Shown piece by piece: positions 1 to 64,000 of a DNA stretch of 64,000 nucleotides; positions within the stretch are counted from its first letter, which is position 1, and every line of letters starts with the position of its first letter. The stretch lies in the NCBI RefSeq assembly GCF_014138265.1, contig NZ_JACGXL010000003.1, forward strand, positions 310,001 through 374,000, written 5' to 3'. The stretch is from Dokdonella fugitiva (lineage in GTDB: Bacteria; Pseudomonadota; Gammaproteobacteria; Xanthomonadales; Rhodanobacteraceae). The notes beneath the pieces are model-generated. The model did not search any database. It was not told the origin of the DNA and saw nothing but the letters and a program-made list of their open reading frames with translations. Both the position numbers and the translations under genes were made by a program.

Positions 1-806
1 AGGCACTCACCGAGAACAAGGGCGACATCGACGCCGCGGCCGAGTGGCTGCGCAAGCAGGGCCTCGCCAAGGCCGACAAGAAGGCCAGCCGCGTCGCCGC
101 CGAAGGCCGCATCGCGATGGCGCAGGACGGCGGCAAGGCCGTGCTCGTCGAGATCAATTCCGAGACCGATTTCGTCGCCAAGGACGAGAACTTCCTCAAG
201 TTCACCGACGCCGTCGCCAAGGCCGCGCTCGCGTCCGGCGCGAAGGACGCCGAAGCGCTCAAGGCGGTCAAGCTGCCGAGCGGCGAGACGGTCGAGGAAG
301 CGCGCGCCGCGGTCATCGCCAAGGTCGGCGAGAACGTGCAGGTGCGTCGCCTCGTCGCCGCGAACAGCGCGAACAACGTCGCGGCCTACGTCCATGGTGG
401 CCGCATCGGCGTGCTGGTCGAGGTCAAGGGCGGCGACGCCGACTTCGCGCGCGGCGTCGCGATGCACGTCGCGGCGATGAACCCGCCGTACAACAAGGCG
501 GCCGACGTGCCGGCCGATTTCCTCGCGAAGGAGAAGGAAATCGAACTCGCAAAGATGAGCGAGAAGGACAAGGCCAAGCCGGCCGAGATCCTCGAGAAGA
601 TCATCGGCGGCAAGGTCGCGAAGATCGTCAACGAGGTCACGCTGTACGGCCAGCCGTACGTGCTGAACACCGACCAGACGGTCGAGGCCGCCGCGAAGGC
701 AGCCGGCGCGGACGTCGTCGGCTTCCAGCGCATCGCGGTCGGCGAAGGCATCGAGAAGGTGGTCGAGGACTACGCCGCCGAAGTCGCGAAGGCGATGCAG
801 GTCTGA
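1..806 (+). CDS. tsf: Elongation factor Ts, 3' part (5' end outside window)
   Basis: EF-Ts is the cytoplasmic guanine-nucleotide exchange factor that recycles EF-Tu-GDP during translation. The reading frame is already open at position 3, so the true start lies upstream. The visible part begins in the N-terminal UBA-like region ([13 protein letters not shown]). It then carries the family motif [10 protein letters not shown] and the two core subdomains ([22 protein letters not shown]), and ends in a normal EF-Ts C-terminus. A strong hairpin terminator follows 24 bases after the stop, so this is the last gene of its transcript. The usual rpsB-tsf pairing predicts rpsB just left of the window. 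Confidence 0.97.
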
Positions 807-830
807 TCCCGGTCGCCATCGGAGTCCCGG

Positions 831-862
831 AAAAGGCCGCGGTTTCCGCGGCCTTTTTCTTT
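831..862 (+). terminator. Rho-independent terminator after tsf
   Basis: A perfect 12-bp stem (831-842 with 846-857) encloses a TTT loop. The stem has four A at its 5' base and a T-rich tract (TTTTTCTTT) at its 3' side, which is the classic intrinsic terminator layout. It lies directly behind the tsf stop. Confidence 0.92.
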
Positions 863-946
863 GGCGCATCCCGCGTGGGCCGTGCGGCCGCGGCGCGCCG
901 AGGCGAACGGTGGCCGCGCCGCGCCGAGTCGCGCCTGCGCGACGCC

Positions 947-963
947 GAATCATCCTATGATTC
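947..963 (+). promoter_or_regulatory. Candidate promoter -10 inside a palindrome, upstream of the LytS-type gene
   Basis: The sequence GAATCATCCTATGATTC is a perfect inverted repeat (7-bp arms, 3-base centre). It contains TATGAT (956-961), one base from the consensus -10, and would start transcription about 30 bases before the kinase ATG. No convincing -35 is visible. The palindrome over the -10 could be an operator; that is inference. Confidence 0.4.
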
Positions 964-999
964 CCGGATGGGTCTGAGCCGCCGCCGCACGCCGCATCG

Positions 1000-2070
1000 A
1001 TGATGAACCGCCAGCGCCAGTTCTGGTTGCTGCAAACCGGGGCGTGGACCGCCTATGGGCTCGAAAGCTTCCTGTCCGAGATCGGCTACGGCCGGCCGCT
1101 CGACATGTGGCGGCTCAACGCCTACGACGCCATCTGCGGCTTCCTGCTCACGCTCGGCATCCGCACCGTGCTCAAGGCGACCTGGTCGCAGCCACCGGCG
1201 CAGCGCGTGCGCTGGGGTATCGCCGCGCTCGTCGTCGCCTCGATCATCGGCGGCTATGCCTGGTGGCTCGCGGTGTCGAGCATGTGCGGCGACTGCAAGC
1301 CGCCGAAGAGCTGGCTCGGCTACCTCTCCTACTTCTTCGGCTGGCTGCAGCTGCTCGTCGCCTGGACCGGCGCCTATGTCGGCATCAAGCTCGCGCGCCA
1401 GCTGCAGCACGAGAAGGAAACCGCGCTGCAGGCGACCGCGATGGCGCACCAGGCGCAGCTGCGCATGCTGCGCTACCAGCTCAATCCGCATTTCCTGTTC
1501 AACACGCTCAACGCGATCTCCACGCTCGTGCTCGACGGCCGCAGCGAACAGGCGAACGGCATGGTCGGCGCGCTGTCCGGCTTCCTGCGCTATTCGCTCG
1601 ACAGCGATCCCGAGCAGAAGGTGTCGCTCGACCAGGAGATCGGCTCGATCCAGCGCTACCTCGCGATCGAGCAGGTGCGCTTCGGCGAGCGCCTCAGGGT
1701 CGGCATCCTCGTCACGCCGCCCGCGGGCGACGGCCTCGTGCCGAGCCTGATCCTGCAGCCGCTGATCGAGAACGCGGTCAAGTACGGCATTTCCCGGCGC
1801 GAGGAAGGCGGGCGCATCGAGATCATCGCGCGCGTCGTCGACGGTGGCGTGCTCGACATCGTGCTGCGCGACAACGGCCCCGGCAGCCTCAGCTACCGGC
1901 CCGAGCGCGCCGACGGACAGGGCGGCGTCGGCATCACCAATACGCGCGAGCGCCTGCGCGTGCTGTACGGCGATCGCCAGCATTTCGAGATCGCGCGCCT
2001 GCAGCCGCAGGGCACCGAAGTGCGCCTGCAGTTCCCGTTCGAAACCGCCAGCGAGAACCGCACCCGATGA
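1000..2070 (+). CDS. LytS/YehU-type sensor histidine kinase
   Basis: Membrane-bound sensor kinase that should phosphorylate the response regulator encoded next to it. The 356-residue protein has about three hydrophobic segments in the first 131 residues (roughly 43-60, 72-92, 108-131). A His_kinase domain follows, with the motif LNPHFLFNTLNAI and phospho-acceptor His164. The HATPase_c fold shows an N-box (LIENAVKYG, around 256-263), the G1 motif DNGPG (291-295) and the G2 motif GVGITNTRERL (from 309). There is no separate periplasmic sensor domain, so the membrane segments probably sense the signal. The stop overlaps the regulator start by four bases (ATGA). The ligand is unknown. Confidence 0.9.
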   Translation: MMNRQRQFWLLQTGAWTAYGLESFLSEIGYGRPLDMWRLNAYDAICGFLLTLGIRTVLKATWSQPPAQRVRWGIAALVVASIIGGYAWWLAVSSMCGDCKPPKSWLGYLSYFFGWLQLLVAWTGAYVGIKLARQLQHEKETALQATAMAHQAQLRMLRYQLNPHFLFNTLNAISTLVLDGRSEQANGMVGALSGFLRYSLDSDPEQKVSLDQEIGSIQRYLAIEQVRFGERLRVGILVTPPAGDGLVPSLILQPLIENAVKYGISRREEGGRIEIIARVVDGGVLDIVLRDNGPGSLSYRPERADGQGGVGITNTRERLRVLYGDRQHFEIARLQPQGTEVRLQFPFETASENRTR

Positions 2071-2870
2071 GCATCCGCGCTCTGATCGTCGACGACGAAC
2101 CCCTCGCCCGCCGCGGCATCGCGCTGCGCCTCGCGCGCCACCCCGACGTCGAGATCGTCGGCGAAGCCGCCAACGGACGCGAGGCGTTCTTCGCGATTTC
2201 CGAACACTTGCCGACCCTCATGTTCCTCGACGTGCAGATGCCCGGCGTCGATGGCTTCGAACTGCTGCGCGCGGTGCCGCTCGCGCAATTGCCGCTGACC
2301 GTGTTCGTGACCGCCTACGACCAGTACGCGCTGCAGGCGTTCGAGGCGAACGCGATCGACTACCTGCTCAAGCCGATCGAGGACGCGCGCCTCGACGCCG
2401 CGGTCGAGCGCGTGCGCCGTGCGCTCACCGCACGCGACGCCGACGACCACTGCGCGCGCCTGCTGCGCCTGCTCGGCAACGTCTCCGGCCGGCCCGATCT
2501 CACGCTCGACGAAGCGCTCGTCGATGCCGACCGTATGGCGCAACCGGTCGAGGAGCGCCTCGCGATCCGCGACGCGGGCCGCATCCTGCGCGTGCCCCTC
2601 GAGGAAATCCTCTGGATCGACGCCGCTGGCGACTACATGTGCGTGCACACGGGCAAGGACACGCACGTGCTGCGCGCGACGATGCGCGAGCTGGAAGGTC
2701 GCCTCGATCCGCGCCGGTTCCAGCGCATCCACCGCTCGACCATCGTCAACGTCGGCCGCGTCAAGGAACTGCGCGCGCACCTCAACGGCGAATACTTCCT
2801 CATCCTCGACTCCGGCCAGCAGCTCAAGCTGTCGCGCAGCTACAAGGACAAGGTGCGCCTGCTGCACTGA
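2067..2870 (+). CDS. LytTR-family response regulator
   Basis: DNA-binding response regulator of 267 residues, translationally coupled to the preceding kinase. The receiver domain (about 1-120) has the acidic pocket VDDEP at 8-12, phospho-acceptor Asp55 in FLDVQMPG, conserved Thr82, and the Lys102-Pro pair in YLLKPIE. A linker of about 45 residues leads to a LytTR DNA-binding domain in the C-terminal 100 residues (LEEILWIDAAGDYM, RFQRIHRSTIVNV, LSRSYKDKV). LytTR proteins bind pairs of short direct repeats. The target genes are not evident from this window. Confidence 0.93.
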   Translation: MSIRALIVDDEPLARRGIALRLARHPDVEIVGEAANGREAFFAISEHLPTLMFLDVQMPGVDGFELLRAVPLAQLPLTVFVTAYDQYALQAFEANAIDYLLKPIEDARLDAAVERVRRALTARDADDHCARLLRLLGNVSGRPDLTLDEALVDADRMAQPVEERLAIRDAGRILRVPLEEILWIDAAGDYMCVHTGKDTHVLRATMRELEGRLDPRRFQRIHRSTIVNVGRVKELRAHLNGEYFLILDSGQQLKLSRSYKDKVRLLH

Positions 2871-2961
2871 GGCGACCGCACCCGCCGTGTCGCGGGAGCC
2901 TCGATATGCTGCGGGTGCTGGAATGGCGGGCCGGGTCCGTCATACGGAGCGCCGATCCGCG

Positions 2962-3267
2962 TCAGACGTCGCCGAGCGGGGCGAGGAACATCTCGAACGC
3001 GGAAAACACCTGCTCGCGCAGCGGGATGATGTCGAGGTAGTCCTGTTCGAAGAACGCGGTGGCGGCGACCTCGCGCGACGGGAAATCGATCAGCATCAAC
3101 AGGCTCGGCGCGCGCGTGCCGTAGAGCACGCGTTCGATCCGCTGGCGCCGGATCGCGCGCGCGCCCTTGCGGTCGAGGAAACGCCTCACGCGCGCGGAGT
3201 ACTCGGCGAACACGGCTTCGTACCCGGCACGGAACGTCCCGACGACGACGATCGTGGCTCCGACCAT
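2962..3267 (-). CDS. DUF1330-like small protein
   Basis: A 101-residue cytoplasmic protein with the look of the DUF1330/EthD dimeric ferredoxin-like fold: an N-terminal strand, a helix with the motif YEAVFAEYSARVRRFLDRKG, and a C-terminal segment DFPSREVAATAFFEQDYLDIIPLR typical of DUF1330. The reaction is unknown for this family. The ATG at 3267 gives the family's usual length; the longer upstream reading is compositionally a shadow of the RND gene region. The gene converges on the response regulator and is divergent from the RND pump. Confidence 0.7.
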   Translation of the reverse strand: MVGATIVVVGTFRAGYEAVFAEYSARVRRFLDRKGARAIRRQRIERVLYGTRAPSLLMLIDFPSREVAATAFFEQDYLDIIPLREQVFSAFEMFLAPLGDV

Positions 3268-3480
3268 GCGCGCACCCGTCGCTGCCGTGGGACGGCCAGT
3301 CCATCGCCGCGCGCGCCGTGGTGACGGCCGGGCGCACGGCGATGCCCGCGCTGCGCCGCCGTCGCACGCCTCGCCGCCGTCCGGCCACGGTTCGGCGCAA
3401 GCGACGCAACCTTTGTTACTCCTGGCGCATCCATTCCCGTCGACGACGGCGCACGCTGACGTCGAGCCGGGAGCCCTGCC

Positions 3481-6400
3481 ATGCGCCTGATCCAAGCGTC
3501 GATCCGCAACCCCATCGCGGTCTGCGTCGCCGTCCTGCTCGTCTGCCTGTTCGGCGGCATGAGCCTCGTCAAGCTGCCGCTGCAGCTGTTCCCGGACATC
3601 GACCGGCCGAACATCACGATCTTCACGAACTGGCGCGCGGCCTCGCCCGAGGAAGTCGAGGCGCAGCTGCTCGAACCCGAGGAACAGGTCCTGCAAGGCC
3701 TGCCCGGCGTCGAGCAGATCGAAGGCAACGCCAACACCGGCGGCAGCTTCATCAACCTCGAGTTCGCGATCGGCACCGACATGCGCGCGGCGCTCGTCGA
3801 CGTGATCGGCCGCATGAACCGCATGCGCCCGCTGCCGCAGGACGCCGACCGCCCGGTCATCCAGATCGGCGGCGGCGGCAACGACTCGAACGATTCGCTG
3901 TCGTGGTTCTTCGTGCAGCTGCTGCCCGGCACGCAGGGGCCGATCGAGAACTACCGCCGCTACATCGAGGACGTGATCCGGCCGCGCATCGAAGCGGTGC
4001 CCGGCGTCGCCTCGGTCAACGTCAACGCCGGGCCGCCGGACGACGTGCGCATCACGGTCGACCTGGCCAAGGCCGCAGCGATGGGCATCGCGATCCCCGA
4101 CATCGCGCAGAAGGCAGCGAGTGCGAACGACGTCTCCGGTGGCCAGGTCGAGGTCGGACGCCGCCAGTACCAGTTGCGTTTCACCGGCCGCTACAAGCCG
4201 GAGGACTTCGGCGAGCTCGTGCTCGCCTGGCGCGACGGCCGACCGATCAAGCTCGGCGACGTCGCGGCGATCGAACGCAAGCCGCCCGAGCAGCAGTTCT
4301 TCGTCTACCAGAACGGCAATCCCGCGATCGGCCTGCAGGTGCTGCGCGCGCCGGGCGCGAACGTGCTCGGCACGCTCGAGCAGGTCAAGAAGGTCGTCGC
4401 CGACCTGCGCGACGGTCCGCTCAAGTCGCGTGGACTCGGCATCGAGCAGAGCTTCGACTCGGCGTTGTTCATCCATCGCGCGGTCAACCTGCTCACCGAG
4501 AACCTCATCGTCGGTGCGCTGCTCGCGCTGCTGTGCGTGTGGTGGTTCATGCGCGACTGGCGCGCGACCGTGCTCATCGCGAGCGCGATCCCGATCTGCC
4601 TGCTCGCGACCTTCGGCGCGCTCGACCTCGGCGGCCGCAGCCTCAACGTGATCTCATTGGCCGGCCTCGCGTTCGCGGTCGGCATGGTCGTCGAGGGCGC
4701 GATCGTCGTCTCCGGCAACATCATCCGCCTCAAGGAAGCGGGCATGACGCCGCTCGAGGCCGCGCGCGAAGGCACCGCGCAGGTCGTGCCCGCGCTCGTC
4801 GCGTCGACGATCACGACGATCGCGGTGTTCCTGCCGGTTTTGTTCCTGCGCGACGTCGAGGGGCAAATATTCGCAGACCTCGCGCTCACGATCTCGATCG
4901 CGGTCGCGCTGTCGATCGTCGTCGCGATCACCGTGCTGCCGGCCGCCGCCGGCGCACTCAAGGCGAAGAAGCTCAAATCCGGCTACGGCGACGGCTGGCC
5001 CGCGCTGACCGAGCGCATCCTGCGCTGGACCGACACGCGCCCCAAGCAGATCGGCTGGGTCCTCGGCCTGCTCGTGCTGCCGCTGTTCGCGAGCTGGTAC
5101 TTCCTGCCCAAGCTCGACTACCTGCCGCCGGTGAAGCGCGCCGCGATCGACGCGTTCTTCAGCTTCCCGCCCGGCATGAGCCCGGAGAAGGTCAATTCGG
5201 AGATCGGCAACACGCTGATCCAGCGCCTGCAGCCGTACATGAAGGGCGAGAAGCAGCCCGCGCTGAAGAACTACTACATCTGGCTGTGGCCGGGCGGAGG
5301 CACGATCGGCGCGCGCGTCGTCGACGAGAAGCGCATCGGCGACCTCGAGCGCATCATGCGCGAGGAGATCACGGTCGGCTTCCCCGACACGCGCGCGTTC
5401 GCGACCGAAGGTGAGCTGTTCGGCGGCGTCGGCGGCTCGGCGCGCTCGGTCGCGATCCACCTGCAGAGCGACGATGCGGAGACGCTCAACCGCGTCGCCG
5501 AGGACGGCCGCAAGCTGCTCGAACAGAAGTTCCCCGGCGCGAACGTGCAGGCGAACCCGGCGACCGACCAGACTACGCTCGAATTGCACGCGATACCGGA
5601 CGATCGCCGCATCGCCGAAGCCGGCTGGGACCGCGCCTCGCTCGGCACGATCGTGCGCGCGCTCGGCGACGGCGCCTGGCTCGGCGAATACTTCGACGGC
5701 CAGACGCGCCTGCCGATCATCCTGCGCGCGGACCGCCGCGAGACGCCGGAGTCGCTCGCCGAGGCGCCGCTGGTCACGCCGAACGGCCAGGTCATCCCGC
5801 TCGGCGACGTGATCAGGCTCGAGACCACGCTCGGCCCGAACCAGATCCGCCGCCTCGATCACCGCCGCACGGTCACCCTGACGATGGATCCGCCGCAAAC
5901 GCTCTCGCTCGAGGACGCGCTGAAGACGATCCAGAACGAGGTCGTGCCCGCGCTGCGCGCGAAACTCCCGGCGGACGCGAACATCCGCCTCGCCGGCAGC
6001 GCCGATCGCCTCGAGGCGACCGTGTCGACGATGGCGAAGAACTTCGTGCTCGCATTGCTCGTGCTGTTCCTGCTCATGGCGGCGATGTTCCGCTCGCTGC
6101 GCGATGCGCTGGTGGTCGTGCTGACCGTGCCGGTCGCGCTCGTCGGCGGCGTGCTCGGCCTGCGCGTGCTCGGCGCGGTGGCGTTCCAGCCGCTAGACCT
6201 GCTGACGATGATCGGCTTCATCATGATGGTCGGCGTGATCGTCAACCACGCGATCCTGCTGGTCGATCGCACGCGCGACGCGCAGGACCACGGTCATACG
6301 CTCGAGGAATCTATCCGCCTCGCGCTCAACCAGCGCCTGCGCGCGATCCTCGCGAGCACGCTCACGGGCGCGCTCGGCGCGCTGCCGATGGCGGTCAATC

Positions 6401-6591
6401 CCGGCCCCGGCAGCGTGATCTACCGCGGTCTCGCCGCGGTCAACGTCGGCGGGGTCGTGGTCGCGATGGTGTTCTCGCTGCTGCTGCTGCCGAGCCTCAT
6501 GCGCCTGACCACGCGCGAGCGCAAGCAGGACGCGCGGTCCGCACCGACGCCGTCGGACGAGCAGCGCGCGGCGATCGCGCGCGCCGCATGA
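3481..6591 (+). CDS. RND-family efflux pump inner-membrane subunit
   Basis: Resistance-nodulation-division transporter of 1036 residues, the length of AcrB-type pumps, with two repeats of one TM plus a porter loop plus five TMs. The first TM is near residues 10-32 and ends in the usual LPLQLFPDIDRPNI stretch. It exchanges protons for export of an unknown substrate in a tripartite complex with the adaptor encoded next. CGGGAG lies eight bases before the ATG. TM4 reads GMVVEGAIVV, so the AcrB Asp407-Asp408 pair is Glu405-Gly406. In TM10 the AcrB Lys940 position is Asn (GVIVNHAILLVD). The proton relay therefore differs from the classical one. The adaptor starts downstream on the same strand. Confidence 0.92.
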   Translation: MRLIQASIRNPIAVCVAVLLVCLFGGMSLVKLPLQLFPDIDRPNITIFTNWRAASPEEVEAQLLEPEEQVLQGLPGVEQIEGNANTGGSFINLEFAIGTDMRAALVDVIGRMNRMRPLPQDADRPVIQIGGGGNDSNDSLSWFFVQLLPGTQGPIENYRRYIEDVIRPRIEAVPGVASVNVNAGPPDDVRITVDLAKAAAMGIAIPDIAQKAASANDVSGGQVEVGRRQYQLRFTGRYKPEDFGELVLAWRDGRPIKLGDVAAIERKPPEQQFFVYQNGNPAIGLQVLRAPGANVLGTLEQVKKVVADLRDGPLKSRGLGIEQSFDSALFIHRAVNLLTENLIVGALLALLCVWWFMRDWRATVLIASAIPICLLATFGALDLGGRSLNVISLAGLAFAVGMVVEGAIVVSGNIIRLKEAGMTPLEAAREGTAQVVPALVASTITTIAVFLPVLFLRDVEGQIFADLALTISIAVALSIVVAITVLPAAAGALKAKKLKSGYGDGWPALTERILRWTDTRPKQIGWVLGLLVLPLFASWYFLPKLDYLPPVKRAAIDAFFSFPPGMSPEKVNSEIGNTLIQRLQPYMKGEKQPALKNYYIWLWPGGGTIGARVVDEKRIGDLERIMREEITVGFPDTRAFATEGELFGGVGGSARSVAIHLQSDDAETLNRVAEDGRKLLEQKFPGANVQANPATDQTTLELHAIPDDRRIAEAGWDRASLGTIVRALGDGAWLGEYFDGQTRLPIILRADRRETPESLAEAPLVTPNGQVIPLGDVIRLETTLGPNQIRRLDHRRTVTLTMDPPQTLSLEDALKTIQNEVVPALRAKLPADANIRLAGSADRLEATVSTMAKNFVLALLVLFLLMAAMFRSLRDALVVVLTVPVALVGGVLGLRVLGAVAFQPLDLLTMIGFIMMVGVIVNHAILLVDRTRDAQDHGHTLEESIRLALNQRLRAILASTLTGALGALPMAVNPGPGSVIYRGLAAVNVGGVVVAMVFSLLLLPSLMRLTTRERKQDARSAPTPSDEQRAAIARAA

Positions 6592-6626
6592 ACCACGTAC
6601 AGAATCGCATACGACCGGAGGCCACC

Positions 6627-7730
6627 ATGCATCGCCATCACCGAACCCGCTCTCTGCTGCTCGGGCTCGCGTTCGCGCTGCCCACCTCGGCCTACGCGCA
6701 GGCGCCGGCCGCGCCGGCGACGATCGTCGAAGTCGCCAAGGCCGACGTCGCGCAGATCGCGCCGCGTCGTTGGGTGCCCGGCAGCGTGGTCAGCCGTGAC
6801 GACGCCAAGCTCGCGACGAGCGCCGCGGGCCGGCTCGAGTACGTCGCCGAAGTCGGCACGCGTCTCAAGGCCGGCGAGCGCGTCGCCAAGCTCGAGGACG
6901 AGGCGATCCGCCTGCACCTTGAGGACGCGCGCAGCGAGGTCGAGCGCATCAAGGCGCAGCGCGCGCTCGCGCAGCGGCAGAGCGACCGTTACGACCGCCT
7001 CGCCGAGAACCGCAGCATCGCCGCGAACCAGGTCGACGAGGCGCGCGCGCAGGTAGAGCAGTACAGCGCGCAGTTGCGCCAGGCCGAAGCGCGCGTGCGC
7101 ACCGCGCAATACGAGCTCGAGCAGACCGAGGTGCGTGCGCCGTTCCCGGGCGTCGTCACCGAACGCCTCGCGCAGCGCGGCGAGTTCGTCGCGACGGGCG
7201 CCTCGATCGCCCACCTCGTCGACACCGCGCGCCTGGAGGCGCGCGTGCAGGCGCCGCTCGCGCTCGCCGAGATGCTCAAGGCGGAGATGGAGTTACCGGT
7301 GCGCCTCGGCGAGAAGACGTCGAAGGCGCGCGTGCGCGCGGTGGTGCCGGTCGGCGAGGAACGTTCGCGCCAGTTCGAGCTGCGCCTCGCGCTGCTCGAC
7401 GCGCAGCCGCTCGTCGGGAGCGCGATCGAGGTCGCCCTGCCCGAACGCACGCCCGTGCGCGCGATGGCGGTACCGCGCGACGCACTCGTCGTACGCACCG
7501 ACGGCAGCTACGTCATGCGCATCGGCGGCAACGGCACGAGCGAGAAGGTCACCGTGCGGACGGGCGCGAGCGACGGCGAATTGACCGAGATCGAGGGACC
7601 GCTCAACGCCGGCGACCTCGTCGTCGTGCGTGGCGCCGAACGGCTCGGCGACGGCCAGAAGGTGCAGATCGCCTCGCGCAGCCAAGTCGTCGCGGGCGTC
7701 ACCTCGACCGCCGCGAAGCCGCCGGGCTGA
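6627..7730 (+). CDS. Periplasmic adaptor (membrane fusion protein) of the RND pump
   Basis: HlyD/AcrA-type adaptor of 367 residues linking the RND subunit to an outer-membrane channel. The chosen ATG is preceded by GGAGG (6617-6621) and opens an evident signal peptide (LLLGLAFALPTSAYAQA). A 13-codon longer in-frame ATG at 6588 overlaps the pump stop as ATGA but has no good ribosome-binding site. The order is lipoyl/barrel half (GRLEYVAEVGTRLKAGERVA), an alpha-hairpin around 105-165, the second lipoyl half (VRAPFPGVVTERLAQRGEFV), then beta-barrel and membrane-proximal domains. There is no lipobox. No TolC-type channel gene is adjacent. Confidence 0.9.
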   Translation: MHRHHRTRSLLLGLAFALPTSAYAQAPAAPATIVEVAKADVAQIAPRRWVPGSVVSRDDAKLATSAAGRLEYVAEVGTRLKAGERVAKLEDEAIRLHLEDARSEVERIKAQRALAQRQSDRYDRLAENRSIAANQVDEARAQVEQYSAQLRQAEARVRTAQYELEQTEVRAPFPGVVTERLAQRGEFVATGASIAHLVDTARLEARVQAPLALAEMLKAEMELPVRLGEKTSKARVRAVVPVGEERSRQFELRLALLDAQPLVGSAIEVALPERTPVRAMAVPRDALVVRTDGSYVMRIGGNGTSEKVTVRTGASDGELTEIEGPLNAGDLVVVRGAERLGDGQKVQIASRSQVVAGVTSTAAKPPG

Positions 7731-7755
7731 GGGCCTTCGCCCTTCAAAGCTGAAA

Positions 7756-7918
7756 GATTGAAACACGAAGGACACGAAGAACACGAAGGAAAGCAGAGAA
7801 TGGGTCGACGCTCCGAACACGGAACGCATGAAGGCGAATTCCGCATGCGCCTTCGCTGCGTGTTCAAAACTCCAATTGCTTTTCGCTCTTCTTCGTGTCT
7901 TTCGTGTTTCAGGCTTTG
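7756..7918 (+). repeat. Long palindromic intergenic repeat, copy 1
   Basis: The left arm (from 7758) is built of a tandem nine-base unit of the type ACACGAAGG/ACACGAAGA and starts with TGAAACACGAA. The right arm (about 7880-7915) is its near-perfect reverse complement and ends in CGTGTTTCAGGC. The middle (about 7812-7876) holds a second nested inverted repeat (GAACACG ... CGTGTTC). It lies in the gap between the adaptor gene and ppnN, which converge. Related copies occur at 15352-15446, 44901-44988 and 45168-45213. Confidence 0.75.
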
Positions 7919-7944
7919 GTACCTGCTTCCGAGCACGCGCGACG

Positions 7945-9330
7945 TCAGTCGGTGAGGACGCGGTAGCACGGCACGTAGCGCGAGCCCGGCAGCTTCATGC
8001 GCTGCTGCGCGACGAAGCTCGCGAGCAGCGCGTCGAGCGCCTGCATGATCTCGCGGTCGCCGTGGATCTCGAACGGCCCGTGCTGCTCGATCGCGCGCAT
8101 GCCCTCTTCCTTGACGTTGCCGGCGACGATGCCGGAAAACGCGCGACGCAGGTCGGCGGCGAGGCGGTGCGGCGGCTGGTCGCGATGCAGGTTGAGGCCC
8201 GCCATCGCCGCATGCGTCGGCTGGAACGGCACCTGGAACTCGCGTTCGATGTGCAGCGCCCAGTTGAAGAAGAACGCGTCCTGGTTGTTGAGGCGGAACA
8301 GGCGCACGCGTTCGATGCCCTTGCGGATCTGGCGCGCGACTTCGCCGGGGTCGTCGACGACGATCGAGTAGTGCTGCGCGACGTCGTCGCCTAGCGACAG
8401 GCGCAGGAAGCGGTCGATCTGCTCGAAATAGGCGGCCGATTCGGCCGGCCCGGTGAACACGAGCGGGAACGGCAGCTGCGCGTTGTCCGGGTGCAGCAGG
8501 ATGCCGAGCAGGTAGAGGATTTCCTCGGCGGTGCCGACGCCGCCCGGGAACACGATGATCGCGTGGCCGATGCGCACGAACGCCTCGAGGCGCTTCTCGA
8601 TGTCCGGCATGATCACGAGGTTGTTGACGATCGGGTTCGGCGACTCGGCCGCGATGATGCCCGGCTCGGTGATGCCGATGTAGCGGTTGCTGTGCCGGCG
8701 CTGCTTCGCGTGCGCGATCGTCGCGCCCTTCATCGGCCCCTTCATCGCGCCGGGGCCGCAGCCCGTGCAGATGTCGTAGGCGCGCAGGCCGAGCTCGTAG
8801 CCGACCTTCTTCGTGTACAGGTACTCGTTGCGGCCGATCGAATGGCCGCCCCAGCAGACGACGAGGTTCGGGTCGGTGTTCGGCCGCAGCACGCGCGCGT
8901 TGCGCAGGATCTCGAACACCGCGTGCGTGATGCCCGGTGAACTCTCGAGGTCGAACGCCCCCGCTTCGATCTGGTTGGCGACGTAGACGATGTCGCGCAC
9001 GACCGCGAACAGCAGCTCGTTCACGCCGTGGATGAGGTGGCCGTCGACGAACGCCTCGGCCGGCGCATTCGTCAGCTCGAGCTTGACGCCGCGGTCCTGC
9101 TGCAGGATCTGGATGTCGAAGCCGGGATAGCGGTCGAGCAACGCGCGCGCGTCGTCGCTGCCGCTGCCCTGGGTCAGCACCGCGAGGGCGCAGCGGCGCA
9201 GCAGCTCGTGCAGGCCGCCCGCGCCGGCGTCGCGCAGCCGCGCGACCTCCTGGCGCGACAGGACGTCGAGCCCGGCGACCGGCGAGATGCGCGCGCTGAA
9301 GGTGGCGGATTTGGTCGGGACAGGCTCCAT
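7945..9330 (-). CDS. ppnN: Pyrimidine/purine-nucleotide 5'-monophosphate nucleosidase (PpnN, LOG family)
   Basis: Cytoplasmic enzyme that hydrolyses nucleoside 5'-monophosphates to ribose 5-phosphate and free base; the E. coli orthologue is activated by (p)ppGpp. At 461 residues it matches the long PpnN class and not the short plant-type LOG class. It carries the LOG nucleotide motif PGGVGTAEE at 262-270, preceded by the Rossmann-like stretch ICTGCGPGAMKGPMKGA (about 187-203) and the PpnN-type N-terminal domain. A GAGGAAG ribosome-binding site precedes the ATG at 9330. It is transcribed alone, converging on the RND operon. Confidence 0.9.
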   Translation of the reverse strand: MEPVPTKSATFSARISPVAGLDVLSRQEVARLRDAGAGGLHELLRRCALAVLTQGSGSDDARALLDRYPGFDIQILQQDRGVKLELTNAPAEAFVDGHLIHGVNELLFAVVRDIVYVANQIEAGAFDLESSPGITHAVFEILRNARVLRPNTDPNLVVCWGGHSIGRNEYLYTKKVGYELGLRAYDICTGCGPGAMKGPMKGATIAHAKQRRHSNRYIGITEPGIIAAESPNPIVNNLVIMPDIEKRLEAFVRIGHAIIVFPGGVGTAEEILYLLGILLHPDNAQLPFPLVFTGPAESAAYFEQIDRFLRLSLGDDVAQHYSIVVDDPGEVARQIRKGIERVRLFRLNNQDAFFFNWALHIEREFQVPFQPTHAAMAGLNLHRDQPPHRLAADLRRAFSGIVAGNVKEEGMRAIEQHGPFEIHGDREIMQALDALLASFVAQQRMKLPGSRYVPCYRVLTD

Positions 9331-9406
9331 GCTTCTTGCTTCCTCGGTTCGTTTCCTGGATCCCTAGCAATGCCACCACGCGGTGCCGCGGTCAAGCGAC
9401 GCCCCT

Positions 9407-9441
9407 GAAAAGCGAACGGCCGGCGCAAGGCCGGCCGTTCG
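9407..9441 (-). terminator. Rho-independent terminator of the TonB-dependent receptor gene
   Basis: A perfect 12-bp stem (9413-9424 with 9430-9441) has a five-base loop. Read on the minus strand, it is followed by CTTTTC. It lies 20 bases after the receptor stop and before ppnN. Confidence 0.88.
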
Positions 9442-9461
9442 ATGCAGCGGTACCGCGTCGA

Positions 9462-12400
9462 TCAGAACGTGTAGCGCAGGGTGACGAGCACCGACCAGCG
9501 CGACTGCGCGACCGCGTCTTCCTTGATGAAGGCCGGCGCATTGAAATGGCCGTCGCTCGTGGTAGGCAGCGAGTAGACGTACTGGCCGTCGGCGTTGACG
9601 CCGCGGAAGTTCGCGATGCTGCGGGTGAAACCGCCGGCACTCGCGAACGGCACGTCGTAGATCTGACCCCACTTCTTGTTCAGCATGTTGCCGAAGTTGA
9701 AGATGTCGAAGCGCAGCTCGCCCTTGTTGTCCTTGAACAGGCCCGGGACTTCCTGGCGGAAGCTCAGGTTGATCTGGTTGATCCACGGCGAGGTCGAACC
9801 GTTCTGGCGCACGACCTGACCCATGTGGTCGCGCAGGTACTCGTTGCCGTGGATGAAGGCCATGAACTCCTGCTTGGCCGCATCCGACGTACCGTCGACC
9901 CAGGCGACGTCATTGACGCCGGTCGGCACGTAGAACAGGTCGTTGGCGGAGATGCCGTCACCGTTGGCGTCGTTGCCGTAGACGAAGCTGTACGGCTGGC
10001 CGCTGTGGCCGTCGTAGAACGCGGACACGCTGGTGACGTAGTCGCCGAAGAACTTGTGCTGCCAGGTCAGCGTGCCGAGGATGCGCGCCTTGACGTCGTA
10101 GTTCGAGCGATAAGCGACGGCGTCGTTCGGGTTGTACGCGGCGCGACCGCTGAAGTTGCTCGACGCCTGGCTCGACGTGCCCGGGTTGACCTCGGTCGCG
10201 CGACCGAGCGTGAGGCTCGTGCCGCCCGAGAAGCCTTCTTCCTTGAACGGCGTCTGCAGCGACAGGGTCAGCGAGTTCGACTCACCCTTGCCGGTGTTGG
10301 TCAGGTAGGTCGACGCCGCACCGAAGCGCGAGTTGTTGCCGAAGCGCTGCAGGCCGGAGTAGCCGGCAGGGGTCGTGCTGCCCGCCCAGGCCGTCGGATC
10401 CGTATCGCGCCAGTAGCTGATGCGGCCATCCGGCAGCGTGCCGTTGCCCGGGCCGAGGTTGATTTCCTGGTACCACAGACCGTGGCGCACGCCGACGTGG
10501 GCGAATTCCGCGGTCGCGACGAGGCCCCACCACGGCAGCTCGCGATCGAACGCGAGGCTCGCCTTGAGCACGGTCGGCAACTGGAAGTTGTTGTCGACGG
10601 TGTCGACCGTCTGCTGCGCGCTCGGCGCGGTGTTCGGCGGCACCTGGTGGTACGGGTCGGCGATGAAGCCCGAGCCATTCGTGCCGAAGAACGTCTGCGT
10701 GCTGAGGCCGTTGTTCGAGTACGGGTTGCTCAGCCACACGCCGGGCGTCATGCCTTCGCTGATGCCCATGCCGCCGCGCAGCTGCGTCTTGTATTCGGTG
10801 TCGAACGTGTAGTTGAACGACGCGCGCGGCTCGATCACGCTGTTGCCGTCGATCGTGCCCTGGTTCGAGTAGCCGAACGCCTGCTGGAACGACGCGTTGT
10901 ACGGCGGCTTGTCGCCCGTGCGCGGGATGTCCCAGCGCAGGCCGTACTGCAGCGACAGCTGCGGGGTGACCTGCCAGACGTCCTGCGCGAACAGGCCCCA
11001 CTGGTCGAGCTTCCAGTCCGCCGCGACGCTGTTGATGTCGCCATTGGTCGGGCGGTACAGGCTGTACGAGGCCCAGTTGCCGGCTTCGAAGTCGTCGATC
11101 GAGCTGAACTGGTACGCGCCGAATTCGGTGCGGCCGAACAGGTTGAAGAACTTGTCGCGCTGGAAGTCGACGCCGGCCTTGACCGTGTGGTCGCCGAGGA
11201 ACCAGTTGCCGGCGAAGAACGCGTTGTACGTCTTCACGCCGAGCACGTTGTAGTGGCGGAACTGGTCGGTACCGAGGAACACCGACGGCTTGTTCGAGGC
11301 GCAACCGTCGATGCAGACCTGCACCTGCGGCTGGTCGGCGAGCGTCTGCGAGACCGCGTCGTACTTGCCGTACGACACCGACGCTTCGGTCGAGAACGTG
11401 TCGGTCCAGTCGTCGTACAGGTTCAGCACGTAGCTCTCGAGGTTGCGGTTCTGCACGTACGAGTAGCTGGACAGGCTGAGCGTGTTCGCGTTGAACGTCT
11501 GGATGATCGGCTGGTCGCTCTTCGTCTTGTTGTAACGGAAGCTCGCGCGATGGCCGTCGGCGATGTTCCAGTCGAGCTTGCCGAGGTAGAGCTTGTTGTC
11601 CTGGTTCGCGTCCGACGCGCCGAGGCCGCCCGGGATCATGCCGTAGTTGCTGGCGATCTGCGTGATGCGGTCGATCTGGTCCTGCGTGATGTTGACCGTG
11701 TTGGTCGCGCCGGCGCCGATCGGGCCGAAGGTCGGGCCCGGAGCGAGCGTCTTCGACTCTTCGTAGCTGAGGAAGAAGAACAGCGTGTCCTTGATGATCG
11801 GGCCGCCGAGCGTCGCGCCGTAGGTCTTCTTCGCGGTGTAGCCCTTGAAGTCGTTCGGCTCGTCGCTGGTGAGGTCCTTCGCGTTGGTGTACGCGTAGTA
11901 GGCGTCGCCGTGGAATTCGTTCGTACCCGCCTTCGTCACGATGTTGACGTTCGCGCCGACCGCGCGCTTGTTCGTCACGTCGTAGTTGGCGGTCGAGATG
12001 TTGTATTCCTCGATTGCGTCGAACGACAGCGGCTGGTTCAGCGACGGCAGGCCGTTCGGCTCGAGGCCGAACGAGTCGTTGGTCGGCACGCCGTCGATCG
12101 TGATGTTGTTGTAGCGGCTGTTCTGGCCGAGCGCCGAGATTTCGCCGCGCGCGACGTTGGTGATCGTGATGTGCGGATCGGTGCGCGCGATGTCCTGGAT
12201 CGAACGGCTCGGGTTCGGAATGACCTTGAGCTCGCGCTGCGAGACGTTGCTGCTGAGGCCCTTGTTGTCGGCCTGGAACGTCGCGCCCGGCGCGATCGCG
12301 GTGACGGTCACGCCTTCGAGCGTCTGCGACGCCGCGGCGCCGCCGACCGTCAGGTTGAGGGTGGTTTCTTCGGCAAGCTTGAGGTAGACGTCCGGCTGGT

Positions 12401-12680
12401 CGGCGCTCTCGCCGTGGCTGCCCGACGCCTTCACTTCGAACGGACCGCCGACGCGCAGACCCTGCGCGCTGTAGCGACCGTTCTCGTCGGCGAGAACCGT
12501 GCGCGAAGTGCCCGACGGCACATGGATGATCTCGACCGTCGCGCCAGCGACCGGCTTGCCACCGGCGTCGACGATGCGACCGCTGATGGACGACGACGTG
12601 TTCTGCGCGAAGGCGCTCGACGCCGCGAAGAGCGAACCGATCACCCACGGCAGGAGCCGCATGCGAAGTTGCTTGTTCAT
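9462..12680 (-). CDS. Oar-like TonB-dependent outer-membrane receptor
   Basis: Outer-membrane transporter of 1072 residues, in the size range of Oar-type receptors. The chosen ATG (12680) gives a textbook signal peptide ending ...AASSAFA at residue 25; a longer upstream reading lacks this. The mature N-terminus is a carboxypeptidase-regulatory-like/CNA-B fold (ISGRIVDAGGKPVAGATVEI, about 32-115). A plug domain follows (ISALGQNSRYNNITIDGVPTND) and then a long beta-barrel closing in LVTLRYTF, with the terminal Phe that BAM recognises. Two Cys in CIDGCAS suggest a surface-loop disulfide. The substrate is unknown. The gene is monocistronic with its own terminator. Confidence 0.92.
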   Translation of the reverse strand: MNKQLRMRLLPWVIGSLFAASSAFAQNTSSSISGRIVDAGGKPVAGATVEIIHVPSGTSRTVLADENGRYSAQGLRVGGPFEVKASGSHGESADQPDVYLKLAEETTLNLTVGGAAASQTLEGVTVTAIAPGATFQADNKGLSSNVSQRELKVIPNPSRSIQDIARTDPHITITNVARGEISALGQNSRYNNITIDGVPTNDSFGLEPNGLPSLNQPLSFDAIEEYNISTANYDVTNKRAVGANVNIVTKAGTNEFHGDAYYAYTNAKDLTSDEPNDFKGYTAKKTYGATLGGPIIKDTLFFFLSYEESKTLAPGPTFGPIGAGATNTVNITQDQIDRITQIASNYGMIPGGLGASDANQDNKLYLGKLDWNIADGHRASFRYNKTKSDQPIIQTFNANTLSLSSYSYVQNRNLESYVLNLYDDWTDTFSTEASVSYGKYDAVSQTLADQPQVQVCIDGCASNKPSVFLGTDQFRHYNVLGVKTYNAFFAGNWFLGDHTVKAGVDFQRDKFFNLFGRTEFGAYQFSSIDDFEAGNWASYSLYRPTNGDINSVAADWKLDQWGLFAQDVWQVTPQLSLQYGLRWDIPRTGDKPPYNASFQQAFGYSNQGTIDGNSVIEPRASFNYTFDTEYKTQLRGGMGISEGMTPGVWLSNPYSNNGLSTQTFFGTNGSGFIADPYHQVPPNTAPSAQQTVDTVDNNFQLPTVLKASLAFDRELPWWGLVATAEFAHVGVRHGLWYQEINLGPGNGTLPDGRISYWRDTDPTAWAGSTTPAGYSGLQRFGNNSRFGAASTYLTNTGKGESNSLTLSLQTPFKEEGFSGGTSLTLGRATEVNPGTSSQASSNFSGRAAYNPNDAVAYRSNYDVKARILGTLTWQHKFFGDYVTSVSAFYDGHSGQPYSFVYGNDANGDGISANDLFYVPTGVNDVAWVDGTSDAAKQEFMAFIHGNEYLRDHMGQVVRQNGSTSPWINQINLSFRQEVPGLFKDNKGELRFDIFNFGNMLNKKWGQIYDVPFASAGGFTRSIANFRGVNADGQYVYSLPTTSDGHFNAPAFIKEDAVAQSRWSVLVTLRYTF

Positions 12681-12828
12681 TGCTGCCTTTCCCTCGTAAC
12701 GTGCGAAATGTTCGGACACAAAAGCCGCAGCCACGTCCGTGGGGACGTTTGCGGTCGCGGCTGAGCGTTTCTTGTATGGACCGCCCCTGGACGGCCAGGA
12801 CCCGCTGGCCATACGGTCGCGCATCCTT

Positions 12829-12848
12829 AACCCTAGTTTAACAGGGTT
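12829..12848 (-). promoter_or_regulatory. Inverted repeat in the promoter region of the TonB-dependent receptor
   Basis: On the minus strand, AACCCT and AGGGTT flank GTTAAACT. The centre contains TAAACT, a possible -10, and TTACAA lies 19 bases upstream as a weak -35. It is about 150 bases upstream of the receptor ATG, leaving a long untranslated leader. It could be a promoter with operator or a leader hairpin. Confidence 0.3.
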
Positions 12849-12872
12849 CGGTGACGGATTTGTAACATCGGG

Positions 12873-14642
12873 TCAAGGGTCCGACCGGTCGGTCCGGCGC
12901 GTGGCGGAGTCGAGGTAGCGCGCCCGCTTGGCCGGGCGCAGCCGGGCCAGGTCGAGCCGGACCAGGCCGTCTACGCAGCCGCCGAACGCGGGGTCGACGC
13001 CGAAGTCGAGGAAGCGCACGCCAGCGGGCTCGCAGAGGTCGGCGTACTGGCGGTACAGCACCGGCAACGACGCGTCGAGTGCGACGAGGCGGGCGCGCAG
13101 CACGGCGATGCCCTCCTCGATCGGCCGGCCGCTCCACGCGGCCGTCGCGGCTGCTTCGACCTCGGCCGAGATGACAAACGGGTTACGCGCCCGCGCGACC
13201 GATTCGCCGCTGCCGTAGTAGTGCCGGTGGTAGTGCACGATCCATTCGCGCGCCTCGAACGGCAGCGCGGCGCTGAGGCTGACCGGACCGAACAGGTAGC
13301 GCAGCTGCGGGCGGCTGCGCAGGTAGGCGCCGATCCCCTGCCACAGGTAGTCGAGGCTGCGCGATCCCCAGTACGCCGGCTGCACGAAACTGCGGCCGAG
13401 TTCGACCGCATCGCCGAGGAACGCGTGCGCGTCCGGTGCATAGTCGAACAGGCTCGCCGAGTAGAGTCCGTCGAGGCCGCGCTCGCGCAGGATCGGCCCG
13501 GCTTCGCCGAGCCGGTAGGCGCCGACGATCGCCAACGCGTGCTCGTCCCATAGCACGAGGTGGCGGTAGTGCGCGTCGTAGCGATCGAGATCACGGCGAG
13601 CGCCGGTGCCTTCGCCGACGCGGCGGAACGCGAGTTCGCGCAGGCGACCGATTTCGCGCAACGCGGGACAGTCCGCCTGCGCATCGAGCAGCAGGATCTG
13701 CTTGCCGTCGAGCGTGTGGCCGAGCGGTTCCGCCTCGCGCAGCGCGCGCCGCACCGCGAGTGGCGATTCCGGATGCGCGATCGCGGTCGAGGTCGGGAAC
13801 ACCGTCGGCCGCCGGCGTGCGAGTCGGTAGACGTGGCGCCGCATCTGCAGCGCGATCTGCTCGGGCTGGCGCGACGATTCCTGCAGCGCCGAAGGCGGCA
13901 CGATCTCGCCGACCTGGAAACCGATCCGCGCGCGTTCGGCACCGAACATCTCGCGCGCGAGCATCAGCGCGGCGAGCGGCTTGGCGAGCATCGACACGCC
14001 GTAGAACATCGGCGAGTTCAGCGCGGCGATGTGCACGGGCAGCACCGGCGAACCGGTTTTCAGCGCGAGGCGCGCGAATCCGGTCGACCAGCCGGAGTCG
14101 CGTACGCCCTGCGCGCCCATGCGCGAGACCTCGCCCGAGGGGAACACGATGAGCGCCTCGTCGCGCTCGAGCGCGCGATAGGCCTCGCGTGCGCCGCCGA
14201 GCGCGCTGCCCGCGCCGAACACCGGCAGCGGCAACAGCAGCGACGACAACGCGTCGAGCTGCATGAGCACGTCGTTGGCGAGCACCTTGACGTCGCGCCG
14301 CACCGAACCGACCAGGTGGATCAGCGCGAGTGCATCGAGCGCACCGAGCGGATGGTTGGCGACGACGACGACGCGCCCCTCGACCGGGATGTTCTCGCGA
14401 TCGGTGTTGGCCACGCTGTAGCTGATCTTGAGGTGTTCGAGCACGTGCTCGACGAAGGCGAACCCTCGCAGCGACGCCGTCTGCACGAGGATCGAGTTGA
14501 TGCGTTCCTCGCACGCGATGCGCCGCAGCAGGCTCACCACCGGCTGCGCGAACGCGCGCGCGCGCCCTTCCGCGAGGCGCGGAAACTTCTCGAAGAAACT
14601 GCGTTCGACGCTGATCAAGGCCGCATCCCCCCCACGTCGCAC
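12873..14642 (-). CDS. Acyltransferase-GNAT fusion, OlsF-like (putative ornithine lipid synthase)
   Basis: A 589-residue two-domain protein. The N-terminal half is a PlsC/LPLAT-type O-acyltransferase with NHPLGALD at 96-103 and FPSGEVSR at 167-174. The C-terminal half resembles OlsB-type/hemolysin-like N-acyltransferases (ELAFRRVGEGTGARRDLDRYDAHYRHLVLWD; RSFVQPAYWG). This combination is that of bifunctional OlsF, which makes ornithine lipids by N- then O-acylation of an amino acid at the inner membrane. Substrate identity is inference; other aminolipids are possible. The start is a GTG at 14642. An in-frame TTG eight codons later, behind a GGGGGG tract, is an alternative. The next gene on this strand, 190 bases downstream, is the TonB-dependent receptor. 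Confidence 0.75.
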   Translation of the reverse strand: MRRGGDAALISVERSFFEKFPRLAEGRARAFAQPVVSLLRRIACEERINSILVQTASLRGFAFVEHVLEHLKISYSVANTDRENIPVEGRVVVVANHPLGALDALALIHLVGSVRRDVKVLANDVLMQLDALSSLLLPLPVFGAGSALGGAREAYRALERDEALIVFPSGEVSRMGAQGVRDSGWSTGFARLALKTGSPVLPVHIAALNSPMFYGVSMLAKPLAALMLAREMFGAERARIGFQVGEIVPPSALQESSRQPEQIALQMRRHVYRLARRRPTVFPTSTAIAHPESPLAVRRALREAEPLGHTLDGKQILLLDAQADCPALREIGRLRELAFRRVGEGTGARRDLDRYDAHYRHLVLWDEHALAIVGAYRLGEAGPILRERGLDGLYSASLFDYAPDAHAFLGDAVELGRSFVQPAYWGSRSLDYLWQGIGAYLRSRPQLRYLFGPVSLSAALPFEAREWIVHYHRHYYGSGESVARARNPFVISAEVEAAATAAWSGRPIEEGIAVLRARLVALDASLPVLYRQYADLCEPAGVRFLDFGVDPAFGGCVDGLVRLDLARLRPAKRARYLDSATRRTDRSDP

Positions 14643-14708
14643 GCACGCTAGCGCGCGCGTGTTACAGCCGCGTGGATGCCGCGGCGGCGAGGACGGATGG
14701 ACCGGGTG

Positions 14709-15302
14709 TCAGCGCACGGGGTGCAGGTAGGCGACGACGCCGTCGAGGAACATCTGCACCGACAGCGCCACGAGCAGCATGCCCATCAGGCGCTCGAGCG
14801 CAGTCAGCACGCTGGTGCCGAGCCAGCGGTACAGGTAGGTCGACGACAGCAGGATCACCGCGGTCGCCAGCCAGGCGACGAACAGCGCGACGCTCCAGTC
14901 GACGGTGCGCCCCGGGTTGCTGTTGGCGAGCAGCATCACCGCGGCCATCGCCGACGGCCCGGCGACGCCGGGGATCGCCATCGGCACGATGAACGGCTCA
15001 CCCTCGCTGTCGCCGAACACGCCGCCTTCCTTCGGCGGGAAGATCATCCGCACGCCGATGAGGAACAGCACGATGCCACCGGCGATGCCGACCGATTCCT
15101 GCTTGAGCTGGAGCACGTGCAGCAGGTACTGGCCGCCGAACAGGAACACGAACAGCACGACCAGCGCGATGATCATCTCGCGCACGAGCACGAGCCGGCG
15201 CCGCTCGGGCCGCACGTTGCGCAGCAACGCGAGGAACAGCGGGATGTTGCCGAGCGGATCCATGATGAGGAACAGCAGCAGGCCTGCCGAGACCGTGCTC
15301 AT
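14709..15302 (-). CDS. YhgN/MarC-family membrane protein
   Basis: Integral inner-membrane protein of 197 residues with about six hydrophobic segments. It strongly resembles E. coli YhgN along its whole length: LLLFLIMDPLGNIPLFLALL at the N-terminus, EPFIVPMAIPGVAGPSAMA in the middle, LERLMGMLLVALSVQMFLDG at the end. Despite the MarC name, antibiotic transport is not established for this family. I chose the ATG at 15302 because it gives YhgN's exact length; an in-frame ATG at 15314 is also possible. A palindromic repeat separates it from the SDR gene on the same strand. Confidence 0.9.
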   Translation of the reverse strand: MSTVSAGLLLFLIMDPLGNIPLFLALLRNVRPERRRLVLVREMIIALVVLFVFLFGGQYLLHVLQLKQESVGIAGGIVLFLIGVRMIFPPKEGGVFGDSEGEPFIVPMAIPGVAGPSAMAAVMLLANSNPGRTVDWSVALFVAWLATAVILLSSTYLYRWLGTSVLTALERLMGMLLVALSVQMFLDGVVAYLHPVR

Positions 15303-15351
15303 CGAACTTTCCATCGTGTTCCCCGGAAACTGGAGCAAAGCAGAAGCGAAG

Positions 15352-15446
15352 ACTGAAACACGGAGCACACGGAGCATACGGAGGAAAATCTCAGGAAGGC
15401 TTGTGCTTCTTCTCCGAGTGCTCCGTACGCTCCGTGCTTCAGGCTG
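15352..15446 (+). repeat. Long palindromic intergenic repeat, copy 2
   Basis: The left arm ACTGAAACACGGAGCACACG and onward (15352-15389) pairs with the right arm CTCCGAGTGCTCCGTACGCT and onward (15411-15444). Both are made of nine-base ACACGGAGC-like units. The outer right end overlaps the 3' end of the SDR gene (stop at 15439-15441): its CTTCAGGC, read on the minus strand as GCCTGAAG, supplies that gene's TGA. Confidence 0.75.
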
Positions 15447-16221
15447 TTCTTGTGTCGTCCCGGCGCAGGTCGAGCAGCTTGCCGCGCACGCCGATCGCAG
15501 CGCGGCCGAGCAGCCAGACGATCGCCTGCGCGGCGACGGCCGGATCGGGCTGCGCCATCGTGTCCTCGCCATAGTACGCCGCGCGGCGCAGGGTCGTGCG
15601 CATCGGACCCGGCAGCAGCGCGTGCGTGCGGACGGACGAACTCTCGGTTTCCTCGTGGACGATCGAGGCGAGCCCCTGCAGCGCGTACTTGGACGTGCCG
15701 TAGCCGCCCCAGTACGCATTGCCGACGCGCGCGGCGTCGTCGAACACGAACACGACGGCGGCGTCGGACGAGCGTCGCAGCACCGGCATGCACGCCTGCG
15801 TCAGCAGGAATGGCGCAGTCACGTTGACCTGCAGGTTGCGGTTCCATTCGTCCGGCGTCTGCTGCTCGAACGGCTGCAGCGTGTCGAAGTGCGCGGCCGC
15901 GTGCACGATGCCGTCGAGGCGGCCGCATTCGCGCTCGATCGCGGCGGCGAGGTCCGCATGGTCCTTCGGGGTCGCACCTGCGAGGTCCATCGGATAGAGC
16001 GCGGGCGCCGCGCCGCCGAGGCGCTCGATCTCGTCGTAGAGCGCTTCGAGCGGTCGCACCTTGCGCCCGAGCAGCACGACGGTCGCACCCGCCGCCGCCG
16101 CCCCGAGCGCGCTCGCGCGGCCGAGCCCGCCGGTCGCGCCCGTGACGAGCACGACGCGTTCGCGCAGCGAATCGACGGCCGGCGCGAACGTCCCGGCCGC
16201 GAGTTGCACCGGCGCGAGCAT
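15439..16221 (-). CDS. Short-chain dehydrogenase/reductase, YciK-like, lacking the catalytic Ser
   Basis: A 260-residue Rossmann-fold protein with the cofactor motif TGATGGLG (about 27-34) and the active-site pair YGTSK. It aligns well with the YciK-type reductases of gammaproteobacteria, whose substrate is unknown. Where YciK-like enzymes have TSSSVGRQGRANWGAY, this protein reads FVFDDAARVGNAYWGGY, so the catalytic Ser position is Asp. It may be a poor reductase or a binding protein. The gene lies one base downstream of grxD on the same strand, so the two are probably co-transcribed. Its stop codon lies inside a palindromic repeat. Confidence 0.85.
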   Translation of the reverse strand: MLAPVQLAAGTFAPAVDSLRERVVLVTGATGGLGRASALGAAAAGATVVLLGRKVRPLEALYDEIERLGGAAPALYPMDLAGATPKDHADLAAAIERECGRLDGIVHAAAHFDTLQPFEQQTPDEWNRNLQVNVTAPFLLTQACMPVLRRSSDAAVVFVFDDAARVGNAYWGGYGTSKYALQGLASIVHEETESSSVRTHALLPGPMRTTLRRAAYYGEDTMAQPDPAVAAQAIVWLLGRAAIGVRGKLLDLRRDDTRTA

Positions 16222-16222
16222 C

Positions 16223-16540
16223 TCAGGCCTTCCGCGCGTCCTGCACGAGACGCTCGAGCTCGCCCGACTCGTACAATTCCAGCGTGATGTCGCAGCCGCC
16301 GATGAGCTCGCCGTGGATGAACAGCTGCGGGAACGTCGGCCAGTTCGAGTAGCGCGGCAGGTTCGCGCGCACTTCCGGATCCTCGAGCACGTTGACCGAG
16401 TGGAAGTCGGCCCCGACCGCCTTCAGCGCCTGCGCGGTGCGGCTCGAGAAGCCGCACATCGGGAACTGCGGCGTGCCTTTCATGAAGAGCACGATCGGAT
16501 GACCGGCGAGAGTACCTTTGATGCGTTCGATGACGTCCAT
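16223..16540 (-). CDS. grxD: Monothiol glutaredoxin, Grx4/GrxD type
   Basis: Cytoplasmic CGFS glutaredoxin of 105 residues. It binds a [2Fe-2S] cluster with glutathione and transfers it in Fe-S protein assembly. Visible features are the CGFS active site at 29-32 (PMCGFSSRT), the GSH-binding WPTFPQLFI with its cis-Pro, and GGCDI near the C-terminus. The ATG at 16540, with AAGG upstream, gives the standard length; the longer reading adds an unlikely basic tail. It is divergent from sodB, so iron/oxidative-stress genes sit back to back. Confidence 0.95.
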   Translation of the reverse strand: MDVIERIKGTLAGHPIVLFMKGTPQFPMCGFSSRTAQALKAVGADFHSVNVLEDPEVRANLPRYSNWPTFPQLFIHGELIGGCDITLELYESGELERLVQDARKA

Positions 16541-16738
16541 TGCTGACCTTCGGATGGATCGGCGCGCCATTGCGCGCAATCGCCTATGTTACCACTGCGC
16601 TTCCTGGGGTTTGACCGGCACGCTCGCGCCGTCCCGCCGCGCTCGACGCGGTCGCCGCTGTTGCCGTCGCGCCGACGCCATGTCGCCCCGATACCGGCGA
16701 TTCGGGCGCGGATCGCGAGGTGGGCATTCAGGACATCC

Positions 16739-16747
16739 TGCTAGACT
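16739..16747 (+). promoter_or_regulatory. Extended -10 promoter of sodB
   Basis: TGCTAGACT fits an extended -10 (TGnTAnnnT), about 34 bases before the sodB ATG and 20 before its AAGGAG ribosome-binding site. No good -35 is seen, as expected for extended -10 promoters. Confidence 0.5.
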
Positions 16748-16780
16748 GACGGACCCTACCTATCGGCAAGGAGTGTACCC

Positions 16781-17359
16781 ATGGCGATCGAACTGCCCCC
16801 GCTTCCGTGGGCGCGTGACGCGCTGGCCCCGCACATCTCGGCGGAGACCATCGACTATCACTATGGCAAGCACCACCAGACCTACGTCACCAACCTCAAC
16901 AACCAGATCAAGGGCACCGAGTTCGAGAACCTTTCGCTCGAGGAGATCATCCGCAAGTCGTCCGGCGGCATGTTCAACAACGCCGCGCAGATCTGGAACC
17001 ACACGTTCTACTGGAACTGCCTGAAACCGAACGGCGGGGGCGAACCGACCGGCCGCCTCGCCGACGCGATCAACAAGGCGTTCGGCGGTTTCGCGCAGTT
17101 CAAGGACGAGTTCACCAAGACCAGCGTCGGCACGTTCGGTTCCGGCTGGGGCTGGCTCGTGCAGCGCCCGGACGGCAGCCTCGCGCTCGCGAGCACGTCG
17201 AACGCCGGCACGCCGATCACCGGCGCGGATCGCCCGCTGCTCACCTGCGACGTGTGGGAGCACGCCTACTACATCGACTACCGCAACGCGCGGCCGAAGT
17301 ACGTCGAGGCGTTCTGGAGCCTGGTCAACTGGGACTTCGTCGCAAGCCAGATGGCCTGA
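16781..17359 (+). CDS. sodB: Iron superoxide dismutase
   Basis: Cytoplasmic Fe-SOD of 192 residues that converts superoxide to hydrogen peroxide and oxygen. Metal ligands are His27, His74, Asp157 and His161 ([24 protein letters not shown]). Gln69 in NNAAQIWNH is the outer-sphere glutamine characteristic of the Fe form. AAGGAG lies at 16768-16773. The gene has its own extended -10 promoter and a terminator and stands next to divergent grxD. Confidence 0.97.
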
Positions 17360-17381
17360 GGCCGGCGAACCGTTCGTGCGA

Positions 17382-17409
17382 AGAAGCCGCTCGCCCGAGC
17401 GGCTTTTTC
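17382..17409 (+). terminator. Rho-independent terminator of sodB
   Basis: The stem AAGCCGCTC/GAGCGGCTT (17384-17392 with 17397-17405) has a GCCC loop and five T at its 3' side. It starts about 20 bases after the sodB stop. Confidence 0.9.
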
Positions 17410-17474
17410 ATGTATGGACCCCGCCGCGGCCCCTCTTGCGTTCGACATCGGCGTCGCTCCCGGGAACGCGCCCC

Positions 17475-18839
17475 ATGCGATTTCGCCCTGCCTGCCCGCT
17501 CCTGCTCGCCGTCCTCGTCGCGGCGCCTGCCGCGGCGACCAGTTGCCGACGTCCGGCCTACGACCGCGACGACGGACGGCGCTGGTTCGGTACATCCGAG
17601 CGCGTGTTCGTCGGCGAACTCGTCGACACGCGCGACACGCCCGCCGCTCGCGCGCCGAACGGCGATGCGCTCGAAGCGATCAGCGTCGGTGGCGATGCGC
17701 CGTCGGTCGGCGGCTATTTCCGCGTCGAGGAGTCGTTCAAGGGTGCGGTCGATCCGCGCCCGATCCGCATCGCCGCATCGTTGCGGAAGGGACGCCGCTA
17801 CCTCGTGTTCGCGCGCGAGGAAGCCGGCGAACTGCGCGCCGACGGCTACTGCACGCGGTTCGTGCTGCCGCTCGACGGTGACGACCCGCTGCGCGACGCG
17901 GCGCGCGATCTGCTCGGCGGGTTGCGCGCCCTGCCGGCCGCCGGCAGCGGCGGCGAGTTCCATGTGTACCTGCGCGACGAACGGCAGGCCCCGGTCGCCG
18001 CCGAACTGCGCTTCGAGAGTCCGACCCATGCGTTCCCGCTGCACACCGACGCGCAAGGACACGGCCAGCTCGACGCCGTACCGGACGGTTCCTATCGACT
18101 CGTCACGGCCGCGCCCGCGGGCTATCGCTACGGCTGCGTTCCGGAGTGCGCCATGCTCGCCGTGCACGATCGCGGCCTCGACGAATACACGCTGCGCAAG
18201 CTGCCCGGCGCGACGTTGCGCGTGCGCCTCGTCGACGTCGCCGGTATGGCGCTCGCGCTGCCGGCGCAATTCGACCTCTTCCACGAAGACGGCACGCGCA
18301 GCGGACCGCTCGGCACCTCCTCCGCATCCTACGAGATCGGCGGCGACGCACGCGACGCCGAACGCGGCTACGTCGTGCCGGGCCGCTATCGCCTCGCGCT
18401 AGTGCTGCCGGAATTCTCCGTCGACGGCATGCTCGCGAAGACGACGCGCGTCACGCACCGTTTCGATGGCGGCGGGGCGGCCGCCGATGCGCCCGTGCTG
18501 GACGTGAGCGAAGGCGACAACATCGCGCAATTCCGCCTGCCGGCGACCCTGCAACCGATCCGCGTGCGCCTGCGCTTCGCAGGCGAAGCGTTCTACCCGG
18601 CGCTGCGCACGGTCGCGCTGCATCGGCTTGTCGGCCGCGAAGCGGGTGCTTATGCCGAGGACGCGCTCTTCGACGTCGGCCAGCTGGGCGACGGCGCGGA
18701 CGGCGTGTCGCTGCGCCTCGTGCCGGGCCAGGCGTTGCGCTATTCGCTGCCCGGCTACGACATCGACGGCGAGCACGACGCGCGCGTGCTGGCGCCTACC
18801 GCGGACGCGGATATCGAACTGCTCGTGCGCAAGCGCTGA
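17475..18839 (+). CDS. Secreted protein of unknown function, NTR/TIMP-like N-terminus
   Basis: A 454-residue exported protein. The ATG at 17475 opens a signal peptide (LLLAVLVAAPAAATSC); a longer reading overlaps the sodB terminator. After the signal, the pattern VFVGELVDTRD ... YFRVEESFKGA ... RRYLVFAREE ... ADGYCTRF resembles the netrin/TIMP-like OB-fold. The rest looks like a run of beta-sandwich, carboxypeptidase-regulatory-like segments (VYLRDERQAPVAAELRF; TDAQGHGQLDAVPDGSYRL). A CVPEC pair could form a disulfide. I recognise no enzyme motif. The gene converges on purK with four bases between the stops. Confidence 0.65.
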   Translation: MRFRPACPLLLAVLVAAPAAATSCRRPAYDRDDGRRWFGTSERVFVGELVDTRDTPAARAPNGDALEAISVGGDAPSVGGYFRVEESFKGAVDPRPIRIAASLRKGRRYLVFAREEAGELRADGYCTRFVLPLDGDDPLRDAARDLLGGLRALPAAGSGGEFHVYLRDERQAPVAAELRFESPTHAFPLHTDAQGHGQLDAVPDGSYRLVTAAPAGYRYGCVPECAMLAVHDRGLDEYTLRKLPGATLRVRLVDVAGMALALPAQFDLFHEDGTRSGPLGTSSASYEIGGDARDAERGYVVPGRYRLALVLPEFSVDGMLAKTTRVTHRFDGGGAAADAPVLDVSEGDNIAQFRLPATLQPIRVRLRFAGEAFYPALRTVALHRLVGREAGAYAEDALFDVGQLGDGADGVSLRLVPGQALRYSLPGYDIDGEHDARVLAPTADADIELLVRKR

Positions 18840-18843
18840 ACCC

Positions 18844-19983
18844 TCAGCCGAGCGCGGCGATCACCGGCGCGACCTGCGCTTCGCGGCCGAGCGCGGCGCC
18901 GATGCGCTGCAGGCGCTCGCGCATCTCGGCGGCGTCGTTCGCACAGAACGTCGCGTGGCCGACCTTGCGCCCCGGACGCGGGCTCTTGCCATAGTCGTGC
19001 CAGTGCGCGCGCGGCTCGGCCAGCACCGGATCCGCGGGCGGCAGTTCGCCGACCCAGTTCAGCATCGCATTGACGCCGAGCGCGCTGGTGTCGCCGAGCG
19101 GCATGCCGAGCACGGCACGCACGTGGTTCTCGAACTGGCTCGCCGGCGCGCCTTCGATCGTCCAGTGGCCGGAGTTGTGCACGCGCGGCGCCATCTCGTT
19201 GCCGAGCAGGCGGCCGTCGCGTACGAACAGCTCGAGCGCGAACGTGCCGACGTAGTCGAGCCGTTCGGCGATGCGCCGCGCGTGCGCGAACGCGATCGGC
19301 GCGAGCGCATCCGCGTGCGGCGCCGGCGCGAGGCTCGCCGAGAGGATGCCGTCGGCATGCCAGTTCTGCGTCAGCGGCCAGGTGCGGAACTCGCCGTCGC
19401 GCGCACGCACCGCGATCACCGACAGCTCGCGCTCGAACGGCACGAACGCCTCGAGGATCGACGGCGCGCCGCCGAGCGCCTGCCACGCGGCGTCGACGTC
19501 GCCCGGTGACTTGAGGCGGAACTGGCCCTTGCCGTCGTAGCCGAGGCGTCGCGTCTTGAGGATCGACGGCGTGCCGATCCCCTCGATCGCACGCGCGAGG
19601 CCTTCGCGTGAATCGACCGCGGCGAATGCGGGCGTGTCGAGGCCGATCTCGCGGAACAGGCTCTTCTCGGCGAGACGGTCCTGCGACGTCGCGAGCGCGC
19701 GCGGGTTCGGGAACACCTTCGTGTGCTCGGTCAGCCACTGCGCGGTGTCGGCAGGCACGTTCTCGAAATCGAAGGTCGCGACATCGATGCGTCGCGCGAA
19801 ATCGGCGAGCGCGTCGAAGTCGCGCCAGTCCGCGCGCAGCATCGGCGCGACCTGCGCGGCGCATGCGTCCTCGGCGCTGTCGACGACGAGGAAACGCAGG
19901 CCGAGCGGTGCGCCCGCGAGCGCGAGCATGCGCGCGAGCTGGCCGCCGCCGAGCACGCCGATCGTTCGTCCGGAATGGTTCAT
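18844..19983 (-). CDS. purK: N5-carboxyaminoimidazole ribonucleotide synthase
   Basis: ATP-grasp enzyme of 379 residues in de novo purine synthesis. It uses ATP and bicarbonate to carboxylate AIR to N5-CAIR. It opens with the nucleotide fold IGVLGGGQLARMLALAG, has the ATP-grasp stretch LKTRRLGYDGKGQF and the catalytic-loop segment ELFVRDGRLLGNEMAPRVHNSGHWT. The product is the substrate of PurE, encoded 58 bases upstream on the same strand, so they form a purEK operon. The ATG at 19983 is standard; the longer reading extends through the purE 3' end. Confidence 0.96.
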   Translation of the reverse strand: MNHSGRTIGVLGGGQLARMLALAGAPLGLRFLVVDSAEDACAAQVAPMLRADWRDFDALADFARRIDVATFDFENVPADTAQWLTEHTKVFPNPRALATSQDRLAEKSLFREIGLDTPAFAAVDSREGLARAIEGIGTPSILKTRRLGYDGKGQFRLKSPGDVDAAWQALGGAPSILEAFVPFERELSVIAVRARDGEFRTWPLTQNWHADGILSASLAPAPHADALAPIAFAHARRIAERLDYVGTFALELFVRDGRLLGNEMAPRVHNSGHWTIEGAPASQFENHVRAVLGMPLGDTSALGVNAMLNWVGELPPADPVLAEPRAHWHDYGKSPRPGRKVGHATFCANDAAEMRERLQRIGAALGREAQVAPVIAALG

Positions 19984-20041
19984 CGGAGGGCCACGCGGGC
20001 AGGTGCGCGAAGGCGCGCTGGCATTCGATGCCGACCCATGT

Positions 20042-20554
20042 TCATGCGGGCGTGCGCGGATCGGGGTGCGCGAGCACGGTCGCGGTCTGTTCGTGGCGGA
20101 ACGCGTCGAGGCGGCGCGCGAGCAGCGCATCGCCGGTCGACAGCATCGCCGCCGCGCACAGCGCCGCGTTGACCGCGCCGGCACGGCCGATGGCGAACGT
20201 CGCGACCGGAATGCCGGCCGGCATCTGCACGATCGACAGCAGCGAATCCATGCCGTTCAGTGCGTGCGACTGCACCGGCACGCCGAGCACGGGCAGGCGC
20301 GTCTTCGCGGCGAGCATGCCCGGCAGGTGCGCGGCGCCGCCGGCGCCGGCGATGATCGCGGCGAGGCCGCGCTCGACGGAAGTCGCGGCGTAGTCGAACA
20401 GCAGATCCGGCGTGCGATGCGCGGACACGACGCGCACTTCGTGCTCGATGCCGAGCCGCTCCAGGGTTTCGACCGCGTGGCGCATCGTGTCCCAGTCCGA
20501 CCGGGAACCCATCACGACGCCGATGCGGGGCCGACCGCTCGCGCTTTCTGTCAT
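20042..20554 (-). CDS. purE: N5-carboxyaminoimidazole ribonucleotide mutase
   Basis: Class I PurE of 170 residues that converts N5-CAIR to CAIR, the step after PurK. Signature motifs are [13 protein letters not shown] near the N-terminus, [20 protein letters not shown] and GVPVQS. The enzyme is an octamer in this family. It is the promoter-proximal gene of purEK and is divergent from the Trm112-like gene, with about 70 bases between the starts. Confidence 0.97.
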
Positions 20555-20576
20555 GGCCGTCGTCAGCTTAAATCGC

Positions 20577-20583
20577 TATTGTA
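20577..20583. promoter_or_regulatory. Overlapping divergent -10 elements between purE and the Trm112-like gene
   Basis: TATTGTA reads as TACAAT on the minus strand (a good -10 for purE, about 24 bases before its ATG) and as TATTGT on the plus strand. No clear -35 accompanies either. Overlapping -10s would make the two genes compete for polymerase. Confidence 0.35.
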
Positions 20584-20622
20584 CGCGCATCCGGCCGCAC
20601 CTGGCCGCTCCCGCTTTTCCCC

Positions 20623-20895
20623 ATGATCGACAAGCACCTGCTCGACATCCTGTGTTGCCCGACCACGCACGTGCCGGTGCGCCTGCTCACCGAAGGCGAA
20701 CTCGCCGCGCTCAACCGCGCGATCGCGTCCGCTCCGGTCCGCAACGGCGCCGGCGCAACGGTCGCGGGCGCGTTCACGGCCGGCTTGATCACGCGCGACC
20801 GCCAGACCATATACCCGATCGAGGACGACATCCCGGTGATGCTCGCGGACGAGGCGATCGCGACCGTCCAGCTGGGGGACTTTCCGGACCGCTGA
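20623..20895 (+). CDS. Trm112-like (YcaR-type) small protein
   Basis: A 90-residue cytoplasmic protein of the Trm112p family: LLDILCCPTTHVPVRL at the N-terminus and LITRDRQTIYPIEDDIPVMLADEAI at the C-terminus. Bacterial YcaR-type members are usually about 60 residues; this one has a roughly 25-residue insert (ALNRAIASAPVRNGAGATVA) common in Xanthomonadales-like sequences. The adjacent Cys pair could take part in metal binding. Role uncertain: eukaryotic homologues activate methyltransferases. Confidence 0.85.
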   Translation: MIDKHLLDILCCPTTHVPVRLLTEGELAALNRAIASAPVRNGAGATVAGAFTAGLITRDRQTIYPIEDDIPVMLADEAIATVQLGDFPDR

Positions 20896-20915
20896 TACCA
20901 TTTGCCCCAGTCGAG

Positions 20916-20931
20916 TGTGATGCAAATCACG
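20916..20931 (+). promoter_or_regulatory. Crp/Clp-type binding site upstream of the DUF1631 gene
   Basis: TGTGATGCAAATCACG matches the Crp-family consensus TGTGA-N6-TCACA with one base different. In Xanthomonadales the Crp homologue Clp recognises the same motif and responds to cyclic di-GMP. The site is about 100 bases before the DUF1631 ATG, a position compatible with class I activation. Confidence 0.6.
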
Positions 20932-21017
20932 TTCCATGAACGGTACCCCTTTAAGCTAGCCCGCAGGCCGGCGCATACGCGCGAAGCGGGGTACCGGCAC
21001 CCTACGGAAGGCTTTCA

Positions 21018-23381
21018 ATGACCGCTCCCAAAGACAACCCGAACGTCGTCGACCTGCAGCAGCGCCAACCGGCCGCGGCCGCGGCCGATCGCCTCGGCGA
21101 CCTGCTCAAGCTCGTTCGCGGCGTGTCGCTGAAGCGCATCAACGGCCTCGTCGGCACGCTGTTCGAGAACGTCGACGACGCGCTGTTCGATCTCGCCGAG
21201 CGCGCCGGCAGCAACGCGGTGCAGACCGAATATTTCGACGGCATGCGCGAGGTGCGCAAGAAGCGCCAGCTGGTCGAACGCGTGTTCCAGGACCAGGCGA
21301 CGAAGGCGTTCACCGATTTCGCGGACGGCAAGCTGAAGGCGGCACGCACGGAAGTCGCGCCGCAGCCCGCCGCGGGCGGCCTGTCGCTCGTCGACGACAC
21401 CGAGCTCGAGGAATCGCTCGCCGTGACCAGCATGGTCGCGAAGGCGGAGAACCGCCTGCAGCGCGCGCTCTACCAGGTGAATCAGCGCCTGTCGGTCATC
21501 ATCGGCGGCGGCAAGGTCGAGGACAACAACAATCCGATCGGCCCGGCCGTGCTCGGCAACGCGTTCCGCAGCGCGATCCGCGAGTTCGAGGTCAACGTCC
21601 AGGTCAAGCTCATCATCTACAAGCTGTTCGACCGATACGTCATGACCGGCCTCGAGCCGATCTACGACGAGGTCAACGTCGAGCTGATCCGCGCAGGCGT
21701 GCTGCCGCAGGTGCGGCACGTCGCACCGTCGAACAAGCAGCCCGCGCCCGCGGGCGCCGGCGTGCGCCTGCCGCCCGGCGCCGCGCCCGTCGCGGCGAGC
21801 GCCGCGCCGACCTACTACGACCCGGCTGCCGACCAGCTGCAGGCCGAGATCTACCACACGCTGCGTTCGCTGCTCGCGAACCGCCACAGCTCCGACAGCT
21901 ACGTCGGCGAAAGCGCGGTCGGTGGCATCGGCCTCAGCCCGACCGACCTGCTCAGCGCGCTGACGATCCTGCAGAGCCAGTCGGCCGTGGCGCAGGCGCG
22001 CGCGGAGAGCGTCGCCGACGCGGCGCAGGCGGTGCAGCAGATCAAGCGCGAGCTGCTCGACCAGGTCAACAAGCTGTCCGGCGACGCCAAAGACAAGCGC
22101 GTGTCGAGCGCGGACGAGGACACCATCGACCTCGTCGGCATGCTGTTCGAATACATCCTGCAGGACCGCAACCTGCCCGCGCAGATGCAGGCGCTGTTCG
22201 GCCGCCTGCAGATCCCGTACCTCAAGGTCGCGATCCTCGACAAACACCTGTTCGCGCAGAAGTCGCATGCCGCGCGGCGCCTGCTCGACCTGCTCGCCGA
22301 CGCGGGCAAGAGCTGGTCGGAGGAATCCGACCGCGACCATCGCCTGTACGAGCGCATCAAGGCCTGCGTCGAGACGGTGCTGCGCGACTTCGACGACGAC
22401 GTCGGCGTGTTCGAGCGCGAGCTCGCTTCGTTCGGCGACTTCATCGACCAGCACAAGAAGCGCGCCGAGCTCGCCGAGCAGCGCGCCGCCGACGCGACGC
22501 GCGGTCGCGAGAAGCTGCAGGCTGCGCGTCGCACCGCCGCGCGCGAGATCCTCAAGCGCATCGAGGACCGCAACCTGCCGCCGGTCGTGCACAGCGTGCT
22601 GTCGCGCCCGTGGGCGAACTACCTCGTGCTCACGGTGCTGCGCCAGGGCGAGGAATCGGACGAATGGAAGAACGCGCTGCGCTTCGCCGACGAGTTCGTC
22701 TGGAGCGCCCAGCCGAAGACCACCGAGAGCGAGGTCACGCGCCTGCGCGCGCTGCTGCCGCAGCTCGAGAAGGCGCTGCGCCACGGCCTCGCGACGGTCG
22801 CCTACCACGACAGCGACGTGAAGCAGCTGATGGGCGAGCTGTCGCTGTTCTACAAGCGGCTGCTCGACGGCCAGAAGATCGAGACGAAGACCGTCAAGGA
22901 AGTCATCGCCGAGCACGCGACACCTGTGGCGGCCAGCGAAGACGCCGAGGCGCCCGCACCCGCGCCTGCTGCGGCGACGCAGAGCCCGGTCGAGGAGATC
23001 GTGCTCGGCTCGTCGATCGGCGGCGACGGCGTGATGGAAACCGAAGTCGCCGAACCGGCCGAAGAGGATGAGTTCGTCAAGACGGTGCGCGCGATCAAGG
23101 TCGGCACCTGGATCGAGTTCATCGACGAGAACGAGCAGCGCGAACGCGCGAAGCTGTCGTGGATCAGCCCGATCAGCTCCAAGTACCTGTTCGTCAACCG
23201 GCGCGGCCTCAAGGTCTGCGACAAGACCGTGTTCGGGCTCGCGGCCGAGTTGCGCCGCGGCAGCGCGGTGGTGCTCGAGGAAGTGCCGCTGTTCGACCGT
23301 GCGCTCGACGCGATCGTCGCGCGCCTGCGGCACACCGGCGACGACGTGCCGGCGGCACCAGCCGCGCCGCAGGCGGGCTGA
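21018..23381 (+). CDS. DUF1631 family protein
   Basis: A 787-residue cytoplasmic protein of the DUF1631 family, widespread in Xanthomonadales and pseudomonads and without a settled function. The largely alpha-helical body includes the conserved core LVGMLFEYILQDRNLPAQMQ ... LFGRLQIPYLKVAILDKHLF and ... RPWANYLVLTVLRQGEESDE. The last 100 residues form a distinct small domain (VGTWIEFIDENEQRERAKLSWISPISSKYLFVNRRG) resembling a PilZ-like beta-barrel. That resemblance, with the upstream Clp-type site, hints at cyclic-di-GMP-linked physiology; this is inference. GGAAGG precedes the ATG. Confidence 0.88.
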   Translation: MTAPKDNPNVVDLQQRQPAAAAADRLGDLLKLVRGVSLKRINGLVGTLFENVDDALFDLAERAGSNAVQTEYFDGMREVRKKRQLVERVFQDQATKAFTDFADGKLKAARTEVAPQPAAGGLSLVDDTELEESLAVTSMVAKAENRLQRALYQVNQRLSVIIGGGKVEDNNNPIGPAVLGNAFRSAIREFEVNVQVKLIIYKLFDRYVMTGLEPIYDEVNVELIRAGVLPQVRHVAPSNKQPAPAGAGVRLPPGAAPVAASAAPTYYDPAADQLQAEIYHTLRSLLANRHSSDSYVGESAVGGIGLSPTDLLSALTILQSQSAVAQARAESVADAAQAVQQIKRELLDQVNKLSGDAKDKRVSSADEDTIDLVGMLFEYILQDRNLPAQMQALFGRLQIPYLKVAILDKHLFAQKSHAARRLLDLLADAGKSWSEESDRDHRLYERIKACVETVLRDFDDDVGVFERELASFGDFIDQHKKRAELAEQRAADATRGREKLQAARRTAAREILKRIEDRNLPPVVHSVLSRPWANYLVLTVLRQGEESDEWKNALRFADEFVWSAQPKTTESEVTRLRALLPQLEKALRHGLATVAYHDSDVKQLMGELSLFYKRLLDGQKIETKTVKEVIAEHATPVAASEDAEAPAPAPAAATQSPVEEIVLGSSIGGDGVMETEVAEPAEEDEFVKTVRAIKVGTWIEFIDENEQRERAKLSWISPISSKYLFVNRRGLKVCDKTVFGLAAELRRGSAVVLEEVPLFDRALDAIVARLRHTGDDVPAAPAAPQAG

Positions 23382-23403
23382 GCGCACCGGCGCGCGTCGC
23401 GCT

Positions 23404-23412
23404 TGCTATCCT
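23404..23412 (+). promoter_or_regulatory. Extended -10 promoter of nadC
   Basis: TGCTATCCT is an extended -10 about 33 bases before the chosen GTG start of nadC. Its position argues against the longer TTG-initiated reading at 23403, which would begin inside the promoter. Confidence 0.45.
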
Positions 23413-23444
23413 GCGCGCCCGCCAACCGCACAAGGCAAGAGCAC

Positions 23445-24308
23445 GTGACGACTCCGGTCCTGGTTCCGCCGCGCGATGCGGTCGTGCACGACGTACGACG
23501 CGCCCTCGAGGAAGACATCGGCAGCGGCGACGTGACCGCCGACCTGCTGCCCGAACAAGCGCTCGGCCGCGCACGCGTGATCACGCGTGAAGCGGCGATC
23601 CTGTGCGGGCGCGACTGGTTCGAGGAATGCTTCCGCCAGCTCGATCCCGGCGTGCGCTTCGAATGGTTCGCCGCCGACGGCGAGCGCGTCACCGCCGGCG
23701 CCCTGCTCTGCCGGATCGAGGGACGCGCGCGTGCGCTGGTGACGGCCGAACGCTCGGCCCTGAATTTCCTGCAGACGCTGTCCGCCACCGCGACGACGAC
23801 GGCGACCTACGTCGACGCCGCACGCGGCACGCGCACCGCGATCCTCGACACGCGCAAGACCCTGCCCGGCCTGCGCCTCGCGCAGAAGTACGCCGTGCGC
23901 GTCGGCGGCGGGCGCAACCACCGCATCGGCCTGTACGACGCCGTGCTCATCAAGGAAAACCACATCGCGGCTGCCGGCTCGATCCACGCGGCGGTCACGC
24001 GCGCACGCACGCTCCACCCGGGCGTGCTGGTCGAAACCGAAGTGGAGAATTTCGCGGAACTGCGCGAAGCGCTCGCCGCGGGCGTCGACCGCATCATGCT
24101 CGACGAATTCGAGCTGCACGAGCTGTCGCAAGCGGTCGCCGAAGTCGCCGGGCGCGTGCCACTGGAGGTATCAGGGTCGGTTTCGCTCGAGCGCGTGCGC
24201 GCGATCGCCGAAACGGGCGTGGACTTCATTTCGGTCGGCGCGCTGACCAAGCACGTGCGCGCGCTCGACCTATCGATGCGCGTGGAACTCGTCGGCACCG
24301 CCCCTTGA
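23445..24308 (+). CDS. nadC: Nicotinate-nucleotide diphosphorylase (carboxylating)
   Basis: Quinolinate phosphoribosyltransferase of 287 residues. It joins quinolinate and PRPP to nicotinate mononucleotide with loss of CO2 in NAD synthesis. Visible motifs are EEDIGSGDVTADLLP, TAERSALNFLQTLSATAT, the substrate-binding ILDTRKTLPGLR and KYAVRVGGGRNHR, and KENHI. The C-terminus carries the barrel motifs VETEVENFAEL and DRIMLDEF. The GTG start at 23445 has AAGG upstream and the usual N-terminal length. It converges on the FHA-protein gene. Confidence 0.96.
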   Translation: MTTPVLVPPRDAVVHDVRRALEEDIGSGDVTADLLPEQALGRARVITREAAILCGRDWFEECFRQLDPGVRFEWFAADGERVTAGALLCRIEGRARALVTAERSALNFLQTLSATATTTATYVDAARGTRTAILDTRKTLPGLRLAQKYAVRVGGGRNHRIGLYDAVLIKENHIAAAGSIHAAVTRARTLHPGVLVETEVENFAELREALAAGVDRIMLDEFELHELSQAVAEVAGRVPLEVSGSVSLERVRAIAETGVDFISVGALTKHVRALDLSMRVELVGTAP

Positions 24309-24333
24309 CGGTGCCGCCGCGCAGCCGCGCGGC

Positions 24334-25125
24334 TCAGAACACGCCGGCGAAATGCAGGATTGCGCCGAGCACGACCGCGGCGACGACGACGCCGATCGCG
24401 ATCATCGCGCCATTCGAGCCGCCCTTGGCCGCCTTCGCCTCCGGCTCCGAACGCGGCCCGGCGGACTGCTGGCGCGCGTCCATGCCCGGCGTGATCAGCA
24501 GGAAGCGCACCGTGTCCAGGCGCAATTCCTCGCCTGGCTTGAGCAGGCCGCTCTGCGTGCGCTTGTCGTTGATGTAGGTACCGTTGGCCGAACCCATGTC
24601 CTCGACGAGCACGCCGTCCGGCGTGACCTTGAGGCGCGCGTGGTGGCGCGAGACTTCCTCGGCCGGGATCGGAATGTCGCAGTCGGGCTGGCGACCGATC
24701 ACCGCGTTGTCGGTGACGGCGAACGTCTTGCCGAGCGTCGCGCCCGAGACGCCGCGCAACAGGTAGCGCGGCAGCGCGGTGCGCACGCGAGTGCGGTCGT
24801 CGACCGGCTCGTTCTTCGCGGCCGGCGCGGCTGCGGGTTTGCGCTCGCCGACGACGGAGACGCCGACGCGCCCGAGCACGAGCAGGTCGCCATCCTTGAT
24901 CGGGGTCGCGGCGGTGACCTGGCGACCGTTGAGCACGGTCGGCGCCTGCGCATCGAGCGGCCGGATGCTCGCGTTGCCGGCGGCGACGACGACTTCGCAA
25001 TGACGTGCGACGACGCCCTCGCCCTTGAGCACGATGCTGCAGTCGCTGCCGCTGCCGAGCGAGCGGGCGCCTTCCGTCAGCTCCACCGGAGCGTGTTCAC
25101 CGCCAGGAAACACGAGTTTCATCAT
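24334..25125 (-). CDS. Two-FHA-domain protein with C-terminal membrane anchor
   Basis: A 263-residue signalling protein with two forkhead-associated domains, which bind phospho-threonine peptides. FHA1 covers about 20-90 and is degenerate (SLGSGSDCSIVLKGEGVVARHCEV). FHA2 covers about 135-205 and is canonical (VIGRQPDCDIPIPAEEVSRHHARL ... DMGSANGTYIND). A hydrophobic C-terminal helix (about 239-261) would anchor it with the FHA domains in the cytoplasm. No Ser/Thr kinase or phosphatase gene is nearby, so its partner is unknown. Two adjacent ATG codons (25125, 25122) follow a GGGGGGAG tract; either could start. Confidence 0.85.
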   Translation of the reverse strand: MMKLVFPGGEHAPVELTEGARSLGSGSDCSIVLKGEGVVARHCEVVVAAGNASIRPLDAQAPTVLNGRQVTAATPIKDGDLLVLGRVGVSVVGERKPAAAPAAKNEPVDDRTRVRTALPRYLLRGVSGATLGKTFAVTDNAVIGRQPDCDIPIPAEEVSRHHARLKVTPDGVLVEDMGSANGTYINDKRTQSGLLKPGEELRLDTVRFLLITPGMDARQQSAGPRSEPEAKAAKGGSNGAMIAIGVVVAAVVLGAILHFAGVF

Positions 25126-25268
25126 CTCCCCCCACTGGAAGCCGAGCGTCGGCGGATTGTACCTGCGCCCGGCCCGTTGTCGCGGGGGCGCGTCGCACTC
25201 CGGCCATCCTGCGACCGACGGGCGTCGCGGGGCTTGTCCGGCCGCCGCGGCATCCCCACACTGTGCCG

Positions 25269-25619
25269 ATGATCGGCACCTGGCTGTTCCTGCTCGCCAT
25301 CGCGGTCGCGGTCTGGGCCTGGATGGACATCCTGCGCGCGCGCGAACTCGCGATCGCGCACAGCCGCACGCTCTGTCGCGAGGCGGGCGTGCAACTGCTC
25401 GACCAGACGGTGTCGCTGAAGCGCCTCGCCATCGCGCGGCGCGATGGCCTGCCGACGGTCGTGCGCCGCTACGGCTTCGAAGTGAGCATCGACGGTAGCG
25501 ACCGTCACCGCTGCCATCTCGATCTCGCGGGCCAGCGCCTCGAGGCGTGGAGCCTGCCGCTCGGCGATGACGCGCGGTCGCGCATCGAGCGCCCGACGCA
25601 CCTGCGCCTCGTGCAGTGA
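25269..25619 (+). CDS. DUF3301-type membrane-anchored small protein
   Basis: A 116-residue protein with one N-terminal membrane segment (WLFLLAIAVAVWAWMDIL) and a cytoplasmic part matching DUF3301: RELAIAHSRTLCREAGVQLLDQTVSLKRLAIAR, then YGFEVSIDGSDRHRCHLDL. The function is unknown. The ATG at 25269 is preferred; a GTG two codons earlier is in frame. It stands between the FHA gene (divergent) and sspB (convergent). Confidence 0.8.
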   Translation: MIGTWLFLLAIAVAVWAWMDILRARELAIAHSRTLCREAGVQLLDQTVSLKRLAIARRDGLPTVVRRYGFEVSIDGSDRHRCHLDLAGQRLEAWSLPLGDDARSRIERPTHLRLVQ

Positions 25620-25656
25620 GGCAACGTCGCGGCGGCGCCGCGAACCCGACGGGCGC

Positions 25657-26058
25657 CTACTTGATCACGCGCAGGTGCGGACGCTTGGGTGCTTCGTCCG
25701 GCGTCGGCGCGGTCGGTGGTGGATCGGCCGGCGTACCGTCGGCCTGGAACATCATGCCCTGGCCGTTCTCCTGCGCGTAGATCGCCAGCACCGCGCTCAT
25801 CGGCACGTACACCGATTGGCTGATGCCGCCGAAACGCGCGAGGAACTGCACGCGATCGTTGGCGATCTCGAACTGGCCGACCGCGCGCGCCGCGACATTG
25901 AGGACGATGCGCCCGTCCTTGGCCGCGCCGGGCGGCACGCGCACGCCTTCCGCGCCGGCGTCGACGAGCAGGTACGGGGTGAGGCCGTTGTCGCTGATCC
26001 ACTCGTGGAACGCGCGCAACAGGTACGGGCGGTTGGACGTCATCGCCGGGGCGTTCAC
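25657..26058 (-). CDS. sspB: ClpXP protease specificity-enhancing factor SspB
   Basis: SspB, 133 residues, delivers ssrA-tagged and other substrates to ClpXP. The fold motif RPYLLRAFHEWISDNGLTPYLLVD, the core RIVLNVAARAVGQFEIANDRVQFLARFGG and the C-terminal PHLRVIK tail (the ClpX-binding XB motif) are all present, joined by a short Pro-rich linker. The GTG at 26058 is chosen because GGAG lies seven bases upstream; the internal ATG at 26043 has no ribosome-binding site. It follows sspA on the same strand, 34 bases downstream. Confidence 0.95.
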   Translation of the reverse strand: MNAPAMTSNRPYLLRAFHEWISDNGLTPYLLVDAGAEGVRVPPGAAKDGRIVLNVAARAVGQFEIANDRVQFLARFGGISQSVYVPMSAVLAIYAQENGQGMMFQADGTPADPPPTAPTPDEAPKRPHLRVIK

Positions 26059-26092
26059 GCAAGCTCTCCGCAGCAACACGCGATCCACTGCG

Positions 26093-26716
26093 TCACGGAC
26101 GCAAGCCCTTCTCTTCCACGGTAAGGCTGCGCGTGAAGCCCTGGCTGCGGAAGATGCGCTCGCCGTAGTCGATGATCGCCTGCGCCTCGCGCGGCAGCTG
26201 CACGCCGAGCGAATCGAGGCGCCACACCAGCGGCGCGAGCGCGCAGTCGGCGAGGCTGATCTCGGGGCTGAGGAAGAAGCGCGAGGCCTTGAACGCCCCC
26301 GCGTTCTTGACGAGGTCGTCGCGCAGCGCGCGGCGCGCGCCGTCGGCGGCACGGCCGCCTGCCTCGATCTCGTCGACGAGGGTGAGCCAATCGTTCTCGA
26401 TGCGCACGATCGCCAGTCGCAGGCGCGCGCGGGACAGCGGATCGACCGGCATCAGCGGCGGATGCGGGTAGCGCTCGTCGAGGTATTCGCAGATGACCGA
26501 GGTGTCGTACAGGACGAGATCGCGGTCGACGAGGGTCGGGACCGAGTTGTAAGGGTTGAGGTCGATCAGGTCCTCGGGCGGGTCGTTCAGGTCCACCAGA
26601 ACGTGGTCGTAGGTCACGCCCTTGGCCGCTAGGGTCATGCGTACCCGATGGCAGTGCACGCAGTTGTGGGCCGAATACAGGGTCAAGACGGTACGCGAAC
26701 GCTGGTTCAAGGCCAT
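26093..26716 (-). CDS. sspA: Stringent starvation protein A
   Basis: SspA, 207 residues, is a GST-fold protein without GST activity that binds RNA polymerase. It carries the N-terminal thioredoxin-like domain (TLYSAHNCVHCHRVRMTLAAKG), the conserved surface pocket YPHPPLMPVDP required for activity in E. coli, and a helical GST C-terminal domain. The N-terminal CVHC motif resembles a glutaredoxin site. It heads the sspAB operon, downstream of petC on the same strand, a linkage common in proteobacteria. Confidence 0.94.
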   Translation of the reverse strand: MALNQRSRTVLTLYSAHNCVHCHRVRMTLAAKGVTYDHVLVDLNDPPEDLIDLNPYNSVPTLVDRDLVLYDTSVICEYLDERYPHPPLMPVDPLSRARLRLAIVRIENDWLTLVDEIEAGGRAADGARRALRDDLVKNAGAFKASRFFLSPEISLADCALAPLVWRLDSLGVQLPREAQAIIDYGERIFRSQGFTRSLTVEEKGLRP

Positions 26717-26908
26717 GCTGGATCCCCTACTCCCTTCGAAGCGAGCCCTTCGCCGGCAATGTACTACGCGGCGGCAGCGCCCGCCTAGGATGGGGGGAAA
26801 CACCGTCCGGACGCGGAATCGGCGCGAGAAACGAGTGCCGCAGGGGATTCGACGGCGGCGGGGAACCCGCCGGGATGCGGGGCGGCGATGGCCGCCGCCC
26901 CGGGGGCG

Positions 26909-27643
26909 TCAATGCACGTCCTTCCAGAACTCGTGCTTGAGCAGGTAGGCGAGCAGCGTGAACAGCGCGAGGTAGAGCAGCACCCACACGCCCATCGACT
27001 CGCGCTGCAGCGCGGCCGGCTCGCCGGCGTACTGCAGGAAGGTGGCGATGTCGCGTGCCGTGCGGTCGAACTCCTCGGCGTTCTGGCGGCCCGGCGTGTG
27101 CAGTTCGAGCTTCTCGATCGACGCGTCGTGGCCTTCCGCGGCCGGCTTGGTCACCGCGGTCTGGATGCCCTGCAGTTCCCACAAGGCGTTCGGCATCGAC
27201 ACGTTCGGGAACAGCGTGTTGTTCCAGCCGAGCGGGCGGCTCGGGTCGACGTAGAACGACTTGAGGTAGTTGTAGATCCAGCCCTCCGGCTTCGAGCGCG
27301 CTTCGAGCGAGAGGTCGGGCGGTGCCTTGCCGAACCACTTCGCGCCGTCTTCCGGAGGCATGTGGCTGATCACCGGGTCGCCGATCTTGCCGCCGGCGAA
27401 CATGAAGTTCTGTTCGACGTCCTTCGGATCGAGCTTCAAGTCCTCGGCGATGCGCGAGTAGCGCAGGAAGCGCAGCGAATGGCAACCCGAGCAGTAGTTG
27501 AAGAACAGGCGCGCGCCGCGCTGCATCGAGGCGACGTCGTCGAGGCGGATGTTGGCCGGCTCGAGGCCGCCTTCTTCGGAGGCGTGCGCGACGCCGACGC
27601 CGATCAGGCCGGCCACCAGCAGGGCTGCAATCTTGCGGAACAT
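26909..27643 (-). CDS. petC: Cytochrome c1 of the bc1 complex
   Basis: Membrane-anchored c-type cytochrome of 244 residues. It takes electrons from the Rieske centre and passes them to soluble cytochrome c. A signal peptide opens the protein (KIAALLVAGLIGVGVAHA). The haem motif CSGCH is at 51-55 and a single C-terminal TM (about 213-233) anchors it. The Met in NVSMPNALW is a candidate sixth haem ligand. GAGGAG five bases before the ATG at 27643 decides the start; an upstream ATG (27679) overlapping petB lacks this. Confidence 0.95.
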   Translation of the reverse strand: MFRKIAALLVAGLIGVGVAHASEEGGLEPANIRLDDVASMQRGARLFFNYCSGCHSLRFLRYSRIAEDLKLDPKDVEQNFMFAGGKIGDPVISHMPPEDGAKWFGKAPPDLSLEARSKPEGWIYNYLKSFYVDPSRPLGWNNTLFPNVSMPNALWELQGIQTAVTKPAAEGHDASIEKLELHTPGRQNAEEFDRTARDIATFLQYAGEPAALQRESMGVWVLLYLALFTLLAYLLKHEFWKDVH

Positions 27644-27671
27644 CGCGCTCCTCGGGGTATTGGTCGTGGCC

Positions 27672-29000
27672 TTAGTCATGCGTCGTCACCCGTTCCGGCA
27701 CCGGCTTGGTCTTCTCGAAGCCGAACTTCGTGTAGACCCAGATGAAGGCGAAATAGCCGAAATAGACGAGGGTCCAGAACCGGCCGAACAGGTTCTCGAT
27801 GAAGGTGGCATCCGCCTTCTCGCCGAACCATTCCGGGATCTTCTCCGCCGTCACGCCCGCACCGACCGCGGCGAGCATGATGAACGACAGCGCGAACAGG
27901 CCGAGCGCGACCTTGTAGCCGGTGCCGCGGTAGCGCACCGACTTGACCATGCCCTTGTCGAGCCACGGCAGCAGGAACAGCAGCACGATCGCGCCGAACA
28001 TCGCGATCACGCCCCACACCGCCGTGCCGAAGAACGACGGGATCATGCGCAGGATCGCGTAGAACGGCGTGAAGTACCACACCGGCTTGATGTGCGTCGG
28101 CGTGGCGAGGTTGTTCGCCGGCAGGAAGTTGTCGTGCTCGAGGAACCAGCCGCCGAAGGTCGGCGCGTAGAAGATGATGAACGCGGCGATCAGCAGGAAG
28201 AAGCCGGTGCCGAAGATGTCCTTCACCGTGTAGTACGGGTGGAACGCGATGCCGTCGAGCGGCGTGCCGTCCGGCTTCTTCTTTTCCTTGATCTCGACGC
28301 CGTCCGGGTTGTTCGAGCCCACCTCGTGCAGCGCACCGAGGTGCAGCACGACCAGCAGCAGCAGCACGAGCGGCAGCGCGATCACGTGCAGCGCGAAGAA
28401 GCGGTTGAGGGTGGCGTCGGCCGGCAGGTAGTCGCCCATGATCCACTCGACCAGCGAGTCGCCGATGAGCGGGATCGTGCCGAACAGCGAGATGATCACC
28501 TTCGCGCCCCAGAACGACATGTTGCCCCACGGCAGCACGTAGCCCATGAACGCCTCGGCCATCAGCGCGAGGAAGATCAGCATGCCGAGGATCCACACGA
28601 GCTCGCGCGGCTTCTTGTACGAGCCGTACATCAGGCCACGGAACATGTGCAGGTAGACGACGACGAAGAACAGCGAGGCGCCGGTCGAATGCATGTAGCG
28701 GATCAGCCAGCCCCAGCTGACGTCGCGCATGATGTACTCGACCGAGGCGAACGCGGCCGAGATGCCCGGCGCGACGAGTTCCGCGCTCGGCTTGTAGTGC
28801 ATCGTCAGGAAGATGCCGGTGAGGATCTGGTTGACCAGCACCAGCAGCGCGAGCGAGCCGAAGTAGTACCAGAGGTTGAAGTTCTTCGGCGCGTAGTAGC
28901 CGCTCGTGTGCGCGTTGAGGAACGAGAGTACCGGCAGGCGGTCCTCGACCCAGGCGAGCACGCGGTTCTTCGGCTGGAGGCGCGTCATCGTGGTGCCCAT
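27672..29000 (-). CDS. petB: Cytochrome b of the bc1 complex
   Basis: Core membrane subunit (442 residues) that oxidises ubiquinol at the Qo site and reduces quinone at Qi. Haem ligands are visible as His104 and His118 (YMHSTGASLFFVVVYLHMF) and His205 and His220. The Qo loop is PVWY instead of the mitochondrial PEWY, as in many beta/gammaproteobacteria. The ATG at 29000 shares one base with the petA stop (TAATG), indicating translational coupling. The longer upstream reading is a shadow of petA. Confidence 0.97.
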   Translation of the reverse strand: MGTTMTRLQPKNRVLAWVEDRLPVLSFLNAHTSGYYAPKNFNLWYYFGSLALLVLVNQILTGIFLTMHYKPSAELVAPGISAAFASVEYIMRDVSWGWLIRYMHSTGASLFFVVVYLHMFRGLMYGSYKKPRELVWILGMLIFLALMAEAFMGYVLPWGNMSFWGAKVIISLFGTIPLIGDSLVEWIMGDYLPADATLNRFFALHVIALPLVLLLLVVLHLGALHEVGSNNPDGVEIKEKKKPDGTPLDGIAFHPYYTVKDIFGTGFFLLIAAFIIFYAPTFGGWFLEHDNFLPANNLATPTHIKPVWYFTPFYAILRMIPSFFGTAVWGVIAMFGAIVLLFLLPWLDKGMVKSVRYRGTGYKVALGLFALSFIMLAAVGAGVTAEKIPEWFGEKADATFIENLFGRFWTLVYFGYFAFIWVYTKFGFEKTKPVPERVTTHD

Positions 29001-29605
29001 TACGCAGCCTCCTTGCCCGGATCGACGCCGATCAGGATGTGCGTGTCGTCGACGAAGTGGTACTTCGGCACCATGAGGTTCGCCGGTGCGGGCACGCCGT
29101 CGAAGACGCGACCGGCCATGTCGTAGCGCGACTTGTGGCACGGGCAGTAGAAGCCGCCCTTCCACTGCGGATCGAACGGTTCGGGCTTGAGCTCGGGGAA
29201 GAAGTCCGGCACGCAGCCGAGGTGCGTGCAGATGCCGGTCACGACCAGCCATTCGGGCTTGATCGAGCGGTGCTCGTTCTTCGCGTACTCGGGCTGCTGC
29301 GCCGTGTTGTCCGACTTCGGGTCGCGCAGGCGCGCGTCGACCGTGACCAGCGTGTCGAGCTGCGCCTTGGTGCGGTTCACCACGAACACGGGCAGGCCGC
29401 GCCATTCGAAGGTGACCTTCTGGCCCGCCTCGATCTTGCCGATGTCGGCGAGCACCGGCGCGCCGGCCGACTTCGCCCTCTCGCTCGGCTCCCACGACTT
29501 GACGAAGGGGATCGCGGCCAGCGCGACACCCGCACCACCGACGACCGAGGTCGTCGCGGTCAGGAATCGACGGCGCCCCTTGTCCACCACAGCATCGTTT
29601 GCCAT
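29000..29605 (-). CDS. petA: Rieske iron-sulfur subunit of the bc1 complex
   Basis: Rieske protein of 201 residues that carries the mobile [2Fe-2S] head domain. It has a twin-arginine-type N-terminus (KGRRRFLTATTSVVGG) serving as Tat signal and membrane anchor. Cluster ligands lie in CTHLGC (Cys126, His128; disulfide Cys131) and CPCH (Cys154 disulfide, Cys156, presumably His157). GGAG lies six bases before the ATG at 29605. It is the first gene of petA-petB-petC and is divergent from the DegS-like protease gene. Confidence 0.97.
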   Translation of the reverse strand: MANDAVVDKGRRRFLTATTSVVGGAGVALAAIPFVKSWEPSERAKSAGAPVLADIGKIEAGQKVTFEWRGLPVFVVNRTKAQLDTLVTVDARLRDPKSDNTAQQPEYAKNEHRSIKPEWLVVTGICTHLGCVPDFFPELKPEPFDPQWKGGFYCPCHKSRYDMAGRVFDGVPAPANLMVPKYHFVDDTHILIGVDPGKEAA

Positions 29606-29851
29606 CAGCACTCCGCTGCAAAGCTGAAAAAAAAATCCGCGGGAACCACGTTACCCGCGCCGATGACCGGCCGCGCCGGTCGCACCGCCGCGCCCCGCTC
29701 GCGCGTGCACGCCGCGGCGAAAACCGGGCGGTCGCGCGGCCTGCGGGCCGGGCCCCAAAATCGTGGTAGTTTAACGAACGCCCCCGCACCGCACAATCAA
29801 AGCGGTGCCCTTTACGATCGCCGCAGCGCCGCCGCGGCCAGCCGGAACTCC

Positions 29852-31027
29852 ATGCAGAGCCGCCGTTACCACGACATCGCCGTCTTCGTCATGCGTAGCG
29901 TCGTCGTCGGCCTCGCCGCGGCATTCGTGCTCAGCGTGTTCGCGCCGCGACTGGTCGAGCGCCTGCGCGGTTCCGGCGCCACCTCCGGCGCCGAAAGCGC
30001 CTACGCGGGGCGCGGTCCGGTTTCCTACGCGGAGGCGGTCGGCCACGCGTCTCCGTCGGTGGTCAACATCTACGCGAACCGCATCACCACGTTGCGCCGC
30101 GCCTACCCGGTGCCCGACCCGATCAACCAGCGCCTGCTCGGCTACGTGACCGGGCCTCTGATCCAGCGTCGCGACCAGAGCCTCGGTTCCGGCGTGATCT
30201 TCAGCGCCGACGGCTACGTGCTGACCAACAACCACGTGATCACCGGGGCCGACGACATCCAGGTGCTGCTCGACGACGGCCGCGTCGCCCAGGCGCAGGT
30301 CACCGGCACCGATGCCGAAACCGACCTCGCCGTGCTGAAGATCGACGCCAAGGGCCTGCCCGCGATCGACATCGCCGAGAACACCGCGCCGACCGTCGGC
30401 GACGTCGTCCTCGCGATCGGCAATCCCGCCGGTTTCGGCAAGACCGTGACGATGGGCATCGTCAGCGCGACCGGGCGCCAGCTGAACCTGTCCGCCTACG
30501 AGGACTTCATCCAGACCGACGCGGCGATCAACGCCGGCAACTCGGGCGGCGCGCTGATCAACGCGCTCGGCGAACTCATCGGCATCAACACGGCGGTCTA
30601 CAACAAACCGATCTCGACCGGCCTCGGCCGCGCGCAGATGCCTGAAGGGATCGGCTTCGCGATCCCGGTCACGACCGCGAAGACGGTGCTCGACCAGATC
30701 ATCAAGCACGGTCACGTGATCCGCGGCTGGATCGGCGCCGAGTACACCGACGTCCCGCCCGCGGCGGGCGCGACCGGACGCCAGCCCGGCGTGGTCGTCA
30801 TGCGCGTGCTGCCCGAGAGCCCTGCGGCGCAGGCGAGCCTGCAGCCGGGCGACCTCCTGCTGAAGCTCGACGGCGTCGCGATCGCGGACCAGGGCGACCT
30901 GCTCACGCGCGAGGCGGCGTTCGCGCCGGGCACGAAGGTGCGCCTCGAGGGCCTGCGCGGCAACGTGCCGTTCGCGGTCGACCTCGTGCTCGTGCAACGC
31001 CCCGCACCGAGCACGACCGGAGCGTAG
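29852..31027 (+). CDS. DegS/AlgW-type periplasmic serine protease
   Basis: Trypsin-like HtrA protease of 391 residues with an N-terminal membrane anchor (about 9-32) and one PDZ domain (about 290-375). This is the DegS/AlgW layout and not the two-PDZ DegP layout. The catalytic triad is His128 (TNNHVITG), Asp158 (TDLAVL) and Ser231 (NAGNSGGAL). Enzymes of this class cleave an anti-sigma factor (RseA/MucA) when the PDZ domain senses misfolded outer-membrane proteins. That role here is inferred from layout only. It is divergent from petA. Confidence 0.9.
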   Translation: MQSRRYHDIAVFVMRSVVVGLAAAFVLSVFAPRLVERLRGSGATSGAESAYAGRGPVSYAEAVGHASPSVVNIYANRITTLRRAYPVPDPINQRLLGYVTGPLIQRRDQSLGSGVIFSADGYVLTNNHVITGADDIQVLLDDGRVAQAQVTGTDAETDLAVLKIDAKGLPAIDIAENTAPTVGDVVLAIGNPAGFGKTVTMGIVSATGRQLNLSAYEDFIQTDAAINAGNSGGALINALGELIGINTAVYNKPISTGLGRAQMPEGIGFAIPVTTAKTVLDQIIKHGHVIRGWIGAEYTDVPPAAGATGRQPGVVVMRVLPESPAAQASLQPGDLLLKLDGVAIADQGDLLTREAAFAPGTKVRLEGLRGNVPFAVDLVLVQRPAPSTTGA

Positions 31028-31084
31028 GCCGGACGCCGCAACGCGGCAGCCGCCTCACCGGGAGAGAATCGAAGCGCGAGCGGC

Positions 31085-32191
31085 CTACAGCGCCTTCGCG
31101 TAGCGGTCGCGCAAGGTCGCGACGCGCTCGACGTAGACCTGCGTCTCGTCGTACGGCGGCACGCCGCGGTATTTCTGCACCGCACCGGGACCCGCGTTGT
31201 AGGCTGCGGTGGCGAGGCGCGCGTCACCGTTGAAGTTCTTCAGCAGCATCGCGAGATAGCGCGCGCCGCCGCGGATGTTCTGGTTGGCGTCGAACGCGTC
31301 GGCGACGCCCATGTCGGTCGCGGTGTCGGGCATCAGCTGCATGAGCCCTTGCGCGCCCTTGTTCGACAACGCCATCGGGTTGAACGCCGACTCCGCGTGG
31401 ATCACCGCGTGCAACAGCGCGCTGTCGAGGCCGAACTCGGCCGCGGCGGCGGCGATCTCCGCCTTGTACGCGTCGATGTGCAGCGCAGTGCGCGCGAAAT
31501 CGATCTTCGAGTGGATGTCGCAGGCGACGCAGGTCGCGATGTAGGTGAACAGCACCGCGAACGCGCCGCCGCTCGGCTTGATGTTCGTGTATTCGGTGAT
31601 GCCGTTCTTGCGCTGGACGCGATAGACGGCGCCGCGCAGCACGCGCGGCACGGCTGCCACCGGCGTGGCCGAAGCGACCGGCGGCTCGGCCTGCGCGAAC
31701 GCGCGAGCGCGATTGGGCAGCGGACGATACGGCGCCGCGATGAACAGCGGATTGCCGACCGTAGCGGCCGTGCTCGCGACGTCGGCGAGCACGACCGAGA
31801 AATCCTGCGGCACGTACACGGGCGCGCTGCTCGCGACGTCCGCCGCGACGCGCCGGAAATCCGCGCGCACGATCGAGGCGGGCTCGCTCGCGACCGCGGC
31901 ATCGACCGCGGAAAAATCCGCCGCGTTCTCCTCGTACACCCAGCCCGTCTTCGGCACCGGCTTCGCATGTGCCGTCGCCTCGTGCGCGGGCGCCACAACC
32001 GGGGCCTTCGCCTTCGGCGGATCGGCGAAGACGGAAATCGCCTTGCAGTTCGAGTAGCCCTTGGTCGTACTGGTGTAGGCGATGCTGCCGTCGGTCGTGT
32101 CGCACTTGTACAGCACACTCGCACGCGCGCCTGCCGGACAGAGCAGCAGGAGGGCAATCCCCGTGATGGCGGCGGGCAAGCGGGACGACAT
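31085..32191 (-). CDS. Lytic transglycosylase with DUF4124-like N-terminal segment
   Basis: Secreted murein-cleaving enzyme of 368 residues. After the signal peptide (AITGIALLLLCPAGARA) comes a DUF4124-like stretch (VLYKCDTTDGSIAYTSTTKGYSNC, 26-49). A long low-complexity linker follows, then a second such segment (VYRVQRKNGITEYTNIKP, about 189-206). The SLT domain begins near 250 with catalytic Glu267 in HAESAFNPMALS, followed by GAQGLMQLMPDTA and the AAYNAGPGAV motif. It forms 1,6-anhydro-muropeptides. It converges on the DegS-like gene and is divergent from miaB. Confidence 0.92.
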   Translation of the reverse strand: MSSRLPAAITGIALLLLCPAGARASVLYKCDTTDGSIAYTSTTKGYSNCKAISVFADPPKAKAPVVAPAHEATAHAKPVPKTGWVYEENAADFSAVDAAVASEPASIVRADFRRVAADVASSAPVYVPQDFSVVLADVASTAATVGNPLFIAAPYRPLPNRARAFAQAEPPVASATPVAAVPRVLRGAVYRVQRKNGITEYTNIKPSGGAFAVLFTYIATCVACDIHSKIDFARTALHIDAYKAEIAAAAAEFGLDSALLHAVIHAESAFNPMALSNKGAQGLMQLMPDTATDMGVADAFDANQNIRGGARYLAMLLKNFNGDARLATAAYNAGPGAVQKYRGVPPYDETQVYVERVATLRDRYAKAL

Positions 32192-32344
32192 GGGCGCTAT
32201 TCAAACCTATCCGGCTCAAGAGTTTCCGCTGCATTGTTCACGTTGCCAAGCGCGAAATGTGACGCGCTGCACCATGCAGTCGGGATTTTCTGACCCCGCC
32301 GCCGCGCGCCGGTTCCCCGCGGGCGCTAAGCCTTTGCCGGGCAA

Positions 32345-32353
32345 TGCTAAACT
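32345..32353 (+). promoter_or_regulatory. Extended -10 promoter of miaB
   Basis: TGCTAAACT is an extended -10 about 30 bases before the miaB ATG. It overlaps the N-terminus of the longer reading starting at 32344, supporting the shorter start at 32383. Confidence 0.45.
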
Positions 32354-32382
32354 GCACGGTCCACGACGCCTCCACCCCGACC

Positions 32383-33735
32383 ATGACCGGCAAGCTCTAC
32401 ATCAAGACCCACGGTTGCCAGATGAACGAGTACGACTCGGCCAAGATGGCCGACGTGCTGCGCGCGTCGCACGGCCTTGAGCTGACCCAGGACGAGGCCG
32501 AAGCCGACGTCATCCTCGTCAACACCTGCTCGATCCGCGAGAAGGCGCAGGAGAAGGTGTTCAGCCAGCTCGGTCGCTGGAAGCAGCACAAGCTGGATGG
32601 CAAGCCGGTGCTGATCGGCGTCGGCGGCTGCGTCGCGAGCCAGGAGGGCGACGCGATCGTCAAGCGCGCACCCTTCGTCGACCTCGTGTTCGGGCCGCAG
32701 ACCCTGCACCGCCTGCCCGACCTCATCGAGGCGCGGCGCGCGACCGGCAAGCCGCAGGTCGACATCTCGTTCCCGGAGATCGAGAAGTTCGACAAGCTGC
32801 CCGAGCCTCGCGCGGAAGGTCCGAGTGCGTTCGTCTCCATCATGGAAGGCTGCTCGAAATACTGCTCGTTCTGCGTCGTGCCGTACACGCGCGGCGAGGA
32901 GATCAGCCGCCCGTTCGACGACGTCGTCGCCGAGATCGCCGCGCTCGCCGAACAGGGCGTGCGCGAGGTGAACCTGCTCGGCCAGAACGTCAACGCCTAC
33001 CGCGGCGCGATGCACGACGGCTCCATCGCCGACCTCGGCCTGCTCATCCACGCGATCGCCGAGATCGACGGCATCGGCCGCATCCGCTTCACGACGTCGC
33101 ACCCGCTCGAGTTCTCCGACTCGCTCGTCGACGCGTATGCGAACGTGCCGCAGCTCGCCAACTTCCTGCACCTGCCGGTGCAGTCCGGCTCGGACCGCAT
33201 CCTCGCCGCGATGAAGCGCGGCTACACCGCGCTCGAGTTCAAGCAGAAGATCCGCAAGCTGCGCGCGGTGCGCCCCGACATCTGCATCTCGTCGGACTTC
33301 ATCGTCGGGTTCCCCGGCGAGACCGACACCGACTTCGACAAGACGATGAAGCTCATCGACGACGTCGGCTTCGACCAGAGCTTCTCGTTCATCTACTCCA
33401 AGCGCCCCGGCACACCCGCGGCGAACCTCGCCGACGACACGTCCGACGCGGTCAAGCACGCGCGCCTCGAGCGCCTGCAGGCGGCGATCAACGCGAACGC
33501 TAAGGCGATCAGCGAGTCGATGGTCGGCAGCGTGCAGCGCGTGCTGGTGGAAGGTCCGTCGCGCAAGAACGCGAACGAACTCACCGGCAAGACCGAGAAC
33601 ATGCGCTCGGTGAACTTCCCGGCGCCGACACGCCTGATCGGGCGCTTCGTCGACGTCGTCATCACCGAAGCGCTGACCAACTCGCTGCGCGGTCGCGTGA
33701 ACCTCGACGACGGGCTCGCCGCCGGCGCCGCGTGA
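32383..33735 (+). CDS. miaB: tRNA-2-methylthio-N6-dimethylallyladenosine synthase
   Basis: Radical-SAM methylthiotransferase of 450 residues that adds the ms2 group to i6A37 of tRNA. The N-terminal UPF0004 domain has the auxiliary-cluster cysteines Cys12, Cys49 and Cys83 ([29 protein letters not shown]). The radical-SAM cluster is Cys157-x3-Cys161-x2-Cys164 (CSKYCSFC). The C-terminal TRAM domain ends the protein. The following GNAT gene starts inside its stop (GTGA). Confidence 0.97.
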
Positions 33736-34226
33736 GCGCGCCGCTCGCCATCCGCGAGATCGGCGCGGACGGCTTCGCGCGCGCCTGGCCGATCTTCCGC
33801 GCGGTCGTCGCCGCGGGCGACACCTACAGCTATCCGCCGGACATCGACGAAGCGCTGGCACGCGCGATGTGGACGACGCCGCCGAGCCGCTGCTTCGTCG
33901 CCGAACGCGACGACGAGGTGCTCGGCGTCTACATGCTGCGCCCGAACCAGCCCGGCCTCGGCGACCACGTCGCCAACTGCGGCTACATGGTGTCGCCGCA
34001 CGCGCGCGGCCAGGGCGTCGCTTCGGCGATGTGCGAGCACTCGCTCGCGCAGGCACGCGGGGCGGGCTTCACCGCGATGCAGTACAACTTCGTCGTCGGC
34101 AGCAACGAAGCCGCGGTGCGGCTCTGGCAACGCCACGGTTTCGCGATCGTCGGCCGCGTGCCGGCGGCGTTCCGCCACGCGCGGCTCGGGCCGACCGACG
34201 TGTTCGTGATGCACCGGATGCTGTAG
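33732..34226 (+). CDS. GNAT-family N-acetyltransferase
   Basis: A 164-residue acetyl-CoA-dependent transferase. The acetyl-CoA site is visible in [25 protein letters not shown] and the C-terminal strand-helix signature in [25 protein letters not shown]. The acceptor is unknown; the sequence resembles the phosphinothricin-acetyltransferase-like group. The GTG start overlaps the miaB stop by four bases, so it is translationally coupled to miaB. Confidence 0.88.
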
Positions 34227-34266
34227 GCGCCGCGATCGCGCCGAGCCGCGCCCTCCCAGCGCCGCT

Positions 34267-35376
34267 TCAATCGAGTCGCTTGTGGAAGCGCAGGATCGCC
34301 GCGCTCATCATCACCGCGGTGAACGCGAGCAACGCGACGACGTCGATCCACATCTCGGCGAGCCCTGCGCCGCGCAGCATGATGCCGCGGATGAGGCGCA
34401 GGAAATGCGTGAGCGGCATCACCTCGGCGAGCCACTGCACGACCTTCGGCATGCCCGCGAACGGGAACATGAAGCCCGACAGCAGGATCGACGGCAGGAA
34501 CACGAAGAACGTCATCTGCATCGCCTGGAACTGCGACTGCGCCTTGGTCGAGATCATGAGGCCGAGCGTGAGGTTGGCCAGTATGAGCAGGCCCGCCGCG
34601 AAGTAGACGTCGAGCAGGCTGCCGCGCACCGGCACCGTGAACAGCCAGATGCCGAGCGCGAGGATCACCGTCGTCTGCACGAGGCCGATGGCGATGAACG
34701 GCAGCACCTTGCCGACCATGAGTTCGGTGCGCGACAGCGGCGTCGCGATGAGCAGCTCCATGTTGCCGCGCTCGCGCTCGCGCACGATCGACACGCCGGT
34801 GAACAGTACCATCGTCATGGTCAGGATCACGCCGATCAGGCCGGGCACGATGTTGACCGCGGACCGCCGCTCCGGGTTGTAGAACGCGACGACGCCGATC
34901 GGCGCGGGCGGCGGCGTGCTCGCGGGCGGCGCCTCGCGCGCGCGCGTCGACGCGTCGAGCGCCATCTGCGCGAGCTGCGCCGCGGCGCCCTGCACCGACG
35001 TGTCGCTGCCGTCGACCATCACCTGCACCGCTTCGCGGCCCTGCGCCTTGCGCTGCTCGAAGTCGGGCGGCACCGCGATGCCGACACTGATCTCGCCCCG
35101 TCGCAGCATCGCGACGAGCTCGTCCGGTGTGCGCGCCTCGGCGACCGGCGCGACCACGCCGGTCGCGAGCATGTCCATCACCACTGCGCGCGAGCCGGCC
35201 GTGTTCGCCTGGTCGGCGATGCCGGCAGCGAGGCCGCGCAGGTTCAGGTTGATCGCGTAACCGAACAGCACGAGCTGCATGACCGGGATGCCGACGATCA
35301 TCGCGAGCGTGATGCGGTCGCGGCGCATCTGCCGCAGCTCCTTCAGCACGACGGCCCACAGGCGACGCAGGTTCAT
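34267..35376 (-). CDS. ABC-2 type exporter permease (YbhS/YbhR-like)
   Basis: Membrane subunit of 369 residues. It has an N-terminal TM (about 18-38), a large extracytoplasmic domain (about 40-170), then five TMs in the ABC2_membrane_3 arrangement (TMVLFTGVSIVRERERGNMELLIATPLSRTELMVGK is the conserved loop). It is the last gene of the tetR-hlyD-ATPase-permease operon, with an ATGA overlap to the ATPase gene. E. coli ybhGFSR has two permease genes; only one is present here, so it would act as a homodimer. The substrate is unknown. Confidence 0.9.
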   Translation of the reverse strand: MNLRRLWAVVLKELRQMRRDRITLAMIVGIPVMQLVLFGYAINLNLRGLAAGIADQANTAGSRAVVMDMLATGVVAPVAEARTPDELVAMLRRGEISVGIAVPPDFEQRKAQGREAVQVMVDGSDTSVQGAAAQLAQMALDASTRAREAPPASTPPPAPIGVVAFYNPERRSAVNIVPGLIGVILTMTMVLFTGVSIVRERERGNMELLIATPLSRTELMVGKVLPFIAIGLVQTTVILALGIWLFTVPVRGSLLDVYFAAGLLILANLTLGLMISTKAQSQFQAMQMTFFVFLPSILLSGFMFPFAGMPKVVQWLAEVMPLTHFLRLIRGIMLRGAGLAEMWIDVVALLAFTAVMMSAAILRFHKRLD

Positions 35377-36329
35377 GCAGCGCGCTCCTGCTCGCCGTCG
35401 TGCGTGGCCGAGACGAACACGTCCTCGAGGTTCGGCGCGGTCTCCTCGATGTCGGCCTTCTGGCCGGCGCGGGCGAGCGCGTCGGCGACGCGCTGCCTCG
35501 CGTCACCGCGGCCGTCGGCGATCAGCACGCGCAGGCTGTTGCCGATCTGCGCGACGCTGAGCACGCCGTCGACGCCGACCAGAGCGCGCTGCGCGCGGCG
35601 CGGATCCGCCGCGGCGACGAGCAGCGTCCGCCCGGCGAGTTCACCGGTGAGTTCGTCCGGCGTGCCATCGGCGACGAGCACGCCGCGATCGAGGATTGCG
35701 ATGCGGTGGCAGCGCTCGGCTTCGTCCATGTAGTGGGTCGACACAAGCAGGGTCGTGCCCGCATCGGCGAGCTCGAAGAGCTTTTCCCAGAAGTCGCGCC
35801 GCGACTCGGGATCGACCGCACTGGTCGGCTCGTCGAGGAACAGCAGTTCGGGCTCGTTGATGACCGCGCAGGCGAGCGCGAGGCGCTGCTTCTGGCCGCC
35901 GCTCATCGTGCCGGCGAGCTGGCGCTGGCGATCGGCGAAGTGGTACTGCTCGACCAGCTCGTCGATGCGCCGCTTCGCGCGCGCACGCGGCAGCGTCTGC
36001 ACGTCGGCGAGGAATTCGAGGTTCTCGCGCACGGTCAGGTCCTCGAACAGCGAGAACTTCTGCGTCATGTAGCCGATGCGCGTGCGCAATTGCTCGGCCT
36101 GCGCGGGCACCGACAGGCCGAGCACGTCGATCTCCCCTTCGCTCGGCGTGAGCAGGCCGCAGAGCATGCGGATCGTGGTCGACTTGCCGGAGCCGTTCGG
36201 ACCGAGGAATCCGTAGACATTGCGGCGCGGCACCGCGAGGTCGACGTGGTCGACCGCGACGAGCGTGCCGAAACGCTTGGTCAGGCCGTGCGCGCGGATC
36301 GCGAGATCGGCGTCGCCGGGCGCGTTCAT
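35373..36329 (-). CDS. ABC exporter ATP-binding protein (YbhF-like)
   Basis: ATPase subunit of 318 residues with Walker A GPNGSGKS (43-50), signature MSGGQKQRLALA (142-153) and Walker B LLFLDEPTSAVDP (162-174), plus a downstream His in the H-loop (STHYMDEAERC). A C-terminal regulatory extension of about 100 residues is typical of drug/lipid exporters of the DrrA/YbhF type. It has four-base overlaps with both neighbours, so the operon is tightly coupled. Confidence 0.93.
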   Translation of the reverse strand: MNAPGDADLAIRAHGLTKRFGTLVAVDHVDLAVPRRNVYGFLGPNGSGKSTTIRMLCGLLTPSEGEIDVLGLSVPAQAEQLRTRIGYMTQKFSLFEDLTVRENLEFLADVQTLPRARAKRRIDELVEQYHFADRQRQLAGTMSGGQKQRLALACAVINEPELLFLDEPTSAVDPESRRDFWEKLFELADAGTTLLVSTHYMDEAERCHRIAILDRGVLVADGTPDELTGELAGRTLLVAAADPRRAQRALVGVDGVLSVAQIGNSLRVLIADGRGDARQRVADALARAGQKADIEETAPNLEDVFVSATHDGEQERAA

Positions 36330-37276
36330 TTCGCCGCTCCGCCGAACTCGGCGCGGACCGGCAGACCGGCGGGGAGCGCGGCCGCGTCGCCGCCGAGCGC
36401 GACTTCGGCGAGGTAGCTCAGGCGCGCGACGTCCTCGCCGATCAGCGCGTAGTACGGCGTGAACACGGGCTCGCTGCGGATCATGCGGACGCTGCCTTCG
36501 TACGACGCCGGCTGGTCGCCGATGCGGATGCGCACGCGGTCGCCGACGTGCACGGATGTGCGCAGCGGTTCGGGCACGTAGATGCGCGCGTACGGTGCGT
36601 CGCCGGCGAGCAGGATCGCGAGCGCGGCCCCGACCGGCGCCTGGTCGCCGAGTCGATACGGCAGGCTGTCGACGCGCGCCGCACGCGGCGCGACGACGGC
36701 GAGCTTGCCGAGCAGCACGCGTTGCGCATCCGCTTCGGCGAGCGCGGCCGCGAGCGCGGCTTCGCCCTGCGCGACCTGTTCGCCGCGCGTGCCGTGCAGG
36801 AGTTCGTCGAGCGCGGCGCGGGCCGCGCGCACCTTGCCGTCGGCGTTGCCGGCGGCCGCGCGCGCGCGGTCGAGATCGGCCGCAGCGACGTAGTTGCGAT
36901 CCTTCAGCGGCAACAGGCGCGCGTAGTACGCGCGCGCCTCGCGCGCCTCGGCCTCGACCGCTGCGAGGTTCGCGCGGGCCTGCGCGATGTCCTCCGCGCG
37001 CGGTCCCGCCTCGAGCTCGGCGAGTGCGTCGCGCGCACGCTGTGCGGTCGCCTCGGCGGCGGCGAGCTGCGCCCTCGTGTGTGCGGGATCGAGCGCGAGC
37101 AACGCCTGTCCCGCGGCGACCTGCTCACCCTCGTGCACGTCGATCGCGACGATGCGCTCGGCCGCCGGCGCCGGCAGGCTCACGCGATCGAACTCGAGCG
37201 TGCCGAGCGCCTGCGGCGGTGGCTTCGCGCACGCGCCGAGCAGCAGCACCACGACGACCGACAGGCGCAGGTTCAC
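36326..37276 (-). CDS. HlyD-type adaptor lipoprotein of the ABC exporter (YbhG-like)
   Basis: A periplasmic membrane-fusion protein of about 316 residues. The GTG at 37276 with GGAG seven bases upstream is preferred; it opens a lipoprotein signal peptide with lipobox LLGAC (acylated Cys16). The longer ATG reading at 37312 would add 12 basic residues and has no ribosome-binding site. Lipoyl halves flank a coiled-coil hairpin (about 75-190, rich in Ala/Arg/Glu), followed by a beta-barrel (DRVRIRIGDQPASYEGSVRMI). It should connect the ABC permease to an outer-membrane channel. Confidence 0.88.
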   Translation of the reverse strand: MNLRLSVVVVLLLGACAKPPPQALGTLEFDRVSLPAPAAERIVAIDVHEGEQVAAGQALLALDPAHTRAQLAAAEATAQRARDALAELEAGPRAEDIAQARANLAAVEAEAREARAYYARLLPLKDRNYVAAADLDRARAAAGNADGKVRAARAALDELLHGTRGEQVAQGEAALAAALAEADAQRVLLGKLAVVAPRAARVDSLPYRLGDQAPVGAALAILLAGDAPYARIYVPEPLRTSVHVGDRVRIRIGDQPASYEGSVRMIRSEPVFTPYYALIGEDVARLSYLAEVALGGDAAALPAGLPVRAEFGGAAK

Positions 37277-37321
37277 GGCGGTTCTCCGGAAACGGAAACG
37301 GGATGTCTTCACGGGCGACTC

Positions 37322-37987
37322 CTAGCCGGGGCCGAGGCCGCGGTCGAGCAGCGCGATCGTGTGTGCGCGCAGCGTCTCGGCGCCGATGTCGGACGCCTGG
37401 AACAGGCTGCGCCAGATCGGCGCGCTCGCCGCCGGGAACAACGTCAGGCCGATCAGCGAGACGACGGTCAGGCGCGGATCGAGATCGGGATTGAGCACGC
37501 CTTCGCGCTGAGCCTGGGCGAAGCGCTGCGCGAGCAGCACGGGCAGTTGCGGTCCGACGCGCTCGAGCAGCACGTCGCGCAACTGGCCGCCCTCGCACAG
37601 CACCTCGCGCACCCACAGCGCGGGCAGCCACGGGTGCCGCTCGACGAGTCCGGCGACGCCACGCACGAACGCGGCGATGAGACCGGCGACGTCGCTCGCA
37701 TCGACCGGCAACGATTCGCGCAAGGTGTCGACCGCAGGCAGCAGGCGCTCTTCGACGACCGCCTCGCGCAGCTGCTGCGCATCGCCGAAGTAGTAGTGCA
37801 GCAGTGCGGGCGTGACGCCTGCCTCGCGCGCGATCGCGCGCAGCGACGTCGCCGCGATGCCGTCGCGCACGTAGCACGCGAGCGCGGCGTCGAGCAGGCG
37901 CGGGCGCAGGTCCGGACTCGCCGCAACGGGACGACCCGGGGTACGTGGCCGGGCCGGGGGCCGGCCGGGAGCGCGTTTCGTGACCAT
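37322..37987 (-). CDS. TetR-family repressor of the adjacent exporter operon
   Basis: A 221-residue regulator. The helix-turn-helix lies at about 28-73 (LLDAALACYVRDGIAATSLRAIAREAGVTPALLHYYFGDAQQL). The ligand domain follows and ends with a TetR_C-like dimer interface. A basic Pro/Arg-rich tail of about 25 residues precedes the HTH. It is the first gene of the exporter operon, as CecR (YbiH) is for ybhGFSR in E. coli. Its own promoter carries an AT-rich palindrome, so autorepression is likely. The predicted transcription start coincides with the ATG. Confidence 0.9.
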   Translation of the reverse strand: MVTKRAPGRPPARPRTPGRPVAASPDLRPRLLDAALACYVRDGIAATSLRAIAREAGVTPALLHYYFGDAQQLREAVVEERLLPAVDTLRESLPVDASDVAGLIAAFVRGVAGLVERHPWLPALWVREVLCEGGQLRDVLLERVGPQLPVLLAQRFAQAQREGVLNPDLDPRLTVVSLIGLTLFPAASAPIWRSLFQASDIGAETLRAHTIALLDRGLGPG

Positions 37988-37993
37988 GGATTT

Positions 37994-38022
37994 AATTTAA
38001 TTGATCGATTAATTATTTGCAA
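37994..38022 (-). promoter_or_regulatory. Promoter and probable TetR operator of the exporter operon
   Basis: On the minus strand, TTGCAA (-35, 38022-38017) and TAAATT (-10, 37999-37994) are separated by exactly 17 bases. The spacer and part of the -10 are covered by a 16-bp palindrome (37997-38012; TTAATCGATCAATTAA on the minus strand) with one mismatched pair. The AT-rich block stands out sharply from the GC-rich surroundings. A repressor bound there would block polymerase. Confidence 0.7.
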
Positions 38023-38155
38023 GCCACGCGGCTTCGCACCCCTCGGTCCGGCTCCGGGACCGCGCCAGCGGCTCTCGCGGCGAACTTCGCAGCCGCACGC
38101 CCCTGACCTCGGCGTCTGGCGACGCACGGCGGGTGCGCGCTACCCTCGCGCGCCT

Positions 38156-39160
38156 ATGACGGACCTCATCCACCACGACTTCACGCTCGAGCCCGCCGAC
38201 GGCGAGCGCCTCTCCAACCTGGCCGGCCCGTTCGACGAGAACCTGCGCCAGATCGAACTGCGCCTCGGCGTGGAGATCGCCAACCGCGGCAACGTGTTCC
38301 GCGTGACCGGCAATGCACACGCGGTGAAGCTCGGCGAACACGTGCTGCGCGATCTCTACGCGGCGACCGAGCACGAAGCGCTGAGCGGCGCGCAGGTCAA
38401 CCTGCGCCTGTCCGAGTCGGGCATCGACGCGCTCGACGCGCGCGCGGAGGGCGCGCAGGACGTCGCGATCAAGACCAAGCGCGGCACGATCCGCGGCCGC
38501 GGCGCGAACCAGCAGCGCTACCTGCACGCGATCGCCACGCACGACGTCAACTTCGGGGTTGGACCCGCCGGCACCGGCAAGACCTACCTCGCCGTCGCGA
38601 TGGCGGTCGACGCGCTCAACGACAATCGCGTGCAGCGCCTCATCCTCGTGCGCCCCGCGGTCGAGGCGGGCGAGAAGCTCGGCTTCCTGCCCGGCGACCT
38701 CACCCAGAAGGTCGATCCGTACCTGCGCCCGCTGTACGACGCGCTGTACGAGATGCTCGGCATCGAGAAGGTGGGCAAGCTCATCGAGCGCAGCGTGATC
38801 GAGATCGCACCGCTCGCGTACATGCGCGGGCGCACGCTCAACGACGCGTTCGTGATCCTCGACGAGGCGCAGAACACGACCGTCGAGCAGATGAAGATGT
38901 TCCTCACGCGCATCGGCTTCGGTTCCGTCGCGGTCGTCACCGGCGACATGACGCAGAACGACCTGCCGCGCCACGTGAAGTCGGGCCTGCGCGACGCGAT
39001 CGAAGTGCTGCGCGACGTCGACGGCGTGAGCTTCACGTTCTTCACCGCGAAGGACGTCGTGCGACACCCGCTCGTGCAGCGGATCGTGCGCGCGTACGAG
39101 CAGCGCGAGGCGACCGCGGAGACGCTCGCCTCGAAGGCGACGCGAACCGATGAAAGCTGA
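38156..39160 (+). CDS. ybeZ: PhoH-like ATPase YbeZ
   Basis: A PhoH-family P-loop NTPase of 334 residues that works with YbeY in ribosome/rRNA quality control. It has an N-terminal KH-like segment, Walker A GPAGTGKT (136-143), the PhoH signature LVRPAVEAGEKLGFLPGDL, and Walker B FVILDEAQNTT. The ATG at 38156 gives family length; the very long upstream reading is a shadow of the hlyD region. The ybeY start lies 11 bases inside the 3' end of this gene. Confidence 0.95.
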   Translation: MTDLIHHDFTLEPADGERLSNLAGPFDENLRQIELRLGVEIANRGNVFRVTGNAHAVKLGEHVLRDLYAATEHEALSGAQVNLRLSESGIDALDARAEGAQDVAIKTKRGTIRGRGANQQRYLHAIATHDVNFGVGPAGTGKTYLAVAMAVDALNDNRVQRLILVRPAVEAGEKLGFLPGDLTQKVDPYLRPLYDALYEMLGIEKVGKLIERSVIEIAPLAYMRGRTLNDAFVILDEAQNTTVEQMKMFLTRIGFGSVAVVTGDMTQNDLPRHVKSGLRDAIEVLRDVDGVSFTFFTAKDVVRHPLVQRIVRAYEQREATAETLASKATRTDES

Positions 39161-39674
39161 CGCGCGCCGCCGCCCCGTCGCGAAGGCCGCGCGCGAGCGC
39201 GCCGACTCGCGCGTCTGCCTGTGGCTGCGCAACGAGGCCGGCCGCAAGGGCGTGCCGGTGCTGCGCACGTTCGAACGCTGGCTCGCCGCGATCCCCGACC
39301 TCGAACGACGGCGCGGCTGGAGCGAGATCAACATCCTCGTCGTCGGCCGCGCGGCCGGGCGGCGCTACAACCGCCAGTTCCGTGGCCGCGACTACGCGAC
39401 CAACGTGCTGAGCTTTCCGTACGAGCCCGCGCCCGGCGAACACAGCGGCCTGCTCGGCGACCTCGTCATCTGCGCGCCCGTCGTCGCGCGCGAGGCGCGC
39501 GAACAGGGCAAGGACGCGCGCGACCATTTCGCGCACATGACGATCCACGGCGTGCTCCACCTGCTCGGCTACGACCACGAGGAGATGGGCGAGGCCGAGC
39601 GCATGGAAGCGCTCGAGACGCGCATCCTCGCCGGCCTCGGGATCGCCGACCCGTACCGCGACGACGCCGCCTGA
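39150..39674 (+). CDS. ybeY: Endoribonuclease YbeY
   Basis: Single-strand-specific zinc endoribonuclease (174 residues) needed for 16S rRNA 3' maturation and ribosome quality control. The metal site is His133-x3-His137-x5-His143 (HGVLHLLGYDH). The upstream conserved strand NVLSFPYEP and GDLVICAPVV match the family. The N-terminus has an extra basic stretch of about 20 residues before the usual start. It overlaps ybeZ. Confidence 0.95.
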   Translation: MKADARRRPVAKAARERADSRVCLWLRNEAGRKGVPVLRTFERWLAAIPDLERRRGWSEINILVVGRAAGRRYNRQFRGRDYATNVLSFPYEPAPGEHSGLLGDLVICAPVVAREAREQGKDARDHFAHMTIHGVLHLLGYDHEEMGEAERMEALETRILAGLGIADPYRDDAA

Positions 39675-39748
39675 CGCGCCTTTTTCACTGCCGCGTCAGC
39701 CGCTTGCACCGGCCTCACCGCGCTGCAACCTTGCCGTCTCCGCGCTTT

Positions 39749-39757
39749 TGCTACACT
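39749..39757 (+). promoter_or_regulatory. Extended -10 promoter of corC
   Basis: TGCTACACT is an extended -10 about 36 bases before the corC ATG. TTGCCG lies 15 bases upstream of the hexamer (39731-39736), a short spacing. It suggests that corC and the DUF4105 gene can be transcribed independently of ybeZY. Confidence 0.45.
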
Positions 39758-39792
39758 GCCGCCCCGCCCGCAAGGGCTCGCAGCGGCACGCA

Positions 39793-40632
39793 ATGAGCGA
39801 GGATCCTCCCAGTACACCGCCACGATCGTGGTTCGAGCGCATCACCCAGGCGCTTTCCGGCGAACCGCAGAGTCGCGAGGAGCTCATCGAGGAACTGCGC
39901 CACGCCCAGGCCAACGGCCTGCTGTCCAACGACACGCTGTCGATGGTCGAGGGCGCGATCGAAGTCGCCGACCTCACCGTCTCCGACGTCATGGTGCCGC
40001 GCGCGCAGATGGTCTCGCTGCCGATCGACGCGCCGCTCAAGCAGATCCTCACCGACGTGCTCGAGTCGGGCCATTCGCGCTTCCCCGTGCACGCGGGCGA
40101 CAAGGACGAAATCCTCGGCATCCTGCTCGCCAAGGACCTGCTGCGCTGCTTCGTCGAAGGCGCCGACTGCGACATCCGCAAGCTGCTGCGCCCGGTCACG
40201 ATGATCCCGGAGTCGAAGCGGCTGAACATCCTGCTGAAGGAGTTCCGCCTGTCGCGCAACCACATGGCGATCGTCGTCGACGAGTACGGCGGCGTCGCCG
40301 GCCTCATCACGATCGAGGACGTGCTCGAGCAGATCGTCGGCGACATCGGCGACGAGCACGACGACGACGACGACAAGCACACGATGATCCAGCCCGCGGC
40401 GAACGGCGACTTCCTCGTCAACGCGCTCACCCCGATCGCGGAATTCAACGAACGCTTCGGCTGCGACCTCAGCGACGAGGCGTTCGACACCGTCGGCGGC
40501 ATGATCACCTCGGAGATCGGCCACCTGCCCGAAGTCGGCGAGGAAGCGACGCTCGGCGGCTTCCACTTCCACGTGACGAAGGCCGACGCGCGCCGCGTGC
40601 AGCAGTTCGCGGTACGGGTGCACGAGGCATGA
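39793..40632 (+). CDS. corC: CorC-type CBS-domain protein (magnesium/cobalt efflux)
   Basis: A cytoplasmic protein of 279 residues like E. coli CorC (YbeX), without the DUF21 membrane domain of larger relatives. It has two CBS domains (about 60-180; VADLTVSDVMVPRAQMVSLP, HMAIVVDEYGGVAGLITIED) and a CorC_HlyC transporter-associated domain at the C-terminus (DFLVNALTPIAEFNERFG ... TVGGMI). An acidic run DEHDDDDDKH links them. CorC is tied to Mg/Co efflux and, with YbeY, to ribosome function. The gene is followed by the DUF4105 gene. Confidence 0.94.
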   Translation: MSEDPPSTPPRSWFERITQALSGEPQSREELIEELRHAQANGLLSNDTLSMVEGAIEVADLTVSDVMVPRAQMVSLPIDAPLKQILTDVLESGHSRFPVHAGDKDEILGILLAKDLLRCFVEGADCDIRKLLRPVTMIPESKRLNILLKEFRLSRNHMAIVVDEYGGVAGLITIEDVLEQIVGDIGDEHDDDDDKHTMIQPAANGDFLVNALTPIAEFNERFGCDLSDEAFDTVGGMITSEIGHLPEVGEEATLGGFHFHVTKADARRVQQFAVRVHEA

Positions 40633-40660
40633 GGCCCGCGCAAGCGGCGGAGACGACGCC

Positions 40661-41893
40661 TTGAGCGCGCCGCGGCGCGCCGCGCGCGCGCTGGCGGGTG
40701 CGCTCGCGCTGCTCCTGCTCGTCGCGTTCCGCCTCGCCCACGCGAAAGGAGGCGACGTCGCGACGCCGCCCGCAGCGGCGCCGGCCGCTCCCGAAATCAG
40801 CCTGCTGACGATCGGCCCCGGCGAGATCTTCTTCGAACGCTTCGGCCACAATGCGATCGTCGTGCGCGATCCGGCGAACGGCAGCGCGATCGCCTACAAC
40901 TACGGCATCTTCGACTTCGCGCAGCAGGACTTCCTGCTCAACTTCGCGCGCGGCCGCATGCGCTATCGCATGGCGCTCGACGACCTCGCCGACGATCTCG
41001 AGATGTACCGCGACGAGCACCGCGAGATCGTCGAGCAGCGCCTAGCGCTGACGCCGGAACAGGCGCGCACGCTGGTCGACTTCCTCGAATGGAACGCGCG
41101 GCCCGAGAACGCGCAGTACCGCTACGACTATTTCGAGGCGAACTGCTCGACGCGCGTGCGCGATGCGCTCGACCACGCGCTCGGCGGCGCGCTGCACGCG
41201 CAGAGCGAAGGCCGTTCGCGCGGCTACACGTATCGCCTCGACGCGCTGCGCCTGATGGCGCCCGAGCCGTGGCTGATGCTGCTCATCGACCTCGGCCTCG
41301 GCCCCTATGCGGACCAGCGCATCGACTACTGGCAGGAAAGCTTCGTGCCGGCGACGCTCGCCGACGTGGTCGCCGGCGCGAGCAACGGCGGTGCCCTCGC
41401 CGCACCCGCGGTCACGCTTGCACGCGGCGAGATCGAGCCCTCGCCGATCCTGCCGCCCGACCTGCGCTGGCCGTTCCTCGGCCTCGGCATCGCGCTCGGC
41501 GCGGGCCTCTACCTGCTCGGCGGTTCGGCGCGCGCGTCGCGCCGCGTGCCGCTCGCGACGTTCGCGCTGCTGTTCGAGCTGTTCTGCGGCATCGGCGGCC
41601 TGCTGCTGCTGTTCCTCTGGTTCGGCACCGAGCATCGCTCGGCGTGGCGCAACGAGAATTTGCTGCTGCTCAACCCGCTCTGCCTCGCGCTGCTGCCCGC
41701 ATGGTTCGGCATCGCGCGCGGCCGCCTGCGCGAGCGACCGCGAGCACGCGCGATCGCCTGGCTCGTCGTCGTCGGCGCCGCGCTCGCGCTGTTCTCGAAG
41801 ATCCTGCCGACGTTCGCGCAGGCGAACCTGCACTGGATCGTCTTGTTCCTGCCGATCCATCTCGCGCTCGCGCTGCGCCTGCGCAGGGCGTGA
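40661..41893 (+). CDS. DUF4105 / Lnb-type membrane protein in the lnt position
   Basis: A 410-residue membrane protein. A signal-anchor segment (about 9-26) leads into a periplasmic DUF4105 (Lnb N-terminal) domain with the conserved histidine His63 (FFERFGHNAIVV) and cysteine Cys162 (FEANCSTRVRDALD), a likely catalytic pair. Five C-terminal TM segments follow (from about residue 270). In enterobacteria the gene after corC is lnt, the lipoprotein N-acyltransferase. The DUF4105 family includes Lnb, reported as the lipoprotein N-acyltransferase of Bacteroides. The same role here is inference. The start is a TTG with GGAG upstream, 28 bases after corC. Confidence 0.8.
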   Translation: MSAPRRAARALAGALALLLLVAFRLAHAKGGDVATPPAAAPAAPEISLLTIGPGEIFFERFGHNAIVVRDPANGSAIAYNYGIFDFAQQDFLLNFARGRMRYRMALDDLADDLEMYRDEHREIVEQRLALTPEQARTLVDFLEWNARPENAQYRYDYFEANCSTRVRDALDHALGGALHAQSEGRSRGYTYRLDALRLMAPEPWLMLLIDLGLGPYADQRIDYWQESFVPATLADVVAGASNGGALAAPAVTLARGEIEPSPILPPDLRWPFLGLGIALGAGLYLLGGSARASRRVPLATFALLFELFCGIGGLLLLFLWFGTEHRSAWRNENLLLLNPLCLALLPAWFGIARGRLRERPRARAIAWLVVVGAALALFSKILPTFAQANLHWIVLFLPIHLALALRLRRA

Positions 41894-41942
41894 CGCCGCA
41901 TCGATGCCGGCGCGTGGCCGGCATCGATGCGAACGCGCTGCG

Positions 41943-43628
41943 TCAGGGCTGCGACTCGAAGCCGTCGGCGAAGATCACGTCGGATCCGTCGTCGACGTCG
42001 TGGATGCTCACCGAGTCGAGCGCCATGTACATGCCGAACTGGCCGCCCGCGGCGACCACCCACGACGCTTTCTCGAAGAACGCCGGGCCGAACGTGCGGT
42101 TGATCCGGCCTAGGTCGTCGGAATCGAACATGTCGCCGCCCGGATTGAACAGCTCGAACTCCATCGACTGGCCCGCGGTCGTCGTCGGCGTGTCGAACAG
42201 GTGGATGCCGTCGGACAGCGGATAGTCGTTGGCGATCCACACGTTCGGGCCGGACGGCGTCGCGACGAGCGTGTCGCTCGCCGTGCCCGCGACGAGCGAG
42301 AACGTCTCGAGCTCGACCGGATACGACGTCGCCTCGCCCGGCTCCACTTCGAAGCCGTCCGGCGAGATGCGGAACGTCATCGTCACCGGCGTGCCGACCG
42401 GCACACCCGCGAACGGGCCGTCCGGCAGGTCGTTCCAGTCCACCGTGCCGTGCGCTTCGAGCAGCGCCTCGCGCGGCGTGTCGTCGTGCAGGTCGATCAC
42501 GAACGAGTTCAACGCGTTGTTCGGATCGATGCCCCAGCCGCCGATCACGAGGCCGTCCGCCGACACCGCGGTCGCGGTCATCAGCGACCAGCCCGCCGGA
42601 ATCGCCACGCCGCGTGCGCTCGCGTAGTCGTCGAGCCGCACCATGCCCGTCGCCGGCGTCCACACCGTCGCGAAGAACATCGGGAACGCGCCACTGCGCC
42701 CGACGATGACGTTGCCGTCGTCGCTGACGCCGAACGCGTACGACGCCGGCGGGAAACCCTGCGGCGCAGCGTCGCCGACGCGCGCGCTCGCGCGCTCCGG
42801 ATGCCGCGCAACGAGCGCCGTGCGCTCGATCGACGCCGGCGCGGCGACCGCGCTGCGCCCCGGCGCGAGCGACGGCACGCCGAGCGGCTGCACGCCGGCC
42901 GCCGCGGTCCAGCGCCAGGCGGAACTGCCGTCGGGCGTCGCGAGTCCGCTGCCGACGATGACACTGCCGTCGCGGCTGCCGCCGTCGGCTTCGCCGACCG
43001 GGTTGCTTTGCGCGTCGACGAGGTCGGTCGGCACGCCGTCGTGCCAGACGACCGCGCTGCGGAAGCCATCGTCCTGGTCGTTCCAGCCCCACGCCACGCT
43101 GCCGTCGGCGCTGATGCCGTTCGCGCGCGAGTAGTTGTCGGGACGATTCACGTCCAGGCGCGCGATACCGTTGCCTGCGTCCCAGCGGAACGCGATCGCG
43201 TTGCCGCTGTCGTCGTAGGCGAGGCCGACCGCGACCTTCGTGTCCGACACGCCGTAGCCGACGCTGAGCGTGCCGTCGAGGCCGGTCGCGCCGGGCAGGC
43301 CGCCGATCTCGACCGGTCCGCCGACGAGATCACTGTTGCTGTAGGCGAGCGCGGCGACGTCGAGCGTGGCCGCGTTGGTCCAGGCGCCGGCGACCGGCTG
43401 CGCCCACGCGCTCATGCCTTCGACCTCGACGAAGCCGGTCAGCACGGACGGGCCGCGGTCCTTCGCCCAGCGCCAGCCGCTTTCGCCGGCGATGCCGGCG
43501 GCAATGCGGCCGTTGTGCGAGAGGCTCGTCATCTGCCCGTTGGCGATGCCGAGGTCGGTGAAGCGGGCCGCGTGCGCCCGGCCGGCGAGCAGGGCGAAAG
43601 CGATGGCGGCGTACAGCGATGTGCGCAT
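41943..43628 (-). CDS. Secreted HAF-repeat protein with IFADGFE C-terminal tail
   Basis: An exported 561-residue protein. The ATG at 43628 opens a signal peptide (AAIAFALLAGRAHAARF). The body carries HAF-like repeats of the form G(V/I)SxDGxVxxG (GISADGSVAWGW, GGSRDGSVIVGSG, GVSDDGNVIVGRSG, AVSADGLVIGGWG), which probably fold as a beta-propeller. A C-terminal beta-rich region follows (about 370-550). The protein ends DVIFADGFESQP; the same tail type closes two other secreted proteins in this window. I recognise no catalytic motif. It converges on the DUF4105 gene. Confidence 0.82.
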   Translation of the reverse strand: MRTSLYAAIAFALLAGRAHAARFTDLGIANGQMTSLSHNGRIAAGIAGESGWRWAKDRGPSVLTGFVEVEGMSAWAQPVAGAWTNAATLDVAALAYSNSDLVGGPVEIGGLPGATGLDGTLSVGYGVSDTKVAVGLAYDDSGNAIAFRWDAGNGIARLDVNRPDNYSRANGISADGSVAWGWNDQDDGFRSAVVWHDGVPTDLVDAQSNPVGEADGGSRDGSVIVGSGLATPDGSSAWRWTAAAGVQPLGVPSLAPGRSAVAAPASIERTALVARHPERASARVGDAAPQGFPPASYAFGVSDDGNVIVGRSGAFPMFFATVWTPATGMVRLDDYASARGVAIPAGWSLMTATAVSADGLVIGGWGIDPNNALNSFVIDLHDDTPREALLEAHGTVDWNDLPDGPFAGVPVGTPVTMTFRISPDGFEVEPGEATSYPVELETFSLVAGTASDTLVATPSGPNVWIANDYPLSDGIHLFDTPTTTAGQSMEFELFNPGGDMFDSDDLGRINRTFGPAFFEKASWVVAAGGQFGMYMALDSVSIHDVDDGSDVIFADGFESQP

Positions 43629-43844
43629 GGATGACCCCAGGAGTGCGATGTGCGGTGCGGGCCTAAGGAGCCCGCCCGGCCCGGATGCGGGCACTCCGAT
43701 TGTCGGCAGCAGCGGCGCGAAGGCATTCGCGCTCCATTCGCGTTCCGCTCATGCCGCGTCAAGTGCTTGATCGATCGACCTTCGCCCGCGGCGCATCGGC
43801 ATCGCGTGATTGCCGCGGCGGCGTCGCGCGCGGCATCATGGGGC

Positions 43845-44864
43845 ATGGACCTCTCGATCAGCCCGCTGCCGACCGACCCGACCTGCAAGGATCCGATGGT
43901 CGTCAACTGCGTCGCCTACGCCGCCGACGGGCGGCGCCTGCGCGACATCACGGTCGAGGAAATCAGCGACGTGCTCGAGACGCCGGACGAATGGGTCTGG
44001 GTCGGCGTGCGCGAGCCGAGCGAGGACCTGCTCGACAAGCTGCGCGAGGAATTCGGCCTGCACGAACTCGCGGTCGAGGACGCGCACAACGCGCACCAGC
44101 GCCCGAAGATCGAGGTGTACGGCGACTCGCTGTTCATCGTCGCGCACACGGCGCAGGTCGTCGGCGGCAAGATCGCGTTCGGCGAGACGCACATCTTCAT
44201 GGGCAAACGCTACATCGTGACCGTGCGCCACGGCGCCTCGCTCAGCTACGCGACCGCGCGGCGCGGCTGCGAGCAGTCGCAGGAGATGCTCGCGCTCGGG
44301 CCGAGCTATTCGCTCTATGCCGTGCTCGACTTCATCGTCGACAACTTCTTCCCGATCGTGCGCGAGTTCCGCGAGGAGCTGCAGGAACTCGAGGACGAGG
44401 TGTTCGAGGAAACCTTCAAGCGCGAGACGATCCGCCGCCTGTACGTGCTGAAGAAGGAACTGGTCACCCTGCGCCTCGCGATCGCGCCGCTGCAGGACAT
44501 CCTGAACCAGCTGATCCGCCAGTACCCTGGCCTCATCCGCGACGAGGTGCGGCCGTACTTCCGCGACGTCTACGACCATGCCGCGCGCATCAACGAGTCG
44601 ACCGACACGATGCGCGAGATGCTCACCGCCGCGCTCAGCGTCAACCTCGCGCTCGTCACCGTCGCGCAGGGCGAAGTGGTCAAGCGCCTCGCCGGATGGG
44701 CCGCGCTGCTCGCCGCGCCGACCCTGCTCGCGAGCTGGTACGGCATGAACTTCCACCACATGCCCGAACTCGACCAGCCGTGGGCCTACCCGGCGATGAT
44801 CACGGTCACGCTCGGCATCTGCGGCGTGCTGTACTGGCTGCTGCGCAAGGCGCACTGGCTGTAG
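43845..44864 (+). CDS. CorA-family divalent metal transporter
   Basis: Magnesium/cobalt channel of the CorA/MIT family, 339 residues. It has an N-terminal cytoplasmic domain with VWVGVREPSEDLLDKLREEFGLHELAVEDAHNAHQRPK, a long alpha-helical stalk, and two C-terminal TMs. The selectivity motif YGMNFHHMPEL follows the first TM. The ATG at 43845 gives the family length; an in-frame ATG near 43895 is an alternative. A long palindromic repeat follows the stop and may limit read-through or protect the 3' end. Confidence 0.92.
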   Translation: MDLSISPLPTDPTCKDPMVVNCVAYAADGRRLRDITVEEISDVLETPDEWVWVGVREPSEDLLDKLREEFGLHELAVEDAHNAHQRPKIEVYGDSLFIVAHTAQVVGGKIAFGETHIFMGKRYIVTVRHGASLSYATARRGCEQSQEMLALGPSYSLYAVLDFIVDNFFPIVREFREELQELEDEVFEETFKRETIRRLYVLKKELVTLRLAIAPLQDILNQLIRQYPGLIRDEVRPYFRDVYDHAARINESTDTMREMLTAALSVNLALVTVAQGEVVKRLAGWAALLAAPTLLASWYGMNFHHMPELDQPWAYPAMITVTLGICGVLYWLLRKAHWL

Positions 44865-44900
44865 GGCTTGCGTACGTTGCGCGTCGGACGAAGAAAAGAT

Positions 44901-44988
44901 TGAAACACGGAGCACACGGAGCACACAGAGGAAAAGCTCGTTCTCTTCTTCAGCTTTTCTCCGTGTGCTCCGTGTGCTCCGTGTTTCA
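44901..44988 (+). repeat. Long palindromic intergenic repeat, copy 3 (near-perfect hairpin)
   Basis: The left arm (44901-44938) is TGAAACACGG followed by repeated AGCACACGG units and GAAAAGCT. The right arm (44952-44988) is its almost exact reverse complement, ending CGTGTTTCA. The stem is about 37 bp with a 13-base loop, one of the longest hairpins in the window. It lies in the 474-bp gap between the CorA gene and cstA, in which I see no gene. Confidence 0.85.
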
Positions 44989-45064
44989 GGCTCTTCGCCT
45001 TCCTCCGGCCGACGCGGAACAGCAGGAATCCATCGTGTTTCCGCTCCATGGCGTCGAGACAAGA

Positions 45065-45093
45065 ATGGATCCCCGCTCTCGCGGGAATGACGA
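45065..45093 (+). repeat. Short palindromic repeat of the GGATCCCCGC...GCGGGAATGACG type
   Basis: ATGGATCCCCGCTCTCGCGG continues to GAATGACGAG, with CCCGC/GCGGG arms around a four-base centre. Very similar short palindromes recur between genes in many proteobacteria. It lies between the two long-palindrome copies. Confidence 0.6.
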
Positions 45094-45167
45094 GGTTTGC
45101 AAGCCCCGGCTCGCTTCGAACGCCTCGAAGTGCCTCGCCCTTTCCTCGAAAGCATCCCTCGCTTTGC

Positions 45168-45213
45168 GCTTCCTCCGTGTGCTCCGTGTGCTCCGTGTTT
45201 CAGGCTTTTCTCT
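45168..45213 (+). repeat. Solo right arm of the long palindromic repeat, copy 4
   Basis: CTTCCTCCGTGTGCTCCGTG and onward to TTTCAGGCTTTTC repeats the right arm of the 44901-44988 element almost exactly but has no left arm of its own beside it. It could pair with the left arm at 44901, enclosing about 230 bases, or be the remnant of a second copy. Confidence 0.7.
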
Positions 45214-45338
45214 CCTTCAGGCAAACGCAGAACCCGACACACGCCGCCATTCGACCAAAGGCGTAGGTACGCGACCTTGACCGACCGCGACCCGCGGAAC
45301 ACGCTTGCACGCTACGAGCGCATCCTCGAGGGGTCGTC

Positions 45339-47396
45339 ATGAACGCAATGGCTGGCAAGCTGGGCTGGGCCGTACTCGCGCTGGTCGGCGCGTTCTGCCT
45401 CGGCACGATCGCGCTGCATCGCGGCGAATCGATCAACGCGATCTGGCTCGTCGCGGCCGCGGCAGCGATCTTCCTCACCGCGCAGCGCTTCTACGGACGC
45501 TTCATCGCCGACCGCGCGCTCGCGCTGGACGCGACGCGCGCGACGCCCGCGGTGCGCCGCAACGACGGCCTCGACTACGTGCCGACCGACCGCTGGATCG
45601 TGTTCGGCCACCACTTCGCCGCGATCGCCGGCGCCGGCCCGCTGGTGGGCCCCGTGCTCGCCGCGCAGATGGGCTACCTGCCCGGCACCTTGTGGATCCT
45701 CGTCGGCGTCGTGCTCGCGGGCGCGGTGCAGGACTTCATGATCCTCGGGCTCTCGATCCGCCGCGACGGCCGCTCGCTCGGCGAGATGGTGCGCGCCGAG
45801 ATGGGCCCGACCGCCGGCGTCATCGCGATGATCGGCGTGCTCATGATCATGTTCATCATCCTCGCCGTGCTCGCGCTCGTCGTCGTCAAGGCGCTCGCGA
45901 TCAGCCCGTGGGGCACGTTCACCGTCGCGATGACGATCCCGATCGCGCTGCTGATGGGCCTGTACCTGCGCTTCCTGCGCCCGGGCCGCGTGCTCGAGGT
46001 GTCGGTGATCGGCCTCGTGCTGCTGCTCGTCTCGATCTGGCTCGGCGGCATCGTCGCGCAGGATCCGGCGTGGGCGAAGGCGTTCACGTTCGACGGCAAG
46101 GCGCTCGCCTGGATGCTCATCGCCTATGGCTTTTGCGCCGCGGCGATCCCGGTCTGGCTGCTGCTCGCGCCGCGCGACTACCTCAGCACGTTCCTCAAGA
46201 TCGGCACGATCCTGCTGCTCGCGGTCGGCATCGTGTTCGCGATGCCGGAACTGAAGATGCCGGCGTTGACCAAGTTCGTCGACGGCACCGGCCCGGTGTT
46301 CGCGGGCTCGCTGTTCCCGTTCCTGTTCATCACGATCGCCTGCGGCGCAGTGTCCGGCTGGCATTCGCTGATCTCCTCGGGCACCACGCCCAAGCTCATC
46401 GCGAGCGAAGCCGATGCGCCGCTGGTCGGTTACGGCGCGATGCTCATGGAAGCGTTCGTCGCGGTGATGGCATTGATCGCCGCGTGCGTGCTGCAGCCGG
46501 GCGTCTACTTCGCGATGAACGCACCGGCCGCGCTGATCGGCACGACCGTCGACAGCGCCGCGCAGGCGATCACCCAGCTCGGCTTCGTCGTCACGCCCGA
46601 CCTGCTCGCGCAGACCGCGAAGGACATCGGCGAGACGAGCATCCTGTCGCGCGCCGGCGGCGCGCCGACGCTCGCGGTCGGCATGGCGCAGATCCTCCAC
46701 GGCCTCGTCCCCGGCGAAGGCATGATGGCGTTCTGGTACCACTACGCGATCCTGTTCGAGGCGCTGTTCATCCTCACCACCGTCGACGCCGGCACGCGCG
46801 TGGGCCGCTTCATGATCCAGGAACTCGCCGGCCTCGCCGTGCCGGCGCTGCACAAGACCGAATCGTGGATAGGCAACCTCGTCGCCACCGCGCTGTGCGT
46901 CGCCTGCTGGGGCTACTTCCTCTACCAGGGCGTGGTCGATCCGCTCGGCGGCATCAACACCTTGTGGCCGCTGTTCGGCATCGCCAACCAGATGCTCGCC
47001 GCGATCGCGCTGATCTTCGCCTGCGTGTGCCTGGTCAAGCTCAAGCGCGAGAAGTACCTGTGGATCCCGCTGCTGCCGACCGTCTGGCTCGTCGTCTGCA
47101 CCGTCACCGCGGGCTGGCAGAAGGCCTTCGGCGCGGACCCGAAGATCAGCTTCACCGCGCACGCGGCGAAGTTCCAGGCCTCGCTCGACGCCAACCAGGT
47201 GCTCGCCCCCGCCAAGACGCTCGACGACATGCACCGCATCGTCTTCAACGACTACGTCGACGCGACGCTCGCCGCCGCGTTCACGACGCTCGTCGTCGTG
47301 ATGATCGTGTTCGGCGTGCGTGCCGCGCTCGCCGCGCGGCGCGTGCCGACGCCGACGGCGCAGGAGACGCCAAGGGTGGCGCTCGCCGGTACCTGA
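45339..47396 (+). CDS. cstA: Carbon starvation protein A family transporter
   Basis: Integral membrane transporter of 685 residues with about 16-18 TMs, the CstA/BtsT family. Characterised members import pyruvate or peptides during carbon limitation. Typical stretches are DYVPTDRWIVFGHHFAAIAGAGPLVGPVLAAQMGYLPGTLWI, GAVQDFMILGLSIRRDGRSLGEM and LFPFLFITIACGAVSGWHSLISSGTTPK. GAGGGG precedes the ATG at 45339. The small partner ybdD/yjiX normally follows directly; here a lipoprotein gene follows and the ybdD-like gene is 1.4 kb away on the other strand. Confidence 0.96.
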   Translation: MNAMAGKLGWAVLALVGAFCLGTIALHRGESINAIWLVAAAAAIFLTAQRFYGRFIADRALALDATRATPAVRRNDGLDYVPTDRWIVFGHHFAAIAGAGPLVGPVLAAQMGYLPGTLWILVGVVLAGAVQDFMILGLSIRRDGRSLGEMVRAEMGPTAGVIAMIGVLMIMFIILAVLALVVVKALAISPWGTFTVAMTIPIALLMGLYLRFLRPGRVLEVSVIGLVLLLVSIWLGGIVAQDPAWAKAFTFDGKALAWMLIAYGFCAAAIPVWLLLAPRDYLSTFLKIGTILLLAVGIVFAMPELKMPALTKFVDGTGPVFAGSLFPFLFITIACGAVSGWHSLISSGTTPKLIASEADAPLVGYGAMLMEAFVAVMALIAACVLQPGVYFAMNAPAALIGTTVDSAAQAITQLGFVVTPDLLAQTAKDIGETSILSRAGGAPTLAVGMAQILHGLVPGEGMMAFWYHYAILFEALFILTTVDAGTRVGRFMIQELAGLAVPALHKTESWIGNLVATALCVACWGYFLYQGVVDPLGGINTLWPLFGIANQMLAAIALIFACVCLVKLKREKYLWIPLLPTVWLVVCTVTAGWQKAFGADPKISFTAHAAKFQASLDANQVLAPAKTLDDMHRIVFNDYVDATLAAAFTTLVVVMIVFGVRAALAARRVPTPTAQETPRVALAGT

Positions 47397-47438
47397 GGCG
47401 ATGATGACGATCACCCCGACGCCCGTAGAGGAGGTTCC

Positions 47439-47813
47439 ATGACGGCGCTCCTTCCGACGTGGCCGCGCGTGCGCGGCGGCGTCGTTGCCCTTGCGATGTG
47501 CGTCGCGGCGCCCATGGGTGGCTGCGCCGATCCGGCCCAGGTCCGCACCGAACAACGCGCCGACGACCAGCAGCGCTGCAGCGACTACGGCTACGCTCCC
47601 GGCACCGACGCGTTCGCCGACTGCATGATGCATCGGTCCGATCGCCGCGAAGCGCGGGAGCAGCGCGACAACGACCGTCTCGAACGCCTTCGCCAGCAGG
47701 CGCTCGACCGCTCGGGCGACGAGCGCTTTCCGCTCTGTTCGGCAGCGAATATGGACGCCCACCTCGATACGGTCGGCAACTTCTGGTACGCCGAGGGGTG
47801 TCGCGCGCGGTAG
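47439..47813 (+). CDS. Small putative lipoprotein of unknown function
   Basis: A 124-residue exported protein with lipobox APMGGC (Cys29). The mature part has a four-cysteine pattern (RCSDYGYAPGTDAFADCMM and PLCSAAN ... EGCRAR) around a charged helix rich in Arg/Asp/Glu. The motif C-x2-YGYxPGTDAFAxC occurs in small proteobacterial lipoproteins without known function. A near-perfect ribosome-binding site AGAGGAGG (47427-47434) precedes the ATG. It lies 42 bases after cstA and is probably co-transcribed. I see nothing coding in 47814-48067. Confidence 0.75.
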   Translation: MTALLPTWPRVRGGVVALAMCVAAPMGGCADPAQVRTEQRADDQQRCSDYGYAPGTDAFADCMMHRSDRREAREQRDNDRLERLRQQALDRSGDERFPLCSAANMDAHLDTVGNFWYAEGCRAR

Positions 47814-48067
47814 GATGAACAGAGGGGACGGGGAATTTTTCAATAGCCCGTCCGCCATTCGTTCTCGCGTGGTCGATTGAATTCGCCAGCCGCCACGCCC
47901 CGCGTCGTGGCGGTGCTGCTCAGCCCGTCGAGAGGCCGTCAACGCATCGCGTCGTGCGCCGCCGTGATCCAAGACCGTCCGTCCGCGAGCACCGCGCCGG
48001 GAGCACGCGTCACCGCGAAGCACCTTCGTTGATCAAAAAACCATCAATGGAATACGTTCGACCTGAC

Positions 48068-48406
48068 CGATAGCAGGTTTTCGGGATTCGACGTCAGGCT
48101 TTTCCTGCTTCGTGTCAGCGAAATCCTGCTTCGCCTCAGGTCCGCGGCCTTTTCGATCAGGTCGGCAGGATTCCGCAGGGCGACCGCACGCGCTTCGTGT
48201 CAGGAAAAACCTGCAACCGGTCAGGTTCGCGGGATTGCGTGTCGGCGGAAAGCGGCTTCGGGTCGGCTCCGCGGCCTTGTCGGTCAGGGCGCCGGGAATC
48301 CATGTGGCTGACGCGCTGTTCCGTTGCAGGAAGAACCGGTCGACGACCCGATGCCCGGGATTCCCGGATGGTGCGAAGCGCCTTCATGTCAGGTCGGTGA
48401 GCGTTG
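48068..48406 (+). repeat. Degenerate 21-bp tandem repeat array
   Basis: About sixteen units of 21 bases (a few 20 or 22) run head to tail. Typical units read CGTGTCAGCGAAATCCTGCTT, split as CGTGTCAGCG + AAATCCTGCTT, and TCGATCAGGTCGG + CAGGATTC. Most begin with a variant of CGnGTCAGG. Six-unit blocks 127 bases apart are especially alike (48111 and 48238; 48141 and 48268). The period equals two helical turns. Open readings through it exist on both strands but lack ribosome-binding sites and simply reflect the seven-codon period. Confidence 0.65.
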
Positions 48407-48455
48407 CGAATGGCGTATCGCGGCGATTGCCGGCGCATCCGGGATTTCGCTCGCC

Positions 48456-48799
48456 TGTAGGAGCCCACCTGTGGGCGACCGGCACCCCGCAACGCCACGC
48501 ATGATCCGGAAATGGCGGTCGCGCACAGGGTGCGCTCCTACGGTCGGGCGCCACTGCCTCGCGTCGACACCACGATCCGCGTTGTAGGAGCCCACCCTGT
48601 GGGCGACCGGCACCTCGCAACGCCACGCATGATCCGGAAATGGCGGTCGCGCACAGGGTGCGCTCCTACGGCCGGGAGCCATTACCTCGCGTCAACACCA
48701 CGATCCGCGTTGTAGGAGCCCACCCTGTGGGCGACCGGCGCGCCACAACGCCACGCATGATCCGAATAGGGCGGTCGCGCACAGGGTACGCTCCTACGG
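48456..48799 (+). repeat. Three tandem REP pairs (GTAG-type), period 127-128 bp
   Basis: Units at 48456-48543, 48583-48671 and 48711-48799 each hold two inverted REPs. One is GTAGGAGCCCACCCTGTGGG followed by CGAC; the other, on the opposite strand, is GTAGGAGCGCACCCTGTGCG followed by CGAC. A nearly identical 40-base inner spacer (AACGCCACGCATGATCCG core) separates them, and units are joined by a conserved linker of about 39 bases (ACCACGATCCGCGTTG). This is the BIME-like layout of REP elements mobilised by RAYT transposases. Such GTAG-headed REPs are known from Stenotrophomonas (SMAG) and relatives. No RAYT gene is in the window. Confidence 0.85.
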
Positions 48800-48838
48800 T
48801 GGAGCGCGTACGGTAGAGCGCGACGGCATCGAGCGCCG

Positions 48839-49027
48839 TCAGCAGCAGCGCCCACCACCGCCGCGATAGCGCGCCTGCTGCCGCTCGTTGAAGAACTCCG
48901 CGTAACTCGGGATCGGGCGCTCGGGATGGTGCTCGCGCAGGTGCGCGACGTAGGTGTCGTAGTCGGGCACGCCGATGATGCGCCGGGCCAGCCGGACTAG
49001 GTTCCGCCAGATCGCACGCCCGTCCAT
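48839..49027 (-). CDS. YbdD/YjiX-type small protein (partner of CstA transporters)
   Basis: A 62-residue protein with the unmistakable YbdD/YjiX C-terminus: GVPDYDTYVAHLREHHPERP, then SYAEFFNERQQARY and GGGGRCC. The family member next to E. coli cstA is ybdD; these small proteins are functionally linked to CstA/BtsT pyruvate transport. Here it is on the strand opposite cstA, 1.4 kb away, beyond the lipoprotein gene and both repeat arrays. GAGGG eight bases before the ATG at 49027 decides the start. The gene's 3' end is 40 bases from the REP array. Confidence 0.9.
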   Translation of the reverse strand: MDGRAIWRNLVRLARRIIGVPDYDTYVAHLREHHPERPIPSYAEFFNERQQARYRGGGGRCC

Positions 49028-49171
49028 CGGAAAAACCCTCGTTGCACCGAACTGTGATCGTCTGCCCGGAATCGGCCGGGCGCAAGTCGCCTTTCGTCCA
49101 ACGGGTGCCGCCGAGCGGTCCATCCGGCCGCCGGACGGCGCCCGGCGCGGCCGGTTTCTCGTGCAGGATCA

Positions 49172-49200
49172 CATTATTCGGGCCGTGCCTCCGGATAATG
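49172..49200. promoter_or_regulatory. Inverted repeat between the ybdD-like gene and the hypothetical gene
   Basis: CATTATTCGG and CCGGATAATG form 10-bp arms (one G-T mismatch) around nine bases. It is the most AT-rich spot in the divergent 49028-49249 gap, so it could be an operator or carry a promoter for either gene. Confidence 0.35.
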
Positions 49201-49249
49201 ACGGCCGAACGCGCCCCCTGAAGCGCCGCTCACCGAAGTCCCGCAGACC

Positions 49250-50296
49250 ATGAAACCCCGCAAGCACCTCGTCGTGGCCGGTGCCGCCGCCGCCGACGTG
49301 TCGGAAATCGGCACCTTCATCCGCGTGGTCCAGGCGCAGCTCGACCATGCCTGGGGTTTCGCCAAGGACGACGACGACATCGACTTCGTGCTCGCCGACC
49401 TCGCCGATTTCGGCGGCCGCTGCGCGCGCGTGCGCGCGCTCGACGAAGGCAAGCACTTCGCGGTGATCACCAATGCGGGTGACGACGCGCTCGGCGCCGA
49501 CCTCGTCCTGCACCGCCCGTTCAGCGCGAAGGCGATCGTCGGCCTGCTCAACCACGTCGGCCGCGCCGCGCCGCCGGAGCCGCGCCGCCTGATCGACTTC
49601 AGCGCGATCGAGCGGCGCATCGTGCCGCAGACGCGCAAGACCAAGCGACAGGACGAAGAAGCGAAGGCCGAACCCGAATCGACGCGCGCGTCGTTCATCG
49701 ACGTGCAGCGCGAGCGCCGCACGACCGACCTCGACGCGCTGGTCCAGCGCGGCGCGGTGCTCGTGCAGCGCCACGGCATCCCGCCGCTGCTGATCGACCC
49801 GGTCACCGACACGTTCCACACGAGCGCGCGCCTGGTCGAGCTCGAGCCGTACTTCCTCGAGCCGCTCGGCGGCCATGAGCGCAAGCGCGTCGGCGGCGCG
49901 CAGCTGGCCGAGCTGCGCAAGCAGTATCCGGGCCGGCCGCTCGTGCGGCTGCGCTGGCTGCACGCGTTCCTGCGCTCGAACGGCTGGCTCGCCGCGCACC
50001 TCGACCCGAGCGCGGGCTACAAGCTCAAGCGCTGGCTGCCGCTCGACAACGACTACCGCAAGCAGCACCGCATCGCGCTCACCCTCATGCGCGAGGCGCC
50101 GCTGCACGAGATCGCCAAGGCGGCGAAGGCGAAGATGGCCGACGTGTTCGACGTCGTGAACGCGTACGACGCGCTCGGCCTCATCGAGACGCGCCGCCTC
50201 GGCCACTGGGACCCGAGCCCGGAAGTGGTCGGCAAGCGCAAGCGCTCGACCAAGAAGACGCAACGCCTGCTCGCCGCGACCGTGTTCACGCGCTGA
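49250..50296 (+). CDS. Conserved hypothetical protein, receiver-like N-terminus and winged-helix-like C-terminus
   Basis: A 348-residue soluble protein I cannot name. Residues 1-115 look like a degenerate receiver fold (hydrophobic strands HLVVAGAA, VLADLADF, FAVITNAG, VLHRPFSAKAIVGLLNHV). A charged linker (TRKTKRQDEEAKAEPES) follows. The C-terminal region (about 285-330) reads like a winged helix: LHEIAKAAKAKMADVFDVVNAYDALGLIETRRLGHW. It ends in a basic tail. This suggests a DNA- or RNA-associated regulator, but that is inference. Confidence 0.6.
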   Translation: MKPRKHLVVAGAAAADVSEIGTFIRVVQAQLDHAWGFAKDDDDIDFVLADLADFGGRCARVRALDEGKHFAVITNAGDDALGADLVLHRPFSAKAIVGLLNHVGRAAPPEPRRLIDFSAIERRIVPQTRKTKRQDEEAKAEPESTRASFIDVQRERRTTDLDALVQRGAVLVQRHGIPPLLIDPVTDTFHTSARLVELEPYFLEPLGGHERKRVGGAQLAELRKQYPGRPLVRLRWLHAFLRSNGWLAAHLDPSAGYKLKRWLPLDNDYRKQHRIALTLMREAPLHEIAKAAKAKMADVFDVVNAYDALGLIETRRLGHWDPSPEVVGKRKRSTKKTQRLLAATVFTR

Positions 50297-50329
50297 CGTC
50301 GCCGCGCCCGCGGCGACCGCTCCGAAAGC

Positions 50330-50338
50330 TGCTACCGT
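50330..50338 (+). promoter_or_regulatory. Extended -10 promoter before the CadC-like regulator
   Basis: TGCTACCGT fits the extended -10 pattern seen at several other genes here. It lies about 32 bases before a small ORF with a good ribosome-binding site and 150 bases before the regulator ATG. Confidence 0.35.
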
Positions 50339-50369
50339 GCACGGTCGCATCCTGCGACCCGGAGCCTCC

Positions 50370-50459
50370 ATGCACGTCCCCTTCGCGCAGCCGCTGCCGA
50401 TCGCGCTCGCCGCGGGTATCCTGCCGCCCGCTCCGTCGTGCGCGCCATCGCCTCGCTGA
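50370..50459 (+). CDS. Candidate 29-codon leader peptide upstream of the CadC-like regulator
   Basis: ATG with GGAG nine bases upstream (50361-50364) encodes a 29-residue peptide beginning MHVPFAQPLPIALAAG and rich in Pro (8 of 29). It ends at TGA 25 bases before the regulator ATG, which itself has no clear ribosome-binding site. A Pro-rich leader whose translation influences the downstream start is possible. It may also be a chance ORF. Confidence 0.35.
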   Translation: MHVPFAQPLPIALAAGILPPAPSCAPSPR

Positions 50460-50483
50460 CGACCTGCCGCTCCGCCTTCGACG

Positions 50484-52847
50484 ATGTCCGGTCGCCTCCA
50501 CCGTTTCGGCGGTTTCTCGCTCAACACGCGCACGCGCGAGCTGCGCCGCGGCGACGTGCCGGTCGCGCTGTCGCCGCGCGCGTTCGACTGCCTCGCCTAC
50601 CTGATCGAGCAGCGCGGGCGCGCGGTCGGCAAGGACGAACTCATCGAGGCGATCTGGGGCCGGCCGAACGTGTCGGACACGCAACTCGGCCAGACCGTGC
50701 TGCGCGCACGCCGCGCGATCGGCGACGACGCGCAGGCGCAGTCGTTCATCCGCACGGTCGCGCGCCACGGCTACCACTGGGTCGCCGAGGTCGAGACCGT
50801 CGATCCCGACGAGGCATCCGCGGCGAACGCCGCGGCAGCCACGGCAGCGATCCCGCCCACATCCGCGCCGTCGCCCGCACCGGCAGTGCCGTCGCAGGCA
50901 GTCGCCAGCGAACCGACGCACCGCGTGCGCACGACGACGCGCGCGCTCGTCGCCCTGCTCGCCATCGCGCTGCTCGGCGGCGGCTTCGCCTGGATCGCTT
51001 CACGGCACGCAGGCGACACCGCGCTGCGTCGCGTCGCGCCGGCGAGCGCGATCGTGCTGCCGTTGCGCGTCGACGGCGATCCCGCCGACGGCTGGCTGCG
51101 CCTCGGTGGCATGGATTTCCTCGCGCAGCGCCTGCGCGAGGGCGGGCTCGTCGTGCCGCCGAGCGAGAGCGTGGTCGCCTTGCTGCAGCCGGCCGGCGCC
51201 GCCGACGACGCCGCGATGCGCGCGCTGCGCGATGCGGCACCGACCGCCTTGCTCGTGCGCGGCCGCGTGGCGCCGCACGACCATCGCTGGCGCGTCGACC
51301 TGCACGCGAGCGGCGCCGACGGCGCCGCGGTCGAGGTCGAGGCCGAGCAGGCCGATGCGCTCGCCGCGACGCGCGACGCCGCGGACCGGCTGCTCGGCCG
51401 CCTCGGTCGCGCACAGGCACCTGCGGATGTGCTCGACGGCAACGTGCAGGAACGCCTGCAGCGCGCGCAGGCGTCGATGCTCGCCAACGATCTCGCCGCC
51501 GCGCGCGCGATCCTCGTCGGCGACCCGCAGCTCGCGCGTGCCGAGCCGCAGCTCGGCTACCGGCTCGCGCAGGTCGACTTCCGCGCGGGCGAGTACCGCC
51601 GCGCCGAGGCGTCGCTCGACGCACTGCTCGCCGAAGCCGGCGATGGCGACCCGCTATTCCGCGCGCAACTGCTCAACGGCCGCGGCGCCGTGCACATCCG
51701 CCTCGACGACTACGCCGCGGCCGAACGCGACTACGACGCCGCGGTCGCGCTGCTGCATGACGGCCGCCATCCACGCGAGCTCGGCCTCGCGCTGACCGGC
51801 CGCGGCGTCACCCACTCGATGCGCCACGACGCCGCGCCTGCGCTCGCCGATTTCGGCGATGCGCGCGTGCAGCTCGAGGCGGCCGGCGACTCGCTCGCGG
51901 TCGCGCGCGTGGACAGCAACCTCGGCGGCCTGGAAATGAATCGCGACCGGCCCGACCAGGCGCTCGCCTACCTCGAACGCGCGGCGGCCGAGTTCGAGCG
52001 CTACGGCGCGATCAACGAACTCATGGAGACGCTCGAAAGCCTCGTCTCCGACCATCTCGCGCTGCTGCAACCGCTCGCCGCGCTCGCCGCGAGTGATCGC
52101 AGCTGGCTGCTCGCGCCGCGCGTGACCGACCCGAACCAGCGCCTCGACCTCACGCTCGACCGCGTCGACGCGTTCCTCGCGCTCGGCCGCCTGCGCGAGG
52201 CCGGTACGCTGCTGCGTTCGCTGCCGGACGAGGTCGCCGACGCGAACCCGTTCCTCGCCCGCCGCCTGCCCGCGCTGCGCGCACGCCTGGCGCTCGCCGA
52301 AGGGCGCGACGCGGACGCCGCCGACGCCGCGCGGCGCGCGCTCGGCCATCGCCCGCCCGGCGACGACGAGGGTGAAGGCGTCGCCGAGATCGCGCTCGTG
52401 TTGCAGCGCGCGGTGCTCGCGACGCCGCCGCGCCCCGCGGACCCGCCCTCCGCGGCGTGGGTGCCGCACCGGGCGGTCGCGGCATGGCCGGTGCAGGCCG
52501 TGCACGAGGCCGAGTGGGCGGATGCGCAGGGTGCCGCCGACGAAGCCTCGCGCCGCTACGTCGAGGCACGCGACCTCGCCGAACGGCGCGGCGTGCCGGC
52601 CGACATCGCGCTGGTCGCGGCGTCCTACGGCGACTGGCTGCTGCGCCACGGCCGCTTGCACGAGGCAGGCACGGTGATCGGCCGCGTGTCGGCCTGGGCG
52701 GACCGCGACTTCGATTGCGCCCTGCTCCAGCTGCGCCTGTTCGACGCGCTGCAGCAGGGTGACGCGCGCGCCAAGGCACTGCAGGCCGCGACCGCGCTCG
52801 CCGGCGAGCGCACGATCCCTGCATCGCTGCGCGAACCGGGCCGATGA
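50484..52847 (+). CDS. CadC-like membrane-bound transcriptional regulator with TPR-like periplasmic part
   Basis: A 787-residue one-component regulator. The N-terminal winged helix of the OmpR/PhoB type spans about 5-103 (VALSPRAFDCLAYLIEQRGRAVGKDELIEAIWG; RRAIGDDAQAQSFIRTVARHGYHW). An Ala/Pro linker leads to one TM (about 154-172). The remaining 600 residues should be periplasmic: a small alpha/beta part (about 185-300), then helical repeats of TPR type (about 320-780). ToxR/CadC proteins sense periplasmic conditions and bind DNA from the membrane. The signal and targets are unknown. A secreted-protein gene follows 100 bases later. Confidence 0.85.
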   Translation: MSGRLHRFGGFSLNTRTRELRRGDVPVALSPRAFDCLAYLIEQRGRAVGKDELIEAIWGRPNVSDTQLGQTVLRARRAIGDDAQAQSFIRTVARHGYHWVAEVETVDPDEASAANAAAATAAIPPTSAPSPAPAVPSQAVASEPTHRVRTTTRALVALLAIALLGGGFAWIASRHAGDTALRRVAPASAIVLPLRVDGDPADGWLRLGGMDFLAQRLREGGLVVPPSESVVALLQPAGAADDAAMRALRDAAPTALLVRGRVAPHDHRWRVDLHASGADGAAVEVEAEQADALAATRDAADRLLGRLGRAQAPADVLDGNVQERLQRAQASMLANDLAAARAILVGDPQLARAEPQLGYRLAQVDFRAGEYRRAEASLDALLAEAGDGDPLFRAQLLNGRGAVHIRLDDYAAAERDYDAAVALLHDGRHPRELGLALTGRGVTHSMRHDAAPALADFGDARVQLEAAGDSLAVARVDSNLGGLEMNRDRPDQALAYLERAAAEFERYGAINELMETLESLVSDHLALLQPLAALAASDRSWLLAPRVTDPNQRLDLTLDRVDAFLALGRLREAGTLLRSLPDEVADANPFLARRLPALRARLALAEGRDADAADAARRALGHRPPGDDEGEGVAEIALVLQRAVLATPPRPADPPSAAWVPHRAVAAWPVQAVHEAEWADAQGAADEASRRYVEARDLAERRGVPADIALVAASYGDWLLRHGRLHEAGTVIGRVSAWADRDFDCALLQLRLFDALQQGDARAKALQAATALAGERTIPASLREPGR

Positions 52848-52950
52848 CGCGCGCGCTGATGCGCGAGGAAACAACGTGGAATCGTTGTGGAAAGACTTCG
52901 CCGCGGCGCCGCCGCACTGTCGGCGGGTTCCTTCCAGCGGAGATCCCTGC

Positions 52951-53652
52951 ATGCATCGCCTGATCGGCGTCCTCGCCCTGCTCGCGACGAGCGCCACCCT
53001 GCACGCGACCGACGTCGTCGACGATTTCGAGTCGGGCACGAACCCGAACCAGTGGGGCTGGACCAACAACAACGGCGGCGTCTTCACGATCGTGGCCGAC
53101 GGCGGCAATCCCGGCGCCTGGCTCGACAGTGGCGTGCCGTACCGCTCCGACCACCCGAACCTGACGTCGCTGCCACCGGCGGGCACGCCGCTGCGCGACG
53201 CGCTCGACAGCGGCAGCCTGCACGCGGCGAGCATCGACATCCAGCGGCTCGATGCCTCGTCGGTGGTCGGCTGCTTCCCGACCTACACCCTACCGAGCAC
53301 GTTCTCGCTCTCGCTGATCGACATCCACACCGACGCCGCGGTGATCGAGGCGCACACGATCGACGGCCCGCCGGCGCCGACCGATGCGCCGTTCAGCTGG
53401 TTGAACGTCGCCTTCACGATCCCGAGCGACGCCACCGACGTGCCGCCGGGCTGGGTGCTCAATGCACCGCCGGAACTCGGCTACACCTGGCAGGACCTCA
53501 TGCACAACATCGACGGCATCCGCTTCTTCGTGGTCGATCCGGAAGAGCTCACGTTCGATGCGTGCTGGCACCTCGGCGCGGACAACGTGCACGTGAGCTA
53601 CGGCGGCGACGACCGCATCTTCGCCGACGGGTTCGACGGCGCACCGCGCTGA
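52951..53652 (+). CDS. Secreted protein with IFADGFD C-terminal tail
   Basis: An exported 233-residue protein. GGAG (52939-52942) precedes the ATG at 52951, which opens a signal peptide (LIGVLALLATSATLHA). The mature protein begins DVVDDFESGTNPNQWGW, typical of jelly-roll/LamG-like beta-sandwich domains, and is otherwise a beta-rich single domain (FSWLNVAFTIPSDATDVP, NIDGIRFFVVDPEEL, HLGADNVHVSY). It ends DRIFADGFDGAPR, the same tail type as the HAF protein. Two Cys may form a disulfide. No catalytic motif is recognised. Confidence 0.75.
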   Translation: MHRLIGVLALLATSATLHATDVVDDFESGTNPNQWGWTNNNGGVFTIVADGGNPGAWLDSGVPYRSDHPNLTSLPPAGTPLRDALDSGSLHAASIDIQRLDASSVVGCFPTYTLPSTFSLSLIDIHTDAAVIEAHTIDGPPAPTDAPFSWLNVAFTIPSDATDVPPGWVLNAPPELGYTWQDLMHNIDGIRFFVVDPEELTFDACWHLGADNVHVSYGGDDRIFADGFDGAPR

Positions 53653-53742
53653 GGCGCCGCGCGAGTCGAGGGCCGTCACCGGCACGCCGTGACGGTCCCG
53701 CGGGACCGCGCCTCGCGCAGTCATCCGCCGTTCCGGCGAAAC

Positions 53743-53751
53743 TGCTACCTT
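53743..53751 (+). promoter_or_regulatory. Extended -10 promoter of the DUF3096 gene
   Basis: TGCTACCTT is an extended -10 about 27 bases before the DUF3096 ATG, placing the transcription start near 53758. Confidence 0.4.
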
Positions 53752-53777
53752 TCGGGTCCACCCACCGGAGGGTCGAC

Positions 53778-53918
53778 ATGCACATCGCGCTGCAACCCCT
53801 GATCGCACTCATCGCCGGCATCCTCATCCTGATCCGTCCGCGCCTGCTCAACTACGTGGTCGCGCTCTACCTCATCATCATCGGCCTGATCGGCCTGTTC
53901 CCGAACCTGCGCCTCTGA
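53778..53918 (+). CDS. DUF3096 small membrane protein
   Basis: A 46-residue protein made of two hydrophobic stretches around a short basic turn: LIALIAGILILIRPRLLNYVVALYLIIIGLIGLF. This is the DUF3096 hairpin pattern; the function is unknown. GGAGGG (53767-53772) gives a strong ribosome-binding site six bases before the ATG. The next gene starts seven bases after its stop. Confidence 0.85.
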   Translation: MHIALQPLIALIAGILILIRPRLLNYVVALYLIIIGLIGLFPNLRL

Positions 53919-53925
53919 CGCCGCC

Positions 53926-54534
53926 ATGAGCGGGACGGCGCCTCGCGCGCGCCTGCGCGAGCGCTTGCGCGACAAGCTGCCCGAGATCTTCATCGAGGCG
54001 GGCTCGGTCGTGCTCGCGCTGCTGCTCGCGTTCGCGATCAACGAGTGGCACGACCGCCGCCAGGAGGAGGAACGCGCCGCGGTCGCGCGTGAAGCGATCC
54101 TTCGCGAGCTGCACGCGAACGCGAGCGAGATCGCGTCGACGCGCAACGCGCTCGCGCCGATCCTCGCCTCGCTGCGCGGCGCGCTCGACGAAACGCAGGC
54201 CGAGCCGCGCAAGCTCGAGGTCAACCTCAACCTTTCGCTGCTCTCCTCGGCGGCGTGGCACGCCGCGCTCGCGACGCAGGCGAGCCAGCGCATCGACTTC
54301 GAGTGGATGACGCGCGTCGCGAAAGTTTACGAACTGCAGGACAACTTCCTGCACGTGCAGGAAGCCGCGGTCGACGAGCTCGCAGCGTTGCCGCCCGGCG
54401 GCGACGCGGGCGGGCGGCGCATCGCAGCGGGGTTGCTGCCGCGTTTCAATGCGCTCGCGCAGCTCGCCGACGGGCTTGCGGCGAGCTACGTCGACGTGTT
54501 CGGCGACGGCACCGTCCGCGACGCCGCGCACTGA
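53926..54534 (+). CDS. Hypothetical membrane-anchored protein
   Basis: A 202-residue protein with one N-terminal TM (about 22-40, EAGSVVLALLLAFAINEW) followed by a charged, helical, probably coiled-coil region (DRRQEEERAAVAREAILRELHANASEI) and more helices. This resembles the DUF6090-like group of unnamed membrane proteins. The function is unknown. The gene is seven bases after DUF3096 and 31 bases before tamA. Confidence 0.65.
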   Translation: MSGTAPRARLRERLRDKLPEIFIEAGSVVLALLLAFAINEWHDRRQEEERAAVAREAILRELHANASEIASTRNALAPILASLRGALDETQAEPRKLEVNLNLSLLSSAAWHAALATQASQRIDFEWMTRVAKVYELQDNFLHVQEAAVDELAALPPGGDAGGRRIAAGLLPRFNALAQLADGLAASYVDVFGDGTVRDAAH

Positions 54535-54550
54535 GTCCGCGCGCCGCTCC

Positions 54551-54559
54551 TGCTATAAA
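54551..54559 (+). promoter_or_regulatory. Extended -10 promoter directly at the tamA start
   Basis: TGCTATAAA is a near-ideal extended -10. Its last base is seven bases before the A of the tamA ATG, so transcription should start at or beside the start codon. No ribosome-binding site is visible between them. Confidence 0.5.
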
Positions 54560-54565
54560 TACGCG

Positions 54566-56374
54566 ATGCGAATTCCGCCCCACCGACACCGCATCGCTTC
54601 GCTGTCGTGCCTCGCCCTGCTGCTCGGCACCGGCGTAGCCCACGCGGGCCGCGTGACCGTCGAACTCGATGGCGTCGACGGCCTGCTGCGCGACGCCGCG
54701 CTCGGCGGGCTCGAGCTCAACCAGTACGCCTCGCGCGACGTCACCGCGGCGCAGGCACGACGCCTGTACGAGCATGCGGACGAGCAGGTGCGCAAGGCGC
54801 TCGAGCCGTACGGCTACTACTCGGTCGGCGTCGATGGTGAACTGCGCGAGAACGGCGACGCCTACGTCGCGGTGCTGCACGTCAAGCCCGGCGAGCCGGT
54901 GAAGATCGCGACGCTCGACGTGCGCGTCGACGGCGACGCCGACGGCCAGCGCGGGGTGCGCAAGGCGCTCGCCGGATTCCTGCCGGCGAAGGGCGCACCG
55001 CTCGACCACGCCTCGTACGAGAAGAGCAAGGCGACGGTCCAGGCCGCGCTGTTCGCGAGCGGCTACCTCGACGCCGAACTCGTCACGCACCAGGTCGAGG
55101 TCACGCGCTCGGCGAACACGGCCGACATCCACCTCGCCTGGAAGGTCGGCTCGCGCTACCGGCTCGGCACCACGACGTTCGAGGGTGCGCAGTTCCCGAG
55201 CGAGTTCCTCGAGCGATACATCCCGTGGGCGAAGGGCGACTTCTACACGCAGGACCAGGTGCTCGCATTGCAGCAGCGCCTCATCGACGCCGACTACTTC
55301 GCGGTCGTGCAGGTCGAGCCCGACGTCGAGCATGCCGCCGACGGCGTCGTGCCGATCAAGGTCATGCTCGCGCCGGCGAAGCGCACGATCTACACCGGCG
55401 GCGTGTTCATCGGCACCGACACCGGGCCCGGCGTGCGCGGCGGCGTCGAGCGGCGCTGGGTCAACTCGCGCGGGCACAAGCTCAAGGTCGAAACGATCGT
55501 CGCCACGCGCCTCAAGACCGCGTCGGCGCAGTACCAGATCCCGCTCGCCGGTCCGGACAACCACAGCCTCGCGTTCGGTGCGACGTTCCGCGACGAGAAC
55601 ACCGACACGAGCACCGCGCGCACGCTCGGCCTCGCGGCGACCGACTCGCGCCAGTGGCGCGGCTGGACGCGCACGCTCGGCCTCAAGTTCCTCACCGGAG
55701 ACTTCAAGGTCGCGAACATCGAAGGCGACACGACGCTGCTCTATCCGGAAGCGTCGCTCACGCGCAAGAAGGCCGACGATCCCGCGTTCGTGCGCGACGG
55801 CTGGTCGCTCACCTTCGCCGCGCGCGCGGGCCAGAAGGGCTTCGTCTCCGACACCAGCTTCGCGCAGGCGAGCGCCGACGCGAAGTGGATCCACGGCCTC
55901 GGCGAGCACGGCCGCTTCATCGCGCGCGGCTCGCTCGGCGCGACCCACGTCGGCGACTTCGACAAGCTCCCGCCGGAGCTGCGCTTCTTCGCCGGCGGCG
56001 ACCGCTCGATCCGCGGCTACTCGTTCCAGACGATCGGCCCGCCGCTGCCGGACGACCAGCGCGCGCAGGCCCTCGCGTTCTGCGCCGCGCATCCGAAGAG
56101 CGACTGCCAGGACCTCATCATCGGCGGCAAGAACCTCGCGGTCGCGAGCGCCGAATACGAGTACTACTTCAGGCCGAACTGGGGCATCGCGACGTTCATC
56201 GACACCGGCGACGCGTTCTCGAGCTTCGGCAGCTACCGCCAGAAGGTCGGCGTCGGCGTCGGCGCGCGCTGGCGTTCGCCGGTCGGCATGGTGCGCGTCG
56301 ATCTCGGCGTGCCCGTGCACGACGACAGCAACCACGGCGTCGAACTGCATATCGTCATCGGACCGGACTTGTAG
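54566..56374 (+). CDS. tamA: Translocation and assembly module TamA (BamA/Omp85 family)
   Basis: Outer-membrane Omp85 protein of 602 residues that, with TamB, helps insert outer-membrane proteins and supports lipid transport to the outer membrane. A signal peptide (LSCLALLLGTGVAHAG) is followed by three POTRA-like domains (about 25-265). A 16-strand barrel carries the Omp85 loop-6 motif around SIRGYSF (RFFAGGDRSIRGY). The protein ends VELHIVIGPDL. The tamB ATG follows the stop without a gap. The ATG at 54566 fits the signal peptide. Confidence 0.95.
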   Translation: MRIPPHRHRIASLSCLALLLGTGVAHAGRVTVELDGVDGLLRDAALGGLELNQYASRDVTAAQARRLYEHADEQVRKALEPYGYYSVGVDGELRENGDAYVAVLHVKPGEPVKIATLDVRVDGDADGQRGVRKALAGFLPAKGAPLDHASYEKSKATVQAALFASGYLDAELVTHQVEVTRSANTADIHLAWKVGSRYRLGTTTFEGAQFPSEFLERYIPWAKGDFYTQDQVLALQQRLIDADYFAVVQVEPDVEHAADGVVPIKVMLAPAKRTIYTGGVFIGTDTGPGVRGGVERRWVNSRGHKLKVETIVATRLKTASAQYQIPLAGPDNHSLAFGATFRDENTDTSTARTLGLAATDSRQWRGWTRTLGLKFLTGDFKVANIEGDTTLLYPEASLTRKKADDPAFVRDGWSLTFAARAGQKGFVSDTSFAQASADAKWIHGLGEHGRFIARGSLGATHVGDFDKLPPELRFFAGGDRSIRGYSFQTIGPPLPDDQRAQALAFCAAHPKSDCQDLIIGGKNLAVASAEYEYYFRPNWGIATFIDTGDAFSSFGSYRQKVGVGVGARWRSPVGMVRVDLGVPVHDDSNHGVELHIVIGPDL

Positions 56375-59300
56375 ATGCGATCGCCCATGCCCGCGAGAAG
56401 GGAATACAAGGGATCCGGCCGCGTGCGCGGCTTCTCCTGGCGGCGCCTGCTCGCGCGCATCGGCATCGCGCTCGCGGTGCTGCTCGTGCTCGTCGGCGTG
56501 CTGTCGTTCTGGCTGCTGCGCACCGAGTCGGGCCTGCAGTTCGTGCTCGCGCGCGCGATCGGCGCGACCGACGGCAAGCTCACGATCGCGCGTTCGAGCG
56601 GCAGCCTCGCGGGACCCGCGACGATCGAGGACCTGCGCTACCGCGATCCCGCGGCGGGCCTCGACGTGCACGCACAGCGATCGACGATCGCGTTCGCGCC
56701 GCTCGAACTGCTCGCCTCGCGCCTGCACCTGACGCGACTCGAACTCGACGGCCTCGAGGTCGCGCTGACGAGCGTGCCGCAGCCGCCGCAGCCGGAGAAG
56801 CCGGTGGGCGAGTTCTCGCTCGCGGCACCGCTCGACATCGTGCTCGACCGCCTCGTGCTCGCGCACGCGAAGATCACCAGCGACGGCGCGCCGCTGCTCG
56901 CGATCGACACACTCGACATCGTCGGCCGCTGGACGCGCGCCGGCGTCAAGCTGGATTCGATCGCGCTGCGCTCGCCCGACGGCCGGCTCGACCTGCACGG
57001 CACCGTCTCCGCATTGCCCGGCTACCCCGGCGACGGCGCGCTCGACTTCCGCTGGAAGGTCGCCGACGCGTCGTACGCGGGTACGTTGAAGGCGAACGGC
57101 GACGGCAAGGTCGCCCACCTCGCCGTCGCGCTCAGCGAACCGACCGCCGCGACGATCGACGCGCAACTCACGCAGACGAAGGAGTGGCCGTGGACCGCGA
57201 AGGTCGCGGTGCCGCGCTTCGATCCGAAGCGCGTGCTGAAGGATTCGACGCTCACCGCGCTCGAACTCTCGCTGCAGGGCCGCGGCGACCTGCACGGCGG
57301 CACGGTCGACGGCGAGGTCGCCGCGAACGACCATCGCGTGCGCATCGAACCGCTGCGCTACGCACTCGACGGCCAGCACCTGAAGATCGAGGCGCTCACC
57401 GTGCGCAGTCCGGAAGCCGCCGGCACGCTGGACGCGAGCGGTGACGTGCAGCTCGACGCGAAGCCGGTCGCGGCGACGCTCGCGTTGCACTGGAACGACG
57501 TCGTCGTCCCGGCCGATCTCGCCGGCCAGGCGCTCGCGACGCACGGTCGCATCGACGCGAGCGGCAGTGCCGAACGCTTCCACGCCGCCGGCAACCTGTC
57601 GATCGGCCCACCGGGCCAGCTCGCCGACCTCGTGCTCGATCTCGACGGCACGCCCGAAGCGATCACCTTGAAGCAGCTCGCGTTGCAGCAGCCGAAGGGC
57701 GGCCTCGACGCACACGGCACGGTCACGCTGAAGCCCGCGATCGGCTGGCAGCTCGACGCGAAGGCGAGCAAGCTCGACCCCGGCGCGTTCGCGGCTGCAT
57801 GGGCGGGCGCGCTCGATTTCGATCTCGCCACGCGCGGCACGCTCACCGATCACGGCCCCGACGCGACGATCAAGCTCGACCGCCTCGGCGGCACGCTGCG
57901 CAAGCGCGCGCTGTCGGGCCACGCCGATCTCGCGATCAAGCCCGGCTACGTCGTCGACGGCACGCTCGAACTCGCCTCCGGCAACAGCCGCGTCGCGATC
58001 GTCGGGCGCGGCGGCGACCAGACCGACGCGACGATCACGCTCGCGATCGCCTCGCTCGGCGACTGGCTGCCCGATGCGGGCGGACACCTCGACGGCGATT
58101 TCCGCGTGCAGGGGCGCTGGCCCAAGCTCGCCGTGAACGGCCGCGCGCACGGCGCGAAGATCGCTTCGGGCGGCAGCACGATCGAAGCGCTCGACGTCGC
58201 CGCCGACATCGCGAGCCTCGATCCGCCGCAGGGCACGCTGTCGATCAAGGCGAACCGCGTCGCGAGCGGCGCCCTCGCGTTCGACGACGTCGACATCGAC
58301 GGCAGCGGCAATCGCGACGCGCACCAGCTGACGCTCGATGCACGCGGCACGCCGCTCGGCCTGCGTCTCGCGCTGTCCGGCAGCGCGAACGACCAGGGCC
58401 GCTGGAACGGTACGCTGAAGACGCTCGACGTCGCGGTCAAGGACGCGCCGCCGCTCGCGCTCGAGCAACCGGCGGCGATGGCTTGGGACGGCAAGCAGTT
58501 CAACGCCGGCGAGACCTGTCTCGCGGGCGGCGGTCCACGCCTGTGCGTCGGCGGCAGCGGCGGCGCCGACGGCGCCTTCGCCGCGCGCTACCGCATCGAG
58601 CAGCTGCCGCTCGCGCTCGCGGTGAAGCTCGCCTCGCCCGATGCGCCGGTGCGCGTCGAAGGCATCATCGGCGGCCACGGCGACGTGCGCCGCAGCGCCG
58701 CAGGGGCGCTCGACGGCAACGCGGCACTCGCATCGGAGCGCGGCAGCATCGCCTACCCCGACAACGCGAACCAGCCGCTGCTCGCCTACACCGGGCTCGC
58801 GCTCGAGGCGACGCTGTCGCCGCAGTCGACGCACGCGACGTTGCGCGCATCGCTCGACCACGATGGCCGCCTCGACGGCGACGTCACGCTGGGCGGACCG
58901 GCAGGGTCGGCACAGGCGCTCGGCGGCCATCTCGACCTCGCGCTCAACAGCCTCGCGTTCGTCGAGCTGCTGACGCCCGAAGTCGCGAACGCGAAGGGCA
59001 AGCTCGCGGCGAACTACACGTTCGCGGGCACGACCGCGGCGCCGCAGATCAACGGCGCACTCACCCTGAAGGAACTCGCCGCGGAACTGCCGTCGGCCGG
59101 GCTCAAGCTGCACGACGGCGACATCGCGGCGCGCGCGACCGACGCCGACCACTTCGCGCTCGACGGCACGCTGAAGTCCGGCGACGGCACGCTAACCCTG
59201 TCCGGCACCGGCGGCATCGGCGCGAACGCGCCGCTGCATGCGACGATCAAGGGCGCGGACTTCCTCGCCGCGGACATTCCCGCCGCGAAGGTGGTGATCT

Positions 59301-60199
59301 CGCCCGACCTCGTGATCGAACGCACGAGCGAGAACCTCAGCGTCGGCGGCAGCGTGACGATACCGAAGACCGACGTCGATCTCGCCAAGCTGCCCGGCGG
59401 CGGCACCGCGAAGACCTCGCCCGACGTCGTCGTCGTCGACGCCGAGCAATCCGCGCCGGGCAAGCCGCTGCCGGTCGTCGTCGGCGTCGAGATCCGCCTC
59501 GGCGACGACGTCAAGCTCGCCGGCCTCGGCCTCGACGGCCGCATCCACGGCCAGCTGCGCATCGACCAGCGCCCGGGGAAGCTCGCGACCGGCACCGGCA
59601 CGATGAATGTCGAAGGCACCTATCGCGCCTACGGCCAGGACCTGAAGATCGAGAGCGGCCGCCTGCTGTTCGCGGGCACATCGCTCGACAACCCGGGCCT
59701 CGATATCCGCGCCGCGCGCACGATCCTCGGCGCCTCCGGCGGGCAGAGTGACGACACGATCATCGCCGGCCTGCAGGTGCGCGGCACCGCGCAGGTACCC
59801 GTGCTCACGGTGTACTCGCAGCCGGCGATGGAACAGTCCGAAGCGCTGTCCTACCTCATCACCGGCAAGCCGCTGTCCGGACTCAAGAGCGGCGAAGGCG
59901 ACATGCTCGGCACCGCCGCGCGCGCGCTCGGCAGCGCGACCGGCGACCTGCTCGCGAAGGGCATCGGCGCGCGCATGGGCGTCGAGGCCGGCGTATCCGA
60001 CAACGCCGCGGTCGGCGGCGCCGCGTTCACCGTCGGCAAGTACCTCTCGCCCAAGCTCTATCTCAGCTACGGCGTCGGGCTGTTCACGCCGGGCGAAGTC
60101 GTCAGCCTCAAGTACATCTTCAGCAAGCGCTGGAACTTCGAGGCGCAGAACGCGACGAGCGGCAACCGCGCCGGCATCAACTACCGCTGGGAGCGCTGA
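56375..60199 (+). CDS. tamB: Translocation and assembly module TamB (AsmA-like)
   Basis: Very long periplasmic protein (1274 residues) anchored by one N-terminal TM (about 27-50) and spanning to TamA. The body is the repetitive beta-groove of AsmA-like/DUF490 proteins, with the usual opening GLQFVLARAIGATDGKLTIARSSGSLAGPATIEDLRYRD. The C-terminal DUF490 domain is conserved (SYLITGKPLSGL, LSPKLYLSYGVGLFTPGEVVSLKYIFSKRW ... INYRWER). It works with TamA in outer-membrane protein assembly and phospholipid transport. The ATG immediately follows the tamA stop. Confidence 0.95.
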   Translation: MRSPMPARREYKGSGRVRGFSWRRLLARIGIALAVLLVLVGVLSFWLLRTESGLQFVLARAIGATDGKLTIARSSGSLAGPATIEDLRYRDPAAGLDVHAQRSTIAFAPLELLASRLHLTRLELDGLEVALTSVPQPPQPEKPVGEFSLAAPLDIVLDRLVLAHAKITSDGAPLLAIDTLDIVGRWTRAGVKLDSIALRSPDGRLDLHGTVSALPGYPGDGALDFRWKVADASYAGTLKANGDGKVAHLAVALSEPTAATIDAQLTQTKEWPWTAKVAVPRFDPKRVLKDSTLTALELSLQGRGDLHGGTVDGEVAANDHRVRIEPLRYALDGQHLKIEALTVRSPEAAGTLDASGDVQLDAKPVAATLALHWNDVVVPADLAGQALATHGRIDASGSAERFHAAGNLSIGPPGQLADLVLDLDGTPEAITLKQLALQQPKGGLDAHGTVTLKPAIGWQLDAKASKLDPGAFAAAWAGALDFDLATRGTLTDHGPDATIKLDRLGGTLRKRALSGHADLAIKPGYVVDGTLELASGNSRVAIVGRGGDQTDATITLAIASLGDWLPDAGGHLDGDFRVQGRWPKLAVNGRAHGAKIASGGSTIEALDVAADIASLDPPQGTLSIKANRVASGALAFDDVDIDGSGNRDAHQLTLDARGTPLGLRLALSGSANDQGRWNGTLKTLDVAVKDAPPLALEQPAAMAWDGKQFNAGETCLAGGGPRLCVGGSGGADGAFAARYRIEQLPLALAVKLASPDAPVRVEGIIGGHGDVRRSAAGALDGNAALASERGSIAYPDNANQPLLAYTGLALEATLSPQSTHATLRASLDHDGRLDGDVTLGGPAGSAQALGGHLDLALNSLAFVELLTPEVANAKGKLAANYTFAGTTAAPQINGALTLKELAAELPSAGLKLHDGDIAARATDADHFALDGTLKSGDGTLTLSGTGGIGANAPLHATIKGADFLAADIPAAKVVISPDLVIERTSENLSVGGSVTIPKTDVDLAKLPGGGTAKTSPDVVVVDAEQSAPGKPLPVVVGVEIRLGDDVKLAGLGLDGRIHGQLRIDQRPGKLATGTGTMNVEGTYRAYGQDLKIESGRLLFAGTSLDNPGLDIRAARTILGASGGQSDDTIIAGLQVRGTAQVPVLTVYSQPAMEQSEALSYLITGKPLSGLKSGEGDMLGTAARALGSATGDLLAKGIGARMGVEAGVSDNAAVGGAAFTVGKYLSPKLYLSYGVGLFTPGEVVSLKYIFSKRWNFEAQNATSGNRAGINYRWER

Positions 60200-60201
60200 G
60201 C

Positions 60202-60888
60202 GTGCGCCGGCTGCGGCGCGAGGACGAGGTCGCGCGCATCCGCGAGCGCCTGCTGCGCTTCGGTTTCCCGCGCATGCGCATGCTGCTGCTCGTGCTGCTC
60301 ACCGGCGGCAGCGGCCTGCTCGCCTCGTGGCTGCTGCTGCGCGCGGGTCTCGTCTCGATGCCGCTGCGCTACCTGCTCGCGCTGTGCATCGCCTACGCGA
60401 TCTTCCTGTTGCTCGTGCGCCTGTTCGTCGAACACGTCGATCCCGGCCCCGACGTGCCCGGCGATCCGGCGCGGCCGTACTCGGGCGGCTCGGGCAGCGG
60501 ACGCGCCGATGCCGGCGCATCGTCCGCGCAGGGACACGATGCCGGCCTGTTCGACGGCATCGGAGCCGTCGACGAGGCGCTGCCGCTGGTGCTGCTCGTG
60601 GTCGCGGTGATCGCGATCGCCTTTGCGGCGCTGTGGATCGTCGTCTCCGCGCCGACGCTGTTCGCTGAACTGCTCGTCGACGGCGCGCTGTCGGCGACCT
60701 TGTACCGGCGCCTGCGCGGACTGGAGACGCGCCACTGGCTCGACACCGCGCTGCGCCACACGATCGGCCCGTTCCTCGTCACGGCGATCGTCCTCGTCGC
60801 GTTCGCGTTCGCCGTGCAGCACTACCGGCCGCACGCGCATTCGCTCGGCGACGCGTTCGCGCGCGGCAGCGACGTCTCGGCGCAATGA
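60202..60888 (+). CDS. Hypothetical four-TM membrane protein
   Basis: A 228-residue protein with hydrophobic segments near 27-45, 56-75, 126-147 and 191-207. A low-complexity Gly/Ser/Ala loop separates the two halves (DPARPYSGGSGSGRADAGASSAQGHD). Its N-terminus is basic. I recognise no family. The GTG start follows the tamB stop by two bases and its own stop overlaps the methyltransferase start (ATGA), so it belongs to the tamAB transcript. Confidence 0.65.
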   Translation: MRRLRREDEVARIRERLLRFGFPRMRMLLLVLLTGGSGLLASWLLLRAGLVSMPLRYLLALCIAYAIFLLLVRLFVEHVDPGPDVPGDPARPYSGGSGSGRADAGASSAQGHDAGLFDGIGAVDEALPLVLLVVAVIAIAFAALWIVVSAPTLFAELLVDGALSATLYRRLRGLETRHWLDTALRHTIGPFLVTAIVLVAFAFAVQHYRPHAHSLGDAFARGSDVSAQ

Positions 60889-61580
60889 CCGCATCGTCCG
60901 ACGACGACGCGGTCGCGCGCCTGCAGCGGAGCTGGCAGGCGAACGCGCACGCGTGGACGCGCGCGGTGCGTGAGCGACGCATCGCGAGCCGCCGCACAGG
61001 CACCGATGCCGCGATCGTCGACGCCGTCCTCGCCGGCGGCGCGCGCCGCGTGCTCGATCTCGGCTGCGGCGAGGGCTGGCTCGCACGCGCGCTCGCGGCG
61101 CAGGGCCTCGACGTCGTCGGCCTCGACGCGAGCGCGACGCTGGTCGAAGCCGCGCGCGGGCTCGGTGGCGCACGCTTCGAATGCGCCAGTTACGCCGACC
61201 TCGCTGCCGACCCCGACGCGTTCGGCGCGTTCGATGCGGTCGCCTGCAACTTCGCGCTGCTCGACGCCGACCTGCACACGCCGCTGCGCGCCGCGCACGC
61301 GTGCCTGCAGCCACGCGGCCAGCTGTTCGTGCAGACGTTGCATCCGCTCATCGTCGACGCACCGTACGCCGACGGCTGGCGCGTCGAGCATTTCACCGGC
61401 CTCGACGGCTTCGACGAACCGATGCCGTGGTATTTCCACACGCTGTCCGGCTGGTTCGACGCGCTCCACGCAGCCGGCTTCGTCGTCGACGACCTGCACG
61501 AGCCGCCCGACCCCGCCTCAGGCCGACCTCTGTCGCTACTGCTGCGCGCATCTTTACAACAATTGCGCGAAGCGCGCTGA
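60885..61580 (+). CDS. Class I SAM-dependent methyltransferase
   Basis: A 231-residue Rossmann-fold methyltransferase. Motif I VLDLGCGEGWLARAL is at 56-70, motif II VVGLDAS, and the post-II acidic region FDAVACNFALLDAD; a C-terminal substrate-covering segment follows (MPWYFHTLSGWFDALHAAGF). The substrate cannot be read from the sequence; the LGCGEGWLA type includes small-molecule and biotin-pathway-like enzymes. It overlaps the previous gene by four bases. Confidence 0.85.
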   Translation: MTASSDDDAVARLQRSWQANAHAWTRAVRERRIASRRTGTDAAIVDAVLAGGARRVLDLGCGEGWLARALAAQGLDVVGLDASATLVEAARGLGGARFECASYADLAADPDAFGAFDAVACNFALLDADLHTPLRAAHACLQPRGQLFVQTLHPLIVDAPYADGWRVEHFTGLDGFDEPMPWYFHTLSGWFDALHAAGFVVDDLHEPPDPASGRPLSLLLRASLQQLREAR

Positions 61581-61612
61581 ACTCGGCGTGCAGCGTGCAG
61601 GTCACAGCGCGC

Positions 61613-61966
61613 ATGTCGGCCGTCTTCCCGCCACGCCCGTCGTCGCCCGCCGCGGACCGCGCGCTCGAGGCGGACCTGTGCATCCACATCTTCACCGCGT
61701 CGGCCGCGCTCGTCGGCGTCTGCCTCACGGTGATCGGCCTCATCCGCATCGTCGTGACGACGACCAAGGTCGGTACGATCGCCGACGAGCTGCTCGCCGG
61801 CGACGCGACCCTGTTCATGGTGTCCTGCGTGCTGTCCTACTGGGCGCTGCGCGCGCGCAGTGCGCGTCGCATGCACCGCATCGAGCAGGCGGCCGACGCG
61901 ATCTTCCTCGTCGGCCTGCTGCTCATGACGGTCGCCTGCGCGGTCATCACGTTCGCGATGCTCTGA
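61613..61966 (+). CDS. Hypothetical three-TM membrane protein
   Basis: A 117-residue protein with three hydrophobic segments (about 24-47, 66-81 and 96-116; FTASAALVGVCLTVIGLIRIV, LFMVSCVLSYWALRAR, AIFLVGLLLMTVACAVITF). The function is unknown. It converges on the Ig-like secreted protein gene with only three bases between the stops. Confidence 0.65.
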   Translation: MSAVFPPRPSSPAADRALEADLCIHIFTASAALVGVCLTVIGLIRIVVTTTKVGTIADELLAGDATLFMVSCVLSYWALRARSARRMHRIEQAADAIFLVGLLLMTVACAVITFAML

Positions 61967-61969
61967 TCC

Positions 61970-64000
61970 TCAGCGCACGGCCGCGCGGTCGACACCGTCG
62001 GCGAAGATGCCGACCGCGTCCAGGTCGGTCGCGCTGTCGTTGGTCGCGTTCACGTCGATCGCACCGACGGGCGCGGCTGCCGTCGCCGTGTTCGACAGCG
62101 GCTGCTCGGGCAACGCGGGCACGCTCGCCTGCAGCACGTAGACGACCCGGCCACCCGCGGGAATGCCGACGACGTCGTCGATGCCGCCGCTGCCGCTGGC
62201 CGTGCAGGTCGCCCCCGCGTCGGCGACGCAACTCCATTGCGCATCGAACAGGCCCGGCGGAAGCGGATCGGACACGCGTGCGCCGAGCGCATCGCTGACG
62301 CCGTCGTTGCGCACGGTGAGCGTGTAGTCGACGAGCCCGCCACCCGCGACGAAATCGGTGCCGTCGTCGAGCGAGACGGCAAGATCGACCGCAGGCGCGA
62401 CCTCGATCGCGACGTTCGCATCGGCGAACTCGCGTCCGTCCGTGACGTGCAGCGTGAACGTCGCGATGCCGGTCGCGCTGCCGAGCGGGATGAACGTGAA
62501 GCTGCCGTCGGCGAGCACGGTCGCGGTGCCGCTCACACCCGCCGTCTCGTTTTCACCGATATTGGTGACGCTCAGGCTGTCGCCGTCCGGATCGCTGGCT
62601 GCGGACAGCAGGCCGTGTGCGGCATCGACGTGCAGCGTCACGCCCGCGGCCGCGCGGTACACCGGCACGGTCACGACGGGCAGCCGGTTCACGTGATGGA
62701 CGACCTGCGCGCTGCTCGCCGCATAGTTGCCGTCACCCGGGTAGGTCGCGGTGAGCGTGCGTTCGCCGCGTGTGGACAGCACCAGCGAACAACTCGTCGC
62801 GCCCTGGGGAATCACACAGGCATCAACGCCATCCCCGACCGTGATCGATCCCGTCGGCATGCCGGAACCCGGGCTCGACACGCTGAGCAGTGCACGGACG
62901 TCGACAGGCTCGGCCGGCGCCGAAGGATCGGGCGCGTGGTCCGCTATCGACGTCACGGTCACCGCCGGCTGCACAATGAAGGCGAGCGGCACTGACGCGC
63001 TCGGCGCGTAGGAGGAGTTACCGACGAAGCGAGCGACCACGTCGTGGCGCCCGTCAGCCATGAACGCGATGGCGCAGCTGCCATGGCCCTGCGCATCCAC
63101 GGGGGCAATGCAGGAGTCGCTGCCGGCGCTTACGAGAACATCCCCTTCCGGAACACTGGCGCTCGGCGCCGTGGTCGCTGCGCTGAACGAGAAGACCACC
63201 GCCTGCCCGACCACCGACTCCGCCGGCGCGGCTGCGTCGATCGCGATGTTCGTCGACGCCGCGTCGACCTGCAGCACGACATCAGGGGAACTGCCCGGCA
63301 GGTAATGGGCGTCGCCGGGAAAGTCCGCGCGCAGAACGTATGAAGCGGCTGCCGGCAAGGTCAATTCGCAGTGCGCATGCCCGGTTTCGTCGACGAGCGC
63401 GGAACAACCGAGGGTGCCATTGCCCATCGCCACGGTTCCCTGCGGCGTTCCCGCGCCCGGCGCTGCGACCGACACTCGGGAGTCGAGCGACACCCGCTGT
63501 CCCACCACGACCGAAGGCAACGCGTCCATCGCCACGACGGTATCCGCCTTGCCGACCATCGCCGTGATCGACGTTGCGCTCGCGCTGGCGTCCGCGCTGC
63601 CCGCATAGGCGACTGAAACGACGCGGCTGCCGACGGTCGCGGGCACGAAGCCGCAGCTTGCGATGCCATGCACAACCGGCGCGCTGCAGGACTGCATGCC
63701 GTCATCGAACGTGACCAGGCCTTCCGGTTCGATCGACGCCGGCGCGACAGCGGCAAGCTGTGCGGTGTAGACGACATCTTCTCCCCACACCGAGGCATCG
63801 GGCGACTGGAATGCGGTGAGGCTCGTCTCCGCCGGACCAACCTGGTGCGTCGTCGTCGCCGCATTGGAATCGAATGCAAACGTGTCGGCCTCGTAGCGCG
63901 CGGTGAGCGTGCGCAGTCCCGCGTGCAGCGAGCGCAGCGTGCACGAAGCGGCACCAGCGACGACCGCGACCGGGCCGCACTGCTGCCCCTGGTCGTCGGC
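61970..64000 (-). CDS. Large secreted multi-Ig-like protein, 3' part (5' end outside window)
   Basis: The frame is open to the right edge, so the start lies beyond 64000; 676 residues are visible. At least four bacterial Ig-like (Big_5/Ig-like domain 3 type) repeats are present, each with the pattern G(T/S)VxxxxGxxxC...C...TAxYxGDxxY (for example PEGLVTFDDGMQSC, PQGTVAMGNGTLGC, PTGSITVGDGVDAC). A cadherin-like segment follows (SDPDGDSLSVTNIGENETAG), then a DUF11 domain (DFVAGGGLVDYTLTVRNDG). The end GIFADGVDRAAVR is a variant of the IFADGFE tail. It is probably a cell-surface or secreted structural protein. Confidence 0.85.
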   Translation of the reverse strand, partial: ADDQGQQCGPVAVVAGAASCTLRSLHAGLRTLTARYEADTFAFDSNAATTTHQVGPAETSLTAFQSPDASVWGEDVVYTAQLAAVAPASIEPEGLVTFDDGMQSCSAPVVHGIASCGFVPATVGSRVVSVAYAGSADASASATSITAMVGKADTVVAMDALPSVVVGQRVSLDSRVSVAAPGAGTPQGTVAMGNGTLGCSALVDETGHAHCELTLPAAASYVLRADFPGDAHYLPGSSPDVVLQVDAASTNIAIDAAAPAESVVGQAVVFSFSAATTAPSASVPEGDVLVSAGSDSCIAPVDAQGHGSCAIAFMADGRHDVVARFVGNSSYAPSASVPLAFIVQPAVTVTSIADHAPDPSAPAEPVDVRALLSVSSPGSGMPTGSITVGDGVDACVIPQGATSCSLVLSTRGERTLTATYPGDGNYAASSAQVVHHVNRLPVVTVPVYRAAAGVTLHVDAAHGLLSAASDPDGDSLSVTNIGENETAGVSGTATVLADGSFTFIPLGSATGIATFTLHVTDGREFADANVAIEVAPAVDLAVSLDDGTDFVAGGGLVDYTLTVRNDGVSDALGARVSDPLPPGLFDAQWSCVADAGATCTASGSGGIDDVVGIPAGGRVVYVLQASVPALPEQPLSNTATAAAPVGAIDVNATNDSATDLDAVGIFADGVDRAAVR

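Follow-up and report, generated by a model that had tools for sequence, protein, structure and literature searches.

Two kinds of lipoprotein N-acyltransferase, Lnt and Lnb, are the systems closest to the gene described here. Lnt is reported to work by a ping-pong reaction with a Glu-Lys-Cys triad (PMC10313180) and is described as being made by almost all Gracilicutes (PMC11784454), and its loss is tolerated in several species that carry LolF (PMC7240156, PMC11784454). Lipoprotein modification enzymes are also discussed as antibacterial targets (PMC8048626). Citations of Lnb, as an enzyme of Bacteroides or Bacteroidota, appear in PMC12994826, PMC13103446, PMC13251419 and PMC12345273. DUF4105, the former name of the Lnb_N domain, has been placed among the papain-like proteins, a role in resistance transporters or in translocation being guessed at (PMC10318531), and a 2026 paper reported three genomic contexts in which Lnt has repeatedly displaced DUF4105 proteins (PMC12994826). 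The main text of that paper contains none of the strings 'Xanthomon', 'ybeX' and 'corC'; the corC context may be among its three contexts, and displacement is partly anticipated there. Our literature search (DUF4105; lipoprotein N-acyltransferase with Xanthomonadales) did not turn up any description of Lnb from this order.

We analyzed a 64-kb stretch of the Dokdonella fugitiva genome, hereafter the window. ORF calls and Pfam searches placed ybeZ, ybeY and corC in this order, followed by a 410-codon ORF, all on the plus strand, as the preliminary description of the locus had stated. The predicted start of the last gene is an in-frame TTG located 28 bases past the corC stop, and corC itself has a possible alternative ATG start at 39793. 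The features of the locus are listed in Table 1.

Table 1. Features of the ybeZ-ybeY-corC locus and of the Lnb-like gene (window coordinates)
Feature	Position	Strand	Evidence
ybeZ (PhoH-like ATPase)	38156..39160	+	PF02562 PhoH 321.9 bits; ATG start, TGA stop
ybeY (endoribonuclease)	39150..39674	+	PF02130 114 bits; overlaps ybeZ end
corC/ybeX (CBS + CorC_HlyC)	39748..40632	+	PF03471, PF00571, PF21917
Lnb-like lipoprotein N-acyltransferase candidate, 410 aa	40661..41893	+	Lnb_N + 5TMH_Lnb; NF051878 163.9 bits
Hydrophobic helix at the N-terminus (residues 4-27), either signal peptide or anchor	40670..40741	+	Model secondary structure, sequence
Predicted periplasmic catalytic domain, about residues 41-258	40781..41434	+	Lnb_N match 41-181, model
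His63 codon CAC, predicted catalytic histidine	40847..40849	+	Invariant in 25 rows and 80/80 named loci
Cys162 codon TGC, predicted nucleophile, start of helix 162-173	41144..41146	+	Invariant in 25 rows and 80/80 named loci; helix from model
Five-helix transmembrane domain 5TMH_Lnb	41465..41887	+	Pfam, alignment, model

The product of the 410-codon gene matched two Pfam domains, Lnb_N (PF13387) at residues 41-181 (90.3 bits, E 1.4e-25, cut-off 22.2) and 5TMH_Lnb (PF25221) at residues 298-403 (43.5 bits, E 4.4e-11, cut-off 25.2), and the Pfam scan at E 0.001 detected nothing else. Its earlier assignment as a DUF4105 membrane protein of the Lnb family was thereby borne out in both domains. The NCBIfam equivalog model for Lnb, NF051878, aligned along its length with residues 44-403 and scored 163.9 bits, missing its cut-off of 550. 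Because this score is far below the cut-off, we call the protein distant and Lnb-like, outside the Lnb equivalog by the NCBI rule. It resembles Lnb of Bacteroides in having the same two domains in the same order, a full-length model match, a Cys/His pair and a membrane anchor, whereas it differs in its score, in belonging to a gammaproteobacterial order and in occupying the corC-lnt slot, and its activity is predicted. With Lnt (PF20154 + PF00795, TIGR00546) it shares the slot after corC, probably the reaction, and presumably a cysteine acyl-enzyme. Lnt, however, is of the nitrilase type with Glu-Lys-Cys, whereas the Lnb-like protein has Lnb_N with Cys-His; neither LNT_N nor a C-N hydrolase domain with Glu-Lys-Cys was matched in it by Pfam or NCBIfam, in agreement with the earlier view that it lacks Lnt features.

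His63 and Cys162 were found at the positions first proposed for them, and both are invariant in a 25-row alignment whose sequences are 29-70% identical to the query. Homologues that had lost the pair were looked for, and it was kept in all 25 aligned sequences and in all 80 named loci, the best 80 of at least 544 relatives. Asn161, Arg167 and Asp168 are likewise invariant in the alignment. An AlphaFold2 model built on these 25 rows (mean pLDDT 93.5) starts with a hydrophobic helix, continues with a domain of ~210 residues and closes with five helices, which span about residues 269-286, 292-322, 339-352, 360-381 and 390-409. In this model, His63 opens strand 63-70 and Cys162 opens helix 162-173. 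A histidine that lies on a strand and precedes the cysteine, together with a cysteine at the start of a helix, is common to the modeled protein and the permuted NlpC/P60 enzymes; in LRAT, too, the histidine precedes the cysteine, which stands at a helix start. In the membrane part, W320, H325, N331 and P339 are invariant in the 25-row alignment, and H325 and N331 sit in the loop joining the second and third C-terminal helices (model and sequence). We read the topology by the positive-inside rule from the arginine-rich stretches, namely PRRAAR at the N-terminus, GGSARASRR and RGRLRERPRAR between helices, and RLRR at the C-terminus; all of them fall on one side of the membrane if the catalytic domain is periplasmic. 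Under this predicted topology, the loop with H325 and N331 would also be periplasmic, and these residues may contribute to a lipid site.

The preliminary description had called for a search of the complete genome for lnt, and we carried this out on the assembly of 4.77 Mb in 13 contigs (100% complete). Across the whole genome, the best match to LNT_N reached 13 bits (E 0.25) and the best match to TIGR00546 reached 22.9 bits on an apparent soluble C-N hydrolase; neither profile revealed an Lnt, and both matched E. coli as a positive control. A hidden Lnt elsewhere in the genome was considered by reading the two weak matches, of which one (L002) is the apparent soluble C-N hydrolase and the other (L003) looks unrelated by eye. 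One sampled congener, G110, likewise gave no LNT_N match at E 0.001. Lnb_N had a single match in the whole D. fugitiva genome. As for the surrounding pathway, Lgt is present (257.9 bits), and a single LolC/E-type protein scored over the model cut-off (484.1 bits; L229, C5:248943-250172), with three weaker matches below it, which fits a single LolF-type transporter.

We then examined the distribution of both enzymes in the order, named Xanthomonadales here after its nearest named loci, such as Rhodanobacter, Dokdonella and Xanthomonas. Lnb_N was detected in 237 of 250 Xanthomonadales genomes (191 of the 195 good ones), and LNT_N at E 0.001 in 54 of 250 (43 of the 195 good ones), 49 of them over cut-off. 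When the two tables were crossed by hand, 187 genomes had Lnb_N only, 50 had both, four had LNT_N only (G006, G017, G019 and G052) and nine had neither. Eight of these nine are less than 90% complete; the ninth, G092, is 96% complete. For G052 (84% complete), which has LNT_N without Lnb_N, a 3.5-kb locus (L039) was fetched. Since Lnb_N alone cannot separate the corC-adjacent type from paralogues, we fetched 24 loci of presumed orthologues, chosen from single-match genomes or as the weaker match of others and not drawn at random; CorC was encoded directly upstream on the same strand in all 24. A scan for relatives yielded at least 544 stretches encoding one, and the best 80, kept as named loci, include Xanthomonas, Stenotrophomonas, Lysobacter, Luteimonas, Luteibacter, Dyella and Rhodanobacter. 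Among these best 80, CorC lies directly upstream on the same strand in 79 (the 80th starts at a contig edge), YbeY is present in 70 and YbeZ in 69. The comparison of the corC-adjacent gene across relatives, proposed at the outset, thus found it conserved in those fetched. No LNT_N match was obtained in 15 of 21 named genomes, including all three Xanthomonas, both Stenotrophomonas and Rhodanobacter sp. Root480. In three divergent orthologues, 5TMH_Lnb passed its cut-off in one (39.4) and fell below it in two (20.4 and 20.2), and the Lnb model scored 117.7-163.9 bits on four corC-adjacent proteins.

Outside the order, the place after corC commonly belongs to the other enzyme. In a class sample of 369 genomes, five of them from Xanthomonadales, 335 have LNT_N and 90 have Lnb_N. 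Starting from strong LNT_N matches listed for this class, we fetched 20 loci outside the order, and in 18 of them CorC lies directly upstream of lnt (CorC was not found in the other two), so the slot after corC commonly holds lnt. Separately, the class genomes G252, G344, G361 and G366 (96-100% complete) had no LNT_N match and no listed Lnb_N, and they may have neither kind of N-acyltransferase.

The exchange of the two genes at this junction was also seen within the order. In family f7, represented by two sampled genomes (G006 and G017), Lnb_N was not detected and lnt stands directly after corC; the G017 protein scored 297.9 bits as Lnt, and the G006 protein shares 84% identity with it. In a CorC tree built from aligned segments (with L102 of G019 left out), f7 CorC grouped in one clade with the CorC of the order (support 96/96), and its placement inside versus beside the Lnb-bearing rows gave an AU p of 0.42. 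Conversely, an Lnb-like gene follows corC in three loci whose titles read Sinobacteraceae, Nevskia and Gammaproteobacteria (L155, L162 and L173), and their genomes gave no LNT_N match. The CorC rows of these Nevskia-like loci fall among the outgroup rows (a single clade was not rejected, AU p 0.157), whereas their YbeZ rows fall inside the Lnb rows of the order (97/91), and the two trees thus disagree. The YbeZ tree requires 2 changes for the Lnb rows, and L094 lies among the outgroup rows in it. G019 was at first a third candidate for lnt after corC in the order, also lacking Lnb_N, and was dropped: its YbeZ branch measures 5.2 changes per column and its CorC is 28% identical. Its locus (L102, C1:972500-983500) reads miaB-ybeZ-ybeY-corC-lnt-metK-trmB, with miaB, metK and trmB named by eye, and we take this miaB/metK-trmB gene order to recall Alphaproteobacteria. 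The operon is extremely diverged, and the genome is perhaps misplaced in the collection of the order.

These observations bear directly on the strongest competing explanation, in which N-acylation has disappeared from the lineage, its lipoproteins are diacyl, and the DUF4105 protein has another lipid or peptide job and took the slot by chance. Furlanetto and Divne (2023) reported no Lnt in X. campestris B100, and diacyl anchors were assumed and modeled there (PMC10368991); the single LolC/E-type protein over cut-off in D. fugitiva is also in keeping with the LolF type, with which loss of lnt is tolerated (PMC7240156, PMC11784454). As Lnt is dispensable in several LolF species, this lineage might do without N-acylation. 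However, both Lnb domains and the invariant Cys/His pair occur in the lnt slot itself, and in the two f7 genomes, where Lnb_N was not detected, lnt takes that place, an exchange at one junction that chance occupation does not predict. We therefore regard the loss of N-acylation as unlikely, and the Lnb-like gene argues against the diacyl lipoproteins inferred for X. campestris.

Paralogue controls addressed whether any DUF4105 protein would look like this one, and they ruled this out. Seven other Lnb_N proteins (five from the order and two from other class members) share the Lnb_N catalytic domain, but none matched 5TMH_Lnb, and on the Lnb model five gave no match and two reached 25.9 and 23.5 bits. 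CorC was not found within the loci of four order paralogues (L112-L115). Over its cut-off, 5TMH_Lnb was detected in four of 339 class genomes, all Xanthomonadales, with three more matches below it, and in a phylum sample of 388 genomes the Lnb model scored 156-177 bits in eight, again all Xanthomonadales, the next score being 28.4. Other DUF4105 proteins (L112-L115, L030, L042 and L057) comprise a short Lnb_N-only type, a DUF7844 type and, in other class members, a DUF7840/DUF7843 type.

We also compared the model with solved structures. A sequence search of solved structures with the Lnb-like protein gave no match, and in Foldseek none fell under E 0.001; the top solved match was TseH (E 1.5e-3, probability 1.00, TM 0.23/0.45), followed by CLN5 (E 0.032, probability 0.96). 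To our knowledge, no five-helix membrane domain occurs in LRAT, Tox-Act1, TseH or CLN5. Lipid-directed chemistry, as proposed for the Lnb-like protein, is reported for several of these permuted NlpC/P60 and papain-like proteins (PMC12994826), whereas their substrates differ from those proposed here. The nearest folds, together with the varied lipid substrates of permuted NlpC/P60 proteins (PMC12994826, PMC10318531), would suit a protein that acylates or hydrolyses some other membrane substrate, such as a lysophospholipid, a glycan or another protein. Its location in a slot that belongs to a lipoprotein acyltransferase speaks against this, as does its membrane domain of the Lnb type, as do the four order paralogues, possible doers of such jobs, which have no 5TMH_Lnb match and no CorC in their loci. 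We consider another substrate very unlikely.

Some members of the order encode Lnt-like proteins in addition. In the 50 genomes with both domains, the LNT_N matches range from E 1.8e-20 to 9.5e-4. We aligned nine of these accessory proteins (L103-L111; for example from G012, G236 and G173) against three Lnts encoded next to corC, including that of the excluded G019. Invariant Glu, Lys and Cys columns, which we take as the Lnt triad, are kept in all nine, whereas Cys-Tyr-Glu appeared in the three corC-adjacent Lnts and in none of the nine. Six of the eight scored proteins pass the TIGR00546 cut-off, and CorC was not found in the nine loci. Some of the accessory proteins are about 480-540 aa long, and others reach 810-863 aa with a C-terminal extension. 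Given that 50 of 250 genomes also have LNT_N and that six of eight scored proteins pass, replacement need not be complete everywhere. These both-type genomes would favor a backup role for the Lnb-like protein beside an Lnt-like protein doing the main work, but such a role is hardly credible given D. fugitiva and G110 without LNT_N at E 0.001, the 187 of 250 genomes with Lnb_N and no LNT_N, and accessory loci in which neither CorC nor Cys-Tyr-Glu was found. The preliminary description had suggested a second route or a backup; as the only candidate of the Lnt and Lnb kinds found in this genome, the Lnb-like protein looks more like a replacement than a backup.

In our judgment, the Lnb-like gene is very probably a distant relative of Lnb that took over both the job and the slot of Lnt, here and in most of Xanthomonadales. 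With the domain make-up, the conserved Cys/His pair, a genome in which no Lnt was found and the substitution at one junction all observed directly, the best reading is that a Cys-His acyltransferase, its activity being predicted, has displaced Lnt in place. We take the catalytic domain, anchored in the membrane by five helices, to belong to the permuted NlpC/P60 (LRAT-like) group. For the mechanism, including the activity, the acyl donor and the product, we reason by analogy with LRAT, Lnb and Lnt. On the periplasmic side of the inner membrane, His63 would activate Cys162, and a phospholipid would donate an acyl chain to this cysteine, forming a thioester. The S-diacylglyceryl cysteine that Lgt and LspA leave behind would then attack this thioester through its free alpha-amino group. 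The product would be a triacyl lipoprotein, the cargo of the Lol system. Since species with LolF tolerate lnt loss, a viable stage without Lnt, as in species with a single LolF, could have preceded the displacement and opened the way for it.

More tentatively, the place after corC may be an exchangeable N-acyltransferase slot, in which an Lnb-like gene displaced Lnt in the ancestor of Xanthomonadales, which it also occupies in a Nevskia-like lineage (after either transfer or another displacement), and to which Lnt returned in f7; we consider this history possible, though somewhat less probable than not. We read the Lnb-like gene as a remote form of an enzyme already known, in a lineage new for it and at a telling place, an interpretation well supported by comparison, with the activity predicted. 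In most of the order, to which Xanthomonas and Stenotrophomonas belong, LNT_N found no match and the gene in the place of lnt encodes an unrelated enzyme. If that enzyme is an N-acyltransferase, expectations about the lipoproteins of these bacteria change, a printed inference needs correcting, and the replacement becomes testable through one gene at one place. If the slot is indeed exchangeable in this way, Xanthomonas, Stenotrophomonas, Lysobacter and their relatives would rely on a Bacteroides-type enzyme for making triacyl lipoproteins, in conflict with the inference for X. campestris.
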